From Chroococcidiopsidaceae cyanobacterium YX2bin18 (GTDB lineage: Bacteria > Cyanobacteriota > Cyanobacteriia > Cyanobacteriales > Chroococcidiopsidaceae): 64,000 nucleotides of DNA. Position numbers and translations under genes: made by a program. Positions within the stretch are counted from its first letter, which is position 1. Every line of letters starts with the position of its first letter. Location: NCBI GenBank assembly GCA_030446505.1, contig JAUJND010000007.1:1-64000 (forward strand). The letters run 5' to 3'. Under the pieces are notes generated by a model that had not been told where the DNA came from, did not search any database, and saw only the letters and a program-made list of their open reading frames with translations. Positions 1 through 64,000 of this stretch are shown piece by piece.

Positions 1-466
1 TTTTACAAATTTTATAGCAGGCTAGATAAAGATGGAAACATCGGCAGCCCTCCGGCTAGATATATCCCCAGATATACCGAAGAGATCTCCTGCGGGGAGA
101 AGCCCCAGAGAACCTTTCCACATTTTTTGACTAGGCGGGTTGTACGGCTAAGAGTTGCTACAACACCAGTCTCGGCTTGATACTGGTAGTAGGCAAGCTA
201 GGAAAGCCAGATTATTAGAAATAGCGATCGCTCATAACCCAGGAATAACTTGCAACAAGCTAGCTCATGTCCACAGTCTTAGAAGTCGTTGGCCCTACTT
301 TGCAAATGATGTTTCCTTGCCGTTTCCTTTTCCGTTTGCAATCAAAGCTAAAGAATATGCTGTAGGTGCTAAAGATAGTGAGAAGTTCTGGGAATTCGAT
401 AACTCTGAAGCGAAGGAGCACTAATGTTTAGTAAATATCTCCTCTAACTGTGCTCGCTCAATTACT
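1..466. other. no recognisable gene; one weak ORF
   Basis: The only open frame here is an 89-codon plus-strand ORF at 155-424 that starts with TTG and has no convincing ribosome binding site. I do not recognise its product, which has no signal peptide or membrane segment. A HIP1 octamer lies near 223. I see no RNA gene or mobile element. Confidence 0.3.
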
Positions 467-1243
467 TTAAAGCTGACCACTAAGAGCTGATCGCTGAAGA
501 TTTCTAATTTCGGCGGCTGACCTTTGGTGAGTATATTCAGGTGGCTCGGTGATCTTGGCGCTGACAATTTCTGTATTGAACCGATAACCTACATTACGCA
601 CAGTTTGAATCAAACTTGGTTGGCGTGGATCAAGTTCAACTTTTTTACGCAGTGACAGGACGTGGGTATCAATGGTACGTGGGTTATCGATAGCATCAGG
701 CCACGCGCGGCGTAGCAATTCTAAGCGGCTTAGGGGTACACCACCAGCTTGAGCTAAAACATAAAGCAGACTAAATTCCTGGGGTGTTAAATCAATGAAT
801 TCACCCTGAAAGCAGACGCGGCGCTGTACTAAATCGATTTGAAGGTCTCCATAATCAAGATAGGCAGGTGCAACGGGGGTGCGGTTACGTCGAATCAGTG
901 CCTCCACCCGTGCTAGAAACTCCTGCATCCCAAAGGGTTTTGTGAGGTAGTCATCTGCTCCCGCTTTTAACCCAGCGACGATATCGGCTTCAGTGTTACG
1001 GGCAGATAGCATTAAAATTAAAGGCTGTTGTCGCTGTAACCAGTGACAAAAATCGATTCCATCACCGTCAGGTAGTTCAGAGTCGAGAATCACAAGCGTT
1101 GGCTGGCGTGTTAAAAATACTTCCCGCGCTTGATAAAGGCTAGCGGCTTGATGCACCCTGTAGCCTACCTGTTGCAAGTGCCAACTGAGCAGCGATCGCA
1201 GATGCGGATTTCTTTCAACAATTTCAATACAAACCGAGCCCAC
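467..1243 (-). CDS. OmpR-family response regulator
   Basis: Two-domain DNA-binding response regulator of about 258 residues. The receiver domain (residues 1-115) keeps the phospho-acceptor Asp near residue 54 (LVILDSELPDGDG) and the conserved Lys near 102 (LTKPFG). A short linker leads to a winged-helix Trans_reg_C domain, recognisable by RRAWPDAIDNPRTIDTHVL and the closing IQTVRNVGYRF. I chose the GTG at 1243 because an AGGGA box lies about 10 nt upstream and the receiver begins right after it; a TTG at 1297 would add 18 residues with no domain match. No cognate histidine kinase is adjacent, so its signal is unknown. It resembles cyanobacterial RpaA/RpaB-class regulators in architecture only. 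Confidence 0.85.
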   Translation of the reverse strand: MGSVCIEIVERNPHLRSLLSWHLQQVGYRVHQAASLYQAREVFLTRQPTLVILDSELPDGDGIDFCHWLQRQQPLILMLSARNTEADIVAGLKAGADDYLTKPFGMQEFLARVEALIRRNRTPVAPAYLDYGDLQIDLVQRRVCFQGEFIDLTPQEFSLLYVLAQAGGVPLSRLELLRRAWPDAIDNPRTIDTHVLSLRKKVELDPRQPSLIQTVRNVGYRFNTEIVSAKITEPPEYTHQRSAAEIRNLQRSALSGQL

Positions 1244-1297
1244 AGTGGCAATTTCCCTTTGCGTTCGTGCCTCCAAAAGTAACAAAGCCTGTTTCAA

Positions 1298-1916
1298 GGT
1301 TTTGTAACCATTGCTACCCTAAACTTAATAAGCCTGATCCCAATGTCAACTGTTGGTCAGGTCGGTACAACCCAATACTTAGGTAAAGTCAAGCAATTTT
1401 ATTACATTTTTGTTACATTATTTAAGACTCCACTACTACCTGAACGTTGCTATAGCTAAATCTTGAGATATTACTAGCAATAATTTTTGCCAGTATTAAG
1501 TTATTTGCGGAAAACACGATCAAAATAGCCCACTAGACACATAACGATGGTAGTCTTCTCTACTAAAATAAAATTAATCTAAATATAATTGAATATGTGG
1601 TCTAGGCGATCGCAGATATTACCCAGCAAGGAGATATGGACTTTAATTTCATTCACTGAACTCCAGATAAAAGTTAGTTTATTAGGTATAGAGATAGTTC
1701 TTTGAACAAGCAAAAGTAAATACAAGCCCTACTACTCTACTGCAACTTACGCAAGAGATTCAGTAAGTGTATTTTACTAAAAATAACCTGATAATCTCAG
1801 TTAACATTAAAAAATAAAAAATCAAAACTAAAAATACAATAATAAATTCTAAAATCGGAATTTAAACTTTGCACTTATACCCTTGATCATTCAAAATTTG
1901 CATTTTTTACTTAATT
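1298..1916. other. AT-rich intergenic region
   Basis: A 600-base AT-rich gap between two divergently oriented genes. It contains runs of A and T and one HIP1-like site near 1607, but no ORF of note, no tRNA and no clear repeat. It probably holds promoters for the response regulator (leftward) and the small protein gene at 1917 (rightward). Confidence 0.5.
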
Positions 1917-2165
1917 ATGCTGCAAGACACACAAACAATCCGCTATTACCAAAAACTCACCGATGCCCTTGTCGAAATGTGGAATCGAGGCTATCGAAAT
2001 GATGAGCTTCGATTATATTTAGATGGTTATTTAGCTGCTCTGCGACATAGCAACACGAGCGAACCCTATCTAATCCACCGATTAGAGGAGGAAGCAACTC
2101 GTTTTCTCTATGATCCGTTCAATTTTGAAATGCCGCAACCCGAACCAGAATCAGACTACTATTAA
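1917..2165 (+). CDS. conserved cyanobacterial small protein (DUF6761-like)
   Basis: A soluble 82-residue acidic protein without signal peptide or membrane helix. The central block (DELRLYLDGYLAALRHS, then IHRLEEEATRFLYD) and the Pro/Glu-rich end finishing in DYY match a small family I recognise as widespread in cyanobacteria and believe is filed as DUF6761. The function is unknown. It converges with grxD and the two share a bidirectional hairpin terminator. Confidence 0.75.
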   Translation: MLQDTQTIRYYQKLTDALVEMWNRGYRNDELRLYLDGYLAALRHSNTSEPYLIHRLEEEATRFLYDPFNFEMPQPEPESDYY

Positions 2166-2253
2166 CTACTAATTAGTAAGTAGTATCAACATTAAGCTAT
2201 GGTTCAATGCTATATTTTACAAATTTTATTTGTACATAATTTATTAATAAAAT

Positions 2254-2305
2254 AAAAATCCCCTCTCTTATTTACAGGCTTAAACAAAAACTAGAGGGGA
2301 TTTTT
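2254..2305. terminator. bidirectional hairpin terminator
   Basis: A 13-nt perfect inverted repeat, AAAAATCCCCTCT at 2254-2266 and its complement at 2293-2305, flanked by A/T on both sides. It sits between the convergent gene ending at 2165 and grxD, and can terminate transcription from both sides. The right arm lies inside the present 3' end of the grxD frame, which supports the idea that grxD originally stopped at 2304. Confidence 0.75.
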
Positions 2306-2649
2306 AATAGCAAAAAAAATAACTTAAAAAAGCGAGAGCCACTTCCCACCCTCAGCCGTAATCCCCCCTTGACGTACATCTCAATCACTACCTCTGACCC
2401 ACCAACAAATTGACCATCAATATAAACTTGAGGAATCGTTGGCCAGTTGGAATATTCTTTAATTCCTTGACGGATTTCGTAGTCGTCCAGAATATCAACA
2501 GTCTCGAAGGGTACTCCTAATGTATTTAGCATCTGCACAACATTATTAGAAAAACCGCACTGAGGCATTAGCTTCGTACCCTTCATAAAAACCAAAATCT
2601 TGTTCTGGTTCACTAAATTGTTAATTCGCTCTTTGAGTTCGGGAGTCAT
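2272..2649 (-). CDS. grxD: monothiol glutaredoxin GrxD (C-terminus frame-altered)
   Basis: A CGFS-type monothiol glutaredoxin, an Fe-S cluster carrier. The MPQCGFSN active-site motif, the TIPQVYIDGQFVGG glutathione-binding stretch and the start MTPELKERIN are all typical. The family is usually about 107 residues, whereas this ORF runs to 125 with a foreign hydrophobic tail. In the run GTGGGAAGTGGCTC near 2336, removing one G restores the usual ending VEVALA and moves the stop to 2304, so I infer a one-base insertion. The gene lies directly downstream of a bolA-family gene on the same strand; GrxD and BolA proteins are known partners in Fe-S trafficking. Confidence 0.9.
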   Translation of the reverse strand: MTPELKERINNLVNQNKILVFMKGTKLMPQCGFSNNVVQMLNTLGVPFETVDILDDYEIRQGIKEYSNWPTIPQVYIDGQFVGGSEVVIEMYVKGGLRLRVGSGSRFFKLFFLLLKIPSSFCLSL

Positions 2650-2711
2650 AAGCCTTTATTATCCTAATTTATGTCTAGTGTACTTCCAGTTTGGATTTAC
2701 TAAAATCTTAC

Positions 2712-2972
2712 TCAGACGACTTGCTCGGCTGCCTGCCAAGCTTGAGGAGTATAAGTTTTCAGAGCCAAGGCATGAATAGCTTCTGAGGACACTGCTTGCT
2801 GCAACGCAGAATAAATTAGCTGGTGCTGTTGCACCAATCCCTTCCCCTCAAACTGGGACGAAACCACTGTCACCTGATAGTGGTCACCGCCGCCAGTCAA
2901 GTCTTGTACTTGAACTTGAGCATCCGGCATTTGCGCCTTAATCATTTCCTCAACCTGTTGGGGGCTAATCAT
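2712..2972 (-). CDS. BolA/IbaG family protein
   Basis: An 86-residue BolA-family protein. The helix-turn-like segment ending in [15 protein letters not shown] contains the conserved His of the family, and [13 protein letters not shown] is the usual C-terminal block. BolA proteins form Fe-S bridged heterodimers with CGFS glutaredoxins, and this gene lies 62 nt upstream of grxD on the same strand, so the two likely act together. Start: an ATG at 2972 preceded by an in-frame GTG at 2975; the ATG is preferred. Confidence 0.85.
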
Positions 2973-3009
2973 CACAATCCTTTAACTTCTGCACTCTTTT
3001 CTAATTTAA

Positions 3010-3714
3010 CTACTTCGTTGAAGCAGGTGGGCGTTGGTCACTAACGCCTCCTGTTTCGTTAGGCTGAGGAGAACCACTGGAGGTAGCACCAGTAGCACCA
3101 CTTCCTGAACCACTGGAGGTATTACCACTTCTAGGAAAAGGAGCCTCTACAAAGCCCAGTTCAAATAGCTGCTGGTAAGCTTTTTTTCCTAAGTCCCGCG
3201 TCGGGTTCTGGCTACGGATAATTTGAACCAGCAAAGGTACAGCCAATTCTGGTTTATTTTGTGCTCGATGGACCAGTGCTAGCTGATAGGTTGCATCATC
3301 TCGCATTTGGGCAGTTTCTAGTGCCTTTTTCCTTTGGCTATCGGCAAGGCGATTGTCTATTCCTGAAAAGCTAGAAGCTAGCTCTTGATAAAAATTAGAA
3401 ATTTGATTGAAAACCTGACGAGCTTCCTGAAATTTGTTAGTAGCCAAGGTATAGTTCTGAGCGGAAACTGCACTATTTGCTTCTGATATCAAACGCTGTC
3501 CCCCTGACACACTCAAAAGGCTGTTATCTTGAGTTACGGGACTAATAACGTTGGGATTTGTCGGATCAAGCGGTTGTGCTTGATTGGGACTGTCTGGAAG
3601 ATTTGGGGCAGGTGTCTGAGCATTGCTTGGTAATAGCACTGTCAGGGTTGCCATAACTGGTAGAAACGTTAGGCAGGTATAGCGAAGGAAATAAATAGTT
3701 CCAGCAGAAATCAT
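3010..3714 (-). CDS. exported repeat-helical protein of unknown function
   Basis: A 234-residue protein with an N-terminal hydrophobic signal (residues 8-30, ending around SNAQ), a Pro/Asn-rich linker, and a helical core at 70-190 that looks TPR-like (AQNYTLATNKFQEARQVFNQ, then DDATYQLALVHRAQNKPELA). The tail after 195 is low-complexity Gly/Ser/Pro. It is likely periplasmic or anchored in the thylakoid lumen or outer envelope. I recognise it only as a conserved cyanobacterial hypothetical protein. It shares strand with bolA and grxD, separated by 37 nt from bolA. Confidence 0.7.
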   Translation of the reverse strand: MISAGTIYFLRYTCLTFLPVMATLTVLLPSNAQTPAPNLPDSPNQAQPLDPTNPNVISPVTQDNSLLSVSGGQRLISEANSAVSAQNYTLATNKFQEARQVFNQISNFYQELASSFSGIDNRLADSQRKKALETAQMRDDATYQLALVHRAQNKPELAVPLLVQIIRSQNPTRDLGKKAYQQLFELGFVEAPFPRSGNTSSGSGSGATGATSSGSPQPNETGGVSDQRPPASTK

Positions 3715-3940
3715 GGAGTAAGTTAGGGCGCTATAGAGAACATAAGACTGATTGAAACTTCGGGTATCTTAACTCCGATTGAGTTTTTCACAAAACTACT
3801 TCAAGTTCAAATCCCTGAATCGGACTTGAACTGGGAGTAATTAGTTCCCCTATACACAGCCTGACAGCAATTCATCCCTACTACAAAAAAGAACTCCTAC
3901 ATCTGTTTGCAGTTTAAGATTTTGGTGGTTCTAATTCTGA

Positions 3941-4657
3941 CTAACTGCTTAATGTAAGGGCTGCTTCCAGGTCAGCAGTTAGTTGTTTGGCATTCTGTTT
4001 TATCGAGCTTGTGTTGTAATCGGCTACAACCAAGGGAGGGCTAATGTAAATCTTAACGTGGCATCTCCAGGGTACTGTCGGGTTACTGTAGGAAATACTG
4101 ACAGGCACAATTTTGATGCCCAGATTAGGTCGACTTGATTCAGCTTGCAGTGCTAGGCGGGCTAAACCTGGTTGGAGCCGATTTATCTGACACTTCCGGT
4201 TTTCCTGAAGATTGCCACCTTCAGGAAAAATCACTAGGGTTTCTCCCTGCTGGAGTATCTCAACTCCATGACGGAGAGTAGTTATGGCTGGATGCTTGGT
4301 ATCTACAGGAAACCCTCCTAAGCGTCGAATGAACCAGCCTTGCAAACCTCTGACCTCATTTGCTGACACCATAAATCGTAGGTCTCGACCTGTGACACTC
4401 CGACCAGTGGCATACGGTACAAGTAACGCATCCCAACGAGAGCGATGAGTAGGAGCTAGGATAACGGGTCCATTAATAGGTAGATTCTCCTGCCCAGTTA
4501 CTTCAATCCCGCCAAAATACAAAGGTATGACAACTCGCCGCCCCAAGGGATAAGCGAACATTGCTAACCAAGGCGAATATGAGAGGTAACAGGAGCAGCC
4601 TTGGTAATCTTTGAAGTTTCCAGGAGAGTTTCTGAGTAGGTGTCCAAGCTGCATCAT
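3941..4657 (-). CDS. plsC: 1-acyl-sn-glycerol-3-phosphate acyltransferase
   Basis: A PlsC-type acyltransferase that would make phosphatidic acid from lysophosphatidic acid at the membrane. Family motifs are visible: THRSRWDA (the H-x4-D catalytic motif), GWFIRRLGGFPVDTK (motif II) and VIFPEGGNLQENRK (motif III), followed by KIVPVSISY (motif IV). Length (238) fits the family. The N-terminal 30 residues look irregular and the best start is uncertain; an indel upstream of residue 30 is possible. The gene is monocistronic, about 110 nt from tadA. Confidence 0.88.
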   Translation of the reverse strand: MMQLGHLLRNSPGNFKDYQGCSCYLSYSPWLAMFAYPLGRRVVIPLYFGGIEVTGQENLPINGPVILAPTHRSRWDALLVPYATGRSVTGRDLRFMVSANEVRGLQGWFIRRLGGFPVDTKHPAITTLRHGVEILQQGETLVIFPEGGNLQENRKCQINRLQPGLARLALQAESSRPNLGIKIVPVSISYSNPTVPWRCHVKIYISPPLVVADYNTSSIKQNAKQLTADLEAALTLSS

Positions 4658-4769
4658 ATCGGTGACTAGGGACTATAAGGAACAAATGTTCTCACTTTCT
4701 TAGTTCCACCGTAAATTTTCTTGAGTGACTTGTCTTTTTAGAAAGGACACTTCGAGCAGCGTCATGCAG

Positions 4770-5288
4770 TTAAGCCTGCTTCCTAGTTTTACGAAAAAGT
4801 CGCCGTTTGGCAAACCAGGTTTGCAGTTGTTGACGACAAGTTAACTCTAGGATGCCACCTATTACGGCTAGGCGGTGATAAGAACACGCGCTATCAGGAA
4901 TATTAGCAACAGTACGGATAGCACCAGTTTTTGGGTCATTTGCTCCATAAACTAATAGACCAAGCCGTGCTTGAATAATTGCCCCAGCACACATTGGGCA
5001 AGGCTCCAGAGTGACATAAAGGGTGCATTGATTAAGATGCCAGTTTTGTAAAGCAAGACCTGCTGCCCGCAGAACGAGAATTTCCGCATGGGCTGTGGGG
5101 TCTTTGTCGCGTTCGCGCCGATTTTCAGCTTCGGCAATCAAGTTACCAGTTGAGTCTACGATAATTGCTGCAACTGGAACTTCCCCAGCTTCACCTGCTA
5201 AATGGGCAAGTGCTAGAGCGCGACTCATCCATTGCTGATGAATTAGATATTCTGGGTCATCAATTATTGGTTGCGCCTCAATACTCAC
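4770..5288 (-). CDS. tadA: tRNA adenosine(34) deaminase TadA
   Basis: A zinc cytidine-deaminase-fold enzyme that converts A34 to inosine in tRNA-Arg. The zinc site is complete: THAEILVLRAAG provides His and the catalytic Glu, and EPCPMCAGAI provides the two Cys. I place the start at a GTG at 5288, only 4 nt after the grxC stop, giving 172 residues; the longer TTG start at 5321 would overlap grxC. Tight spacing suggests co-transcription with grxC. Confidence 0.9.
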   Translation of the reverse strand: MSIEAQPIIDDPEYLIHQQWMSRALALAHLAGEAGEVPVAAIIVDSTGNLIAEAENRRERDKDPTAHAEILVLRAAGLALQNWHLNQCTLYVTLEPCPMCAGAIIQARLGLLVYGANDPKTGAIRTVANIPDSACSYHRLAVIGGILELTCRQQLQTWFAKRRLFRKTRKQA

Positions 5289-5292
5289 AAGT

Positions 5293-5602
5293 TTAGCTAG
5301 GCTGTGCAAGCATTGGATCAAGTTGACCTTGTTGGTCTAGTTGATAAATATCATCGCAGCCACCAAGATGCTGGTTATTAATGAAAATTTGTGGCACACT
5401 TCGACGACCATTAGCACGTTCAGCCATGAGGTTTCTGGCTGTTTCATCGCCGTCAATTTTGTATTCCGTGTAATTGACACCTTTCCACCAGAGCAACAAT
5501 TTGGCGCGGACACAGAAAGGGCAAATTTGCCAGGTGTAGATTTCGACGTTGGCTTTGATGCGTTCTGGATGCCGATTTAGGAGGGTTGAGGAAGTCTAAC
5601 AT
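5293..5602 (-). pseudogene. grxC: glutaredoxin 3 GrxC with 5' frameshift
   Basis: A dithiol glutaredoxin of the GrxC class. Read through, it gives an N-terminal ATG at 5602 (MLDFLN), then after a one-base shift near 5575 RHPERIKANVEIYTW, the active site CPFC, and GRRSVPQIFINNQHLGGCDD with the glutathione-binding TVP-like SVPQ motif, ending at AQPS. The frame with the active site has no start codon of its own upstream of CPFC, so the indel would abolish translation if real. A sequencing error is equally possible. It lies directly upstream of tadA. Confidence 0.8.
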
Positions 5603-5725
5603 AAGTTTAAATTGTGAATTTTGTGTGTACTTAGACTCTAGTTATCCTCTGGAGCTGTGGAAATTAGTGTGGGCTAATCTAATCAGGCTGACATCTACAT
5701 TTTAGGCAAAGCAGAAAAAAGTTGC

Positions 5726-6053
5726 TTATAACACCTCCTTTACTGGCGCAGATGTGTTTGCCCACTGCCAGTAAGGTGAGAGCACTTCATCGCCAACAGC
5801 CTGCACCAAACCATTCTTGTTAAGTTCTTGACCAGGATTAGTAATTACCGTTTCATAGCCGAAGACTTTGACAATTTCATTCAGAGTCGGCTCCTATCCA
5901 CCTTCTGGCACACTCTGCCAGAAGCCAGAGAGGTTTACGACTTTGTTAGCCTCATTCGTATCATTAGACTTGATAGTCAGCGTGCCGTTGTGAGAGACTG
6001 CCCCTGGTGGCTTTGAAGCGTACCCGCAAATTGATTTGACCTCCGAAAGAGAG
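5726..6053 (-). pseudogene. fragment of choice-of-anchor D-type secreted protein
   Basis: Reading the minus strand gives a recognisable ASH/choice-of-anchor D domain end: FGGQINLRVRFKA, then after a frameshift HNGTLTIKSNDTNEANKVV, LSGFWQSVPEGG, an in-frame TAG, and EPTLNEIVKVFGYETVI up to a TAA at 5726. Such domains occur in large secreted repeat proteins. The 5' part of the gene is missing: homology stops about where the IS4 remnant begins at 6060. A stop codon, a frameshift and loss of the 5' end make this a true relic. Confidence 0.65.
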
Positions 6054-6059
6054 AATGGT

Positions 6060-6724
6060 TAGACAATCAAGGATTATCAATATGTCTGCGTTTTAAGGTG
6101 CAATCAGTACATTCGTCGCCAAACCGAGTTTACACAACAGTTAAAGCAACTAGGATTGAAACCTGGCATATCGATGTTCTTTGCTGGAGTTAACGGAACC
6201 CGCGCAAGTTGGTTTTAAGCAGTTTAACGTAGCGTGTAAATGGAAACGGAACTACTGCCAAAAGCAGACGAAGAAGGCTGGTTCCTATTAACTAATTTGG
6301 TAAACCTTTCATCTGCTCTAAATGCCTCCCAACAACGTACTGGGATTGAATGTATGTTTAAAGACTGTAAAAGTGGAGGCTATAATCTTGAAGGATGCCA
6401 TGCTTGCGAACTTCGTTTATCTACGATTGTTTTACTCATCGCTCTTGCATACACCAGTGCAATTATTCAAGGCATAGACATTAGAATGTCAAAGGTCGAG
6501 CGTTACATTTGTCGTCCCAAAGAGCAAGCGCGAATTCAACGCCGTCATAGCAATTGCTGGCTAGGTTTATACGGTCAATCTTGGCTGAATAATATCCTAT
6601 TATCTATTGATTGGGTAGGTCAGTGGATGCGGAGTAATCGCTGCGGAGCGGCTCTATTATCAACGGGGATTACGAGTCCTAGGCTTGATTCAGCCTCCTT
6701 CTAGCCTTTTTGTCACCCCATCAG
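6060..6724 (+). mobile_element. 3' remnant of an IS4-family insertion sequence
   Basis: The fragment corresponds to the last half of the transposase found in the element at 52971-54240. From 6240 to 6704 it is open and encodes EGWFLLTNL, the YREK-type segment (RTGIECMFKDCKSGGYNLEG, with Y replaced), AYTSAIIQGIDIRMS and RPKEQARIQRRHSN. Upstream, 6061-6240 still matches but in shifted frames. The terminal repeat GTCACCCCATCAG ends at 6724. The left end and first half of the transposase are missing, so it cannot move by itself. It abuts a broken secreted-protein gene and probably caused that break. Confidence 0.8.
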
Positions 6725-6809
6725 CCCTTCTTACAACATTAGCGAAAATCAAAAGCTGTTTTGATTGGGCGATCGCATCCTCAGCCAACTTTACTTGATA
6801 CCTATAATT

Positions 6810-6830
6810 TAATAATGATAATCATTATTA
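6810..6830. promoter_or_regulatory. Zur-type operator (distal)
   Basis: A perfect 10-1-10 inverted repeat, TAATAATGAT, A, ATCATTATTA, containing the TGATAATCATTA core typical of Fur-superfamily sites. The downstream GTPase gene and the zinc transporter genes nearby make Zur (FurB) the likely regulator; an iron-Fur site would look similar. It lies about 115 nt upstream of the GTPase start at 6945. Confidence 0.75.
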
Positions 6831-6902
6831 AAGCGAACAAGAGGGCAATACTTTTTGGTGTTTTTAGTTCAGATGTAACTAAAGTTTTCTATGATACTTT
6901 GA

Positions 6903-6922
6903 GAGTGATTATTATCATTCTA
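6903..6922. promoter_or_regulatory. second Zur-type operator (proximal)
   Basis: An imperfect palindrome, GTGATTATTATCATTC and flanks, 22 nt upstream of the ATG at 6945. It is weaker than the site at 6810 but keeps the TGAT...ATCA half-sites. Its position would overlap the promoter or transcription start of the GTPase gene, so bound repressor should block transcription. Confidence 0.6.
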
Positions 6923-6944
6923 TAGATAAAGAGGTATTCGTGGT

Positions 6945-7917
6945 ATGGTCGCTAACGAGACAATGGATGCAGATTACCTGTAACTGTCCTTACTGGCTAT
7001 TTGGGAGCAGGAAAACAACCTTACTCAATCGCATCTTGACTTATGAACATGGCTTAAAGGTAGCTGTGATTGTCAATGAGTTTGGAGAAGTAGGGATTGA
7101 TAATCAGCTAGTTATTGATGCTAATGAAGAAATATTTGAGATGAACAATGGCTGTATCTGTTGCACTGTAAGAGGCGATTTGATTCGGATCGTCGGCAAC
7201 TTAATGCGACGGCGGGATAAATTTGACCATTTGGTGATTGAAACAACGGGACTGGCTGACCCCGCACCAGTAATTCAAACTTTCTTTGTCGATGAAGATA
7301 TGCAGGGTCAATTGGCTCTTGATGCAGTGGTGACGGTAGTTGATGCTAAACACATTTGGTCGCACTGGGAAAGTAGTGAAGCGCAAGAGCAAATTGCGTT
7401 TGCTGATGTAATTTTGCTCAATAAAACTGACCTGGTATCAAACGATGTACTGGAGGAGTTGGAAAAGCGGATTAAAGGGATGAATGCTCTAGCCAAAACC
7501 TACCGTACCCGCAACGCCGAGCTAGAAATGGACGCACTTTTGGGAGTAGGAGCATTTGACCTCAACCGCGCTCTTAAGATTGACCCGGAATTCTTAAATG
7601 AAACGGCACACGAGCATGATGAAACTGTGGCTTCTGTGGCTTTGGTAGAATCCGGCGCATTGGATATGCAAAAGTTGAACGATTGGATTGGCTATTTACT
7701 ACAAACTCAAGGCACAGATATCTTCCGCATGAAAGGCATTGTCAATATTGCAGGAGAAGACAATCGGTTTGTATTTCAAGGAGTGCATATGCTGTTTGAT
7801 GGTACGCGCGATCGCCCTTGGAAGCCAAATGAAACTCGTAAAAATGAGATGGTATTCATCGGTCGCAACTTGAACGCAGCCCAGCTTAAGGAGGATTTCC
7901 GAGGATGTTTGGTTTAA
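6945..7917 (+). CDS. CobW/ZNG1-family metallochaperone GTPase (5' frameshifts)
   Basis: A G3E-family GTPase thought to deliver zinc to apo-enzymes under zinc shortage. Visible motifs: VNEFGEVGIDNQL, the metal-binding CxCC loop (NNGCICCTVRGDL), TTGLADPAPV, NKTD (base recognition) and a complete CobW C-terminal domain from about residue 230. The Walker A motif is broken: the DNA reads CTGTCCTTACTGGCTATTTGGG as VLTGYLG in one frame, but the following AAAA run lacks one A and another base is missing near 6970. The natural start is the ATG at 6945 behind GAGG at 6931. Two Zur boxes upstream indicate derepression when zinc is low. Confidence 0.88.
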
Positions 7918-7987
7918 CGAAATAGTAATCAAAGGTAGAGACGTTTTATTAAATGTTTCTATCCTAGTTGTTAATAAGTGAGAAGCA

Positions 7988-9172
7988 ATGAAATCCTCAA
8001 TCGTCAACTCCCAGCAATTCGACTTGCATTGGCGTGGGACACTTTCAGATTATGTAACAGCGATCGCCTGGTCGCCTCAAGGTAAGACTTTAGCAGTAAG
8101 TTCAGCGGCAGGAGAAGTAATGCTCTGGCGGGATCTCCCTAATACGCAAGGGAACAACTGGCCTTTGCTACCTTTACAAATGGCTGAGGGGCAATCACTA
8201 GACTGCCTTGCTTTTTCTCAAGATGGACAGAAACTCGCTGCTGGTGGTCAGGCTGGGCAAGTTAAAATTTGGTGTTTGCATGATGATACCAGAACGTACC
8301 GATGTAAACCCTTGCACACTATAGAAAATGCACCCGCCTGGGTTGACAAGTTGGCTTGGAATCCTTGTAAGAATCAACTGGCTTTCAGCTTAGGGCGCTA
8401 TGTGCAGGTGTGGGATGCTGATACCAATGAGGTAATCGCTACCCTCAATTTTGATACTTCCTCTGTACTGGATTTAGATTGGAGTCCTGATGGGCAGAAA
8501 CTTGCGATCGCAGGTTATCAGGGAGCTAAGATTTGGAACGCTCAAGACTGGAATGACGATCCTTATGTGTTGGTAGTGCCTTCTGCAAGTTTAGTGATCG
8601 CTTGGTCACCTGATGGCAAGTATCTTGCTTGTGGAAATATGGATCGAACTATCACCGTTATAGAGTGGAACAACTCAATTACTCCAAAAAGTAATGATAT
8701 AAGCCAAGATTTTTTTCCTTGGGTAATGCGCGGTTTTCCCGGTAAAATTCGCCAACTTGCCTGGTCACAAGCTAAAGCTCAGCTAGATGCTCCTCTATTG
8801 GCTGCTTCTAGCGTTGAAAGTATTGTGGTATGGGAACAGGCTAATGATCTGGGCTGGGAAGGTAGATTATTACAACAGCACAGTGGAGTTGTACAAGAAC
8901 TCGCCTTTCAACCCAATAGCTTCCTACTGGCTTCAGCATCGGAGGATGGCCAGGTTTGTTTATGGCAAAAAGCCAAGAAATTAGCCCAAATTCTCCAAGG
9001 CGCACCTAATGGATTCTCCTGCTTAAGTTGGCATCCCCAAGGGCAACAACTCGCCGCTGGAGGTCAGAATGGCGAATTGATGGTTTGGTCATCGTTCTCC
9101 CGCCGTGCGACGACGGGAGCTGCGATGACTTCGTCAAAAGTCACGCGGGGTCAAGGATTTAGTAGCCGTTAG
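7988..9172 (+). CDS. WD40 repeat protein in the zinc block
   Basis: A 394-residue protein made almost wholly of WD40 blades: repeated AIAWSPQGKTLAVSS, CLAFSQDGQKLAAGG, DLDWSPDGQKLAIAG, VIAWSPDGKYLACGN, LAFQPNSFLLASAS and LSWHPQGQQLAAGG segments, each closing with a Trp such as VMLW, VKIW, VCLW or LMVW. It has no signal peptide and is likely a cytosolic seven-blade propeller acting as a scaffold. It follows the CobW GTPase by 70 nt on the same strand, so it likely shares its zinc-responsive promoter. The last 25 residues (after LMVWS) look out of frame with the repeat and may reflect a 3' indel. Confidence 0.8.
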   Translation: MKSSIVNSQQFDLHWRGTLSDYVTAIAWSPQGKTLAVSSAAGEVMLWRDLPNTQGNNWPLLPLQMAEGQSLDCLAFSQDGQKLAAGGQAGQVKIWCLHDDTRTYRCKPLHTIENAPAWVDKLAWNPCKNQLAFSLGRYVQVWDADTNEVIATLNFDTSSVLDLDWSPDGQKLAIAGYQGAKIWNAQDWNDDPYVLVVPSASLVIAWSPDGKYLACGNMDRTITVIEWNNSITPKSNDISQDFFPWVMRGFPGKIRQLAWSQAKAQLDAPLLAASSVESIVVWEQANDLGWEGRLLQQHSGVVQELAFQPNSFLLASASEDGQVCLWQKAKKLAQILQGAPNGFSCLSWHPQGQQLAAGGQNGELMVWSSFSRRATTGAAMTSSKVTRGQGFSSR

Positions 9173-9290
9173 CGACTATTACATAAAAAGCCGATTGGGA
9201 GATTAATTCCAATTTAAGGACAATTTGTTGTAATTCTTAGTTTAATCGCTTATAGTCTACGGACAATAAGACCTATTGATAGGAGCGATT

Positions 9291-9617
9291 GTGAATAGAG
9301 ATCAATTGACACTGCTTGGCTGCTCTGGATCTTTAGCATTTATGCTGTTAACGAGTAATGCTGCAAAAGCTGGCAAGAGCGTGCCTAAAGATTTAGTTGA
9401 TATAGAGTTTAGAGCGCCTAATGTCGAAGCAGTTAATACACCCGTTGCTCAAGAAGATCCTCAATCTCCACTACAAGACGCATTAAACGTTAATAGTGAC
9501 AGAATAGGAGATTTAGCCGCCGCTAAGTTTGGTTGTGACTGTGCCGCTCATCGAAACCGGGTAGTTCAGATGCTACAGACAGGCAAGCTAAATCTTAATC
9601 AGCGAGCAAATTTTTAG
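9291..9617 (+). CDS. small exported cyanobacterial protein
   Basis: A 108-residue protein with an N-terminal signal-like stretch (QLTLLGCSGSLAFMLLTSNAAKA) and a C-terminal segment GDLAAAKFGCDCAAHRNRVVQ containing a CDC motif. I know no function. The start is the GTG at 9291, behind AGGAG at 9281-9285; the earlier in-frame start used by a longer ORF lacks a binding site. Its stop overlaps by a few bases the stop of the convergent znuB. Confidence 0.6.
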   Translation: MNRDQLTLLGCSGSLAFMLLTSNAAKAGKSVPKDLVDIEFRAPNVEAVNTPVAQEDPQSPLQDALNVNSDRIGDLAAAKFGCDCAAHRNRVVQMLQTGKLNLNQRANF

Positions 9618-10498
9618 CCTCGCCTCAAGTCTTTCAATTGACGAAAGATTCTAGTTGAGCGATCCACCATTTCCGGGCGAGTTAAAATTCCTTGGTTGGG
9701 GCTAAAAAGCACTGCCAGTAAAAATAGCCCGAACCCAACTAATACAATAGATGGTCCTGAAGGGACATTCAAGTAATAGCTAACATACATACCACTGATA
9801 CTGGAAATTACGCCAATAATCGCACCAAGTACCATCATTTGGTGCAGTTCTTTAACAAATAGATAAGCTGTAATTGCTGGACCTACTAGTAGCGAAACTA
9901 CTAAGACAACACCTACTGTTTGCATACTGGCAATGATGGTAAGGGTGACGGCAGCCATTAAACCAAAGTAAATTAAATTTACAGGTAGCCCGATTGCTTC
10001 TGCTCCATCGCGAGCAAAAGTGTAAAATAGCAGTTCTTTATAAAATAGTTTAACTAAGCTTAAAATAAGCAGAGTAACAACAACTGTACGCCCTACATCA
10101 GTCAACGTTACTCCTAAGATATCGCCAAATAAAAAACTATCCAAATCCAACTTATTTCGCAGCAAGGTAATCAGCAGCACACCCAAAGCAAAAAAACTTG
10201 AGAAAATTAAAGCCATCACTGCATCAACTTTGATCCGAGTTTGGGAGCGCAACCAAGCAATTAAAAAAGCACTCAAAAGACCAGAGACAAATGCTCCGAA
10301 TAAAATATTGACTCGCAAAAAAAAGGCGATCGCAAGCCCCGGTAAAACCGAATGCGCCATCACATCTCCCAATAATGCCATCCGTTGCACTATTAGGTAT
10401 GTACCAACAACTGGGCAGAGAACACCAACCAGAATACCTGTAATTAGAGCATTCCGCATAAATTCAAAAGCTAGCGGTTCTAACAGCCATTCCAGCAC
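9614..10498 (-). CDS. znuB: zinc ABC transporter permease ZnuB
   Basis: A 294-residue ABC-3 family permease with about eight membrane helices. Family markers are LITGILVGVLCPVVGTYLI, MALLGDVMAHSVLPGLA (the cytoplasmic coupling motif) and VGVVLVVSLLVGPAITAYL. The start is a GTG at 10498 with GGAGGAG just upstream, 19 nt after znuC. It forms the membrane channel for ZnuA-delivered zinc. Manganese permeases of the same family look similar; the Zur box and neighbouring CobW gene favour zinc. Confidence 0.9.
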   Translation of the reverse strand: MLEWLLEPLAFEFMRNALITGILVGVLCPVVGTYLIVQRMALLGDVMAHSVLPGLAIAFFLRVNILFGAFVSGLLSAFLIAWLRSQTRIKVDAVMALIFSSFFALGVLLITLLRNKLDLDSFLFGDILGVTLTDVGRTVVVTLLILSLVKLFYKELLFYTFARDGAEAIGLPVNLIYFGLMAAVTLTIIASMQTVGVVLVVSLLVGPAITAYLFVKELHQMMVLGAIIGVISSISGMYVSYYLNVPSGPSIVLVGFGLFLLAVLFSPNQGILTRPEMVDRSTRIFRQLKDLRRG

Positions 10499-10517
10499 GT
10501 TTCTACTCCTCCTTACT

Positions 10518-11267
10518 TCAACAAAAATACATTGTTTCTTTAGATTGATGGAAGCGTTGCGGCTGTGGACAAACACCGTAAGCACATTGAATATTCTCTA
10601 GAGTCATCACCTCAATTGGAGAACCATTAGCAATCAACCGTTGGTTCAACAACAGTAGCCGATCATAGTGATTCAAAGCTTCCCCCCATTCATGACAACT
10701 TATCAGCAGAGTTTTACCTTGCGCCTTGAGTTCAGCATAAATCTCTAGGATTAGCGCTTCAGTCTTTTTATCTACTGCTGTCAATGGTTCATCAAATAGG
10801 AAAAGTTCTGCTTGCTGGGCTATAGCCCTAGCGAGAAATACCCGTTGCTGTTGTCCCCCTGACAATTCCCCAATTTGGCGATCGCGCAGACCGAACATTT
10901 CCACCCGTAGCAAAGCCTCTTTGACGACTTCCCTAGATGTACGACTTGGAGCGTGAAACCAGCCTGCATGGGCTGTACGTGCCATCATGACGACATTCCA
11001 GACTGTGATCGGATAGTCCCAGTCAATTTGCGAACGCTGGGGAACATAGGCTACCTGTTGCCGTTGTTGCTTGAGTGGTAAGCCTTGATAAATTACTTGA
11101 CCTTCCCTAATTGGAATCAAGTTAAGTATTGCCTTAATCAGCGTACTTTTACCCGCTCCGTTCGGTCCAATCAAACCTACTAGTCTCCCGGCTGCCAGCT
11201 TAAAACAAACATCCGCCAGTGCTTGAATACCCCGATAGTTGACAGATAGGTGACGAACCTCTAGCAT
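10518..11267 (-). CDS. znuC: zinc ABC transporter ATPase ZnuC
   Basis: A 249-residue ABC ATPase: Walker A GPNGAGKST near residue 34, Q-loop region VAYVPQRSQ, signature LSGGQQQR, Walker B LFLFDEP, and the switch His in ISCHEWGEAL. It powers ZnuB. The start codon lies about 15 nt from a Zur box shared with divergent znuA, and the gene runs into znuB as an operon. Confidence 0.92.
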   Translation of the reverse strand: MLEVRHLSVNYRGIQALADVCFKLAAGRLVGLIGPNGAGKSTLIKAILNLIPIREGQVIYQGLPLKQQRQQVAYVPQRSQIDWDYPITVWNVVMMARTAHAGWFHAPSRTSREVVKEALLRVEMFGLRDRQIGELSGGQQQRVFLARAIAQQAELFLFDEPLTAVDKKTEALILEIYAELKAQGKTLLISCHEWGEALNHYDRLLLLNQRLIANGSPIEVMTLENIQCAYGVCPQPQRFHQSKETMYFC

Positions 11268-11281
11268 ACTTGTTTATATAA

Positions 11282-11296
11282 TGATAATCATTCTCA
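11282..11296. promoter_or_regulatory. Zur box between znuC and znuA
   Basis: TGATAATCATTCTCA, a near-perfect 7-1-7 palindrome placed between the divergent znuCB and znuA starts. One site could repress both directions when zinc is plentiful. Its core matches the two operators upstream of the CobW-family gene. Confidence 0.78.
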
Positions 11297-11316
11297 TAGA
11301 CTATATCAAGTTGCTT

Positions 11317-12343
11317 ATGCTGTGTAAACGCTTGCCTACAAAAGGTAGTCGCATCTGGGGTTTAACTACGCTATTGATACTTATGAATCTGAGTGGATGC
11401 AATACAGCCCCTCAGACAAATGAGTCTACTACCACTCCTACAGTACCTAGTGTTAATGAGGCTAACACTACTACGGAGCCTCAAGGCGATCGCCCAACCA
11501 TCGTAGCAACCACCAGCGTTATTTGTGGTTTAACCCAGGAAATTGCTGGCAATACAGTTGACCTCAAATGCTTGATTACATCAGGATCTGATCCTCACGA
11601 GTACCAGCCCAATCCAGAAGATAGCAAGGCAATTGAACAAGCTGACTTGATTCTCTACGGTGGCTACAACTTTGAACCAGACTTGATCAAATTAATTAAC
11701 GCCACCTCAAATCCTGCACCCAAAGTTGCTGTAGATGAAGTCGCCGTTCCTAAGCCGCAACAGTTTGAGGACGAGGGTGAAACAGTTACAGATCCTCATG
11801 TTTGGCATAATGCTCAGAATGGTATTCGGATGGCACAGGTTATCAACAAGAGTTTGGCAGAATTAAAAACCAAATCAAGCTGCACTCTACGCTAATAACA
11901 CGCAAAAACTTACATCGGAACTAGCTCAAATAGATAGCTGGATTAAATCTCAAATTGCTACCATTCCTGCTACTCAAGGTCAATTAATTACTACTCACGA
12001 TGCGTTTGGTTACTACTCCAAAGCTTACAATGTGCCAATCAAAGGAGCGCTAGGTGGTATTAGTACCGAAGAGAAACCGACACCAACACGGGTGACAGAA
12101 CTAGTTAAAACTATTAAGACGGCTGGTGTTCCGACAATTTTTGCTGAAGCAACAATTAACCCGAAGCTAATTCAAACTGTAGCTAAAGAAGCGAATGTTA
12201 AAGTTTCAGACAGAGAACTTTTTGCCGATGGGTTGGGGGAAAAGGGGACAGAGGGTGACACTTACCAAAAGATGCTGATTGCTAATACGGAAACAATTGT
12301 AGAAGGGCTGGGAGGGAAGTACACTGCTTTTCAACCAAAGTAA
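11317..12343 (+). pseudogene. znuA: zinc-binding lipoprotein ZnuA, frameshifted
   Basis: The periplasmic zinc-binding component of the ZnuABC importer. The first part has a lipoprotein signal (LLILMNLSGC), then IVATTSVICGLTQEIAG, the metal ligand His in SGSDPHEYQP and another in DPHVWHNAQNG. Near 11875 a one-base shift moves the rest into another frame: LITTHDAFGYYSKAY (third His), TIFAEATINPKLIQ and the end YTAFQPK at 12343. All ligands are therefore present if the shift is a sequence error. It is divergent from znuCB under a shared Zur box. Confidence 0.88.
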
Positions 12344-12358
12344 GTAAGCAACTTTTAG

Positions 12359-12473
12359 AGCTAATATCGTCTTTGCCACTGGAAGTTATGAGCGAGAATT
12401 GAGAGGCACTCCCAAAGCTGGAGCAAGTTTTAAGCCGTTTAAGTTGATATATACAGTTGCAATGCCACGTTGA
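12359..12473 (+). pseudogene. 3' fragment of secreted HEV-type protein gene
   Basis: Only the C-terminal end is present: ANIVFATGSYERELRGT, then PKAGASFKPFKLIYTVAMPR and a TGA. It matches the last 38 residues of the secreted protein encoded at 55292-55733 (VGSYQLELSGTAKAGASFKP...). A second fragment at 54379-54480 is nearly identical in DNA to this one. It has no start and no upstream part, so it is a relic directly behind znuA. Confidence 0.7.
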
Positions 12474-12668
12474 ATCAAGAAAGAATAACCAAGCGCTATA
12501 CCATCAGTAGGATACTTATGTTTGTACTAGCAATAGTTCTAGGTTTCAGAATTTTTAGAGTGGAAGTGTAACCGTTGACAGCGAAACGCTACTAGTGGTA
12601 TAGCGACCGTAATCGTGGCGGAAGCTTCTTGATAGCTATATTTTAAACAGGTGTGAGGACAAGGAGAA

Positions 12669-14539
12669 ATGATCAAAACTTTGGGGAACTGTCTACTAAC
12701 TAATCCAGTTTGTGGAGTAATACTAATTGTTGGTGTTACGGCTGGAAATCCTTTACTAGCAGAAACAACAACCGCTAAAGTAGCTCAACCACTAGCGGCA
12801 GAAAATCTAGAGAAGGACTTAATAATCTCAGCAACGCGATTAAATCCATTAAGTGAAATACAAGTAGCTAATACTACTCAGATTGCTAGTAATAGCTTGA
12901 GTAATGCTGAGGTAATGCCAGTGCCAGCAGTATCCAATTTTGAACCTCCTAGTGTCGGAGCAATCAGCCAATCCAATCAAAGTGTTGATTCTAACAGCGC
13001 ACTTTCACAAGTTACATCTGTTTCTCAGCTATCTGACGTTCAACCTACAGACTGGGCGTTCCAAGCGTTGCAATCGCTGGTAGAGCGCTATGGTTGCATT
13101 GCGGGATATCCCGATGGTACTACCGCGGTAATCGGGCGCTGACAAGATACGAGTTTGCTGCTGGTGTGAATGCTTGCTTAGATCGCGTCAATGAACTAAT
13201 TGCCACTGCCGCATCTAACCAAGTCAGTAGAGAAGATTTAACCACACTGCAAAGATTGCAAGAGGAATTTGCAGGCGAACTGGCAACTCTGCGCGGACGT
13301 GTAGATGCAGTAGAAGCAGTTACAGCAGAATTAGAAGCAAATCAATTTTCTACCACGACTAAACTTGCTGGAGAAGTTGTAGTCGGGGTAGCAGGTATCG
13401 TTACAGGAGAGAATGCTGCTGGCGAGGATCTGGATGACTCAACAGTGCTGGTGGATCGGGCGCGTCTCGAATTTGAAACCAGTTTTACGGGGCGCGATCT
13501 TTTGTTTACAAGACTTGCAACCGGAAATTTTGCTGGATTCAGTACAGTTACTGGTACAGCCGAAGGTGAACTTGCTTTTACACAAGATGAAGGCAATGAT
13601 CTAGGTCTGGAAGTTTTGTTGTATTCCCTCCCCATTAGCGAAAGTACAGAAGTTATTTTTGGCGCAACTGGTACTGCATTTGATGATTTTGCTAGTACAG
13701 TTAATTTCTTGGATGGGGACGGTGGCTCTGGGGCGCTGTCTGCTTTTGGGACACGCAATCCAATTTATTACCTGGGTGATGGTGCAGGTTTGGCACTCCG
13801 GCAACAACTGGGCGATCGCTTTGAATTGAGTTTAGGATATTTGGCAGGTGAGGCGAATGAGCCAGTAGCTGGTAGTGGTCTACTAAATGGACCTTACAGC
13901 GCTCTGGCACAGTTGCTGTTTAAGCCGAGTGATCGCTTCAATATTGGCTTAACTTACATCAATTCCTACAATGCTAATGATACGGGTACTGGTAGCGGTC
14001 GGACAAACTTCTCTCAGTTTGATGATGTTTTCTTTGAGGATCTTGGTTTAGAAGCGCTTGATGTCCCAACTAGCAGCAATTCTTACGGAGTGGAATTATC
14101 CTGGCAACTCAGCGATAACTTTGTCTTGGGAGGTTGGGTTGGATACACTAACACTCAACTACTCTCTACTTTAGGAGGGCTTGTTGAGCGTGGAGGTATT
14201 GATGTTTTTAACTATGCCGTAACTCTGGCATTTCCTGACTTAGGTGGTGAGGGAAATTTATTGGGTTTCGTTGTCGGGATGGAGCCAAAGCTAACTGATA
14301 CCAGTATCAGCTTAAACCCTACCGCAGTTGCCCAATTAGTAGCGGCAAACCCAGACTTAGCACTTCCAGATTTAGGCGAGGATGAGGATACGTCTTTACA
14401 TATTGAGGGGTTTTACCAGTTGCAGCTTACAGAAAACATTACCCTCACGCCAGGGTTTATCTGGATTACAGCACCTGACTTCAACAATGACAATCAAGAT
14501 ATTGTGATTGGGGCAGTAAGAACCACGTTCTCTTTCTAA
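12669..14539 (+). pseudogene. SLH-domain OprB-type porin, frameshifted
   Basis: A cyanobacterial outer-membrane porin: signal peptide, a Ser/Asn-rich linker, then the SLH domain (SDVQPTDWAFQALQSLVERY, GCIAGYPDGT) that binds peptidoglycan. Near 13125 a one-base deletion shifts the frame, and the domain continues as YRGNRALTRYEFAAGVNACL, a coiled-coil (LQRLQEEFAGELATLRGRV) and a long OprB beta-barrel ending in the aromatic TTFSF at 14539. Start ATG at 12669 with AGGAGAA. Its place after znuA suggests a role in outer-membrane passage of metal or small solutes, but I see no Zur box in front of it. Confidence 0.85.
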
Positions 14540-14646
14540 ACTCGCTGCTTAAAATAATTTAGCTCATTATTCCCAAGTTGAGCCTGGGGACAATGAGTCT
14601 CTGGATATTATCAGGATTGCTAGTAATTCCTGTTAATTAAAAAAAC

Positions 14647-14690
14647 GACCAGCTCACCGTTTCAGCTGGTCTAAAAAGTTTTTGTTACGT
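14647..14690. terminator. hairpin terminator after the porin
   Basis: Stem GACCAGCT (14647-14654) pairs with AGCTGGTC (14664-14671), preceded by A5 and followed by TAAAAAGTTTTTG. It lies 105 nt behind the porin stop on the plus strand and also upstream of the convergent rqcH gene. Confidence 0.7.
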
Positions 14691-14862
14691 TGTCGTCTCA
14701 ATTTGAGGAAACCCAAACTGCGCGTTCCCAAAGCTACAGCGGGTTACAAACCTAATTGTTTCCTCTTTTGGATCACATTGTAACAGGATACACAAACTTT
14801 TTAATTAAACTTCATGGTTTCTTGATATAAGTATCCCAGATGGTAGATGTAGCAACCTATAG

Positions 14863-16632
14863 TTACAACTCAGGCTGAACTATCTGCATGAGATATGTAT
14901 TTGTCCGCTGGGGCTGTCCCCAAAGAATACGCTCTTGTTTGTAAATTGCAATGCCTGGCTTAGCTCCCCTAGGCTTATAAACGTGCTTTGGTTCGGTATA
15001 AACAACCGACACTTGCTCACTTTGGCGGGAGCGACTGTAGTAGGCGGCAAAGTCAGCTGCAAACTGTAAATCTGCTACATCTGGCACAGCCCCAGGTTCT
15101 AGACGCAGTAGCACATGGCTACCTGGAATTTCTTGAGCGTGGAACCAGAGGTCGTAATCCCCAGCCAGCCGAAAGGTCAGCTGGTCATTTTGGCGGTTGT
15201 TGCGACCGATTAACAATTCAAAGCCACTGGGAGTGCGGTAACGATGAAAGTTCGTGCTTGGTACTTCGGTAGAACTACGACGACCAGATTCTGGTTCCAA
15301 ATACCGTTGCTGAATCAACTCCTCACGGATTTCTTTCAGCGCTTCTAGATCTTCTGCTGTTTGATATTTGTCTATTTGATCGTTAGCGTCGCTTAACAAA
15401 GTTATCGCCGCTTCTACCTGCTCTAAATACTCAATTTCCGCTTTCACTTCTTTAAGTAGTGGCTCTACAGCAGTTCGAGCACGTTTGAGCTTTTGGTGAC
15501 GCTTGTAGAGACTTTGAGCATTTTGAACAGCATTTTTCTCCGGCTCCAAATTAATTGTGACTGGGTTGCCAGTGTCAAAGTCCGGCAGGTTAATTAGCTT
15601 CATTCCTGGTTCCCAATCTTGGAGGTGAGCCATCAGTAAGTCAGCCTGTTGTCGATACTCGTCTGCACGATCAGATTGCTGCAAGCGTTCTTCAAAGGTA
15701 CGAGCTTTGAGGCGCAATTTTGCCAAAATATTATTCAGTTTCTGGCTTAGGGCATGGTGTAACTGAGTAAACTCCTGTTGATTTAACTCTATGGTGTAGT
15801 AGCGATTGAGCAAGTCTTGCATATCTTTAGCTGGCTCAACACCCCAACCAAGTACTGTGTATCCTTTGTCAGTCCACATTGGTTGAAACTGGGATTTGTC
15901 TACAGCTTGCAACCATTCTTGCCAATACCGAAATAGCTGTTGCCAGTCGGACACTGCTAGAGTATCAGTGGATTGATCCGGATCTAGCCCTGCTACTTGC
16001 GCGATTGACTGCACCAAAGTAGGGCTTAAACCCCGGTAACTCTTGAGTAGACAGCGACGCACTGCTCCTGGGACTAAGCTCACTCGTTCTTGCCAACGCT
16101 GCTGGGATTCGCTCAAACTTGGGATAGCACTAGTTAATGACGGTGGGGGTTCATAAGGCTGTCCGGTTTGAATCGGACGAATGCTGGATTGCTTCTGACT
16201 GACTTGATGAGCGGCAGTAACGATGATATTGGTTGAGTCGGTAAGGATAACATTGCTGTATTTGCCCATAATTTCGACGTAGAGATGCCACAGTGCGGCT
16301 TCCCCTGGACGACGGGCAAACTGGAGATCCACAACACGCTCCCAAGGCGCGATCGCCTTAATTTCTACCAGTGCCAACCCATTTAGTTGGTGCAGCAGTT
16401 GTTGGCTGAAAGTAAACGTATCAGGTATTCGGGGTGGCGATGAGCCGATGCAAATATGAGCAGCTTGGGGATGCCAGCAAATTTCTAGCCACCCTCGCTG
16501 ATTGAGTGTGCGTAACAACAGCGCAATTGTGTAGCGATCGCGCTGATACACTTGTTCGCTGCGGGCTGGTAGCCAGCGATCGCGTATTTCGCTACAAGCG
16601 GCGGTTAGGGTAGTAAAATCAACTGCTTGCAA
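14863..16632 (-). CDS. rqcH: NFACT-family ribosome quality-control protein RqcH
   Basis: A 589-residue Rqc2/RqcH (FbpA-like) protein that binds stalled 50S-peptidyl-tRNA complexes and adds C-terminal Ala tails. Layout: NFACT-N (1-220), HhH region (SPTLVQSIAQVAGLDPDQS), a long coiled coil (about 300-440, KLNNILAKLRLKARTFEERL), and the NFACT-R/DUF814 domain (YRTPSGFELLIGRNNRQND, DLWFHAQEIPGSHVLLR). The frame is intact over 1.77 kb. In cyanobacteria it is commonly found next to remA and gmk, as here (divergent). Confidence 0.92.
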   Translation of the reverse strand: MQAVDFTTLTAACSEIRDRWLPARSEQVYQRDRYTIALLLRTLNQRGWLEICWHPQAAHICIGSSPPRIPDTFTFSQQLLHQLNGLALVEIKAIAPWERVVDLQFARRPGEAALWHLYVEIMGKYSNVILTDSTNIIVTAAHQVSQKQSSIRPIQTGQPYEPPPSLTSAIPSLSESQQRWQERVSLVPGAVRRCLLKSYRGLSPTLVQSIAQVAGLDPDQSTDTLAVSDWQQLFRYWQEWLQAVDKSQFQPMWTDKGYTVLGWGVEPAKDMQDLLNRYYTIELNQQEFTQLHHALSQKLNNILAKLRLKARTFEERLQQSDRADEYRQQADLLMAHLQDWEPGMKLINLPDFDTGNPVTINLEPEKNAVQNAQSLYKRHQKLKRARTAVEPLLKEVKAEIEYLEQVEAAITLLSDANDQIDKYQTAEDLEALKEIREELIQQRYLEPESGRRSSTEVPSTNFHRYRTPSGFELLIGRNNRQNDQLTFRLAGDYDLWFHAQEIPGSHVLLRLEPGAVPDVADLQFAADFAAYYSRSRQSEQVSVVYTEPKHVYKPRGAKPGIAIYKQERILWGQPQRTNTYLMQIVQPEL

Positions 16633-16906
16633 AACGAGTCATCTTTTAACAGGGGCTGGGAATTAGGGATTAGTGAAGGAAGTTTATTTACTACATGGCA
16701 GTACTTTTTATGTTATGAGGTTAAACACTTATCCATCGCTCTACCTAATGAAAGATATCTAAGGGTAGATATGGTTGCAGAATAAAGATCCAGAACCTAA
16801 AAACCAGGTTTTTGGGGATTTTAGCCTTGTAAGTCCAAATTTTTGTGGATACCATGAAAAGTAAGTTTTTAAAAGCTTCTCACACGGCGCTTTGCGTTAG
16901 TTTTTC

Positions 16907-17170
16907 ATGGACATTCAGCTAATCAACATCGGTTTTGGTAACATTGTATCTGCCAACCGAGTAGTTGCCATTGTCAGTCCAGAGTCTGCCCCAATTAAGC
17001 GGATCATTACTGATGCACGAGATCGAGGTCAGTTGATTGATGCAACTTATGGTCGCCGTACTAGGGCTGTAATTATTACCGATTCCAGCCATGTAATTCT
17101 CTCGGCAATTCAGCCAGAAACGGTGGCGAATCGCTTTGTAATCAGTCGCGATCAAAATCTAGATAATTAG
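16907..17170 (+). CDS. remA: RemA/DUF370 family protein
   Basis: An 87-residue RemA-like DNA-binding protein: [20 protein letters not shown], then [20 protein letters not shown] and [19 protein letters not shown]. In Bacillus RemA activates matrix genes; its role in cyanobacteria is unclear. It precedes gmk by 52 nt, the usual cyanobacterial arrangement. Confidence 0.9.
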
Positions 17171-17222
17171 TCTTGTTTTACGCTAGATCAGATTTAATAT
17201 ATTCACTTAAGAATTTACCCAG

Positions 17223-17825
17223 ATGACGCAACTTTTGCCTACAGACGCTGCTACAACCAACGAATGCCTGCCAAGTGGGAGGCTGATTGTTTTAACAGGT
17301 CCCAGTGGAGTTGGCAAAGGCACCTTACTGCGACGGCTACATCAGCGTTATCCAGATCTGTATTTTTCAATTTCAGTAACTACCCGTTCCCCCCGTCAAA
17401 ACGAGATCCACGGGAAAGACTATTACTTTGTTAGCCGCAGCGATTTTGAACGCATGATTGCTAGCAGTGAACTCTTGGAGTGGGCTGAGTTTGCTGGTAA
17501 CTACTACGGTACTCCTCGTGAATCGGTGGAAAAGCAAATTTCTCAGGGCAAGTGCGTGCTACTGGAAATTGAGCTTCAAGGAGCACGAAAAATTTACAAT
17601 ATATTTCCTCAAGCCCTCCGCATTTTTATTCAACCGCCTTCTTTAAAAGAACTAGAGCAACGCCTACGCGGTCGTGGTCAGGAATCTGAAGAAGTAATTG
17701 CCCGTCGTCTCTGCCGCGCTAAAGAAGAAATTAAGGCGGCTAATGAGTTCGATTTTCAGATTACTAATGATAATATTGAAGCCGCTTTAAAGCAGCTAGA
17801 AGTAATTTTATTTGGATCGCGCTAG
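17223..17825 (+). CDS. gmk: guanylate kinase
   Basis: Converts GMP to GDP with ATP. The 200-residue protein has the P-loop GPSGVGKG near residue 26, the GMP-binding SVTTRSPRQNEIHGKDYYFV segment, EWAEFAGNYYGTP and the LID region RLRGRGQESEEVIARRL. The N-terminal 18 residues are an extra extension relative to the core. Start ATG at 17223. It forms an operon with remA. Confidence 0.95.
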   Translation: MTQLLPTDAATTNECLPSGRLIVLTGPSGVGKGTLLRRLHQRYPDLYFSISVTTRSPRQNEIHGKDYYFVSRSDFERMIASSELLEWAEFAGNYYGTPRESVEKQISQGKCVLLEIELQGARKIYNIFPQALRIFIQPPSLKELEQRLRGRGQESEEVIARRLCRAKEEIKAANEFDFQITNDNIEAALKQLEVILFGSR

Positions 17826-17886
17826 GCGATCGCGGTAACTCAAGCAGCAGAAAGATTTAATATCTGTAGTCTGGAGTGCCAGCGCT

Positions 17887-18036
17887 TCACTTACCCGACA
17901 GCAAGTAAATAAGCAGATGCCAAACAAAGCGTGATGCCAAAGGCAGATCGCGTGGCGACACAAACCCCTCAGTAAACAGTAGCCTCAATTCATCTGGGGT
18001 TAAAATCTTCCCCTGTTCGTTGCCTACAACTTTCAT
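17887..18036 (-). CDS. 49-residue small protein
   Basis: An ATG-started ORF: MKVVGNEQGKILTPDELRLL, then FVSPRDLPLASRFVWHLLIY and LLSGK. Composition is protein-like, with an amphipathic first half and a hydrophobic helix at the end that could attach to a membrane. I do not know its function. It lies on the minus strand, convergent with gmk. It is too short to be certain, but the regular helix-forming pattern favours a real gene. Confidence 0.5.
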   Translation of the reverse strand: MKVVGNEQGKILTPDELRLLFTEGFVSPRDLPLASRFVWHLLIYLLSGK

Positions 18037-18065
18037 CGCCTAATTTTTGGAATTATCAGCAGACT

Positions 18066-18087
18066 ACACGAAAGTTAGATTTCGTGT
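18066..18087. other. hairpin between small genes
   Basis: An 8-bp perfect inverted repeat, ACACGAAA and TTTCGTGT, with a 6-nt loop, 30 nt upstream of the small gene that starts at 18036. It may be an RNA hairpin; no T-run follows, so termination is doubtful. Confidence 0.35.
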
Positions 18088-18169
18088 AATTAGCACATCA
18101 AACCCGCCCAAATAGGTTACTTTAGTTGTTTTGCACAGCCAAAACACTGACTTATTGAGAATAGCTCAA

Positions 18170-18190
18170 CCCCTTGTTAGTGACAAGGGG
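18170..18190. terminator. GC-rich hairpin after small membrane gene
   Basis: CCCCTTGT and ACAAGGGG form an 8-bp stem with a 5-nt loop. It lies just past the stop of the minus-strand gene at 18213, so it could end its transcript, although no clear T tract follows on that strand. Confidence 0.45.
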
Positions 18191-18212
18191 AGCAAGTTGG
18201 CGATTTGTGGGA

Positions 18213-18350
18213 TTAGCGCTTGACCAAATAAATCAAAGTAGCTGTTCCACCAGTAGCAAATAAGACCGCTTTAAAGGAGCCATATTTCAGTATCCCTGGA
18301 ATATTCCAAAGGTATAGAACGAAAATTGTAGCGGCTATGATGTTCTTCAT
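18213..18350 (-). CDS. 45-residue single-pass membrane protein
   Basis: MKNIIAATIFVLYLWNIPGI, then KYGSFKAVLFATGGTATLIY and VKR. Two hydrophobic stretches separated by Pro-Gly suggest one or two short membrane helices with a basic end. It is not PsaI, PsaM or PsaX by sequence. It lies downstream of the psaL genes on the same strand, so a photosynthetic-membrane link is possible but unproven. Confidence 0.5.
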   Translation of the reverse strand: MKNIIAATIFVLYLWNIPGILKYGSFKAVLFATGGTATLIYLVKR

Positions 18351-18439
18351 CAATTCTTAGTCGAATCAGTAGGGGCTTATATGTCTAAGCTACCTTTTTT
18401 GCCGCTTGGTTGCACAAAGCTTATGCAAGAAGTCTATTA

Positions 18440-18561
18440 CTTTAAACCTCAAATATAAAGACACAAAGATTGTAAAGTCTGCTTTTCCTAATTTTTAGGA
18501 GCAACTACACCTTATCTTTCTTTGTGTCTTCGAGGTTATCTACACCCGTTCCGCAACGGGT
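18440..18561. repeat. inverted-repeat element downstream of psaL
   Basis: The outer arms are AACCTCAAATATAAAGACAC near 18441 and its imperfect complement GTGTCTTCGAGGTT near 18523-18536, about 95 bases apart. Next to it is a short hairpin, ACCCGTT/AACGGGT (18544-18561). This resembles MITE-like intergenic repeats common in cyanobacteria. It sits right after the psaL stop at 18582 and may end that transcript. Confidence 0.5.
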
Positions 18562-18581
18562 ACTAAACTATCTCCACAGAA

Positions 18582-19100
18582 TTATGGTACAAGGCTTTGA
18601 AGCACTTCAATGTTATTCAACAGGAAGTATGCAACTAGCGCACCGCCAATGCCACCGATTAAAAAACCACTCGCAAAGGTATTCCAGCCCTCCGGCGATC
18701 TAAAAGTATCTTGAGACCGGGCTGGCATAACAGTGACAGCAGGCTGACGGGGATTGCTATTAGCATAAAGACCTAAGCTAAGGGTCATAATGGTAACCAG
18801 CCCCAGGGTTGAGAGTAACCCCGCTAGGTTTGCTGTGTCTGTATCCCGTAGTGGACCCAGTTTAGCAAAAGGACCAATGAGCCAATAACCATGAGCCATG
18901 CCAACTTCTAACCCTCGTCTTAGAGGAGTTATACCTTGACGATAGGCAGGCAAGTTATTGATGAACCATTTGCTAAGACTAGAATTATTAATCGGCGTTT
19001 CTAGATTTCCCCGCTGAGGATCGCGCCCTGCTGGAAAAACAACCTCTCGATTTCGGGGATCACTAGGGCTATCTTTTGATCTACTTATCGCTTCCACCAT
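18582..19100 (-). CDS. psaL: photosystem I subunit XI PsaL (second copy)
   Basis: A 172-residue PsaL, the subunit at the PSI oligomer interface. It keeps the N-terminal EVVFPAG and NLETPINNS segments, LPAYRQGITPLRRGLEVGMA with chlorophyll-ligand regions, and FAKLGPLRDTDTANLAGLL, with three membrane helices. It differs clearly from the other copy at 19389 (RDPQRGN versus DPQTGN, and a different loop after YANSNP). It lies downstream of that copy on the same strand, 288 nt away, probably with its own promoter. Confidence 0.93.
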   Translation of the reverse strand: MVEAISRSKDSPSDPRNREVVFPAGRDPQRGNLETPINNSSLSKWFINNLPAYRQGITPLRRGLEVGMAHGYWLIGPFAKLGPLRDTDTANLAGLLSTLGLVTIMTLSLGLYANSNPRQPAVTVMPARSQDTFRSPEGWNTFASGFLIGGIGGALVAYFLLNNIEVLQSLVP

Positions 19101-19388
19101 ATTTTTTGTTGGTATTTAAATGAAGTAGTTGCATTATTTTATGTGAGAGGCTGACCTTAACTATCAGGATCGAAACTCAAGTTTAGAAAAATTAACCTGA
19201 TAGGCAATGTTAAAAAATAACCTTGGCGTTAAGACACGAGGCAGGCAAATATTATTTTAAAAACTAAAATTGAAGAATAAAGTTTGAATTTGTACTTCAT
19301 TCTTTATTCTTCAGCAATACACATTTGGGGCTAACAGTCTAGGTCTTAATCATGCTTAATAGTCTGTGACAATTGATGTCGCCCCAAA

Positions 19389-19904
19389 CTATTTAAACAA
19401 ACCTTGGATTACTTCAACATTAGAAAGCAGCAAGTAACCTAGTACAGCACCGCCAAGACCACCATAGAGAAAACCAGTGGCATACTTGTTCCAGCCCGCT
19501 CCTGTTTTTAGCTCGGCTGGAGGCTCAGGTGTACCAATAGCTCCAAACGGTGGTTTCGGATTGCTATTAGCGTAAAGGAATATAGCACCAGCTGAAAACA
19601 CAATTAAACCAATGCCAGAAAGTAACCCAGCTCTATCCGCAATATCTGTGTCCCGAAGTGGACCTAGTTTAGCAAAGGGATTAATAATCCAAAAACCATG
19701 AGCAATACCGGTTTCTATCCCTCGTCTTAAGGGCGTGATACCTTTACGATAGGCAGGCAAGATACTAAGGTACCACTTAACGAAACCAGAGTTATTGATT
19801 GGCGTTAACAAATTACCAGTTTGCGGATCGCCAGCTGGAAATACTACCTCTCGATTTCTGGGGTCAGTGGGGCGATTTTTTGATGCATCTACTGCTTGTA
19901 CCAT
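19389..19904 (-). CDS. psaL: photosystem I subunit XI PsaL (first copy)
   Basis: A 171-residue PsaL: NREVVFPAGDPQTGNLLTPI, PAYRKGITPLRRGIETGIAH, FAKLGPLRDTDIADRAGLLS, then helix 2 and, after YANSNPKPPFG, a final helix with YATGFLYGGLGGAVLGYLLL. PsaL carries trimer or tetramer contacts of PSI. It follows psaJ by 420 nt, with a strong hairpin in between. Two psaL copies in a row downstream of psaFJ are unusual. Confidence 0.94.
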   Translation of the reverse strand: MVQAVDASKNRPTDPRNREVVFPAGDPQTGNLLTPINNSGFVKWYLSILPAYRKGITPLRRGIETGIAHGFWIINPFAKLGPLRDTDIADRAGLLSGIGLIVFSAGAIFLYANSNPKPPFGAIGTPEPPAELKTGAGWNKYATGFLYGGLGGAVLGYLLLSNVEVIQGLFK

Positions 19905-20027
19905 ATATTACTTTTAGATTTAGATAAACTATGTGATTATCTTATGGGAATAAATACAAGGGAATTTCAGTCTTTAGAGTGAAGTTTACAAAATTTTATT
20001 AAGCTGATTGTTACCTATTAAAAACGG

Positions 20028-20066
20028 TTGAAACTCGCGATATAACGAGCAAATCGCGAGTTTCAA
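20028..20066 (-). terminator. strong hairpin between psaJ and psaL
   Basis: A perfect 14-bp inverted repeat, TTGAAACTCGCGAT (20028-20041) and ATCGCGAGTTTCAA (20053-20066), with an 11-nt loop. On the minus strand it is followed by CCGTTTTTAAT, so it fits an intrinsic terminator or attenuator between psaFJ and psaL. Confidence 0.75.
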
Positions 20067-20208
20067 AATTCTGTTGCCTCGGTACGAGTTTATAGCAGAT
20101 TTACTTAAATTATGCTGCTACTAAAGTTCCTTCCTGAAAAAAAATAGGTAAATATCCAAGCTTTATGCAACCGATTTTAAAACACTTTTTTTATTAGTCT
20201 GGTTCACG

Positions 20209-20308
20209 GAGTCATTAGTCATTAGTTACTCTTGATGCTTATCCTGCCGTAGATAGTAAGCTATTTTTGAGCAGAGTATTTCAACTAATAACTAAGGACT
20301 AATGACTC
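20209..20308. repeat. inverted repeat of the GTCATTAGTC family
   Basis: GAGTCATTAGTCATTAGTTA at 20209-20228 and its complement (one mismatch) at 20289-20308. The same short motif recurs at 47250-47275 and 47772-47792. It ends 16 nt from the psaJ stop. Likely a small non-coding dispersed repeat. Confidence 0.65.
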
Positions 20309-20323
20309 GCGTCGCGCTTTGAT

Positions 20324-20473
20324 TTATGGATTCGGGAACATCAAGATATCAGGGAAAAAGTAATTAATTACAGCCCAGGTAGTGAATGAAACTACTACAG
20401 AAACAACAGCAAGAACTGGCGCTAGGGAAAGATACTGAAGGAAATACTTTGGTTGGTCGTCTTTATTCTGCAT
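20324..20473 (-). CDS. psaJ: photosystem I subunit IX PsaJ
   Basis: A 49-residue single-helix PSI subunit: MQNKDDQPKYFLQYLSLAPV, then VVSFTTWAVINYFFPDILMF. The APV and INYFFPDIL segments are typical of PsaJ, which stabilises PsaF. Start ATG at 20473, 40 nt after psaF. A longer frame upstream is not supported. Confidence 0.92.
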   Translation of the reverse strand: MQNKDDQPKYFLQYLSLAPVLAVVSVVVSFTTWAVINYFFPDILMFPNP

Positions 20474-20513
20474 GAAGTCAAGCTCCAAAATAAGTAAATT
20501 AACGTAAGCTGAA

Positions 20514-21017
20514 TTAACGGATGGAAATCGGAATTTCTTCGTCTTTGGCAACTAATTCGCCTGACAGCAATTCTTTAATCGCACTTATAGGCCAGGTAGC
20601 GCCTCCTAAACCACATTTGATTGCCAAAGGAACATCGATAGCGATTTCTTTGCTTTCAGGGGAAGCACCTGCCATTTTTTTAACCGCTCGGATATAAGAG
20701 CGACCCATCCAGCCAATCCAACCAGCGATATAGAGGAAAGCGAGACCTGGAAAGGTAATGTCACCAAGATGACCAGCGCGACCATCTACAATCAGACGTG
20801 GTAGACCCTCTGGACCGCACAGAGCATTGTTATCGATATAATACTGAAATCGATTTTGGGCAGATCTAGTATCAGTTGAGGCACGAGCGGTTTGCGCCCG
20901 TTGGAGAAACTCAGGTGAGTCACCACAAGGTACAAGACCAGCCCCTAGCGCTTTTGCTGGTGGGGTAAAATTGAGCCACAACCCAATCACAAGCATTAAA
21001 GCCAACAATCGTCGCAT
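20514..21017 (-). CDS. psaF: photosystem I subunit III PsaF
   Basis: A 167-residue PSI subunit that docks plastocyanin or cytochrome c6. The signal peptide ([16 protein letters not shown]) ends near AKA, then the mature [18 protein letters not shown], the second Cys in [37 protein letters not shown] and the stromal end [18 protein letters not shown]. Start ATG at 21017. First gene of psaF-psaJ-psaL, divergent from tsaD with a 285-nt promoter region. Confidence 0.95.
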
Positions 21018-21302
21018 AAAATTGTTTACCTTTATTACAAAACAAAAAGTTTGTTGTACAAGCGGATTTGCGGTGTATCTTAGGCTTCTCAAAAGCAAAA
21101 AGCTTTGTGGAGTCATCCTCCCCAGCCAACTGCCATTAAAACTCCTATCCTTCGACAAAATCCTAGACAACGCAGCTTGTACAGGCTTTTTTACAGAACT
21201 TGGAAGTTATCATACTCTTGAAGCGCGATCGCCGAAAGTTTAAGTAAATAAAAGTTTAAGTTTCGCAAAACTTGCCCATTCATCTTTATAGATAAATTTT
21301 CA

Positions 21303-22341
21303 ATGTCAACTGTTTTAGCAATTGAAACTAGCTGTGATGAGACTGCCGTAGCAGTTGTTAAAAATCGTCAAGTTTGTAGTAGTATTATTAACTCTCAAAT
21401 TCCAGTCCACCGCCAATATGGCGGAGTAGTGCCAGAGGTAGCATCGCGCCAACACTTAGAAACAATTAATCAGGCGATCGCCCAGGCAATAGCACAGGCG
21501 CAACTGCCCTTAACAGCAATTGATGGCATTGCGGCAACTTGTGCGCCTGGACTTGTCGGAGCGTTGTTGGTGGGTTTAACTGCGGCAAAAACTTTAGCGA
21601 TGGTGCGGCAATTGCCCTTTTTAGGAGTTCATCATCTAGAAGGTCATATTTACGCTAACTACTTGAGTGAGCCAAGTTTAGAGCCGCCTTTTTTAAGTTT
21701 GCTAGTTTCTGGTGGTCACACCAGCTTAATTTATGTCAAAGATTGTGGTGTGTACGAAACCCTAGGAGAAACCCGTGATGATGCAGCGGGTGAAGCCTTT
21801 GATAAAGTAGCGCGGTTGTTACAACTGGGATATCCTGGTGGTCCTGCTGTGGACAAGCTACCCAAGAAGGTAATCCAGACGCATTTAGACTACCAGAGGA
21901 AAAGTTTCCCTACCGGATGGAGGTTATCATCCTTATGATTCAAGTTTCAGCGGCTTAAAAACGGCGGTACTACGACTAGTGCAAAAACTAGAGCAATCAC
22001 AACCACTGCCAGTAAAGGATGTAGCAGCTAGTTTTCAGGAGACAGTGGCGCGATCGCTAACCAAACAGCGATCGCTTGCGCCCTCGATTACGGTCTCAGT
22101 ACAATTACTGTTGGTGGGGGTGTAGCAGCTAACAGCGGTCTCAGAACACATCTTTTGGCAGCCGCTGCCGCTCACAACCTGCGAGTGCTATTTCCTCCCC
22201 TAAAATTCTGTACCGATAACGCCGCGATGATTGGCTGTGCCGCAGCTGACCATCTCAATCGCGGTCATACCTCCCCCTTAACGCTAGGTGTCCAGTCACG
22301 GCTAGCAATTACTGATGTGATGCAAGCTGTATCAACATTAA
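21303..22341 (+). pseudogene. tsaD: tRNA t6A transferase TsaD with indels
   Basis: TsaD moves the threonylcarbamoyl group onto A37 of ANN-decoding tRNAs and is essential in most bacteria. The N-terminal half is intact ([16 protein letters not shown], the metal ligands [30 protein letters not shown]). After 21890 the frame shifts; [20 protein letters not shown] continues in another frame, and near 22062 one G is missing before CGATCGC, after which DYGLSTITVGGGVAANSGL follows. An extra A near 22324 hides the natural end VMQLYQH and its stop at 22341. At least three one-base errors are needed, more like sequence error than decay. Confidence 0.9.
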
Positions 22342-22483
22342 GAGTAATCACTTCTGTTAACAATGTGCAGAGAGGAAAATGTATATTTAATTCCTCTTCT
22401 CGCCAGCCACCTCAACGGTACAGCAACAAACAGGAGGAATTATTCTGTCCGTTTTTGCCTTGGAAAAATACCCGCCCCTGCGC

Positions 22484-23447
22484 CTAATTATGCTGGATAA
22501 GGATAGAGCGGATTAGACTAGCAACAATATCCGGCTGCTCTACCATTGCTAGGTGTCCACAATCAGGAATTTCAATAACATTATCTCCACAAGATTTAAA
22601 CAGCGGGTGAAAGCTTGCTAGATGGCGGACGTACTTCGGTTCCATAATCTTGTCTTTAGCTCCGGCAAAAAAATAAACTGGCTGCTTCAACTGGGAAACT
22701 AACTGGGGTAAGCGGTTGATTTCTGCTTCAGTTGTAGAGTTCAGTAGCGTTCCCACAGCAGCCTCTGGATGAGCCACTACGAAATCAATCACTCGTTGAC
22801 GACCCCAACAGCGAGCGATTACTTTAGCCACATTTGCTCGCATAAACAACAAATCAATCAAAGGCAACTGGCAGAGCCAACGAGGGCGGAATTTTAACAA
22901 CTGCTGCCCAAGTAGCGAAACTGCTCAAAGGCTTCCTTAAGATAAACCCCGCCGCCCGCGTTAATACAGATTACTCCTTTGATACATTCAGGCAACTGGT
23001 TAGCTGCCCACAGTGCAATAGTGCCTCCCAGTGAATGACCAATTAACCAAGCACTGCTAATATTTGAACTTTGGAGTAAAACTGCTAAATCTTGAGCATA
23101 GGCAAGCTGGAGTATAGCAAGGCGAGTTTATAGTAGACGCTTGCCTGTCCAACTTATCCTTGGGGCTTTAAAAGGGACGTATCTACTAAGGTAGCATCAA
23201 TATTACTAGGCAGGCTTAAAAAATTTTGCTGATAGTTTGCTTCGGCTGCTGATTTACTCTGCGACTGACCAAAACCGCGCAAATCATAAGCTAAACATTG
23301 GTAATCTGGTGCTAATCGCTCAATCAGCGGTTGCCAGTACCCACGACTTAGAAGCCAACCGTGGATAAAAACTAAAGCATGGGAATCTGTCGTGGGGTTC
23401 GTTAGCTCGTAAGCGTGCCGAACTCCCAAAATTTCAATAGTTGCCAT
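22484..23447 (-). pseudogene. alpha/beta-fold hydrolase, frameshifted
   Basis: Three frames together give a complete hydrolase: the N-part (ALVFIHGWLLSRGYWQPLIE, the oxyanion HG, LAYDLRGFGQS) from 23447 to 23154; a middle part with the nucleophile elbow GHSLGG and INAGGGVYLKEAFEQ; and the C-part from 22900 with PVYFFAGAKDKIMEP (Asp) and PDCGHLAMVEQPD (catalytic His). The substrate is unknown. Breaks lie near 23120 and 22893. It converges with tsaD. Confidence 0.8.
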
Positions 23448-24461
<1,014 letters not shown>

Positions 24462-24537
24462 AAGAAATGCAGGCGGTAGGGCGATTATTCTAAATTTCGG
24501 TTGTTGTGTTAAGCTATTAAGCGAATCTGTCTAAATC

Positions 24538-24611
24538 CGGGATGTAGCGCAGCTTGGTAGCGCGCCTGCTTTGGGAGCAGGATGTCGCAGGTTCAAATCC
24601 TGTCATCCCGA
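24538..24611 (+). tRNA. trnP-UGG: tRNA-Pro (anticodon TGG)
   Basis: A full cloverleaf: acceptor CGGGATG pairs with CATCCCG, D-arm GCGC..GCGC, anticodon stem CCTGC/GCAGG enclosing TTTGGGA (anticodon TGG), T-arm GCAGGTTCAAATCCTGT and discriminator A. The CCA is not encoded. A T-run follows at once and may end the transcript. Confidence 0.96.
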
Positions 24612-25065
24612 TTTTTGTTAAAACCACTATAGGCACCGCTCACTAAAAGCGGTACACGGCTATTGATTTAGCTTTTACTCGACCTTCATAGTTATTCCAT
24701 AGTTAAAACATTTAGTTGATTAGTCAACTGAGTGTGAATCAAAATAATGTTTAATCTCAGCGCTATGAAGCAAAAGACAAATAGCAAAATCCTTAGCACC
24801 AGTTTGTACGTGAGTTGCTGGTAAATGATCAAGAAGAGGTAATTGAGATTATCCCCAGTCTGGGAAAAAAACTATCCAAGTTAACTTGTTTTATTTAAGC
24901 TTTAAGAATGGCGCTTGGAACCTTCGACTAGTCGTAGCGTCTGCTAAACTTGCTAACTAAAGCAAAAGTAAAGTTAATTGCACGTTAATATAACTAGAAT
25001 TAGTTAAGCGTGTAAATTATCTAATTAGTCTTCACTCTATTTGGCTATTGATGCCAGGAGCAGTC
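24612..25065. other. intergenic region with a small hairpin
   Basis: About 450 bases between tRNA-Pro and tic22. A 6-bp hairpin, ACCGCT/AGCGGT (24635-24653), follows the tRNA. Nothing else is recognisable. Confidence 0.4.
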
Positions 25066-25893
25066 ATGAAATCAATGAGTCGCTGGGGCGCAACGTTGGG
25101 TATAGCCGGGAGTGCCATAATAGGATCTTCTCTGGTGGGCATTATGCAGGTGCTGGCTTTGCCTCAAGAGCAAATTGTAAAAAAGCTGGGAGCGGTTCCT
25201 GTATTTACAATTACAGATAACAAGGGAGCACCATTAGTTGCTTCGGTGCCAAATACCCAAAATCAGGGTTCAGCTTCAAATCCGCAAAAGAAGATGTCAG
25301 TAGCGGGTGTTTTTATCAATCAACGCGATGCTCAGGCATTTGTGCAGAAGCTAGAGAAAGAAAATCCAGAATTGGCGAAAACGGTACGGGTAGTACCTGT
25401 TTCCTTGGGAGAAGTCTACAAGTTGGATCAAGCGAACCAAGACAAACCAAATTCTCTGGATGTTGCTTATCTACCATCACAGCAGCAGGTTGATGCGGCA
25501 TTAAATTTACTGCAACAGAGTGGCAAAAAGGAGGCGAACTTTAATGGAACTCCCTTATTCGTTGCTACAGCAGGAAAAGATAAAGGGTACTTGACGATTA
25601 AACAAGCCGATCAGCAAGTAATTCCTTTCTTTTTAACAAAGAAGAATTGCAGAGTATGTTAGACCGCTTCAAGCAACAACAGCCGAAGATGGGCTTCTAC
25701 GGTTGCAATTCAGGTTGTTAACCTAGAAGGAGTGCTGCAAACACTAAAAACTCGCAACGACAAGCAGTTGAACCAAATTGTCCTCGTCCCGCCAAAAGAA
25801 TCAATCGAATTCGTCCGCTCACTTCAGCCTGCATCTAGCCAAAACCGAACTCCCGCTAAGCCTCAAGCTACGCCTCAACGCTCCGCGCGTTAG
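25066..25893 (+). pseudogene. Tic22-family protein with two indels
   Basis: A homologue of the chloroplast import factor Tic22; cyanobacterial versions act in the periplasm or lumen as chaperones for outer-membrane biogenesis. Signal-like N-terminus, then KLGAVPVFTITDNKGAPLVA, VAGVFINQRDAQAFVQKLE, VVPVSLGEVYKLDQ and GTPLFVATAGKDKGYLTIK. Near 25632 a T run is one short (FFFNKEELQSML expected), and near 25691 one G is extra; read through, the protein continues VAIQVVNLEGVLQTLKTRND to a stop at 25893. Start ATG 25066 with AGGAG in front. Confidence 0.85.
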
Positions 25894-25911
25894 ACAGATA
25901 ACGATAAGCAG

Positions 25912-26802
25912 ATGTGGGTATCTGGTTTAGAACTTTGGCAGTGGCGTAATATTGCTCAAAAAGCAGCGATCGCTGCTAAAGTTTCAATTGCAGAAGTGGA
26001 CTGGCTACTGCAAGAGTTAGCGGGGCTAGATAGATTGGCACTGCGGCTAGAGTCTTTCAAACACTTGGCTAAAATTGAGCTACAACTGCCTCTAAAAGAA
26101 TTGGAATTGCTGTGGCAGCAACGACTTAACCAGCGATTGCCAGTTCAGTACATTGCTGCTGTAGCACATTGGCGGCATTTTAAAGTAGCAGTTTCTCCCG
26201 CTGTTTTGATTCCCCGACCAGAAACAGAGTATCTAATTGATTTAGCAGTTGCAGCTAAAAACAGTGATCGCAACCTAGAGCAAGGACACTGGGCGGATCT
26301 AGGAACAGGTAGTGGAGTAATTGCCCTGGGACTTGCAGATGCGTTGCCAAGGGGGATGATTCACGCTGTTGATTACAGTCTAGAAGCTAGTGCGATCGCT
26401 CAGATCAATGCCCAAAAGTTGGGGTTCACAGACCGAATTAAGTTTTATCAGGGTTCTTGGTGGGAACCTCTAGCATCACTTAAAGGGCAGGTAAGTGGTA
26501 TGGTGGCAAACCCACCCTATATTCCTAGTTCTCTAGTGCCGCAGTTACAACCGGAAGTGGCGCATGAACCTCTTTTAGCTCTTGATGGTGGTTTGGATGG
26601 CTTGGATTGTATTAGACATCTTATAGAAACATCTCCCACTTATTTGCGACCAGGTGGCATCTGGCTGATTGAGATGATGGCAGGACAGGCTCAAACTGTA
26701 ACTCAATTACTCCAAAATCAGGGTAATTACTGTAACATCCAAATTCACACTGATTTAGCTGGAATTGAACGCTTTGCTCTGGCTTATCGATGTCAAGCGT
26801 GA
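25912..26802 (+). CDS. prmC: release factor glutamine methyltransferase PrmC
   Basis: Methylates the GGQ glutamine of release factors. The N-terminal helical domain (1-100) is followed by VLIPRPETEYLIDLAV, SAM motif I ADLGTGSGVIALGLA, AVDYSLEASAIAQINA and the catalytic NPPY (VANPPYIPSSL), then DGGLDGLDCIRHLI and PGGIWLIEMMAGQ. Length 296 is normal and the frame is intact. Both RF and t6A functions cluster here (tsaC follows). Confidence 0.93.
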   Translation: MWVSGLELWQWRNIAQKAAIAAKVSIAEVDWLLQELAGLDRLALRLESFKHLAKIELQLPLKELELLWQQRLNQRLPVQYIAAVAHWRHFKVAVSPAVLIPRPETEYLIDLAVAAKNSDRNLEQGHWADLGTGSGVIALGLADALPRGMIHAVDYSLEASAIAQINAQKLGFTDRIKFYQGSWWEPLASLKGQVSGMVANPPYIPSSLVPQLQPEVAHEPLLALDGGLDGLDCIRHLIETSPTYLRPGGIWLIEMMAGQAQTVTQLLQNQGNYCNIQIHTDLAGIERFALAYRCQA

Positions 26803-26832
26803 TGGCGAAGAGCGAGAAGTATAAATTATTAC

Positions 26833-26867
26833 TCCCCTGCCCCCCTGCCCCCCTGCTCCCCTGCTCC
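26833..26867. repeat. short tandem repeats (CCCCTGC type)
   Basis: Five consecutive units of about seven bases, variants of CCCCTGC and CCCTGCT, in the 67-base gap between prmC and tsaC. Such heptamer repeats are common in filamentous and unicellular cyanobacteria. Confidence 0.8.
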
Positions 26868-26869
26868 CA

Positions 26870-27445
26870 ATGACACAAGTTTCAATGGCAGAACTCATAG
26901 TTGGGCTACGTTCTGGCTGTTTGGCAAGCTTTCCAACAGATACAGTGCCAGCCCTAGCAGCTTTACCTGAGCAAGCTGAGTTAATATTTACGGCAAAGCA
27001 GCGCAGCCAAGACAAGCCACTGATTCTAATGGCAGCTAGTGCAGCTGATCTTTGGTCTTTTGTAGCGGGTAGTGTAGAAGAATGGCAAATTTGGCAGCAA
27101 GTGGCTTCATTGTACTGGCCAGGAGCGCTAACGTTGGTGCTACCAGCATCAGAACGTGTCCCAAAGGCAATAAATCCTACTGCTCCAAGCACAATTGGAT
27201 TGCGTGTACCTAACTGCGCGATCGCCCTGAGCATCCTGTCGCAAACTGGTCCACTTGCCACCACCAGTGCTAATTTATCAGGGCAGCTGCCCTTGCAAAC
27301 CATGGCAGAAATTACCGCTCAGTTTCCTGATGTCTTGACCTTAGCAAAAGAATTAGCAGTTAATAGCGTCGGTATTCCTTCTACTGTTGCTAAATGGACG
27401 AGTAGCGGTTGGGAGATTTTGCGGCAAGGAGCGGTCAATATATAG
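26870..27445 (+). CDS. tsaC: L-threonylcarbamoyladenylate synthase TsaC
   Basis: A 191-residue Sua5/YciO/YrdC-fold enzyme that makes threonylcarbamoyl-AMP, used by TsaD for t6A37. Motifs: SFPTDTVPALAAL, AKQRSQDKPLILM (K-R-x-x-x-x-P), PGALTLVLPAS and TTSANLSGQ. It lacks the Sua5 C-terminal domain. TsaD is encoded about 5 kb away in the same window. Confidence 0.9.
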   Translation: MTQVSMAELIVGLRSGCLASFPTDTVPALAALPEQAELIFTAKQRSQDKPLILMAASAADLWSFVAGSVEEWQIWQQVASLYWPGALTLVLPASERVPKAINPTAPSTIGLRVPNCAIALSILSQTGPLATTSANLSGQLPLQTMAEITAQFPDVLTLAKELAVNSVGIPSTVAKWTSSGWEILRQGAVNI

Positions 27446-27473
27446 TTTTGAGTTTTGAGTTTGAATCATAAAA

Positions 27474-28433
27474 ATGAGCTGGAGTAACTGGATATATTTA
27501 GGCGTAGGACTAGGACTGGGGCTGGGCAGTCGTTGGTTATTTGAATCAAAGCAAGTATCTCCAGCACCGCTTAGTACTTTAGAAGTTAAAAGTCAGAATG
27601 AGCAATTAATTTCCCCTTCTAATGCTAACCAGGACGTGCCAGCTTTATTGTCACAGCTAAAGCAAACCCAGCTAGCATACCAACTAGCACACGAAATCAG
27701 CCAGTTTAAAGCGGGGTTTTTAGTGCGGACTTCCCATGAATTGCGATCGCCCCTTAATAGCCTAATTGGTCTGCATCAGCTAATTTTGTCGGATTTATGT
27801 GACAACCCCGCTGAAGAGCGAGAATTTGTTGCCCACGCATACAACTCAGCACTGAAGCTGGTAAAACTGTTGGATGAAATTCTCAGTGTTGCCAAGATAG
27901 AACACGCTACCGACCAGCTAGAAATTCAGCCTTTGAATCTAGCTTCGGTATTGGAGGAAGTCTACAATTTAACTCATCTGCTAGCAGCAAATAGGAATTT
28001 CACTATCCAGCTATCACCTACTCAGCCAGAAATTTATATTTTGGCAGATCCCCGCTGGCTGAGGCAGGTCTTAGTAAATTTAGTAGATACTTGCATCACC
28101 CAGATGCAAGAGGGCAGTATCAATGTTTCAGCCCAGTCTATATCAGCAACTCAGTTAGTTTACGTCTGGCTTGATGTCCCATTACCAGCAAGTGCTTGGT
28201 CTGAACCGATTGATTTAATTGCATCCGAACCTAAGATTACCGAACAAATCAAAGAGAATATTTCACCATCTTCTGGAATGAGCCTCCTGCTAAATCAGAC
28301 ACTTCTAGAAGTTATGCGAGGTCGCTTAGAAATCCTGGCAACTTCAATAGATGCGCCTGAATCTTTTACTCGGATTCAACTAACTATCCCCCTGGTGCTT
28401 CCTGAAACTGCATTTCTTGAGCAGGAAGCTTAG
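27474..28433 (+). CDS. histidine kinase-like protein, degenerate ATPase
   Basis: A 319-residue protein with an N-terminal membrane anchor (residues 5-20), a linker, and a good HisKA dimerisation domain with the phospho-acceptor His near 88 (FLVRTSHELRSPLNSLIGLH). The ATPase half is poor: the N-box reads LRQVLVNLVDTCITQM, so the second Asn is lost, and the D-F-G and G-x-G-x-G lid motifs of HATPase_c are not visible. It probably cannot use ATP as a normal kinase and may be a scaffold or phosphotransfer protein. Its last 50 nt overlap the convergent GNAT gene. Confidence 0.8.
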   Translation: MSWSNWIYLGVGLGLGLGSRWLFESKQVSPAPLSTLEVKSQNEQLISPSNANQDVPALLSQLKQTQLAYQLAHEISQFKAGFLVRTSHELRSPLNSLIGLHQLILSDLCDNPAEEREFVAHAYNSALKLVKLLDEILSVAKIEHATDQLEIQPLNLASVLEEVYNLTHLLAANRNFTIQLSPTQPEIYILADPRWLRQVLVNLVDTCITQMQEGSINVSAQSISATQLVYVWLDVPLPASAWSEPIDLIASEPKITEQIKENISPSSGMSLLLNQTLLEVMRGRLEILATSIDAPESFTRIQLTIPLVLPETAFLEQEA

Positions 28434-28872
28434 CTGGTGGCTGGTTGTAAAGTACCATTGTGGTACTAGAGTTAGATGCAAAACCAATACGTTCGTAAAA
28501 ACGCTGCTGGTGAGTAGTCATTAGGTAGACGCGCTCTACTCTGTTAATTCGAGGATGGCTTAAGACTGTTTCTACCAATTTGCGTCCTAGTCCAGCGCCG
28601 CGATAGTCAGGGTGAATTACCACATCCCAAATAGTAGCGCGGTAGATGCCATCGGATATTGCCCTGGCAAAACCAATTAGTCGGTCTTTATCCCAGACGC
28701 TAACAACTGGGTTACTGTTGGCAATAGCTATGCTTAAATCCTCAATCCTGCGCTTTTTTGCCCAGAAAGAAGCCACCTCAAACAGTGCTTGCAATTGGAT
28801 AAGTTCATGGGACTTGCGATCGCGAAGGAAACCGTCTTCAGCAACGCAGAATTGAATATGGCTACAATCCAT
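28384..28872 (-). CDS. GNAT-family N-acetyltransferase
   Basis: A 162-residue acetyltransferase related to the one at 23937: LIGFARAISDGIYRATIWDV, then VIHPDYRGAGLGRKLVETVL (acetyl-CoA loop R-G-A-G-L-G), and FYERIGFASNSSTTMV. Substrate unknown. Its last 50 bases overlap the 3' end of the histidine-kinase-like gene in antisense, so the two transcripts can pair. Confidence 0.85.
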   Translation of the reverse strand: MDCSHIQFCVAEDGFLRDRKSHELIQLQALFEVASFWAKKRRIEDLSIAIANSNPVVSVWDKDRLIGFARAISDGIYRATIWDVVIHPDYRGAGLGRKLVETVLSHPRINRVERVYLMTTHQQRFYERIGFASNSSTTMVLYNQPPAKLPAQEMQFQEAPGG

Positions 28873-28953
28873 AATTCCTTACTTTCAGCCGCAGATATTA
28901 TAATTTTAACTTTTTATTTTTCTGAGAATGCCATACTTTAAAGGGTAAAACTG

Positions 28954-29368
28954 TTACTGGCAAACCCTCTTCCACAGCGGATGACTCTGTCCCTGCTGCC
29001 GAATCCGGTAAACCTGCTGTTCTAGGCGCTGCTGTTCTTGTTGTGGTAGCCCTAAGAGAATGTTACGACTTTGCCAAACTAAGACGGAAACAGTCATCCC
29101 AATACATAAAGCCAGACCAAAGGTTGGCAGTGGATTGTAGTAAAGCCCATATTGTACAGCTACCCAGGTAAAATATTGCCGCCAGAGTGCAATTTCTGAA
29201 CGCAGACCCCATAAGCTTAAGAGTCCGATGCTGACCCAGAGTAAACCTACTACCAACCATCTGCCGTAGACACTCAACCGATGTAATCTTTGCACTTGCA
29301 GTTTGAAGGTTGGATCGATTTGCAGATGCTGCAACTGACTCTAAAGGCGTTTCTTCATGCTGTTCCAT
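28954..29368 (-). CDS. two-helix membrane protein downstream of secDF
   Basis: Hypothetical protein of about 135 residues with two membrane helices (WLVVGLLWVSIGLLSLW, then FGLALCIGMTVSVLVWQ) and a Gln-rich soluble end. Read from the ATG at 29368 (MEQHEETPLES) a one-base deletion near 29336 separates start and body; the open ORF otherwise begins with TTG at 29334. It follows secF by 49 nt and may be part of that operon. Confidence 0.6.
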
Positions 29369-29417
29369 AGAATGATTAGCGCTCCTTAGAGGATATGAGC
29401 AATCGCGCCTTGACTTA

Positions 29418-30388
29418 TCAGGATGCATCAACAGGCTCGGAAACGGCGATCGCACCAGGAGGCTTAGATTGACCTGTCTGCTCCCGCCACCAAGAAAGTA
29501 GGGTACCAGCGATAAAAATACTAGAATAAGCCCCGCTACTAAATCCCACAATTAGGGCGAGGGCAAAGTATTTTCAATGTTTCGCCCCCAAATAGAAACA
29601 GGGAAAATAGGGTGAGCATGACGGTCAATGTAGTGTTAATTGACCGTGTCAGCGTTTGATTCACCGCGTCATCTACAACATCACTGATCAGGGCGATCGG
29701 GATACATTTTCAAGAGTTCCCGAATTCGGTCATAAATTACAACTGTATCGTTAACTGAAAAACCAGTAATTGTCAACAGAGACACAATAAACAAGCTGTC
29801 AACTTCAACACCAAGCACCAGACCCAAAATTGCAAAAACTCCCACGGTGACGAAGACATCATGCAATAGAGCCACAATCGCTAATACTGCAAAGTCCAAC
29901 TGAAACCGCAGGCTAATGTAAATCGTAATGCCGACAAAAGAAACAATTAGCGCCAGCAACCCGGAGCTTAACAACTGGCGACCAATAGTGGGACCAACGG
30001 TGTCAATTTGAGTTGCTTGCGGCGCAAAAGCCCCAATTTTTTCGCTTAATGCCTTTTGCAGGGTGGTACGTTGATCGACATCTAATGTTTTAGTACGAAT
30101 CGAGACTCCATGCTGCTCTTGACCCAAAATTTGGATGCTGCTATTTGCCAGACCTTGTTCAGCCAGTACATCCCGAACAGCTGCAATATCAACTGGTCGA
30201 GCACAATTATTTTGTTGCGAGCAATCCAGTTCAAACTGAAGCCTAGTACCTCCGACAAAATCTAGACTCGGACGCAGAGGTACCCCTAGTTGTTGCCAGG
30301 AAATTAAGATGGCAATGAGACCGCTGAGAATGATCGCCGCCGAAACCGTCCACCATAATTTTCGTGCTTTGTTAATCCTAAGTTTCAT
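29418..30388 (-). pseudogene. secF: protein translocase subunit SecF, frameshifted
   Basis: The SecDF partner that uses proton flow to complete export. The first part is intact ([44 protein letters not shown], the [12 protein letters not shown] motif). Near 29692 an extra G shifts the frame and [20 protein letters not shown] follows; near 29568 one extra A in a run again shifts it before [20 protein letters not shown], ending at 29418. Two single-base insertions in a gene expected to be needed. The ATG overlaps the secD stop (TAATG). Confidence 0.88.
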
Positions 30389-31791
30389 TATGCTACCTCT
30401 GCCTTTTTTAAAGTTGGCAGGTTCGGACAAAAAGTTCTGGCTTCCGCAACGCTGGAATTGCGATCGCCAAAAACATTAAGGTACGACTACAAGTAATTGC
30501 TGTAAACATACTCACCGCCACCCCTAAAGCTAAAGTCAGCGCAAAGCCCCGTACCAGTCCAGCCCCCAACCAGAACAGTGCGGCACAAGCAATCACTGTC
30601 GTAACGTTGCCATCTAAAATGCTAGAAAAGCGCGCGGTAGAAACCAGATTCTACAGAGCGATACAAGGATTTACCTGCTCGCAATTCTTCCCTGGTGCGC
30701 TCAAAGATTAAAACATTTGCATCAACTGCCATCCCAATGCTGAGAATAAATCCCGCAATTCCGGGAAGAGTCAAAGTAACGCCCAAAAGAGCAAACGTAG
30801 CCCATGTCAGCAAAGAGTAGATAATTAGTGCCAAATCTGCAATTAAACCTGGTAGTCGATAGTAGACAACCATGAATATTAATACTAAGAGCAGACCACC
30901 GACACCAGCATAAATGCTGCGTTGAATGCTGTCTCGTCCTAATGTTGCCCCAACAGTACGGTTTTCGACAATTTCTACTGGTACAGGTAATGAGCCACCG
31001 CGCAGCTGGATTGCTAAGTCGCTTGCTTCTTGGGTTGTAAAGCGACCAGTAATTATGGCATTGCCACCTGTAATCCCAGCGGCAGCAAATTCTGGACCAA
31101 CCGTAGGAGCGCTAATCAAATCTTTGTCCAGAAAAATACCAATGCTGCGTCCGGTTCCGGCAAGGTTTTTTGTTAGTTCTGCAAAAAGTTCACCACCGCG
31201 CTGATCGAACTGGATCGCTACATTCCAGTTATTGCCACTTTGGGTAGGTTCAGCGAAGGCATCCTTAAGGTTTTTACCAGTTAGACCCTTGTTTTCAAAC
31301 AACTCGGCGATCGCTTGATTATTCTGCTGAATCGCTGCCTGATTTTTGGCGATCGCCGCAGCGTCCCCATTTCTCAACTTTTCCTGCAATGTTCGCAGTT
31401 CTTGGCGAGACGCTTGGAAAGCAAAAAGTTGCGTTTCAGTCCCTGGCTTTTGCGCCCGAAACTCTAGCTGCGCCGTACCACCTAGCACTCGTTCGGCTTG
31501 TTCTGGATCACTTACTCCGGGTAGCTGCACCAAAATTTGATCCTGTCCTACTGTCTGCACCACTGGTTCAGACACGCCAAGACCATTAATTCGATTTTCT
31601 ACTACTCTTTGAACTGCTTCCAACTCTCGCTCAGTGATTTGCTTAATTTCCTCTGAGGGCTTCACCTGAATAGTTAACTGCGAGCCTCCTTGGAGGTCTA
31701 ATCCCAAGGGAATCGGAATCTTAATAATCACCGTGATTGCGGCGATTACCAGGACTATGATCAAAGCTAATAGCGATCGCTGTCTTTGCAT
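30388..31791 (-). pseudogene. secD: protein translocase subunit SecD, frameshifted
   Basis: An RND-type export factor: helix 1, then [14 protein letters not shown], the periplasmic P1 domain ([29 protein letters not shown]), the head region with [20 protein letters not shown] and helix [21 protein letters not shown] (conserved D). After SVESGFYRA one extra base near 30625 shifts the frame; [20 protein letters not shown] and the last helices follow. A missing T near 30432 hides the natural ending KKAEVA, whose TAA overlaps the secF ATG. pdhB-secD-secF is a known cyanobacterial gene order. Confidence 0.9.
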
Positions 31792-31832
31792 ACCATGACC
31801 CAAAATAGTTTTGAGCAGAGCGTTTCCGTTGG

Positions 31833-31919
31833 CTCCTGACTTTCAAAAGTCAGGAGAACGGCGGTTTTGAGTTGTTAGACTTGCTTTTTCTCGTGAGCGC
31901 TAACTACTTTCGCGCTCAC
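31833..31919. other. two hairpins between pdhB and secD
   Basis: CTCCTGACTT/AAGTCAGGAG (31833-31856) is a perfect 10-bp stem with a 4-nt loop; GTGAGCGC/GCGCTCAC (31893-31919) is an 8-bp stem. Neither is followed by a T-run on the minus strand. They may act as RNA-stabilising or processing elements between the two genes. Confidence 0.5.
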
Positions 31920-31977
31920 TGATAACAACTATTTTGCCCTACTAAGGCGAGAGTAAGTGCTTCCTCTGTGCTAACTA

Positions 31978-32961
31978 CTAAACCCGCAACGCTACCATTT
32001 TTTGCACGGCTTCTACAATTTGCTCTGGCTGCACAATCGTCAGTCGTTCCAGCGCCCCATTATAGGGAGTGGGAATATCCTGGGAAGACAGCCGCAGCAC
32101 GGGTGCATCTAGTTCGTCAAACAGGCGATCATTAATTGAGGCAGTCAATTCTGCGCCAATTCCGCCAGTTCTCATGCACTCCTCCACAATAATTACGCGA
32201 TGCGTTTTCCTGATAGAAGTGCCAATCGTATCAAAATCCAGTGGTTTTAAAGATATCAGGTCAATTACTTCTGGATCGTAACCGTCCTTTTCCAGTGTTT
32301 TCACTGCTTGCAGCGTATGATGACGCATCCGCGAGTAGGTAAGAATTGTAACATCTTCTCCTTGTCGCACTACTTCTGCTTTATCCAAAGGCAGCACGTA
32401 CTCTGATTCTGGCAAGTTTTCTTTCAAGTTGTAAAGTAGAACGTGCTCAAAGAACAGCACTGGATTATTATCACGGATAGCTGATTTGAGCAGACCTTTA
32501 GCATTGTAGGCTGTGGAACAGGCAACAATTTTTAAACCAGGAACCGCCTGAAAGTAAGCCTCTAGCCGCTGTGAGTGTTCTGCACCCAATTGTCGCCCGA
32601 CACCCCCAGGACCACGAATTACCATTGGAATTTTGAAATTGCCACCGGAGGTGTAGCGCAGCATTCCAGCATTGTTGGAGATTTGGTTGAAGGCGAGGAG
32701 CAAAAAGCCCATGTTCATGCCTTCAATTATCGGTCGTAGACCTGTCATAGCTGCTCCAACTGCCATGCCAGTAAAGCTATTTTCAGCAATTGGGGTGTCT
32801 AACACTCGGAGGTCGCCATATTTTTTGTATAAGTCTTTGGTAACTTTATAAGAGCCGCCGTAGTGACCTACGTCTTCGCCAAGAACAAATACAGTTGAGT
32901 CACGCGCCATTTCTTCGTCAATAGCTGCACGCAGGGCGTTAAAGAATAGAGTTTCTGCCAT
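31978..32961 (-). CDS. pdhB: pyruvate dehydrogenase E1 beta subunit
   Basis: A 327-residue E1-beta subunit of the pyruvate dehydrogenase complex. Visible: [82 protein letters not shown] and [14 protein letters not shown]. The frame is intact. It binds the thiamine diphosphate together with the alpha subunit, which is not in this window. Located upstream of secDF. Confidence 0.95.
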
Positions 32962-33158
32962 TTAAAAGTATTGAGTGTAATTGTTTAATTTAGAATACTA
33001 ACGTTTTGCAATTGTAAATGCTGTGGGCGATCGCAATTAAAATTAAACTGCCCCAAAAGTGGTAATGCTCTTTTAGGGTGCTGTAACTAGTCACGTTAAT
33101 TCCCATCCCTGCGTTAAAATTTTCAAGCTGATAATCGCGATCGCACTGACTTAATTTA

Positions 33159-33992
33159 ATGCAAATCAACTGGCAACCCGCCAAAACTTACGAAGATATC
33201 CTTTACCATAAAACCGACGGCATCGCCAAAATCACCATCAATCGTCCACATAAGCGAAACGCCTTTCGTCCTCAAACAGTTTTTGAACTGTATGACGCTT
33301 TCTGCGATGCCCGCGAAGACATCAGCATCGGTGTAGTTCTGTTCACAGGTGCTGGTCCTCATACTGATGGTAAATATGCTTTCTGTGCTGGGGGCGATCA
33401 AACTGTGCGCGGCGCAGCTGGCTATGTTGATGATAATGGTATTCCACGTTTAAATGTACTGGATCTCCAACGTCTGATTCGCTCAATGCCTAAAGTCGTA
33501 ATTGCGCTTGTAGCTGGCTATGCGATCGGTGGGGGTCATGTCCTGCACTTGATTTGCGATCTCACAATTGCAGGCTGATAATGCAATTTTTGGGCAAACT
33601 GGTCCGAAAGTAGGCAGCTTCGATGGCGGTTTTGGGGCAAGCTATCTTGCCCGAATTGTTGGTCAAAAAAAGGCGCGGGAAATTTGGTTTCTCTGTCGGC
33701 AATACACTGCGGCGCAGGCGCTGGAAATGGGTTTGATTAATTGCGTTGTCCCAGTGGAACAGCTAGAACAAGAAGGCATTGAGTGGGCTAACGAAATTTT
33801 AGCAAAAGTCCGATCGCGATTCGGTGTCTGAAAGCTGCCTTTAATGCTGACTGTGACGGTCAAGCTGGTCTGCAAGAATTGGCAGGGAATGCCACCTTAC
33901 TTTATTACATGACTGAAGAAGGCTCTGAAGGTAAACAGGCTTTTTTAGAAAAGCGTCAACCTAATTTTCGTCAATACCCCTGGTTGCCTTAG
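33159..33992 (+). pseudogene. menB: naphthoate synthase MenB with two indels
   Basis: A crotonase-fold enzyme that closes the second ring in phylloquinone synthesis (phylloquinone is the A1 acceptor of PSI). Three frames give [60 protein letters not shown]; then [20 protein letters not shown] and [19 protein letters not shown]; then [20 protein letters not shown] and RQYPWLP at 33992. One G is extra near 33573 and one A is missing from the run near 33808. Length after correction is normal. Confidence 0.92.
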
Positions 33993-33998
33993 ATATCG

Positions 33999-35108
33999 TT
34001 AAATCCGTTGATATCGCATTCCTGGTAGCTGAGACACCAACCCCATGAGTTCTAACTGCAACAAGGCACTAGAAACTGAGCCAGTTGAATAGCCAGTTTG
34101 TTGCACAATCAAGTCGAAGGGCATAGATTCTAAGGCGATTACTTCTAGCACTTGCTTCAGTTCTGGCTCCAAATTTGGCAAATTTAGTTCGCTTGATCTG
34201 GTCTTAACTACATCAAGTTGTGGTATTGCTCCCAGCATTTTTAACAACTCGTCTACTTCCCTGACAATCTGCTGCGCTCCTTGGCTTAGTAGTCTTAAAC
34301 AGCCTTGCGATTTATCATCATCCAATCTCCCTGGCATTACATAAACGTCTCGGCAAAAATCATTGGCAAAACGCGCTGTAATCAAAGCACCTGATTTAGC
34401 CGGAGCTTCCATCACCAACACTGCACGACTCAACCCAGCAATAATTCGGTTACGGCGGGGGTGGGCGCGATCCGGTGGCGTTTTAGCGGGATACTCACTT
34501 AAAACTAATCCCTGATTCAGAATCTGGTTGTAAAGCTCGCGATTGCGCGGCGGATAAACAATATCTACCCCAGTACCTAAAATAGCTAAAGTTCGTCCAC
34601 CTGCTTCTAAACAGCCGCGATGAGCTTCGGTGTCGATTCCTTCTGCCATGCCAGAAACAACAGTAAAGCCATTTTCAGCCAAAGCCGTACTGATTTTGCG
34701 AGTCCAACGCTTGCCGTATTCTGAAGGATCGCGAGTCCCAACAATACCAACAAGCGATCGCAGTCCTAAATTTTCTTGAAGTTGAACTTCACCACGATAG
34801 TACAATACTGGCGGTGGACTAGGAGTTTCTAGCAGCAAGCGAGGATAGTCTGCATCCGCTGGTGTCCAGAAGTTCGAGTTTTCCTGCTGATGTTGAGTCA
34901 AGAGTTGTGCTGGGTTTAAGCGCGATCGCTCTGCCGTCACCACCTTAATTGTTTGCGCTCCAAACCCTTCCACTTCCCCTAAAGCAGATGGATGAGCTAA
35001 CCACGCCTCTGCCAACGTGCCAAAGTGTTGTTGCAGCCGACTCAGCAAAACTGGACCAATCCCGGCAATTTGTGACCAAGCAAGCCAAAAAGCACGTTCT
35101 TGTACCAA
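33999..35108 (-). CDS. dprA: DNA-processing protein DprA
   Basis: Loads RecA on incoming single-stranded DNA during transformation. The 369-residue protein has an N-terminal HhH (IAGIGPVLLSRLQQHFG), the Rossmann core (LVGIVGTRDPSEYGKR, VVSGMAEGIDTEAHRGCLEA, ILGTGVDIVYPPRN, HPRRNRIIAGLS, SGALITARFA) and a C-terminal winged-helix. Start TTG at 35108 with GAGGAT upstream. Intact frame; suggests natural competence is or was possible. Confidence 0.93.
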   Translation of the reverse strand: MVQERAFWLAWSQIAGIGPVLLSRLQQHFGTLAEAWLAHPSALGEVEGFGAQTIKVVTAERSRLNPAQLLTQHQQENSNFWTPADADYPRLLLETPSPPPVLYYRGEVQLQENLGLRSLVGIVGTRDPSEYGKRWTRKISTALAENGFTVVSGMAEGIDTEAHRGCLEAGGRTLAILGTGVDIVYPPRNRELYNQILNQGLVLSEYPAKTPPDRAHPRRNRIIAGLSRAVLVMEAPAKSGALITARFANDFCRDVYVMPGRLDDDKSQGCLRLLSQGAQQIVREVDELLKMLGAIPQLDVVKTRSSELNLPNLEPELKQVLEVIALESMPFDLIVQQTGYSTGSVSSALLQLELMGLVSQLPGMRYQRI

Positions 35109-35129
35109 TTAAATATCCTCATAATTGCT

Positions 35130-35812
35130 TTAGGCTCTCAAATTCAGAAAACGCGCATAAATATAAGCGATTGCTTCAGAAATGACTGAGCGCACACCTT
35201 CACTAGAACTCCACCAGTTATTTGGCTCATAATCTCGCGTTTTTACCGCAATCACACCTGTTTTAATCTTTGGCGCAAGTACTTCTTTAAATATCAGCCA
35301 ACTCCTGCGGGCATGGACATCAAATGTATAAAGATTTATTGATTGTACCTTTAAATTTGAGTTCAATAACCACTGTCGAAACGTGACAGCAGAGGCATAA
35401 GTCCGATCTTTGATCACATCAGGTGCAGTAACAGCTATCAGCTTCTCTTTGCCAAACCCAGTGCCTTCAACGTTGCTGCCGAAAGTTCTGCAAATGTTTT
35501 ATATTCAGCCAAATAATATCCTGTTGGCAAAGGACCGCCCGTAGTAACTATTTTTTTGTAGGAGCCGTTTTCAAATTCAGTAAGCGCGTGTTTTAGTGCG
35601 TAGTCTGGCAACCATCCTTCAACAACTAATACATCTGCTTTAACAGGCGAAGTTACGGACAGAAATGGCTGGATATGAGTGATTGTAAAAATAATTAAAG
35701 TAGCGGTAAAAGTAATCATAACTACCCACCCCTGAATCGTAAGCGTCCACTTTTCTTGGCGATGTATTAAACGTATTCTTGGGACTTTTTTTTGGTAGAT
35801 TTTGCTAGGCAT
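35130..35812 (-). pseudogene. YdcF/DUF218-like membrane protein, frameshifted
   Basis: An ElyC/SanA/YdcF-type protein with one N-terminal membrane helix (WVVMITFTATLIIFTITHI) and the DUF218 core: ADVLVVEGWLPDYALKHALT, IVTTGGPLPTGYYLAEYKT; then after a missing T near 35453, VIKDRTYASAVTFRQWL, INLYTFDVHARRSWLIFKEV and NNWWSSSEGVRSVISEAIAY. Such proteins may act in envelope metabolism; the substrate is unknown. It follows upstream of dprA on the same strand. Confidence 0.75.
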
Positions 35813-35927
35813 TAGGCGATCGTTCAGTCAAGTTACTGAACGCTGTTCGTTTGATAATGAGGTGTCAATTTTAATTCGACTCAAAACTGAGGGTAGGCAT
35901 AGTCGACTTACCCTCCAAAATTCAAAA

Positions 35928-36407
35928 TTAACCGCCGTATTGCCAGCCAGTGCTCTCCAATAACAAGGGTTCTCCCGAACGGTGAACACCAGAGGCAATT
36001 ACTTCACCAACATATACAGTATGATCGCCCTTTTCTACTGCACCGACAACTTGACACTCAATATAACCAAGGGAGTCAGAAATAATTGGACAGCCAGTTT
36101 CGCCTAGATAAAATTCCACATCTTCAAACTTATTCCCAATCCGGCGCTGCGGTTGAAAAAATTTCTGCGCCATATTCTTTTGATCCGCCTCCAGAAAGCT
36201 GATGGCAAACACCCCACTGTTTTTAATCATTTCGTTGTATCTAGAATCTTTTTTAACACAATTTACGATTAAGGGTGGCTTAAAAGAAGCCTGCATCAAC
36301 CAGCTAGCTGTGAAGCCGTTGACATCATCCCCATCCTTAACGCCGCAGATAAAGAGTCCATGCGGAATCTTTCGCAGCATGGTCTTTTTCGCTTGTTCGT
36401 CTAACAA
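35928..36407 (-). CDS. flavin reductase-like FMN-binding protein
   Basis: A 159-residue flavin_reduct domain protein: RKIPHGLFICGVKDGDDVNG, FTASWLMQASFKPPLIVNCV, MIKNSGVFAISFLEADQKN and GYIECQVVGAVEKGDHTVYV. Resembles the reductase half of cyanobacterial diflavin proteins. Start TTG at 36407 is supported by AGGAGAT 5 nt before it. Isolated gene. Confidence 0.85.
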   Translation of the reverse strand: MLDEQAKKTMLRKIPHGLFICGVKDGDDVNGFTASWLMQASFKPPLIVNCVKKDSRYNEMIKNSGVFAISFLEADQKNMAQKFFQPQRRIGNKFEDVEFYLGETGCPIISDSLGYIECQVVGAVEKGDHTVYVGEVIASGVHRSGEPLLLESTGWQYGG

Positions 36408-36711
36408 AGGTTATCTCCTGATGGGTTTTACATTGCTAAGTTTAACAATCCATTCTAGCTACTAAGAATCTATCTCAAAAATCTGCATCGTAGGCAAGAA
36501 AGCCGACTATTGGCACAGGAACCAGCCTATCTTATAAGCAAGAAAATAGTTTTGAGATAGTGTCAAATAGTTAGTTGAAGTTAGGTTGTTTGACAAACAA
36601 ATTCAGGCGTGAAGGACACTGCTGAGTGGAGGTTACCACTTTTGAACCTGGCGTGATGTCTGTGACACAGAGAGAACAGAAGATATTAAAGTTTTAGTGT
36701 CTTGATTCACA
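36408..36711. other. intergenic region
   Basis: About 300 bases between cobM and the flavin reductase gene, both on the minus strand. I looked for a cobalamin riboswitch or terminator and saw none. No ORF is convincing. Confidence 0.4.
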
Positions 36712-37578
36712 TCAGCTAGTTTTAGCCTGACGAGATGGGCGAAATAAGTGACTATGTTCTGGATGATATAAACGCGAACGGGCTTCGCCCATGCTTGGCA
36801 AACGCGCTTCATCCATGCTTGGTATACCCGTCTCTGCTCCCTTCAATGCTGGACTAATTAGATAAAGTGTTGTCCTAATCAGCTTTTCCTTTTGACTAAC
36901 AACTGCCATTTTGTCAAGAGATACAAGCAAAATTTTTTCATCTTGCCAACCCAACCGAAAGCAAATTGCCACGGGTGTTTCTGGTGGGTAGTGTTCTAGT
37001 AGCTGTTTAGTCGCCTCTTCCACATGACGCGCACTGAGGTAGAGGCAGAGACTGGCTTGGTGTGATGCTAGGGATGCTAATTCTTCTCGTGCCGGAACTG
37101 CGGTGCGTCCACTGATGCGGCTTAAAATAATTGTCTGCACTAATCCCGGCACAGTTAGCTCTACTTTAAGTTTGGCTGCTGCTGCTTGGAAAGCACTGAT
37201 TCCAGGTATGACTTCAAAATTTACATCGGCGGCTGCCAAGGCTTGCATTTGCTCATGGATAGCACTATAGAGGCTAGGATCGCCGGATTGCAACCGAACA
37301 ACTGATTTTTGGGAGCGCACCCGTTCAATCATCAACGGCAAAATATCTTCTAATGTCTTATTCGCAGTACGGATAATTTCGGCATCCGCGCGGCATAACT
37401 CCAAAATTTGCTCAGGCACTAAGGAATCAGCAAATAAAATTACATCCGCCTGCATTAATATTTTCTGCGCCTTAATTGTCAACAAATCAGGATCGCCAGG
37501 ACCTGCCCCGACCAGGTAAACTCCTGGTGTCATTAGTGGCATGGGTATTTCATTACTTAACTGGGTAGTATCAGCCAT
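36712..37578 (-). CDS. cobM: precorrin-4 C11-methyltransferase CobM
   Basis: A cobalamin-pathway methyltransferase. The SAM-binding start VYLVGAGPGDPDLLTIKAQ, then ADVILFADSLVPEQILELC, VVRLQSGDPSLYSAIHEQM and VIPGISAFQAAAAKLKVELT are all diagnostic. I prefer the ATG at 37578 (MADTTQLSNE); an ATG at 37647 would add 23 residues. Near the C-terminus two near-identical short segments (PSMDEAR, PSMGEARS) are inserted before LYHPEHSHLFRPSR, apparently from an in-frame small repeat. Confidence 0.92.
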   Translation of the reverse strand: MADTTQLSNEIPMPLMTPGVYLVGAGPGDPDLLTIKAQKILMQADVILFADSLVPEQILELCRADAEIIRTANKTLEDILPLMIERVRSQKSVVRLQSGDPSLYSAIHEQMQALAAADVNFEVIPGISAFQAAAAKLKVELTVPGLVQTIILSRISGRTAVPAREELASLASHQASLCLYLSARHVEEATKQLLEHYPPETPVAICFRLGWQDEKILLVSLDKMAVVSQKEKLIRTTLYLISPALKGAETGIPSMDEARLPSMGEARSRLYHPEHSHLFRPSRQAKTS

Positions 37579-37719
37579 ATGCGATCGCAGATTCAGTTCT
37601 TTAAAATTGGGATATTTTTGCTTTTGTTTCGACTCCAACCAATCCATTAAGTAAATAATGATCTGCCAGGCTAGATTTTGTCTTGGAGTCGTACTCTGTG
37701 ATTTTCTGAGATAGTTTAC

Positions 37720-38598
37720 TTATTGTTCCCCAAATTCCGCTTGTGGCAGGGGAGCGACATCAGGTAGCGATCGATTGTAAATGTAAAGCCACGCTAACCC
37801 TGCTAATCCTAAGCTAATCCCTACCAAACTTACAACTTGAGCCATCCGTAACGGTCCCAGCATTAAACTATCGGTGCGTAAGCCTTCAATCCACAAGCGT
37901 CCCAAGCTGTAGGTTACTAAATAAACCAAAAACAGTGTCCCAACTTTCAGTCTTGGCTTTCGTTTCAATCCTCGAAAAAACAAGGTTAATAGTAACCCAA
38001 ACACTATTAAGTCCCATAAAGATTCATACAGAAAGGTGGGATGAAAGTAGGCAAAATCAGCATATTCTGGAGGACGGCGATCAGGCGGAATAAACAGTTT
38101 CCAGGGTAAATCAGTGGGACTACCGAAGGCTTCGGAGTTGAAAAAATTTCCCCAACGACCAATAGCCTGCCCTAAAATCAGCGAAGGAGCCACAAGATCC
38201 GCTAGTTGCCAAAACGAAATTTTTTTGACTCTAGCAAAGATTAAAGCTGCCACAGTACCGCCAAGGATTGCTCCATGAATCGCAATCCCACCTTGCCAAA
38301 TTGCAATAATTCGCTCTGGATGCTGGGCATATTCTGACCACTCAAACAAAACGTAATAAACTCTAGCAGCCGGAATTGCTGCAATTACAAGCCAGATTAC
38401 TAAATCGCCTAGTAAGTCTGGATTAACATGACGGCGCTTTGCTAAGTATTGGGAAAGGCTGACTCCAATCAATACTGCTGTAGCAATCAGCAAGCCATAC
38501 CAGCGAATAGCGAGTGGTCCTATTTCTACTAAAATCGGACCCGGAGAAGCAAATTGCCAAGCCAAAGGTAGGTGGAGAAAAGCTGATAACATGAGCAT
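37720..38598 (-). CDS. lgt: prolipoprotein diacylglyceryl transferase Lgt
   Basis: Adds the diacylglyceryl group to lipobox cysteines at the inner membrane. About seven helices; signature [20 protein letters not shown] with the catalytic Arg, [14 protein letters not shown] and [20 protein letters not shown] at 38598 chosen; a TTG at 38634 would give an extra hydrophobic stretch. Intact. Lies upstream of cobM on the same strand, 140 nt apart. Confidence 0.93.
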
Positions 38599-38887
38599 TA
38601 TCCAGAAAACAACAATCGTGTCCTCAAGCAGCAAGTGATTGCAGTAGGAATTGACCTCTGTTTCCTACACAAGCTACAGGATTAATATTATGTCGCTTTG
38701 AGTTAGTTCTAGAAATGAGATTAGGTGTATTTAGCGAAAACTCAAGCAACTTTTTTGGGCTTTATTACACTGAAGGATATACAGAAAATTTCAGCTTTTT
38801 GTTCTGTAGCGGATGTTATACAGAAAAATTCCATCTAATTACGAGTTAGGCAGCCTCGTAACTGGGATCTCTGTACTGGAGTTCGCT

Positions 38888-39246
38888 ATGATTCGACCGA
38901 CCACGCCCGATGACACAACCGCGCTATTGCCCTAGCCGATGCAACCGGACTCTTACAGCATAACCAACTTGAGGAGATTGGCGAAATGCTGTCTGATTAC
39001 TTTGGTGGTAACAACAGCGACGATCGCTTCTGGATCACCGACAACGACAACGGAGCAGTGGGGGTTGCCTACTGAGAGATGGAACGGATGACCGATGGGA
39101 CGTGGAACCTACAATTGATTGCTATCCGACCCGACCACCAAGGACAAGGACGTGGTGCGACCCTGCTACGCTACGTTGAACAAACGTTGACGACGCGCGG
39201 TGGGCGTGTGCTGCTGGTGGAAACGTCGGGGCTGCCGGCAGGGTAA
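38888..39246 (+). pseudogene. truncated GNAT acetyltransferase relic
   Basis: Translation gives MIRPTTPDDTTAL, a frameshift, ALADATGLLQHNQLEEIGEM, DDRFWITDNDNGAVGVAY, an in-frame TGA, EMERMTDGTWNLQLIAIRPD, HQGQGRGATLLRYVEQTL (the acetyl-CoA loop) and LLVETSGLPAG then TAA. The usual last 40 residues of such GNATs are missing. Base composition is higher in G+C than the flanks, which suggests transfer. A relic at the edge of the RelE/Shedu pair. Confidence 0.7.
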
Positions 39247-39279
39247 GATAAGTTGCTTACAGTTGGAGTAGAATAAGCC

Positions 39280-39303
39280 TAATTATCCAAATTAGGATAA
39301 TTA
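39280..39303. promoter_or_regulatory. palindrome upstream of RelE/Shedu pair
   Basis: TAATTATCC (39280-39288) and GGATAATTA (39295-39303) form a perfect 9-bp inverted repeat with a 6-nt spacer, 130 nt upstream of the RelE-like start. It could be an operator for an autoregulated locus or a weak terminator for the relic GNAT. Confidence 0.45.
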
Positions 39304-39434
39304 CATTTTCAGCTTTTACGTAGTTCGCCCTAGTTGCTCGGTCTTGTCCAGTTCTTAGCCTCTCTTACTTAGGCTGCTTTGCTGAAAACATATTAATTGG
39401 AAGGATTTAATTATCTCCAAATTGTTCTTGTTAT

Positions 39435-39707
39435 ATGATAAATACTAGTACGCAGGCTCAGATTGCGATCAGATCGCTTCTTCCAAGTGACAAAGAGCGG
39501 GTTAAGCATTTTGTAGCTTTGCTTGAGCGTTTTCCTGATGACGAATATGTGAGACAACAAACGAAGAAGTTGAAGGGGAACGGGTTAGATAATCTTTATA
39601 TTATGCGAGTAACTCATAATTTAAGGCTAATCTTCCGATACTCTCAAGATGTAGTTGAAATCCTTGATGTTGTGACTCATGACAGGCTTGAGAGGATGCA
39701 TGGATAA
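39435..39707 (+). CDS. RelE/ParE-superfamily toxin-like protein
   Basis: A 90-residue protein that fits the RelE fold: an N-terminal helical hairpin with KERVKHFVALLERFPDDEYV, then KKLKGNGLDNLYIMRVTHNL and RLIFRYSQDVVEILDVVTHD. The Arg residues near 58 and 64 and the His near 82 are where RelE-type mRNA interferases have active-site residues. No antitoxin gene is seen up- or downstream. The gene ends 5 nt before a DUF4263 (Shedu) gene on the same strand, so the two probably share a transcript. Confidence 0.75.
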   Translation: MINTSTQAQIAIRSLLPSDKERVKHFVALLERFPDDEYVRQQTKKLKGNGLDNLYIMRVTHNLRLIFRYSQDVVEILDVVTHDRLERMHG

Positions 39708-39712
39708 AATCC

Positions 39713-40354
39713 ATGAAAGAGTTTAAAAGCTTCACATTTGACCCTCAAGCCTGCCGCAAAGAACTAAATGAGCTAAAAGTTCATCTTGATAGTAAATCTG
39801 AACTGAATGAAAGGAAAGATGTGCTGCCCTTCTTTAAAAAGAGGGAACATCTTTCATCGTTTATTGGTTCCTACTTTCCATACATTTCAAGCTTCGATAG
39901 GCTTGCTTATGAATATGATATCTTTGGTGATTTCAAAGCAGATTTAGCAATTGGCGATTTTGAATCAGGTTGGTACGGCTTTATAGAATTTGAAGGAGCT
40001 AGTGAGACCAGCATCTTTGAGAAAAAGGGTGATAAAGTAACTCCCGAATGGTCTACTTGCTTTGAACATGGCTTTAGTCAAGTGGTGGATTGGTTTTGGA
40101 AGTTGTCAGCATTGGAATATACACGGGAATTTTTCTTTCGGTTTGGCAGCGAGTTTACAGGCTATGAGGGGATGCTAATTATCGGTAGAACTGAAGGACT
40201 CGACCAAAGAGAGCGAGATCGATTACGATGGCGGCGAGATAGACTTATCGTCAATTCCAAACATATTCACTGTGTTACTTTTGACGAACTCTACTCTGAT
40301 CTTGATACAAGACTTCGTTATTATGAAGCTGCTTTTCTTGCTGATGAAGAATAA
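39713..40354 (+). CDS. Shedu-family (DUF4263) putative nuclease
   Basis: A 213-residue protein whose centre matches DUF4263, the core domain of Shedu anti-phage nucleases: DFKADLAIGDFESGWYGFIE, FEGASETSIFEKKGDKVTPE, FEHGFSQVVDWFWKLSALE, MLIIGRTEGLDQRERDRLRW and VNSKHIHCVTFDELYSDLDT. Candidate metal ligands are D77 and E92/E94; the usual E-x-K lysine position is held by Glu (FIEFEG), so catalytic activity is uncertain. It is shorter than typical SduA and lacks an N-terminal sensor domain. Its tight coupling to a RelE-like gene is unusual. Confidence 0.75.
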   Translation: MKEFKSFTFDPQACRKELNELKVHLDSKSELNERKDVLPFFKKREHLSSFIGSYFPYISSFDRLAYEYDIFGDFKADLAIGDFESGWYGFIEFEGASETSIFEKKGDKVTPEWSTCFEHGFSQVVDWFWKLSALEYTREFFFRFGSEFTGYEGMLIIGRTEGLDQRERDRLRWRRDRLIVNSKHIHCVTFDELYSDLDTRLRYYEAAFLADEE

Positions 40355-40515
40355 GTTTTTAGTTCCTCCTAAGATAAGCTAACCCTGAGTTGGAATCACA
40401 ACTGTATTAAAGATTTATGTAAGAGCTAGAGGTTAACTGCGTTGGCTCAACTGGAGTTGTTAACTTTAGTAATATATCCGCTAAAAAGTTTCCCCTGTCT
40501 CAGGGTTATCTCGTT

Positions 40516-41595
40516 ATGAGCAGCAAAGATCAAAATCAGTTTAAAACTGCTAGTCCAGCCTTACAGCCTAAACCAATTAATTCTTCAACTCCTTTATTGG
40601 GGGCAAGTCTAGCAGAATTAACTACTTGGGTACAGCAGCAAGAGCAACCAGCGTATCGGGGTCGTCAGCTGTACGATTGGATTTATCATCAGGGCGTGCG
40701 ATCGCTCACCGATATCTCTGTCTTTCCCAAACAATGGCGTTCCACCCTAGCAGAATTTCCCATTGGTCGTTCAACTCTGCACTATCGCTCTGTTGCCCCT
40801 GATGACACTGTAAAATATCTTCTGCGACTAGCAGACGGTCAAATTATTGAAACTGTTGGCATCCCCACCCAAAAGCGCTTGACTGTCTGCGTCTCTAGCC
40901 AGGTAGGTTGTCCGATGGCTTGTGACTTCTGTGCTACAGGCAAAGGAGGCTTCAGCCGGAATCTTGCCCGCCATGAAATTATCGATCAGGTTTTGACTGT
41001 TCAATCAGATTTTCAGCGGCGTGTCAGCCACATTGTATTTATGGGCATGGGTGAACCGTTGCTAAATACCAATCATGTAGTAGCAGCAATCAAGTCATTA
41101 AATGAAGATGTCGGTATTTCTCAAAGGTCAATAACTTTATCTACAGTTGGCATCCGCGATCGCATCCATCAGCTAGCTAAATATCAACTCCAAGTCACGC
41201 TCGCCGTTAGCCTCCACGCCTCTAATCAAGTTCTGCGCGAAAAACTTATTCCCAGCGCTCATAACTACCCTTTAGCAGATTTGTTAGCAGAATGCCGAGA
41301 GTACGTGCAGCTAACTGGTCGCCGCATCACTTTTGAATATGTCCTTTTAGGTGGAGTCAATGACTTGCCAGAACACGCAACCCAATTAGCTCAACTACTA
41401 CGTGGTTTTCAAACTCACGTTAATTTAATTCCCTACAATCCAATTCGTGAGGCAGATTACCACCGCCCCAACTGTCACCGTATTCAGGCTTTTGTTAACA
41501 TCCTGAAGCAGCAACAGATCGCTGTAAGTGTCCGTTACTCTCGCGGTTTGGCAGCGGATGCGGCTTGTGGTCAACTCCGGGCAACGAAGCTATAG
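40516..41595 (+). CDS. rlmN: dual-specificity 23S rRNA/tRNA m2A methyltransferase RlmN
   Basis: A radical-SAM methyltransferase for A2503 of 23S rRNA and A37 of tRNA. The cluster motif is [15 protein letters not shown] (Cys 132, 136, 139). Also seen: [68 protein letters not shown] and the C-terminal [13 protein letters not shown] with the catalytic Cys. 359 residues, intact. Its 3' end overlaps an antisense zinc-ribbon ORF. Confidence 0.95.
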
Positions 41596-41770
41596 CGCTA
41601 GGATAAATCCCAGGGGCATATGCCTCTATTACTCTACCTGTACGAGAACACATTACCATTAGGTAGTCACAGCTTGGGCATTGTGTCCGAGTTATGTCAC
41701 TACTTGAAACATAATGACGTTCAGCCTCACTACCGCAGTTTGGACACCGAATTTTTTGAATTATCTGCAT
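41495..41770 (-). CDS. small zinc-ribbon protein
   Basis: Start ATG at 41770 with AGAGG in front. The protein has a C2-C2 zinc ribbon: [20 protein letters not shown], then [20 protein letters not shown] and [12 protein letters not shown]. This small family is common in cyanobacteria and normally ends soon after YAPG. Here the frame runs 30 residues further, overlapping rlmN by about 100 nt in antisense; a one-base indel in the GGG near 41615 would give a stop at about 41594. Function unknown. Confidence 0.7.
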
Positions 41771-41863
41771 TTTAAAACCTCTTGCTCCCATACTTTTTTG
41801 GGAAGTAGTACAAATTAAAAATAGAATTGAACAAAAATTACAGTACTTAACAAACAGCAACAA

Positions 41864-42379
41864 AATGTATCTGAGCCATCTCTCAAAGAAGTTAACAATG
41901 AAAAACGTTGTTTAAGATACCTAACCTAATTATCACAATATTTAGAGTCAGTTGCCATATAACTTTGGACGTATAGATTCGCAGCCTTTTATTGATTCCA
42001 CTTCTTGTTTCAGTGATCCCCATGTTGAATTCTTTGAGATTGTACTGTAAGAACTGAGTATTACTTAACATTTAGCTAAAGTTCATCAGCTAGATAAGCT
42101 GTAACAGAAAGTAATATTTGAAATAAGTAATTAAACCTTAATTTGACTTGTATTGGAGTGTTATCTCCAAATTTTTAAGATTTATTTAAGAATTCAGCTT
42201 TAGTTTTAACTAGATTGTTTAGTAGTAATGATCATAGAAAATGCTAATACCAAATCTGACTAGGATTTGCTATCCTCTAAGCGGGCATATCCTTTCTAGT
42301 TGAATATTTATAGTTATGACCGCAGTGGAAATAGTACCTTTAATTACAACTGGGTCTAATTATAAAGAAGATTTTTAGA
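41864..42379. other. AT-rich intergenic region
   Basis: About 515 bases without a credible ORF. It contains several A/T runs. I saw no RNA gene or strong hairpin. Confidence 0.4.
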
Positions 42380-42384
42380 GTGAC

Positions 42385-42606
42385 CAAAAGAGGACTTGGG
42401 GAGGGGGAGACAGGGGGACAAGGGGAAGTGAGTCTAAATTCTCCCCAAGTCCTGAAGGTTCCAAGCCCCCGACTTCATAAGCGCGAGAACCAGAAAAAAT
42501 TGGTTCGAGATTGCGTTGCCACGAGAAACAAAACGTCAATATTCAAGAAGAGTGGATTTGTCCATGGGGTTTTTCTCCTTGTCTCCTCGTCTCCAAGTCC
42601 TCTTCA
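42385..42606. repeat. G-rich inverted repeat element
   Basis: A G-rich tract AGAGGACTTGGGGAGGGGGA continuing GACAGGGGGACAAGG (about 42390-42423) is matched by an imperfect complement CCTTGTCTCCTCGTCTCCAA at 42578-42597, followed by GTCCTCTT. A further CTCCCCAAGTCC lies at 42440. This looks like a MITE-type dispersed repeat of cyanobacteria. A 114-codon ORF across it is an artefact. Confidence 0.6.
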
Positions 42607-42644
42607 ACATTGCTACTACTCGCCTTTACAGCAGTCACTTATTC

Positions 42645-44564
42645 CTACAAATCGTCCTTTGAAGACGGATGGAAATAGTCGTAGATTTCTTGAGCCAAAC
42701 GAGTTCCAATACCAGGAGCCTTAGCTAGCTGTTCTGGCGTAGCTTGTCGAATGTAGTCAAGCGAACGAAAATGCGCCAAGATCTGTTTTTGCCGATGGTA
42801 TCCTAGCCCCGGAATTTCTTCTAAGCGCGATCGCCGCAGCTGCTCACTTCGTTGCTGTCGATGGAAACTTACTGCAAATCGGTGTGCCTCATCCCGCAAT
42901 CGTCGCACCAGCTGTACCCCTGGTTGCTCTGAATCGGTTGGGAGAGGCTGAGATTCACCAGGCAGAAAAATCTCTTCTCGCTGCTTTGCTAAGCTAACTA
43001 CGCGCAATTCTTCAATTAAATTCATCTCTTGCAGAACCGCGACAACAGATGAGAGTTGACCCTTACCTCCGTCAATCATTATTAAATCAGGCCAATCGGG
43101 ATTTCCAACTCGCGGTAATTGCGGATCTTGAGCATACTTACGAAAGCGGCGTTGAATAACTTCAGCAAGACTGGCAAAATCATCCGAGTGACCAGCAGTA
43201 ACAGTAGGATTCTTAATCTTGTAGTGGCGATAGTATTGTTTAGCTGGATTACCGTCAATAAACACTACCTGCGACGCTACCGCATTTGCTCCTTGGATAT
43301 GAGAGATGTCGTAACCTTCAATGCGGTGAGGTAAATCGGGTAAGTCGAGAATTGCGGCTAAATCCTCCATTGCTTGAGCGTTGCGATCGCCTAACTTCTG
43401 CATCCGAGTTAATTCATACTCAGCATTACGCTCTACCATCTCAATCAATTCTGCCTTTACCTGTCGTTGCGGAGCCACAAGCGTAACTTTCCGCCCCTTG
43501 CGTTCACTTAAAACCAATGCCAACATTTCCCCATCAGGCAATTCATGCTGCACCAAAATTTCAGCTGGAATTTCTACAGAGTCAGCTGTTTGGTAATGCT
43601 CCTCTAACACTCGCTGTAAAATTGCCCCTGGTTCTGCATGAGCATCGGCAACAAATCCCAGCCGTCCCACTAGTTGCCCAGCGCGAATCTGAAACAACTG
43701 AATGCAGGCTTGTTGCTCTGAAGCTGCGAGTGCAATTGCATCCCGTGACACTGTATCATCCGGCAGGGACACCTTCTGATCCGCATTCAACGATTTCAGC
43801 CCTACAATTTGGTCTCGAATCCGCGCTGCCGACTCAAAATTAAGCGCCTCTGCCGACTTTTGCATCTGAAGAGTCAAAATATCAATCAATTCCTGAGTTC
43901 GACCCTGAAACACCATCGCCACCTTTTGCACAGTCTTACGGTATTCCTCTGGTGAAATCAAGTTTTGACACACACCTGGACAACGAGCTAGATCGTAGTT
44001 TCGACAAGTACGGTCTTTGAACAACGGTTGAGGTCGCTGCCGTAGCGCGAAGATCCGCTTAGATAATCGCAATATGTTCCGTAATAGCCGTGAATCGGTA
44101 TAAGGTCCATAAAACTTATCTTCTTTCTTACCCTGTCGTCGATTACGGGTGATGAATATTCGCGGATAATCCTCTGACCAGGTAATACAGACATAAGGAT
44201 ATTTTTTATCATCCTTCAGCAGGACATTAAAATACGGCTGATGCTGCTTAATCAAGTTAGCTTCTAATGCCAGGGCTTCCGCTTCTGTGTCCGTGACAAT
44301 AAACTCAATTTCTGCTATCTGCTTCACCATCATCGCGATGCGATCACTCAATCTCTGAGCATCCCGAAAATATGAACGCACACGCGATCGCAACTTCCGA
44401 GATTTACCTATATATATGATCCGATCTACCGAATCACGCATGAAATAGACTCCAGGTTCAGGCGGAATCTCCTGCAAACGGCTCTCTAAACGTTCTGGAG
44501 CTTTAACCAGTGGCAGTGTTTTATTCACTGATGCCACCTCTGTCCCAGTTTGTATATCCGGCAT
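42645..44564 (-). CDS. uvrC: excinuclease ABC subunit C
   Basis: Makes both incisions in nucleotide excision repair. Residues 30-110 form the GIY-YIG nuclease ([20 protein letters not shown]), then Cys-rich [17 protein letters not shown], the UVR motif ([20 protein letters not shown]), the RNase H-like nuclease ([35 protein letters not shown]) and two C-terminal HhH motifs ([25 protein letters not shown]). 639 residues, intact. Confidence 0.96.
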
Positions 44565-44968
44565 ACTGGTATAATCCTTAACACTGGCAATCTTGCTTCT
44601 GGCACATCTTAAAGGTATGCCATAAGTTAAATGTACTTATGCTTATTATAGAAAGTCCTACTTCCATCATTTACCCAAGCATTGATAACAAGCGACTTTA
44701 GCTAAATAAATCAACCCAGAAAACCCTGAATCCTAAGTCAGTAAGCAGAGATTACGCTTTTTCTATTTTAGTAATCTTACGTAAGCTAATTTTATAAAGG
44801 TATGTTATGATACAAGAAGCTTGGCGTTTATAAACTTGGAACTAACTCCTTACTTTTAAAGATGAATTTATAAAACTTAAGACTGATTTTTGAAAAACTA
44901 AGTCTAACTTAGTTTTAAGAATGGAAAAAAGCCTACTTAATTAACTATTTTATATTAAACTTATAGCC
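44565..44968. other. AT-rich intergenic region
   Basis: About 400 bases between divergent genes; no ORF or structured RNA recognised. Probably promoters for uvrC and the small gene at 44969. Confidence 0.4.
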
Positions 44969-45148
44969 ATGAATTTAGAAGAATTTGAAATCCAGTGCCG
45001 AGCAACGCTTGAGGAAAGCCTCAACGAGCTGCAAACAACGGTTTTATTAGTAGCACAGCTACAAAATAGAATTGTTATTATTGGTCAAGAGTTGCAAAAT
45101 CTTAGCCAGACAGTGGAAGAATTTATTGCTGAACAGAAGGCTGAATAA
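44969..45148 (+). CDS. 59-residue helical small protein
   Basis: ATG-started ORF: MNLEEFEIQCRATLEESLNE, then LQTTVLLVAQLQNRIVIIG and QELQNLSQTVEEFIAEQKAE. The whole chain shows a heptad-like pattern and likely forms a coiled coil. I recognise the N-terminal LEEF..ESLNELQT pattern as a common cyanobacterial hypothetical protein. Function unknown. Converges with a receiver-domain gene. Confidence 0.65.
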   Translation: MNLEEFEIQCRATLEESLNELQTTVLLVAQLQNRIVIIGQELQNLSQTVEEFIAEQKAE

Positions 45149-45168
45149 AAAGTTAATTAAAATAAAAT

Positions 45169-45600
45169 CTAAGTTGTTGAACCACGCAATTCGTCTGCAA
45201 TAGCTTGTCTTAAATCATTAAGGTTTACTGGCTTAACGAAATAGCGGCGTGCTCCTAAACTAAGAGCGCGTTGTTGATCTGCTTTAAAAGCAAATGCAGA
45301 AACAATAATTACAGGGATGTGCTGCCAGCCTATCTTTTGTTTAAGTTGTGCAAGTAGTGTATAACCATCGATATCTGGTAGTCTCAAGTCTAGCAAAATC
45401 AGTTGAGGCTGGAAGTCAGCCAATGCCTCAAAAAATCTAGAGCCGCCAGCTATACTGAGAACCTGATACCCACAAAACACTATGTAGTCTTGCAACATCT
45501 GGCGATTTAGATCATTATCTTCAATAAGTAAAATTCGGTTAGCGTCTGTTTTAGAAACCGCATCTGCGTCCACTGGTAGGCTGCGTACCTCACTGCTCAC
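45169..45600 (-). CDS. single-domain response regulator (CheY-like)
   Basis: A stand-alone receiver: acidic pocket LLIEDNDLNRQML, phospho-Asp in LILLDLRLPDIDGYTLLAQL, Ser/Thr switch VIIVSAFAF and Lys in RYFVKPVNLNDL. No output domain. Start uncertain: a GTG at 45600 gives 143 residues, while TTG at 45636 gives 155. It resembles receivers that follow hybrid kinases; the partner kinase is not here. Confidence 0.85.
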   Translation of the reverse strand: MSSEVRSLPVDADAVSKTDANRILLIEDNDLNRQMLQDYIVFCGYQVLSIAGGSRFFEALADFQPQLILLDLRLPDIDGYTLLAQLKQKIGWQHIPVIIVSAFAFKADQQRALSLGARRYFVKPVNLNDLRQAIADELRGSTT

Positions 45601-45636
45601 AAATTTATTTTTTCTGAAAGTTGTTGAAATTAACAA

Positions 45637-46068
45637 TTAAGGACTAGTTTTAAGGATACAGCTAGATTTAGCATAATTCCGGAAACTAAACTGATAATAC
45701 AGCTAGTTTTAGCATAAACTTATTTAAAATTTATCCATTATAAAGCTGCTACGAAGCTCTAAACAAACTAATTTTAGTTTTTTATATCAAGCTAACTTTG
45801 TTGTAAGTGATCAACATCACATTCTAAGTTAAAAAACCTATACTACAAAGAGCAGCACGGCAATCTAGCGTTTCTAATAAAATCATTCCTTAGCTGTAGA
45901 ATGCCGTTAGATAGCATAACTTGATCTAAAAGTTATTTATCTTACGTCTATGAGAAAGTTACAGGCATCAATTAGTTTTTGTACTAGGCGGGCGTAATTA
46001 ATTCAACTTTTCAGCCAGAAATTGTTTCTACATTCACAAAAGAGTACGTTTGCTGATTGATTCTAATA
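45637..46068. other. AT-rich intergenic region
   Basis: About 430 bases with no recognisable gene; A/T tracts only. Confidence 0.4.
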
Positions 46069-47229
46069 TCAAATAGAACGTAAAATTGGGGCGATTCTAT
46101 CCACAGCAGTTTCCAACACAGCTGGCTCATGTACTAAAGCAAACCGGACATAACCTTCACCAGATTTACCAAACCCAGCGCCGGGTGAAGCAGCAACTCC
46201 AGTTGTCTCCACCAAATGGGTACAAAATTTTACAGAATCTTGGTTCCAAGGTTGAGGCAGCTTTGCCCAGACATACATCGTTGCTTCTGCGGTAGGAACT
46301 TGTAAGCCTTGGCGATGCAAAGCGTTAATAAATGCATCTCGTCGCTGTCGAAACGTAGCAACGGCAGCCTTAACTCCTGTTTGAGGTCCAGTAAGAGCAG
46401 CGATCGCCCCATTTAAAATCCCTTGGTACTGGTTAAAATCAACTGCTGCTTTTACCTGGCGTAAAGCTTTAATTAACTGAGCATTGCCAATAGCGTAGCC
46501 AATCCGGAAGCCTCCCATGTTATAGGACTTAGAAAGGGTGAAGAACTCAATCGAGACACTTTTATCGGGATCAGCTTGCAGAATTGAGGGGCAACATCGT
46601 CAAACACTAAGTCAACGTAAGGAAAATCGTGGACTAGGACGAGGTTGTGTTGTTGGCAGAAAGCAACAGCCGTTTTAAAAAGATAGCGGCTGCGATCGCG
46701 GGTAGGATTGTGAGGATAGCGACAACACCATCATCCGCGCCTGAGCTAATACTGGCGCTGGAATCTCCTCAAATACTGGCAAAAACTTGTTTTCTGCCCG
46801 TAGGGGCATTGGATAAATTTGACCGCTGGCTAAATAGACTCCCCCAGCATGGGATGGGTAGCCGGATCGAGCAATAAAGCAAAATCTCCCGGATTTAGCA
46901 CGGCTAGGGTAAATGGGCTGTACCTTCTTGAGAACCAATCAGGGGCAGCACCTCGGATTTTCTGGATCAACAGAAATGCCAAATTTTTGGGTATACCAGT
47001 TAGCTGCTGCCCTACGGAAGGCTTGCCGTGAAAACAGCAAGTAGCCGTGGGTACTGGGGTCAAATAAAGACTGCGCGATCGCCTCTATTACGTGCGCCTC
47101 GGTTGGCAAATCAGAAGATCCCAGCGACAAGTCAATCAAGTCTTGCCCAGCAGCTATTGCCCTCGCCTTTGCCCGATCCATATCAGCGAACACATTAACT
47201 TGCAAATTTAACCGCTTGGCAAACTGCAT
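46069..47229 (-). pseudogene. class I/II PLP aminotransferase with several indels
   Basis: A fold-type I aminotransferase of the LL-diaminopimelate/aspartate group. Pieces in three frames: LIDLSLGSSDLPTEAHVIEA, STHGYLLFSRQAFRRAAANW; VLNPGDFALLLDP; GYPSHAGGVYLASGQIYPMP; HDFPYVDLVFDD; the PLP-lysine motif FTLSKSYNMGGFRIGYAIG; and AASPGAGFGKSGEGYVRFAL. At least four one-base indels are needed, for example a C run one short near 46588. Corrected length would be near 390 residues. It is either a badly sequenced or a decaying gene. Confidence 0.8.
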
Positions 47230-47260
47230 GGTTTTTTAGTTTTTTTCAAATGACTAACGA

Positions 47261-47592
47261 CTAATGACTAATTAGGTGGGTATCTAAGATGCTAACTAAT
47301 TTCTGTTTGCCGATAGCTCCCTCGGAAGATTCTAGCACTTGTGTTCCTTGAAACAGGCGTAGTGCAGGTACACCTTCTACTTGGTACTGCTTAGCAGTGG
47401 TAGGGTTTGGATCGACTTCGATTTTAACGACCTTGAGGCCGATCGCTGTAAGTAGTAGCCCAGTCTATCAAGGGTGACATTAACCGACAAGGACCACACC
47501 AAGAAGCCCAAAAATACACTAGGAACCGCCTGATTAGCTTGCAATACTTCCGTTTCAAACTCTGTATCTGTAATTTGAGTAACGCTGCTCAT
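47261..47592 (-). pseudogene. thioredoxin-family protein, frameshifted
   Basis: Start MSSVTQITDTEFETEVLQAN; then, after removing an extra C near 47523, VYFWASWCGPCRLMSPLIDW with the WCGPC redox site; after a second extra C near 47443, KVVKIEVDPNPTTAKQYQVE, GVPALRLFQGTQVLESSEGA and ILDTH to 47261. A normal 108-residue thioredoxin with the cis-Pro (VPAL). It lies directly upstream of the aminotransferase. Confidence 0.85.
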
Positions 47593-47908
47593 AGCAAAAA
47601 CCCATCAACCAAAGTGTATTAAATGTTAAAGCTGCAATATTTTGCCGTGTTTTGCTGTCTTAAGGCAAATTATCCCAGCGCAATTCTCGACTTGGACTGA
47701 AGGAGCCTGAAAATTAAGCCTTGATAGATCTCGAATGCTTCCGCTATGGCAGGGTTACCTATCAAGGCGCGAGTCATTAGTCCTTGAGCATTTAGTTAAA
47801 CTCTCCACTTCCGAGGGAGAATAGAACAGGAATCAAAGTCATTAGTAGTTAATCTGCCCGTGAGGGGCAGGGTATGTACCTAAGAGTGACTATTGATCAC
47901 GTTGCGGA
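47593..47908. other. intergenic region with GTCATTAGTC motif
   Basis: About 315 bases without a gene. The dispersed motif GAGTCATTAGTCCTT occurs near 47771, related to the repeat beside psaJ. Confidence 0.4.
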
Positions 47909-48694
47909 CTAAATTGGTTTACGAGGCTGATCCAACTGCGAACGCAAACGTTCTAAATCATCGTCAACTGGTTGAGCTGATTTTGATTTAGTTGTTTGCT
48001 CAGAAGCAGGTGGTAATGATGCCTGATTTTGAGAACTGGCAAGTCCCAATGTCATCTGCGCTTTTAAGGCTGCCAATTCATCATCAACGTCGCTACCAGC
48101 TTCTAATGAAGCAAATTGGCTCTAAATCACTTCCGCAATTCTGCTGCTGATTGAGCACGAGCTTCCTGCATTAAAACTTTTCCTCCATCCGCTCGAAGCG
48201 CTATCATCACTACTAGTTCCCAACCGACCTACAGTGGTTTGCAGTTGCTCTTGAGCCTTAGCAGCACTAATCCGGGCTTTGAGCATATCCTTCTTGGTCT
48301 TGGCTTCAGAAATTTTACTTTCTAAAGCAATTGAAGCTGCAGCAAGAGTATCAATCTGACCGACTTGCTGATCCACGGCAGGCTTTAAGCGTATTCGCAG
48401 TTTCGGCATAAGTTTTTTCTTTCTAGCGCTTGCCTAGCAAGATTCTCGTCCCCCTTTAGTTAGCGCTAGTCTAGCTTTACGATCCCCTCGTGAAAGCTTG
48501 ATTTTGGGCTTGATTATACTGTTGCTCAGAGCGTTTTGAGTTGCAATAGCCTGGGCAACGCCCCTGACGTAACTGTATAAATCTTCCTGCATCTCAAAAG
48601 AGCCTGCTCAAGCATTTTTTCGGTCTTCAGCCTTGCTAACCATGTCATTCAGGTTAGATTTGACGACTCGACCAATGCGATCAAATAATCCTGC
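47909..48694 (-). pseudogene. PspA/Vipp1-family membrane protein, multiply frameshifted
   Basis: An ESCRT-III-like membrane-remodelling protein needed for thylakoid upkeep (IM30/Vipp1 group). Fragments: GLFDRIGRVVKSNLNDMVSK, MLEQALLEMQED; VDQQVGQIDTLAAASIALES; SEAKTKKDMLKARISAAKAQ; and the end DDELAALKAQMTLGLASSQN to a stop at 47909. The start codon itself is damaged (CAGGATTATTT where ATGGGATTATTT is expected). At least five breaks. Paralogue of the gene directly upstream. Confidence 0.75.
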
Positions 48695-48922
48695 TGTGTT
48701 CCTTTTTGCGTTTTTACAAGTTAAGCGTCCGCTGGCTGTCGCTGCTTAGTGAATCCAGTTTGATTTAATGGAGTGAGGTCAATTTATAAAAGCCCTATTC
48801 TTAAGATAGCTCATTCCCAGTTGCGTTCTCAGTTTCAGCCAACGAGAATGAATTTAGGTAATTTCAATTTGGCTGCAAGTAATGACTCCTGTTACCTAAC
48901 TAGGAGGATCTTGTTCACTCTT

Positions 48923-49632
48923 CTAAGGCAGAGTCTTTAGTGTGCTGAGGTATCGGGTTGAGTAGGTTTTACCACTTATTAGCTGCGTCTTCATTGCTAC
49001 CAACTCTGCATCAATATCGTTGCTAGCTTCAAGGAAGCAAATTTATTTTGGAGATCGTCGGTTCCGAGTTCAGCAATTACTTCTGGCGTTGAGCTTCGAG
49101 TTGCAAAACTTTTTCTTCCATCCGCTCGAAGGCATTTAAGGAATTGCTAGTGTTAACTCCGCCTAACATTTCATTAAGCCTCACGGGCAGCGAGCAGAAC
49201 GCGCACGGGCAATGTACATATCTTTCTTGGTTCTTGCCTCGCCTATTTTAGTTTCTAGCGTCTGCATATCCTTTTTGAGCCTGCCCACAATGCTATTTTG
49301 TTGCTCAATCTGGGCTGTCATGTTTATTGCAGTTTCTTGGTACGATTTTCGCTTAGTTAGCGCTTCTCGTGCCAGAGCCTCGTTGCGCTTGTTGCGCAAT
49401 GCCATTTGAGCGCGTTGATACCATTCGTCTGCTGTAGACTGACTTGGTGTGCCTGCCTTTCAGTACGTTTTTAGAATTGTGATCGCCGCAGCCACAGCCT
49501 GCCAGTTGAATCAGATTCTCTTGCATATCTGTAACTGTTTGTTCCAGAATCTTTTCTGGATCTTTCTGCTTGACCAATTAAAGCGTTGAGGTTAGCGCGA
49601 ATTACACGCAGGATGCGGTCAATCAGATCCAT
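48923..49632 (-). pseudogene. second PspA/Vipp1 paralogue, frameshifted
   Basis: MDLIDRILRVIRANLNALIG (ATG at 49632), then ILEQTVTDMQENLIQLAG, WYQRAQMALRNKRNEALARE, ALTKRKSYQETAINMTAQIE, RLKKDMQTLETKIGEARTKK, SLNAFERMEEKVLQLEAQ and IDAELVAMKTQL. The coiled-coil hairpin of the PspA family is complete when frames are joined, with breaks near 49560, 49470, 49190, 49090 and 49035. Two tandem PspA-type genes on the minus strand; only one usually is the essential Vipp1. Confidence 0.75.
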
Positions 49633-49883
49633 TACGGCTCTCCATTTTAGTAGAAAGGCTACCCAGTGATTACTCCCACCACTGGTTCGGCTACCTTTTC
49701 TGGGAGGGGAGCAGACCCAGTTGGGGCATTAAGAAACTCAATGGTATCGTGCCTTTTCTGCAAAAGTGGTGGGGAGATATGGAAAAATTATTTTGTTCAG
49801 AGTCATGCCACAAGTGTCCCTGACTGTTAGGGACTTAAAATCAAATTAAATAGAATTATCAGGTAATTTGCCGGATTAATAGA

Positions 49884-50441
49884 ATGTCCTTTAAATCACT
49901 TGATCGCATTTTAAATACCCTGCAGACAGCAAACGGGTGGCAGTATCAGCCATTTCAACTTTAGCTTAAGTGTTGGGCTGAGACTGTCAGGTAGCAGTTG
50001 CTATTCATGCCTCGCCCCTGTTCAATTCAACGAGACGTTTTTATGTGTGGCAACTGAGTGCTGCCTGGGCGCAGACTCTAACTTTTGAGCGTCACGGATT
50101 TGCAGAAAGTTAAACCCGCAGTTGCCTAGTCCTTTGGTAGATATTCGGTTTTCTACGGCTCAGTGAGATTGCCCACTCTAAAGCTACTAACTTAACTGCT
50201 CAAGCAAAAGATTTGTCGCAGGAACATCCCTAGTTTTTTTGTAGATAAGACTTGTACATCCAACAGTAAAATGCCTAGTTCTAAAGACCCGAATGCTACT
50301 TTTGAGTACTGGGCTAAAGTAATGCAAGCGCGATCACAGGGCTTACCACTTTGCCCAATGTCAATGTCTACTCTATTAGCGACTCAACGCTGGACAATCT
50401 GCTCAATCATTGCCAAAACAGTGGTAGAGCACTACGGCTGA
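49884..50441 (+). pseudogene. DUF721/DciA-like protein relic
   Basis: MSFKSLDRILNTLQTANGWQ, FQL, an in-frame TAG, LKCWAETV, then shifted frames AVAIHASPLF, AAWAQTLTFERHGF, LVDIRFSTA and near the end ARSQGLPLCPMCQCPTLLA and KTVVEHYG with a TGA at 50441. This is the pattern of the cyanobacterial DUF721 protein related to the helicase loader DciA. A nonsense codon plus several frameshifts indicate real decay or very poor sequence. Confidence 0.65.
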
Positions 50442-50742
50442 TCGAAACTCGTTTCAAAGTCAAAATGAAGAATAAAGACGCACTCTGCCAAACAACTTTT
50501 CAATGTGACAACGGTTAAATTACTGAAATATAGGTTTTTGCTAATCAACAATTTTTCGAGGTACTGACAACGTTAAATTACTGAAAAAAATATTCTTTTT
50601 ATCCAGAATATAATCACTCTGATCAATTTTTGTTATTTTTGTAACTTAAGTTGAGAACTTATAGCTAAAGCCCTTAGTCTAAATTAATTTCCAAATGGTT
50701 TAAATCCAGAAGTGTTGAATGTTGAATTTGCGATAAAAAAGC

Positions 50743-51920
50743 AGCCCAAAAAGTGATACTTTTAGGCTGTAACTGATTAATTATTGTTAGCTACGCATGG
50801 TACTCTCGTTTGCCAAGATTGTCAAGGGTTTGTTAAAAGACCTACCTAAAAATGATTATCCAGTCCTGAACACACGCCTGTTCGTTGAATGTTGGCTTGG
50901 TTATGCAATGGATAAGAGTTTGACCAGTATGAGGATTTGTTTAAACGATTACAGACTAACACGAATTTGCCGCAGACATTTCAACTTTCTCGAAAGCAAG
51001 TCAGTGCCGAAGTCAAGAAGTATTCCGCCAAATTTATCAAAGCTGAATCAGCGTGTGTCGATCAGTTAGCTGGCAATAACTATGCAATTTGCCCGATTGA
51101 TTCCACTACTATTACTTTAACTAGCAAGTTGCTATGGCTCCAGGGATACCATCAAGTGAAGCTGTTTAGCTGTTTGAACTTAGAGAGAGTAAAGCAACAG
51201 CAGACAACCTAATTAACTGGGAATGACCATGACTACAATTATGGCTCCGAATGATGATACTTTGCGCCAACTGCTACCAGTCATGGATAGAGATTTCCAC
51301 TGAGTTTAAAGTTTTGAAAAAACTCCAAGTCGGCTAAACATTTTGTGCTGAGAATTAGTCAAAACTACAAAAGCTAGACTTTGATAAAGAATCAGCAAAA
51401 GTGCAAGGTAGGAACTGGCAAGCACTCAGAAGGGTGTATCGAGTCGTAAGAATTTTGCGACCTAGAGACAAAAGTAGAGTATCGTTTAGTCACGAACACC
51501 GCCGTCAGGAGCAATGGCTGTTAGCGATGAACAAGTGATGAATATTTATCGCTGCCGTTGGGGGATTGAGTTGTTATGGAAGTTTGCCAAAATAAACTGG
51601 ACAAGCTAGTACTAAGAATGTCAATGGGATAGCTATACAAATTTATGCCACCTTAATTGCTTACCAATATTGCAACTAGTAGGAATTCCCCAGGAATGGA
51701 GATAAGCTACTAGACAAGCTTCGCCCCATCTTCAAGCTTGTATGTATCAAGAAATCAGATTCTCTGCATTGGATAGAACCGGTAGAACCGCGATTAAACA
51801 AGTGGCTTGAAACTGAGAGGTAGTGTAAGTTGTTATGTAAAGTTTTATAACACAGTTCAACATTTCTGGTTTAAATCAAAAGTGATATAGGCAGCTAAAA
51901 ATTATGTATCACTTTATTAA
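50743..51920 (+). mobile_element. degraded IS4-family insertion sequence
   Basis: The transposase begins MVLSFAKIVKGLLKDLPKND at 50797 and continues in broken frames: DLFKRLQTNTNLPQTFQL-type text, AICPIDSTTITLTSKLLWLQ (first Asp), GYHQVKLFSCLNLE, CDLETK, and the YREK motif IYRCRWGIELLWKFAK near 51550. It ends around 51830. Candidate terminal repeats AAAGTGATAC lie at 50750 and 51906-51915. Many frameshifts make it inactive. A different IS4 subtype from the element at 52971. Confidence 0.75.
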
Positions 51921-52062
51921 TAACAATCTAAAGACATTATAAAGTTAATTTTCATTAAAAATCGCTAGAACCTAGATAGATTAGTTATTTGCTAGCTCAA
52001 CACCACTTTATCTATAGAGGCAAAATATAAAAGATGTAGACGATTTCCAAACAGCACTTTAT

Positions 52063-52371
52063 ATGACCCTAAACCTCTTAAATTCTGCCTGCCGATATTG
52101 TCGGTATTACAAGCCAGAAGGACGACGCGGTGGTATGTGCCAGATGCTTGGGGTACCAGTTCAAGGTAAATGGAAAGCTTGTACTTTAGAGATGCCAGCC
52201 TTGGCACCTTCTTGGGAAGGTTTAGCAGAAGTTATGATTGTGCCGAGCAAAATGCCTGTGTTATCAGATGCTCATACCTTAATTGACTTGGACAATTCGG
52301 CAATTGAGCTTACCGAAGAAATTGTGAACTTTAAATCTGAACCAAAAAAGGTAATGTCGGTGCCAGTGTAG
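52063..52371 (+). CDS. conserved cyanobacterial Cys-motif protein
   Basis: A 102-residue soluble protein with an N-terminal cysteine cluster: LLNSACRYCRYYKPEGRRGG, then MCQMLGVPVQGKWKACTLEM and PALAPSWEGL. Four Cys (C-x2-C, then two more) could bind zinc or an Fe-S cluster. The first 50 residues match a well-conserved cyanobacterial hypothetical family; the acidic C-terminal half is variable. Function unknown. Flanked by IS elements but intact. Confidence 0.75.
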   Translation: MTLNLLNSACRYCRYYKPEGRRGGMCQMLGVPVQGKWKACTLEMPALAPSWEGLAEVMIVPSKMPVLSDAHTLIDLDNSAIELTEEIVNFKSEPKKVMSVPV

Positions 52372-52800
52372 TGTAGCAATTACAATTACCATCTCTGCCA
52401 ATTTTACAACACAGCCCCACTCAGGGGCAAAAGGTGCAATGGCTGCCACCTGTTGCGGCAAAGAGTTGGAGGTGTTGAGCACTCGCATTAATGATGCAAA
52501 AAATCAAGGGTGTGAAGTAAAAGCTTCCGTTTGGTGTAAGAGTTACTGGATATTGTCGCGTAGCCTCAAGAAAGTAATGTGATTACTATCTAAAGCTGAA
52601 TTTATTCAGAACGCGAACCCTAAAAACTGCTGAATAAACTTTTGAAATATTGCGGAAGTATAATATTTTACTTATTATTTATAACTAACTACTCATAAGC
52701 TAATTTGGGTTGTTTTGAGTTAGGCAATCTAACCAAAACTCATACCGCGGCTTTCATTGATACTTGTATTTGGGACAAAGGGGAGCACTACAATCGCATA
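52372..52800. other. intergenic region
   Basis: About 430 bases with no intact gene. The last part may belong to the decayed 5' portion of the IS1-type gene described next. Confidence 0.35.
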
Positions 52801-52961
52801 CCGCTCTTGTGAGGCTGGCTTTGGACGGGGGCGCTTGCCCAAAAGAGCTTGAATACTTGCAGCTTTAATCTATTCGGTAAAAAAAGTGGCAAAACCAATT
52901 TGATTGAGCGCTTCAACTGCACTTTACGTCAAAGAGTTTCACGTCTGGTCAGAAAAACCCT

Positions 52962-52970
52962 ATCTTTCTC
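52962..52970. repeat. target site duplication, left copy
   Basis: ATCTTTCTC directly precedes the IS4 terminal repeat; the identical right copy follows at 54241-54249. Removing one copy plus the element restores the IS1 reading frame. Confidence 0.9.
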
Positions 52971-54240
52971 CTGATGGGGTGATAAAAAGGCTAGAAAGCA
53001 GGCTGAATCAAGTCTATGGCTCGTAATCCCCGTTGATAATAGACCCGCTTATTGCGGTTGAGACGTATCCACTTACCTATCCAATCGATACATAGTTGAA
53101 GATTATTTAGCCAGGTTTGACCATACAAGCCAACCCAAAAGTTGCTATGACGGTGTTGAATTCGCGCCTGCTCTTTAGGACGGCAAACGTAAAGTTCAAC
53201 CCCTGATGTTCTAATGTCTATACCTTGAATAACTGCACTGGTATAAGCAATCTTCTATGAGTAAAACAATAGCAAATAAACGAGATTTAATTACATGACA
53301 TCCTTCAAGATTATAACCACCACTCTTACAGTCTTTAAACATACACTCAATTCCACTGCGTTGTTGATAGGTTGTTATAGCACCTTGAACAGTTGGCAGA
53401 TTAGTTAATAAAAACCAGCCTTCAGTTGTTTGATTTTGGTGATAATTTCGTTTCCACTTGCACGCTACATTAAACTGACTAAATCCAAGCTGTTTAGTCA
53501 CGTTAATTCCGGCAAAGAACATAGACATACCTGGCTTCAATCCCAGTTGCTGTCTTCTGTTGCGTCAACTCGTTTTCACGACGGATATACTCATTACACC
53601 TTAAACGCAGACATACCGACAGTCCTTGGTTTCCTAGCCATTGTCCTAGCTCAATTGAGCAAAACTCTCTATCCCCTAAAACCGTAACCTGGTAGCCCAA
53701 AAGTTGCGGTAATACGCTTATAAATAGATCCTGCTACTCAGTGAAGCTACTATTACCCTTGTGCGATAAAAAATACCAGTTTAAGGGAATAGCTCTTGAA
53801 TTCCAAATTAAACTTATCATCAACAAATTCATCTCTCTCCACTGCGTTCTATCAACTACAATCGACAATTTTTTATTTTTAGAAAAATAACTTTCTAGTA
53901 AATAGTTGATAATGGCAAACCAAACTGTAGGAATTGTTAACTCTGGACAAATTAGAAATCTTTGTAATAGGCGACGGCGGCTCTCGAATTTAACTGGCAG
54001 TGGTAAATTTGCAGCTAGTCTTTCTAACAGAACTTGTTTTTGCTCTTGTAGTAGTTTAACCAAAAGATTTAGTAGTATGTATTGATTTACATTCAGTATC
54101 GAGCGCAGATGAGTCTGATAGAATTTAGGCAGCATTTTTGGTGATAGACTGGCTATTGACGTCGCCTGCCTATCTTTTTTTGACTCAAAGCTTAAAACCA
54201 TTATCTAGCTTTACTTCTAGCCCTCCTGTCACCCCATCAG
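52971..54240 (-). mobile_element. complete IS4-family element with 9-bp target duplication
   Basis: 1270 bp bounded by terminal inverted repeats CTGATGGGGTGA...GGCTAGAA (52971-52996 and 54215-54240, a few mismatches) and by direct repeats ATCTTTCTC at 52962-52970 and 54241-54249. The transposase on the minus strand begins near 54201 and shows VVDRTQW (first Asp), LGDREFCSIELGQWL (second Asp) and the YREK motif YQQRSGIECMFKDCK. It is split by a TAG after KGNSSFTE and two frameshifts, so the copy is inactive unless these are errors. Its relative is the remnant at 6060-6724. Confidence 0.9.
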
Positions 54241-54378
54241 ATCTTTCTCAAAAAAGTTAGAAAACTACATTGGAGCTATCTGGTACTTTATCCACCACTA
54301 CAACCAACTCTTACGTATTTAGAAGTACCATCTATGCTCTATCCTTACTTATTCAGGACTACCCAAAAATCTATGCTT

Positions 54379-54480
54379 TTTGAACAGCTTAAAACTTCCT
54401 CCGGCTTTGGGAGTGCCTCTCAATTCCCGCTCATAACTTCCAGTGGCAAAGGCGATAATAGCTCTCCGAATTGCCTAATA
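54379..54480 (-). pseudogene. fragment of secreted HEV-type protein gene
   Basis: Minus-strand reading gives AIRRAIIAFATGSYERELRG, then TPKAGGSFKLFK before similarity ends. It is almost the same DNA as the relic at 12359-12473 and resembles the C-terminal part of the gene at 55292. No start, no stop in place; a duplicated fragment. Confidence 0.65.
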
Positions 54481-54543
54481 CCGTAGAAGTAACAGAGGTA
54501 CACTTGGTAACTAGTGACACCTCATTCGCTAATTTAGTAGTTA

Positions 54544-55191
54544 TTAAGGTGTACGAGTATGATCGTTGTCTTGGTAGCTGCGTACATCCCCTTCTGAAGT
54601 AGAACCAGGGAACGGCACAGCATCTGTGACGCAGTTAAACTTAGTTATCGGAAGTCCTGTAGTCGAGTCTATGTCTTTACTTCCTCCTCCGCAGATGAAG
54701 GTCTCGTTGAAACCAATAATCCGCCCTTTGTGATTAGCATAGCCCTGAAAACGAAATCCATAGGTGCCGTCCATTGTCGGGCGGAAGGGAACATCGTACT
54801 GGTTCTCTGTACCGAATTTCTTCTTGATATTTCCCTTTTCGTCGGTTGGCACTGGGAGAAGTGCTCTATGAAGCACACGAGCTTGTCGCGTATCCGATTC
54901 AAGGAATAGTGCCTCCACTTCTTTAATGACGACAACGCCTCCCTTATCGGTATCTACAGGCTTGGTAAGTTCATCACTATGGGCTGCATCAGGGTGAAAC
55001 GAAAGACTAATGCTTAATCCGTTTACCACATCTTCAAAAGCAGGCTCGGCGCTAAATCCCACATGGAACATGAATGCGTTTGCTCCTTCGCCGCTGCCGT
55101 TGGAGCCTCCAATATGGCGCATTTCGTGGGCAAGGCTGGGAGTGGCACTAAGTAACAATAGAGCAGTAGCAGTTATGTACTTTGTATTCAT
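54544..55191 (-). CDS. secreted protein with predicted N-terminal His
   Basis: 215 residues, signal peptide MNTKYITATALLLLSATPSLA, so cleavage would leave His as first mature residue (HEMRHIGGSNGSG). The body is beta-rich: FMFHVGFSAEPAFEDVVNGL, SISLSFHPDAAHSDELTKPV, VVVIKEVEALFLESD, YDVPFRPTMDGTYGFRFQGY and FNETFICGGGS. A free N-terminal His plus further His suggest a copper or other metal site, as in CopC-like proteins; this is inference. Start ATG at 55191. Same strand as petR-petP and the next secreted gene. Confidence 0.65.
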   Translation of the reverse strand: MNTKYITATALLLLSATPSLAHEMRHIGGSNGSGEGANAFMFHVGFSAEPAFEDVVNGLSISLSFHPDAAHSDELTKPVDTDKGGVVVIKEVEALFLESDTRQARVLHRALLPVPTDEKGNIKKKFGTENQYDVPFRPTMDGTYGFRFQGYANHKGRIIGFNETFICGGGSKDIDSTTGLPITKFNCVTDAVPFPGSTSEGDVRSYQDNDHTRTP

Positions 55192-55291
55192 GATTCGTCC
55201 AGTAAAACAATTGTGAGCAGAACTAAAACTACAAAAATCTATGCTTTCAACAGTGGTCAGCTGGTCTAGGGCTCGATTACTCCGTCTTGAT

Positions 55292-55733
55292 TCAACGCGG
55301 CACTGCAACTGTATATGTCAACTTGAACGGTTTAAAACTCGCTCCAGCTTTGGCAGTGCCACTTAATTCCAGCTGATAACTTCCGACTTTAGGAAAGGCG
55401 ATATTAGCTCCCGGAATTGCCTGATACCGCTGATATGACACGGCTTTTAAAGCTGGCTTCAGTAGCGCTGGTGAGCCTGGGGAGCGGGGGTTAGAGTAGA
55501 CAGCTAGCTTACAGTTACACTGCGACAGTGGGATAATTCGCCCTCCTTTACGCGTAAGTGCAAACCAAGCTAGACCGGGTTCTCCGGCACGAGGATTATC
55601 GTTCGGTTGGATGTGGAGGGTAGCACCAACATCTTCTGATACCCGAACTTCATGGGCAACCCCTGGGGCTGACCAGCAACGCCAAGAATAAAATCGATAC
55701 AAGCTTTTTACTTTGAGTGAACAGGGAGAACAT
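55292..55733 (-). CDS. secreted HEV-type protein (signal peptide out of frame)
   Basis: The signal peptide (MFSLFTQSKKLVSILFLALL, ATG at 55733) and the body are separated by one extra C near 55667. Joined, the signal ends VAHEV so the mature protein again starts with His: HEVRVSEDVGATLHIQPNDN, PRAGEPGLAWFALTRKGGRI, QCNCKLAVYSNPRSPGSPAL, AIPGANIAFPKVGSYQLELS and FKPFKLTYTVAVPR. About 145 residues, an Ig-like or CopC-like beta fold. C-terminal fragments are duplicated at 12359 and 54379. Confidence 0.65.
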
Positions 55734-56143
55734 AGAGACTTTCAGCATAAATATAGTTAGCAAACAGCAGCGCACCACTGATACATACGCCACGACTGAC
55801 AGTAGCTTTTTGAATGAGGCTATCTTTTTCAACAGACTTAAAAGTTGGCTTAAATGCCTCTTAATAATTTTGATTTGAGCTAGTGTCCCCGTCAAAAGAC
55901 AAGCTGTCAAACTTCCTAGCATCCAACTGATAATCCAATTTTTGGGGCTAACATGACTAAGAAAACTCAAACTTGAGCCAACTTAAAATGTTATGACTAT
56001 CAAATTACCGTTTTAAACAACTTCATACTCAAGTAATGTTCGGAAGTTGGGGTGACATACGGCAATTTGATTTGAATAAAGCTAAATTCCTAATTACTCA
56101 GTAGCAAAACTGTTTTCTTGAATTAGGTAATAAGGTACAGTTG
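55734..56143. other. region without an assigned gene
   Basis: About 400 bases between the HEV-type gene and the petP terminator. Open frames include a hydrophobic stretch (WIISWMLGSLTACLLTGTLA) on the minus strand, but I cannot tie it to a family. It may be a relic or leader region. Confidence 0.35.
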
Positions 56144-56172
56144 AAAAAAAAACACCCCAGCGGCGTGGGGTG
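56144..56172 (-). terminator. intrinsic terminator after petP
   Basis: CACCCCAG..GTGGGGTG hairpin at 56153-56172; on the minus strand it is followed by a run of nine T (56152 to 56144). It ends the petR-petP transcript and separates it from the secreted-protein genes. Confidence 0.85.
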
Positions 56173-56298
56173 CCAATTCCATCTGTCAATGAGGAATACA
56201 AATCATTTTGGGTAGAGTTGTTGCTGAAGTCAAAAGACAAGCTGTCAAATGTCCTCAAGCACCTCAAGAAACCTTCGGGTGTTGCCTAGTAAGCAGGA

Positions 56299-57162
56299 CT
56301 AGTGACCAATGCCTGAATGTGAGCAAGTATGAAACGGTACAGCCGCTAGGGGTAGAAACGCGAGCACTAACCAAATCAAGTTCCACGATCTTGGTTGATG
56401 AATTAACTCTGGTGCTAGTAGCGCTTCTATCCTCTCCTCTAAACGGCTACGCGGGGCAGCACAACTAAACGCTGCACAGCAGTTATCTGACTGCACGGGT
56501 AGGTTACTCACAACTAAGAGCAAAGACTCTGCTAACAGTAGGGGATCAACTTGTTGAGCCGCCCAACGATCAGCTCGCAGTTCCCGTAATAGCAAAAGTT
56601 CTTGCCACAGTGCTTCTGTGTGCGGTAACCAGGCTGTGTATGATTTCACCCAGCCTAGCCAGAAGAACCAGAACGTATCTCGGTAATAGTAATGCCCTTG
56701 TTCATGCTTCAAGACTGCCCGAAGATGAGCACCATCGAGTGTGTTTAATAAACCCTGGCTTACAAGCAATTCTGGCTGCCAAAAACCAATTACGGCACTA
56801 AAGGGAATGGGAGTGTCAAGAACACGGCTACGTTTACCCATAAGCTTGAACTGGGGACAAGTGCGGACTTGCTGTAAAGATCTCCAACTCTGACTTGCTA
56901 GCTTAAGGCATAAAAATCCTGCCAAACCTAAGAAGCCTGAGGCAAGTAAGTGGCTGAAATTTTCTAACCCTTGCCAAAATAGGCGTTCTTCAGGTCCCAT
57001 ATAAAGCACGGCTAATACCGTTGTCATGAGTAGTACTGGAGAAAATAGAAATAAAAATAATGCTCTTTGCCAGCGCTCTACCCAATTCCCCCTTGACCCA
57101 GACCATCTCAATCTAAAACACCAAGCTAATGCCAAAGCTGCCAGAATCATAGCCGGATGCAT
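56299..57162 (-). CDS. petP: M56-family membrane metalloprotease, PetP-like
   Basis: A BlaR1-type membrane protease of 287 residues. Membrane helices lie near 1-20, 33-54 and 70-90; the zinc site is KHEQGHYYYRDTFWFFW (H-E-x-x-H) with the third ligand region LLLLRELRADRWAAQQV. It has no sensor penicillin-binding domain. With the BlaI-type repressor upstream it matches the PetR-PetP pair that governs the plastocyanin/cytochrome c6 switch in Synechocystis (copper dependent). Its ATG overlaps the petR stop (TAATG). Confidence 0.8.
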   Translation of the reverse strand: MHPAMILAALALAWCFRLRWSGSRGNWVERWQRALFLFLFSPVLLMTTVLAVLYMGPEERLFWQGLENFSHLLASGFLGLAGFLCLKLASQSWRSLQQVRTCPQFKLMGKRSRVLDTPIPFSAVIGFWQPELLVSQGLLNTLDGAHLRAVLKHEQGHYYYRDTFWFFWLGWVKSYTAWLPHTEALWQELLLLRELRADRWAAQQVDPLLLAESLLLVVSNLPVQSDNCCAAFSCAAPRSRLEERIEALLAPELIHQPRSWNLIWLVLAFLPLAAVPFHTCSHSGIGH

Positions 57163-57578
57163 TATTTTTTCTCCTTGGTCCTCGCTGCTTGAATTCGTTG
57201 GGCGATTACTTTTAACTGCTCTACGCTTGCAGAGTCAAGGCTGTCGGCAAATGCTGCCACAACATCAGGGTTGACTACTGCTAAAAATCGCTGCAACTTT
57301 TCATAAGCTAATATAACCTGTGCCTGCTGACAAGTTAGCAATGGTCGCCAATAGAATGCCCGACCTTTTGTATCACAAGCAAGCCAACCTTTTTGCGTAA
57401 GGCGGCGCAGCACTGTTGTTACAGAAGTATAAGCCAACTCTCTGTTTGGATCAGCCAGAATGCGTTCATGAACATCTTTGACTGTGACATCACCCAGTTC
57501 CCAGATGATGTGTAATATTTCTGTCTCTAATGGACCTAGAGATAGGTGTTTGGGACGGTAGTTGGGTAGGGAGGTCAT
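57162..57578 (-). CDS. petR: BlaI/CopY-family repressor, PetR-like
   Basis: A 138-residue winged-helix repressor: LSLGPLETEILHIIWELGDV, TVKDVHERILADPNRELAYT, SVTTVLRRLTQKGWLACDTK and GRAFYWRPLLTCQQAQVIL are typical of the BlaI/MecI/CopY fold. The partner M56 protease likely cleaves it. By analogy with Synechocystis it should control petE and petJ, neither of which is in this window. First gene of the two-gene operon. Confidence 0.82.
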   Translation of the reverse strand: MTSLPNYRPKHLSLGPLETEILHIIWELGDVTVKDVHERILADPNRELAYTSVTTVLRRLTQKGWLACDTKGRAFYWRPLLTCQQAQVILAYEKLQRFLAVVNPDVVAAFADSLDSASVEQLKVIAQRIQAARTKEKK

Positions 57579-57732
57579 AACGTTGAGAGCGGCATTGCGA
57601 GTGTTCTTCTTTTCAGATTACACTTGTTCCTCTGCTCAGATACTCAGTGTATGTCTAACTTATGACTTACTTTGACAACTTGTGTTTTAACGTAGCTAGC
57701 AACGTAATTAACATGGTTAGGTACTTATGACA

Positions 57733-57765
57733 AAAACGGCAAAAGGAGCTTCCTGCTGCCGTTTT
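57733..57765 (-). terminator. terminator after aroF
   Basis: AAAACGGCA (57733-57741) pairs with TGCCGTTTT (57757-57765), with a second inner AGGA/TCCT stem. On the minus strand a T run follows. It lies 29 nt after the aroF stop. Confidence 0.8.
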
Positions 57766-57793
57766 AATTTAATTAGATTAAATTAACCTAAAC

Positions 57794-58872
57794 CTAATGT
57801 ACCAAGGCAACGGCTGGTTCAGACCACCGCTCGACAGCCTTACCAATCACTGCCAGTTCTTGCATCAAGCGGTCAAACCCATCTGGTGTTAGCGATTGGG
57901 GACCATCTGACAAAGCTTTGGCAGGATTCGGGTGAACCTCAATCATTAAAGAGTCTGTTCCACCTGCTAGAGCCGCTAGTGCCATCGACGGGACATATTC
58001 TGCTCTGCCTGTACCGTGACTAGGATCAATCATAATTGGCAGGTGTGTGAGCGATCGCAAAACAGGCACCACTGATAAATCTAGTGTATTACGGGCATAT
58101 TGGCGGTCAAATGTGCGTATCCCCCGCTCACACAAAATTACATTCGGGTTTCCCGCTGCCAAGATGTACTCTGCTGCCATTAACCATTCTTCAATTGTTG
58201 CCGACATTCCCCGCTTCAGCAACACTGGTTTTGGTTGCGCTCCAACTTTTTTAAGCAGTGAAAAATTCTGCATATTCCGAGCGCCTACCTGAACTACATC
58301 CGCAACAGACCCTATCTTATCTAGGTCAGCTGCATCCATTACTTCTGTAATAATGCCAAGTCCAGTTGCTGCTCGCGCTGCCGCTAGCAACTCCAAAGCA
58401 CTCTCACCGTGACCTTGAAAGGCGTAGGGCGAAGTCCGAGGTTTGTAAGCACCCCCCCGGAGAAACTTTGCGCCAGCTGCCTTTACACGCCGCGCCGTTT
58501 CAACAGCCGCGCCGTTTCAACAATCATCTCTTCGTTTTCTACTGAGCAAGGGCCAGCAACTAAGACAACTGGATGGTGTTTACCAATGTAAACCAAGCCG
58601 TTAGGGGTATCAACCGCAACTTCACTTGCTTGACCATGACGGTATTCCAGACTAGTTCGCTTAAAAGGCTGCTCTACCCGCAGTACTTGTTCAATCCAGG
58701 GACTAACTTCCTGAATTTGTAAGGGATCAAGGTTTGCTGTTTCACCTACTAGCCCTAGTACCACTTTATGCTTACCAACAATTTTTTCTGCTGTTAAACC
58801 CCTAGTGCTAAGTTCCTCGCTAATCCGAGCAATCTCTGCTTCTGGGGAACCATTCTTCATGACTACAATCAT
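57794..58872 (-). pseudogene. aroF: DAHP synthase AroF broken by a 17-bp duplication
   Basis: A type I-beta 3-deoxy-7-phosphoheptulonate synthase, the first step of the shikimate pathway. Regulatory ferredoxin-like domain at 1-70 (MIVVMKNGSPEAEIARISEE), then [19 protein letters not shown]; after the break [67 protein letters not shown] and [20 protein letters not shown]. The break is a perfect 17-bp tandem duplication at 58489-58522. Deleting one copy restores the full frame. Confidence 0.93.
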
Positions 58873-59099
58873 TGCAAATTCCTTGCTCAGTAGTGTTCCA
58901 ATGTTTGAATAACTACAAACTATTTAAACTATAGCTTTGGTGTCTTCAGGTATTTTGTTTAACGAACAACTAGGAATTGTGAATCAGGAAGTATTATTAT
59001 GCTTCAACCTACCGCAACGAATTTGCTTTTGGATTACAGCAATCTTTGAGCCTTCAATTCACCCGACCGCCAAAAAGCTTGAACTAGTACCGCGCGGCA

Positions 59100-59612
59100 C
59101 TATACATTTTTTTGCCGAGTTGAACGCCAAGCGGACATCATCCGTCCCCAATTAGTCCTAAACTCTTGCCCTCCCAGCTTACTCCCTATTCTTTCTTCAT
59201 CCCAAGAAGCAGAAAGTACACCATAACTCAGCCCTAATATCCCCAAACCAAAAAAGCCTATGCTTACCAGCAACACCACCACGTTAGGCAGCTTAAACAA
59301 GGCGTAACTCTTAATAATATAGCTGGCGATAAATGTTGCCATACCTAAAGCAGTCGGTATGCCACAAAATAAAGCCATCCGCCGTGCCATGCGATTACTC
59401 ACAACTTTTGGAACTACCATTTCTTCTTTATTGAATGGTGTTCTATCAATCTTTGTCGTGGCTCCAGTCGACTTATCAGCCTTTTTAGATTTTTGCAGTG
59501 GCAAATCTTGGGCAGATTCTGAGGCTTTAGTTGTATGCTTGACGGATTTTTGCCGCTTTTTGCTGGGTTCAAATGGTAAAGGATTACGTTGTTGAGGTGC
59601 GTCAGGTGCCAT
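59100..59612 (-). CDS. PAM68-family photosystem II assembly protein
   Basis: 170 residues: a charged N-terminal half (PLPFEPSKKRQKSV, Lys-rich) and two membrane helices (RRMALFCGIPTALGMATFIA and VVVLLVSIGFFGLGILGLSY), then SASWDEERIGSKLGGQEFRT and NWGRMMSAWRS. This is PAM68, which helps early PSII assembly (CP47 insertion). It lies 15 nt after rpsO, its usual cyanobacterial neighbour. Confidence 0.92.
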   Translation of the reverse strand: MAPDAPQQRNPLPFEPSKKRQKSVKHTTKASESAQDLPLQKSKKADKSTGATTKIDRTPFNKEEMVVPKVVSNRMARRMALFCGIPTALGMATFIASYIIKSYALFKLPNVVVLLVSIGFFGLGILGLSYGVLSASWDEERIGSKLGGQEFRTNWGRMMSAWRSTRQKNV

Positions 59613-59627
59613 AAACTCAACTACTCC

Positions 59628-59897
59628 TTAACCTCGAATTCCCAAGCGACCAATTAAAGCTTGATATCTCGGTTTGTCTTCTTGCTGCATATACGACAAA
59701 AGGCGCTTGCGTTGACCGATTAGCTTTAGTAATCCTCGTCGGGAAGAATGGTCTTTTTGATTTGCTCTAAGGTGTTCACTGAGACGATTAATCCGCTCCG
59801 TCAACATAGCAATTTGCACATCTGTTGAGCCTGTGTCAGTTTCGTGAACTTGGTAATCCGAGAGTAGTTCTTGTTTGCGCTGTTGCGTCAGGACCAT
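59628..59897 (-). CDS. rpsO: 30S ribosomal protein S15
   Basis: 89 residues of S15: HETDTGSTDVQIAMLTERIN, RLSEHLRANQKDHSSRRGLL and LIGQRKRLLSYMQQEDKPRY. Binds the central domain of 16S rRNA. Complete and intact; operon with PAM68. Confidence 0.97.
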   Translation of the reverse strand: MVLTQQRKQELLSDYQVHETDTGSTDVQIAMLTERINRLSEHLRANQKDHSSRRGLLKLIGQRKRLLSYMQQEDKPRYQALIGRLGIRG

Positions 59898-60023
59898 AAT
59901 GGAATTAATTTTTATTTAGTACAGCAATCTCTCATGTTACCACCTTTTTTCTAGGCGAGGGAGAACAGGAAGAATCCTGCTTACACCTCACCTATTCATT
60001 TTACTGGTGGACAAATACTGGGG

Positions 60024-61653
60024 CTACTGCCACACAAAAACTTTGGCTTCATACTCTCCCAAGTCAACCATCATGCCATCATCTGTAGATTCAATATTGT
60101 AGTTACCTGTCCATTCATGCCAGGTTCCAGCTGCTGGGAAGTTAGGAATTTGATATCCAGCCAGGAAGTTTTCTGAGAAATTTAGGACAACAACTACACG
60201 AGAACCTTGATCATTCCAGCGGCTGTAAGCCAGCACTTTTGCTGCTGGATTTTCGTGGAAAAAGTCGATGTTTTCTGTATAAAGCGCATGATTACTTTTA
60301 CGCAGGGTTGTCAAGCCTTTGTAGTATTCAAATAAACTCCGATTAAGGTCATTGCCTAACAATGCCCACTCGATTTTGGCTGAGTCCTCGGTTTTGGGCT
60401 TGTACTCCCCAAACTCTTCACCCATCCAAATTAGAGGAACTCCGATCGCAGTCATTAGGATGGCAGCACCGAGTTTAACTCGCTTGAAAGCTTCTTGATC
60501 AAAAATATTGCGATCGCCTAGTTCAACCATTAAGTGATTGTGATCATGATTCGTCAGGTAATTTACAACATTTGTTGTACCCATAAAGCCTTGCCGCTTG
60601 CAATCGATCACATCTTTGAGACGCTCTAAATCAAATTCACCGCAGATATGCTCTAAAATGCAGTGATAAAAACTATCGTGCCAGCAGCCATCCATTGGTC
60701 CATCTGCATTAGTAATGCTAGTGGTTTCAGGTATGTGTTCCGCAATGTTATAAAACGGCTTCATGCTAGCTGTTTCTTTAGCTTCCTGCACAATCCAGTG
60801 CATAAAGTCATAGTTAGCAATCTGGCGTGCTGCATCGTAACGAATGCCGTCAATATGATATTCCTGAATCCAATGGCGTACGGTATCACCAGCAAATCGT
60901 CGCGCCGGATAAGTTTTTAGTTTTTCGTCGTAGAATTCGTAGTTAAACTCTGGTCCCCAGCTGTTGTCAGGATCACGAGGCTCGTGATGAGATTTGGGTA
61001 AGTGGTGCTGAGGCTTCTGAATGATTATAAATCCCGTCCATCAAAACACGAATGCCTCTAGCATGACACTGATCAATTAAATTCTTTAACTCTTCTGTTG
61101 TGCCGTAGCTAGATTCGGTGGCGAAGAAGTGGCGCGGGTTATAACCCCAGCTGTAGTCGCCAGGATACTCTTTGACAGGCAACAATTCAATCGCGTTAAT
61201 ACCTAGTTCAACTAAATGATCTAATTTTTCTACAACGTGCTTATATTTACCACGAGTGAATTTGTCATCCTCACCACCAGAAAAGTCCCCAACGTGCAGT
61301 TCATATATTACTAATTCGTAATCGGCTGGCAGTGGTTTGTCGTCGTGTTGCCAGACATAGGTATCAACAATCCGCTCACCACCTTTAACCCTGACGACCC
61401 CGTTTTCTTGATTATCAACATCAGTCGCATAGGGATCAGTAATATCCACCCATTGATCTGGTTCAAAAAACCAAGATTTTGATTGAACACGGAATTTATA
61501 TTGATAAATACCGTCTTCCAGTTCAACCTTAGTCCGGAAATAACCATCTTTACCTTTTTCCATCGGGATTTCTTCCCAATCGGAGAAAGATCCAATTAAC
61601 GCAGCTCCTTTGTTATAAGGGGCAAATAAATTAAATTCAATTGAACTTGCCAT
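60024..61653 (-). pseudogene. GH13 alpha-glucan enzyme with internal deletion
   Basis: An alpha-amylase-superfamily enzyme, branching-enzyme-like. Residues 1-90 form a CBM48-type domain (NLFAPYNKGAALIGSFSDWE), then the barrel: ELHVGDFSGGEDDKFTRGKY, GINAIELLPVKEYPGDYSWG, LIDQCHARGIRVLMDGIYNH, DGIRYDAARQIANYDFM (nucleophile Asp), YNIAEHIPET (acid/base Glu) and VVNYLTNHDHNH (Asp). Between NHSEASAPLTQI and HHEPRDPDNSWG a short segment (family: DHDYWY) is missing and the frame shifts near 61000. It is otherwise complete to VFVWQ. Confidence 0.85.
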
Positions 61654-61683
61654 AGAAATTTTTGAGTAATAAAAGTAACCCAA

Positions 61684-61928
61684 GGATATTTTCCCTGCCT
61701 TAGTTGCTTTAGCAAATCGTTCTGGAGAAATAAGCTGACTTGTTGGATGCTAATTGTTATGTTTTAGCTGCTAAGGAAGGATAAAGGTTGTTTAAGCTAA
61801 TTTTCGGCGATTAAGGTGCAAATTCGTCAAATATGCTAAATTTGAGCAGCTAAAATCTATCTCTTTAACCAGCATAAAGTTGGCTATAGGGAACTAAGCC
61901 ATAAGTAATTAACGTGCCTTGAAGATTA
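61684..61928. other. intergenic region
   Basis: About 245 bases between ruvA and the GH13 gene (same strand); nothing recognised. Confidence 0.35.
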
Positions 61929-62560
61929 CTAGGTGCTTAAATGTGCGATCGCCTGGCGAATCCAATCCTCCGGATTGGCGTTTTTCGCTAACCCAGCATT
62001 TTGACTTACAGCTTGCAGCGCTTGAGAAACTTCATTAGGGGTATACCCTAGTGCTAGCAGCGTATCCTGCACTTCTTCTAAAACAGCGCTTGATAGTGGC
62101 ACAGATGCAGAAGTTCCTGCTAATCCAGTTGTAGTGCGCCATTCTGCCAGTTTCTTTTTTGAGTTCTAGGGAAATGCGCTCAGGCTGTTTTACCACCTAC
62201 GCCGGGAGCTTGAATTAATAGCTGGATGTTACTACTGACGATCGCCTGGACTAAATCTGGTAGTTCTAGGGTGTCCAAAAGCGCGATCGCACTTGATGCG
62301 CCAATACCACTGACACTGAGCAACTGGCGAAACAAATCCCGTTCAGCCAAAGAACCAAAGCCATACAGCACTGGCTGTTCTTCCCGAATTTGCAAATGAG
62401 TGAAAACTTGCACCGCTTCCCCAGTTGCGGGCAATTCAGCCGCTAAACGCGCCGGAATTTGTAAATCGTATCCGCAGGAGTTAACTTCAAGAGTAAGGAT
62501 GACGCGATTGCCAGTAGTTTTGACAACGCTAGCAACTGTGCCTTTAAGATAGCTAATCAT
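61929..62560 (-). pseudogene. ruvA: Holliday junction protein RuvA, frameshifted
   Basis: RuvA binds four-way junctions for RuvB. The OB fold and HhH parts are intact ([69 protein letters not shown]). An extra C near 62187 and an extra A near 62161 shift the frame; the C-terminal domain III then follows (VLEEVQDTLLALGYTPNEVS, WIRQAIAHLST) to 61929. ATG overlaps the stop of the preceding sucrose-phosphatase gene by 4 nt (ATGA). Confidence 0.9.
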
Positions 62561-63305
62561 CCCAGGAAGCCGAAATACTTTAAGCCTTCCAGAATACCAC
62601 CCGCACAGGCAGCCTTAGCCAAGTAACGGTGATCTACTGGGTTGCTCCTGTGCCATTCCAGCAGTTCTGAGCTAGCATTCCCGACAATGATTCCCCATTC
62701 CTCTTTCATCGCAAATAAGGCAATATCATTACCAGAATCACCGCATACAACTGTTTGCGTTGCCTCAATTTTCCATAAGGAGCGCAGAAACTGCATTGCC
62801 AAACCTTTATCACTATGGCGCGGTAGAATATCCAGGTCTTGACCCGTGCTATAAATTAACTTGGTATCTAACCCGTGCTTTTGCAATAAAGACTCTAGTT
62901 GCGGTAGGACTTCGGGTGCTAGAGACTGTGTAGGAAAAAACTAACTTTAAAGGGGCGCTGTTCTGACTCTGGCTGCGGAATAAGATCAGCAAAATGAGCG
63001 GTAGTAGCTATTATTGCATCACGATTCCACCCTTGCCTAAGTCTTTCAGACCAAGCAGAATCGGGAGTTTCACTGCCGTTGAGGTAGATTTCTGTACCTA
63101 CGGCGGCGATTAAGGCATCAGGTTGCAAAAGCTGCTTTTTAGTTTGAAGTTGTCGATATAGAATTGGCGATCGCCCAGTGGCATACACGATCTTTGTCCT
63201 GTATTCTTGGCGATGTTGACTCAGCTTAGGGTTAAGTTCTGCTAAGGCGTTGTCATCGCCTACTAAAGTATTGTCTAGATCGGTTACGAATAAAAATGGT
63301 GTCAT
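62557..63305 (-). pseudogene. sucrose-phosphate phosphatase, frameshifted
   Basis: A HAD-superfamily phosphatase of the sucrose-phosphatase group, giving sucrose from sucrose-6-phosphate. Motif I LFVTDLDNTLVGDDNALAEL, motif II IVYATGRSPILYRQLQ, AAVGTEIYLNGSETPDSAW; after an indel near 62920 APEVLPQLESLLQKHG, YSTGQDLDILPRHSDKGLAM and motif IV VVCGDSGNDIALFA. About 249 residues. Sucrose is a compatible solute in many cyanobacteria. Confidence 0.88.
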
Positions 63306-63408
63306 AGCAATTTATTTTTAGTTAACAATTCAATTGGATCACAAAACAAGCGCTATTGACTTACGACAACATTTTACTTGCATGGCTTGTCCTGACGCTT
63401 CACTCTGA

Positions 63409-64000
63409 ATGAAATTCCTAACTAAGCACAAATTAGTTTCCTGGTTACCGCAGCTAAATCCTCAAGTTTGGATTTTGGGGTTTGGTAGATTTTTATCAGA
63501 AATTGGTACTGGTTTTACACTATTTTACGCCCCAATCTTTTTTGTTAATCAGGTAGGTTTATCAGCAACATCTGTCGGTATTGCCTTGGGTAGTGCCTCT
63601 ATTTCCGGCGTAATAGGTCGAATTCTGGGAGGTTCTTGTTCCGATTCCCGGTTTTGGGGTCGCCGCCGTACTCTTTTGCTCTCAGCAGCTGTTGCCGCGA
63701 TCGCTTCTTTAGTTTTAGCTACTACCAGCAATTTTTCTACTTTAGTTGTTGGGAACTTACTGATGGGTCTAGGACAAGGTTTATACTGGCCTGCCACTGA
63801 AGCAGTAGTAGCAGATTTAACACCGCCTGAGCATCGCCGTGAAGCTTACGCCCTCACAAGACTTGCAGATAATCTTGGTTTAGGAATGGGGATTGTTTTT
63901 GGCGGTGCGTTGATTGGCACAACAGGTGCTTATCGAGCGCTGTTTGTCGTTGATGCAGTTTCGTTTGTGGTGTTCTTTGGGGTTGTGTATTTAGCAATTG
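63409..64000 (+). CDS. MFS transporter (runs off window)
   Basis: Start ATG at 63409; 197 residues visible. Helices of the MFS type: WILGFGRFLSEIGTGFTLFY, VGIALGSASISGVIGRILGG, SDSRFWGRRRTLLLSAAVAA (the loop 2-3 motif), GLGQGLYWPATEAVVADLTP and IVFGGALIGTTGAYRALFVV. The substrate is unknown. Divergent from the sucrose-phosphatase gene. Confidence 0.85.
   Translation, partial: MKFLTKHKLVSWLPQLNPQVWILGFGRFLSEIGTGFTLFYAPIFFVNQVGLSATSVGIALGSASISGVIGRILGGSCSDSRFWGRRRTLLLSAAVAAIASLVLATTSNFSTLVVGNLLMGLGQGLYWPATEAVVADLTPPEHRREAYALTRLADNLGLGMGIVFGGALIGTTGAYRALFVVDAVSFVVFFGVVYLAI

What the first reader, a model, noticed from the sequence alone, without database searches (positions are those of the whole stretch)
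39435..40354. RelE-like toxin paired with a short Shedu (DUF4263) nuclease
A RelE/ParE-fold ORF without any visible antitoxin ends 5 nt before a DUF4263 gene on the same strand. Shedu nucleases are known anti-phage proteins, usually single genes with their own sensor domain; here the sensor is absent and a separate RelE-like protein sits in its place. The E-x-K lysine also appears as Glu. One idea is that the two proteins form a complex in which Shedu holds or is triggered by the RelE-like partner. A 9-bp palindrome at 39280 may be its operator.
Basis: partly seen in the sequence, partly recalled or inferred. Interest (0 to 1): 0.72.

Follow-up and report, generated by a model that had tools for sequence, protein, structure and literature searches.

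The report
Two-gene RelE–Shedu nuclease module
A cyanobacterial gene for a stripped-down anti-phage DNA-cutting enzyme (Shedu) travels across bacterial phyla, plasmids and phages as a fixed pair with a small RelE-fold protein, which probably stands in for the sensor domain the enzyme lacks.

Summary
A 90-aa RelE-fold ORF (39435-39707) ends 5 nt before a 213-aa Shedu ORF (39713-40354) that is only the nuclease domain: its model matches residues 202-408 of E. coli SduA (Z 13.5). In 41 of 43 loci with an intact Shedu of this clade, an intact RelE-like ORF lies directly upstream; the other two carry a frameshifted one. The pair occurs in Cyanobacteria (42 of 391 genomes, remnants included), Aliarcobacter, Ri, Enterobacter and Pantoea plasmids, a Vibrio phage and viral contigs. 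Six Shedu proteins of other clades had no RelE neighbour. The active site is E-x-E in 43 of 43, a BamHI-like clade feature rather than decay. RelE catalytic positions are not conserved apart from one Arg, and intact RelE-like ORFs survive in 10 genomes with no intact Shedu of this clade, so 'toxin' is unlikely. The palindrome is not conserved. Best reading: a two-gene Shedu whose regulator or sensor is a separate RelE-fold subunit; inferred, not shown. New variant of a known kind. The key Shedu classification paper (Gu 2025) could not be read, so prior description is not excluded.

The parts
39435..39707 (+). RelE-fold protein (90 aa), proposed regulatory/sensor subunit; R64 (codon 39624-39626) and D78 (codon 39666-39668) are its only near-invariant polar residues
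   Evidence: purifying selection in relatives
39713..40354 (+). Short Shedu (DUF4263, SduA_C) PD-(D/E)xK nuclease, nuclease domain only (213 aa)
39911..39913 (+). E67 codon, proposed active site (42 of 43)
39941..39943 (+). D77 codon, proposed active-site Asp (43 of 43)
39986..39994 (+). E92-F93-E94 codons: E-x-E in place of E-x-K (43 of 43)
40079..40081 (+). Q123 codon (43 of 43)
38750..40473 (.). About 1.7 kb present here but absent between lgt and rlmN in the same-genus genome G001 and family member G005: the acquired or lost segment that carries the pair

Best explanation
This is a two-gene Shedu anti-phage system. The Shedu protein is a bare PD-(D/E)xK nuclease core with an E-x-E (BamHI-like) active site. 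The regulatory N-terminal domain of single-gene Shedu is replaced by a separately encoded RelE-fold subunit, made from an overlapping or nearly abutting gene. The RelE-fold protein most likely binds the nuclease core, keeps it off host DNA, and admits or releases it when a phage cue is met (DNA ends or a phage protein). Shown here: the pairing, domain content, co-inheritance, purifying selection on both genes, an intact nuclease site, and no conserved RelE catalytic site. Inferred: physical contact, restraint versus targeting, anti-phage function, and the nature of the cue.
For: Pairing: 41 of 43 loci with intact Shedu have an intact RelE-like ORF directly upstream, offset from a 14-nt overlap to a 22-nt gap, most often the 4-nt ATGA overlap; the other two have a frameshifted one. 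Spread: 42 of 391 genomes and 24 of 150 genera in the order, remnants included, plus Aliarcobacter, pRi, Enterobacter and Pantoea plasmids, a Vibrio phage beside a Gabija-like gene and viral contigs. Specificity: RelE-profile hits in 292 cyanobacterial genomes are bimodal, 18 above 80 bits and the rest at or below 43; the strong ones lie beside a Shedu or its remnant, except G148 and G281, where the Shedu is gone from the same locus. Six Shedu of other clades have no RelE upstream. Co-inheritance: RelE and Shedu distances correlate, r 0.83, 0 of 5000 permutations. Domain logic: the Shedu model covers only SduA's nuclease half, and RelE lies 5' of it, where an N-terminal domain would be. RelE is more diverged than Shedu in 99% of pairs, as expected of a sensor. 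A review states that the E. coli SduA N-terminal clamp senses DNA ends and that Shedu expressed in foreign hosts is toxic (PMC12904381).
Against: No physical interaction was tested; a fused-chain prediction could not be set up. No phage-protection data exist for this clade in what I could read. No natural RelE-Shedu fusion was found among the loci. Gene loss is only mildly asymmetric (15 Shedu-only versus 2 RelE-only, p 0.06 against a length-based null) and the events are not all independent. Most cyanobacterial copies were not shown to lie in defence islands.
Confidence: 0.6

Rival explanations
1. RelE is a targeting or DNA-end-binding subunit (an activator, like the clamp of E. coli SduA) rather than an inhibitor; Shedu alone is inert.
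For: The N-terminal clamp of E. coli SduA binds DNA ends (PMC12904381). RelE evolves fast, as a recognition part would.
Against: RelE folds are not known to me as DNA-end binders. The near absence of Shedu without RelE (2 of 43) also fits a need for restraint.
Confidence: 0.2
2. Toxin-antitoxin pair: RelE is an active mRNA interferase or gyrase toxin, and Shedu has become its antitoxin.
For: RelE fold; tight overlapping operon; presence on plasmids and phages.
Against: Intact RelE-like ORFs persist in 10 genomes with no intact Shedu of this clade. Only R64 and D78 are near-invariant polar positions; no conserved acid/base set. Shedu keeps an invariant nuclease site in 43 of 43, which a mere antitoxin would not need.
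Confidence: 0.1
3. Two co-operating effectors: an RNA-acting RelE and a DNA-acting Shedu switched on together, as in abortive infection.
For: The RelE domain of Cami1, a cyclic-nucleotide-activated protein solved on the ribosome, is a close structural match (Z 10.9). Some Nostocales-type loci fuse the RelE domain to an AHJR-type nuclease and a HEPN-like region.
Against: No conserved RelE catalytic set.
Confidence: 0.07

Closest known systems
Shedu SduA (E. coli, PDB 8ps4/8ps5; B. cereus, 8ti8/8ti9)
   Same: Same nuclease fold over the whole short protein (Z 11.8-13.5), SduA_C domain
   Different: No N-terminal domain; E-x-E instead of E-x-K; second gene for a RelE-fold protein. Types I and II Shedu are described as single-protein systems (PMC12409362).
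PADLOC PDLC00379 (SduA)
   Same: Full-length profile match (E 1.4e-89); all 14 members of the clade alignment match it, so the nuclease clade itself is catalogued
   Different: The profile describes only the nuclease; the RelE ORF hits no PADLOC profile
RelE/YoeB/YafQ toxins of type II toxin-antitoxin systems
   Same: Same fold (Z 10-12.6)
   Different: No antitoxin gene, catalytic positions not conserved, partner is a nuclease
Type I Shedu VcSduA (GHKL domain fused to DUF4263)
   Same: Nuclease core with a regulatory module N-terminal to it (PMC12137116)
   Different: There the module is fused and is an ATPase; here it is a separate RelE-fold protein

Membership tests
Shedu (SduA) | DUF4263 / SduA_C nuclease domain | tested here: met
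   PF14082 E 1.6e-24; fold Z 13.5 to 8ps4
Shedu (SduA) | Intact PD-(D/E)xK active site | tested here: inconclusive
   E67, D77, E92 and Q123 conserved in at least 42 of 43, but the motif Lys is Glu (E94) in 43 of 43. BamHI is an active E-x-E precedent (established knowledge); activity not tested.
Shedu (SduA) | Anti-phage activity | not testable with these tools
   No experiment; presence in phages and on plasmids is indirect
Type I Shedu | N-terminal regulatory domain fused to the nuclease | tested here: not met
   Model matches only residues 202-408 of E. coli SduA; protein is 213 aa
RelE/ParE superfamily (fold) | RelE fold | tested here: met
   Profile E 3.5e-7 to 1wmi; Z 12.6 to 3bpq
Type II RelBE-type toxin-antitoxin system | Conserved catalytic residues of a RelE/YoeB-type RNase | tested here: not met
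   Of 54 RelE-like proteins only R64 (49) and D78 (50) are near-invariant polar positions; no conserved acid/base set
Type II RelBE-type toxin-antitoxin system | Adjacent small antitoxin gene | tested here: not met
   No recurrent third ORF within 400 nt beyond close relatives
Type II RelBE-type toxin-antitoxin system | Toxicity of RelE alone | not testable with these tools
   Indirect: intact RelE without intact Shedu in 10 genomes

The most novel reading that the evidence does not exclude
A previously undescribed two-component Shedu class in which a catalytically retired RelE-fold protein acts in trans as the sensor/inhibitor of a nuclease-only Shedu: a toxin fold re-used as the safety catch of an anti-phage DNase, spread across at least three phyla, plasmids and phages.
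Probability: 0.4. Interest if true: 0.75.

Novelty: new variant of a known kind. Interest (0 to 1): 0.6.

Why it matters
Shedu is treated as a single-protein system whose fused N-terminal domains set specificity. A natural split into a constant nuclease core and a separate RelE-fold partner would allow sensing and cutting to be studied apart, would suggest a function for an orphan group of RelE-like proteins, and would tell annotation tools that PDLC00379-type Shedu loci are two-gene systems.

Tried and rejected
Palindrome as operator: present once in the genome, but 22 of 24 related upstream regions have no comparable repeat and the two that do have other sequences. E-x-E as decay: rejected, invariant in 43 of 43; two other cyanobacterial Shedu also read E-L-E (L042, L048). 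PDB sequence search with single proteins or the Shedu profile: no useful hits; fold search succeeded where sequence failed. Fused RelE-Shedu prediction: the alignment misplaced the RelE rows, not pursued. Viral contigs with the single window protein: none; with the alignment: five loci; further queries added none. Searching other phyla by genome was not possible from this centre. Literature: four papers hold both 'Shedu' and 'RelE'; one was opened and concerns a different system, the other three were not opened. Gu 2025 is not held, and Loeff 2025 was seen only through citing papers.

Full report
What is there. The window lies in a draft cyanobacterial genome (4.15 Mb). A 90-aa ORF at 39435-39707 is followed after 5 nt by a 213-aa ORF at 39713-40354 on the same strand. 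The second is a Shedu nuclease (SduA_C E 1.6e-24; PADLOC SduA PDLC00379 E 1.4e-89 over 206 of 211 positions). The first is RelE-fold: weak as a single sequence, clear as a family profile (archaeal RelE 1wmi E 3.5e-7) and as a predicted structure (pLDDT 90, Z 12.6 to 3bpq).

The pair is a unit. I collected 65 loci from cyanobacterial genomes, plasmids, phages and viral contigs and scored both genes with profiles. In 41 both genes are intact (one of these, L128, has a frameshift near the Shedu C terminus), with the RelE-like gene always directly 5' of Shedu: for the 39 pairs where the offset could be read, from a 14-nt overlap to a 22-nt gap, most often the 4-nt ATGA overlap. Two loci have an intact Shedu with a frameshifted RelE (L028, L035), 15 an intact RelE with a broken or missing Shedu, and 7 have lost or broken both. 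Hosts include 42 of 391 genomes of the order (24 of 150 genera, remnants included), Aliarcobacter, Rhizobium Ri, Enterobacter and Pantoea plasmids, and Vibrio phage 10N.286.54.E5_PE002, whose depositors already noted 'RelE-like' and 'Shedu__SduA' side by side next to a Gabija-like gene. Distances of the two proteins correlate (Mantel r 0.83, 0 of 5000 permutations).

Controls. A RelE-family profile run over 292 cyanobacterial genomes gave 18 hits above 80 bits and the rest at or below 43 bits. By their scores the weak ones look like ordinary RelE-superfamily proteins, though at least one (G168:C34) is a diverged member beside a Shedu remnant. The strong hits lie at this kind of locus: beside a Shedu or its remnant, or, in G148 and G281, where the Shedu is gone from the same neighbourhood between the RelE fusion and a phosphohistidine-phosphatase-like gene. 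Six Shedu proteins of other clades in the same phylum (L042, L044, L047, L048, L050, L056) have no RelE-like gene upstream. No third gene recurs at the pair beyond close relatives, so no hidden antitoxin was seen.

What each part can do. The Shedu model (pLDDT 89, pTM 0.88) aligns to residues 202-408 of E. coli SduA (Z 13.5, 3.8 A, 183 residues) and 182-380 of B. cereus Shedu: it is the nuclease domain alone. E67 (42 of 43), D77, E92, E94 and Q123 (43 of 43) are conserved. The motif is E-x-E rather than E-x-K. E-x-E is active in BamHI (established knowledge), and such conservation argues for an active enzyme. In the RelE-like protein only R64 (49 of 54) and D78 (50 of 54) stand out among polar positions (the printed position labels there run two too high), so an RNase activity is not supported. 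Both genes are under purifying selection in most comparisons, with RelE the more diverged. In a group within one genus that has lost or broken Shedu, RelE dN/dS rises to about 0.3-1.0, with one outlier at 2.3 from very few changes; this is suggestive of relaxed selection once Shedu is gone.

Who needs whom. Ten genomes (G027, G095, G133, G148, G168, G281, G504, G516, G618, G662) carry an intact RelE-like ORF and no intact Shedu of this clade. That argues against RelE being a toxin that Shedu neutralises. The reverse state, intact Shedu without intact RelE, is rare (2 of 43). This fits a restrainer, but Shedu is also the longer target; against a length-based null the imbalance (15 versus 2) has p 0.06 and the events are partly related, so I treat it as a hint.

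Mechanism. In E. coli SduA the N-terminal clamp binds DNA ends, and Shedu is toxic in foreign hosts (PMC12904381); types I and II Shedu are called single-protein systems (PMC12409362). I propose that the RelE-fold protein is the missing regulatory module in trans. Whether it restrains or targets is not settled. In several loci the RelE domain is itself fused to an AHJR-type nuclease and a HEPN-like region, next to a RusA-like gene.

History here. In the same-genus genome G001 and family member G005 the flanking lgt and rlmN genes are collinear without the 1.7 kb that carries the pair, and none of the other genomes of the family that were searched carries it: patchy, mobile inheritance, as for defence genes.

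Limits. Gu et al. 2025, which defines Shedu types, could not be read, so prior mention of this pairing is possible. No interaction or activity was tested. Genome sampling was limited to Cyanobacteria; other phyla are seen only through plasmids, phages and viral contigs.

Noticed in passing
L021, L022, L023, L068, L070, L071, L102, L105, L117, L131, L132: The RelE domain is fused behind an AHJR-type REase (PF18743, E 1.4e-22) and a HEPN-like region carrying an R-N-x3-H motif, with a RusA-like gene just upstream; in G133 (L052) the AHJR-HEPN part is a separate ORF. Possibly a second effector attached to the same adaptor.
   Followed up: partly
window 38880-39247: A GNAT acetyltransferase-like remnant with stops lies just upstream of the pair, inside the 1.7 kb absent from relatives (judged by eye).
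   Followed up: no
L056 (G000:C31:24011-24481): A second, weak Shedu-like ORF (38 bits, D-L-K motif) elsewhere in the same genome, beside a transposase-like ORF and without a RelE neighbour.
   Followed up: partly
L042, L048: Another Shedu clade (266-275 aa, C-terminal extension) also has E-L-E instead of E-x-K, so the substitution occurs in more than one clade.
   Followed up: no
L034:3452-5618: On a viral contig the pair sits among phage tail-like genes and follows an ORF that looks like a Panacea (DUF4065) domain, judged by eye only; a possible phage cargo spot.
   Followed up: no
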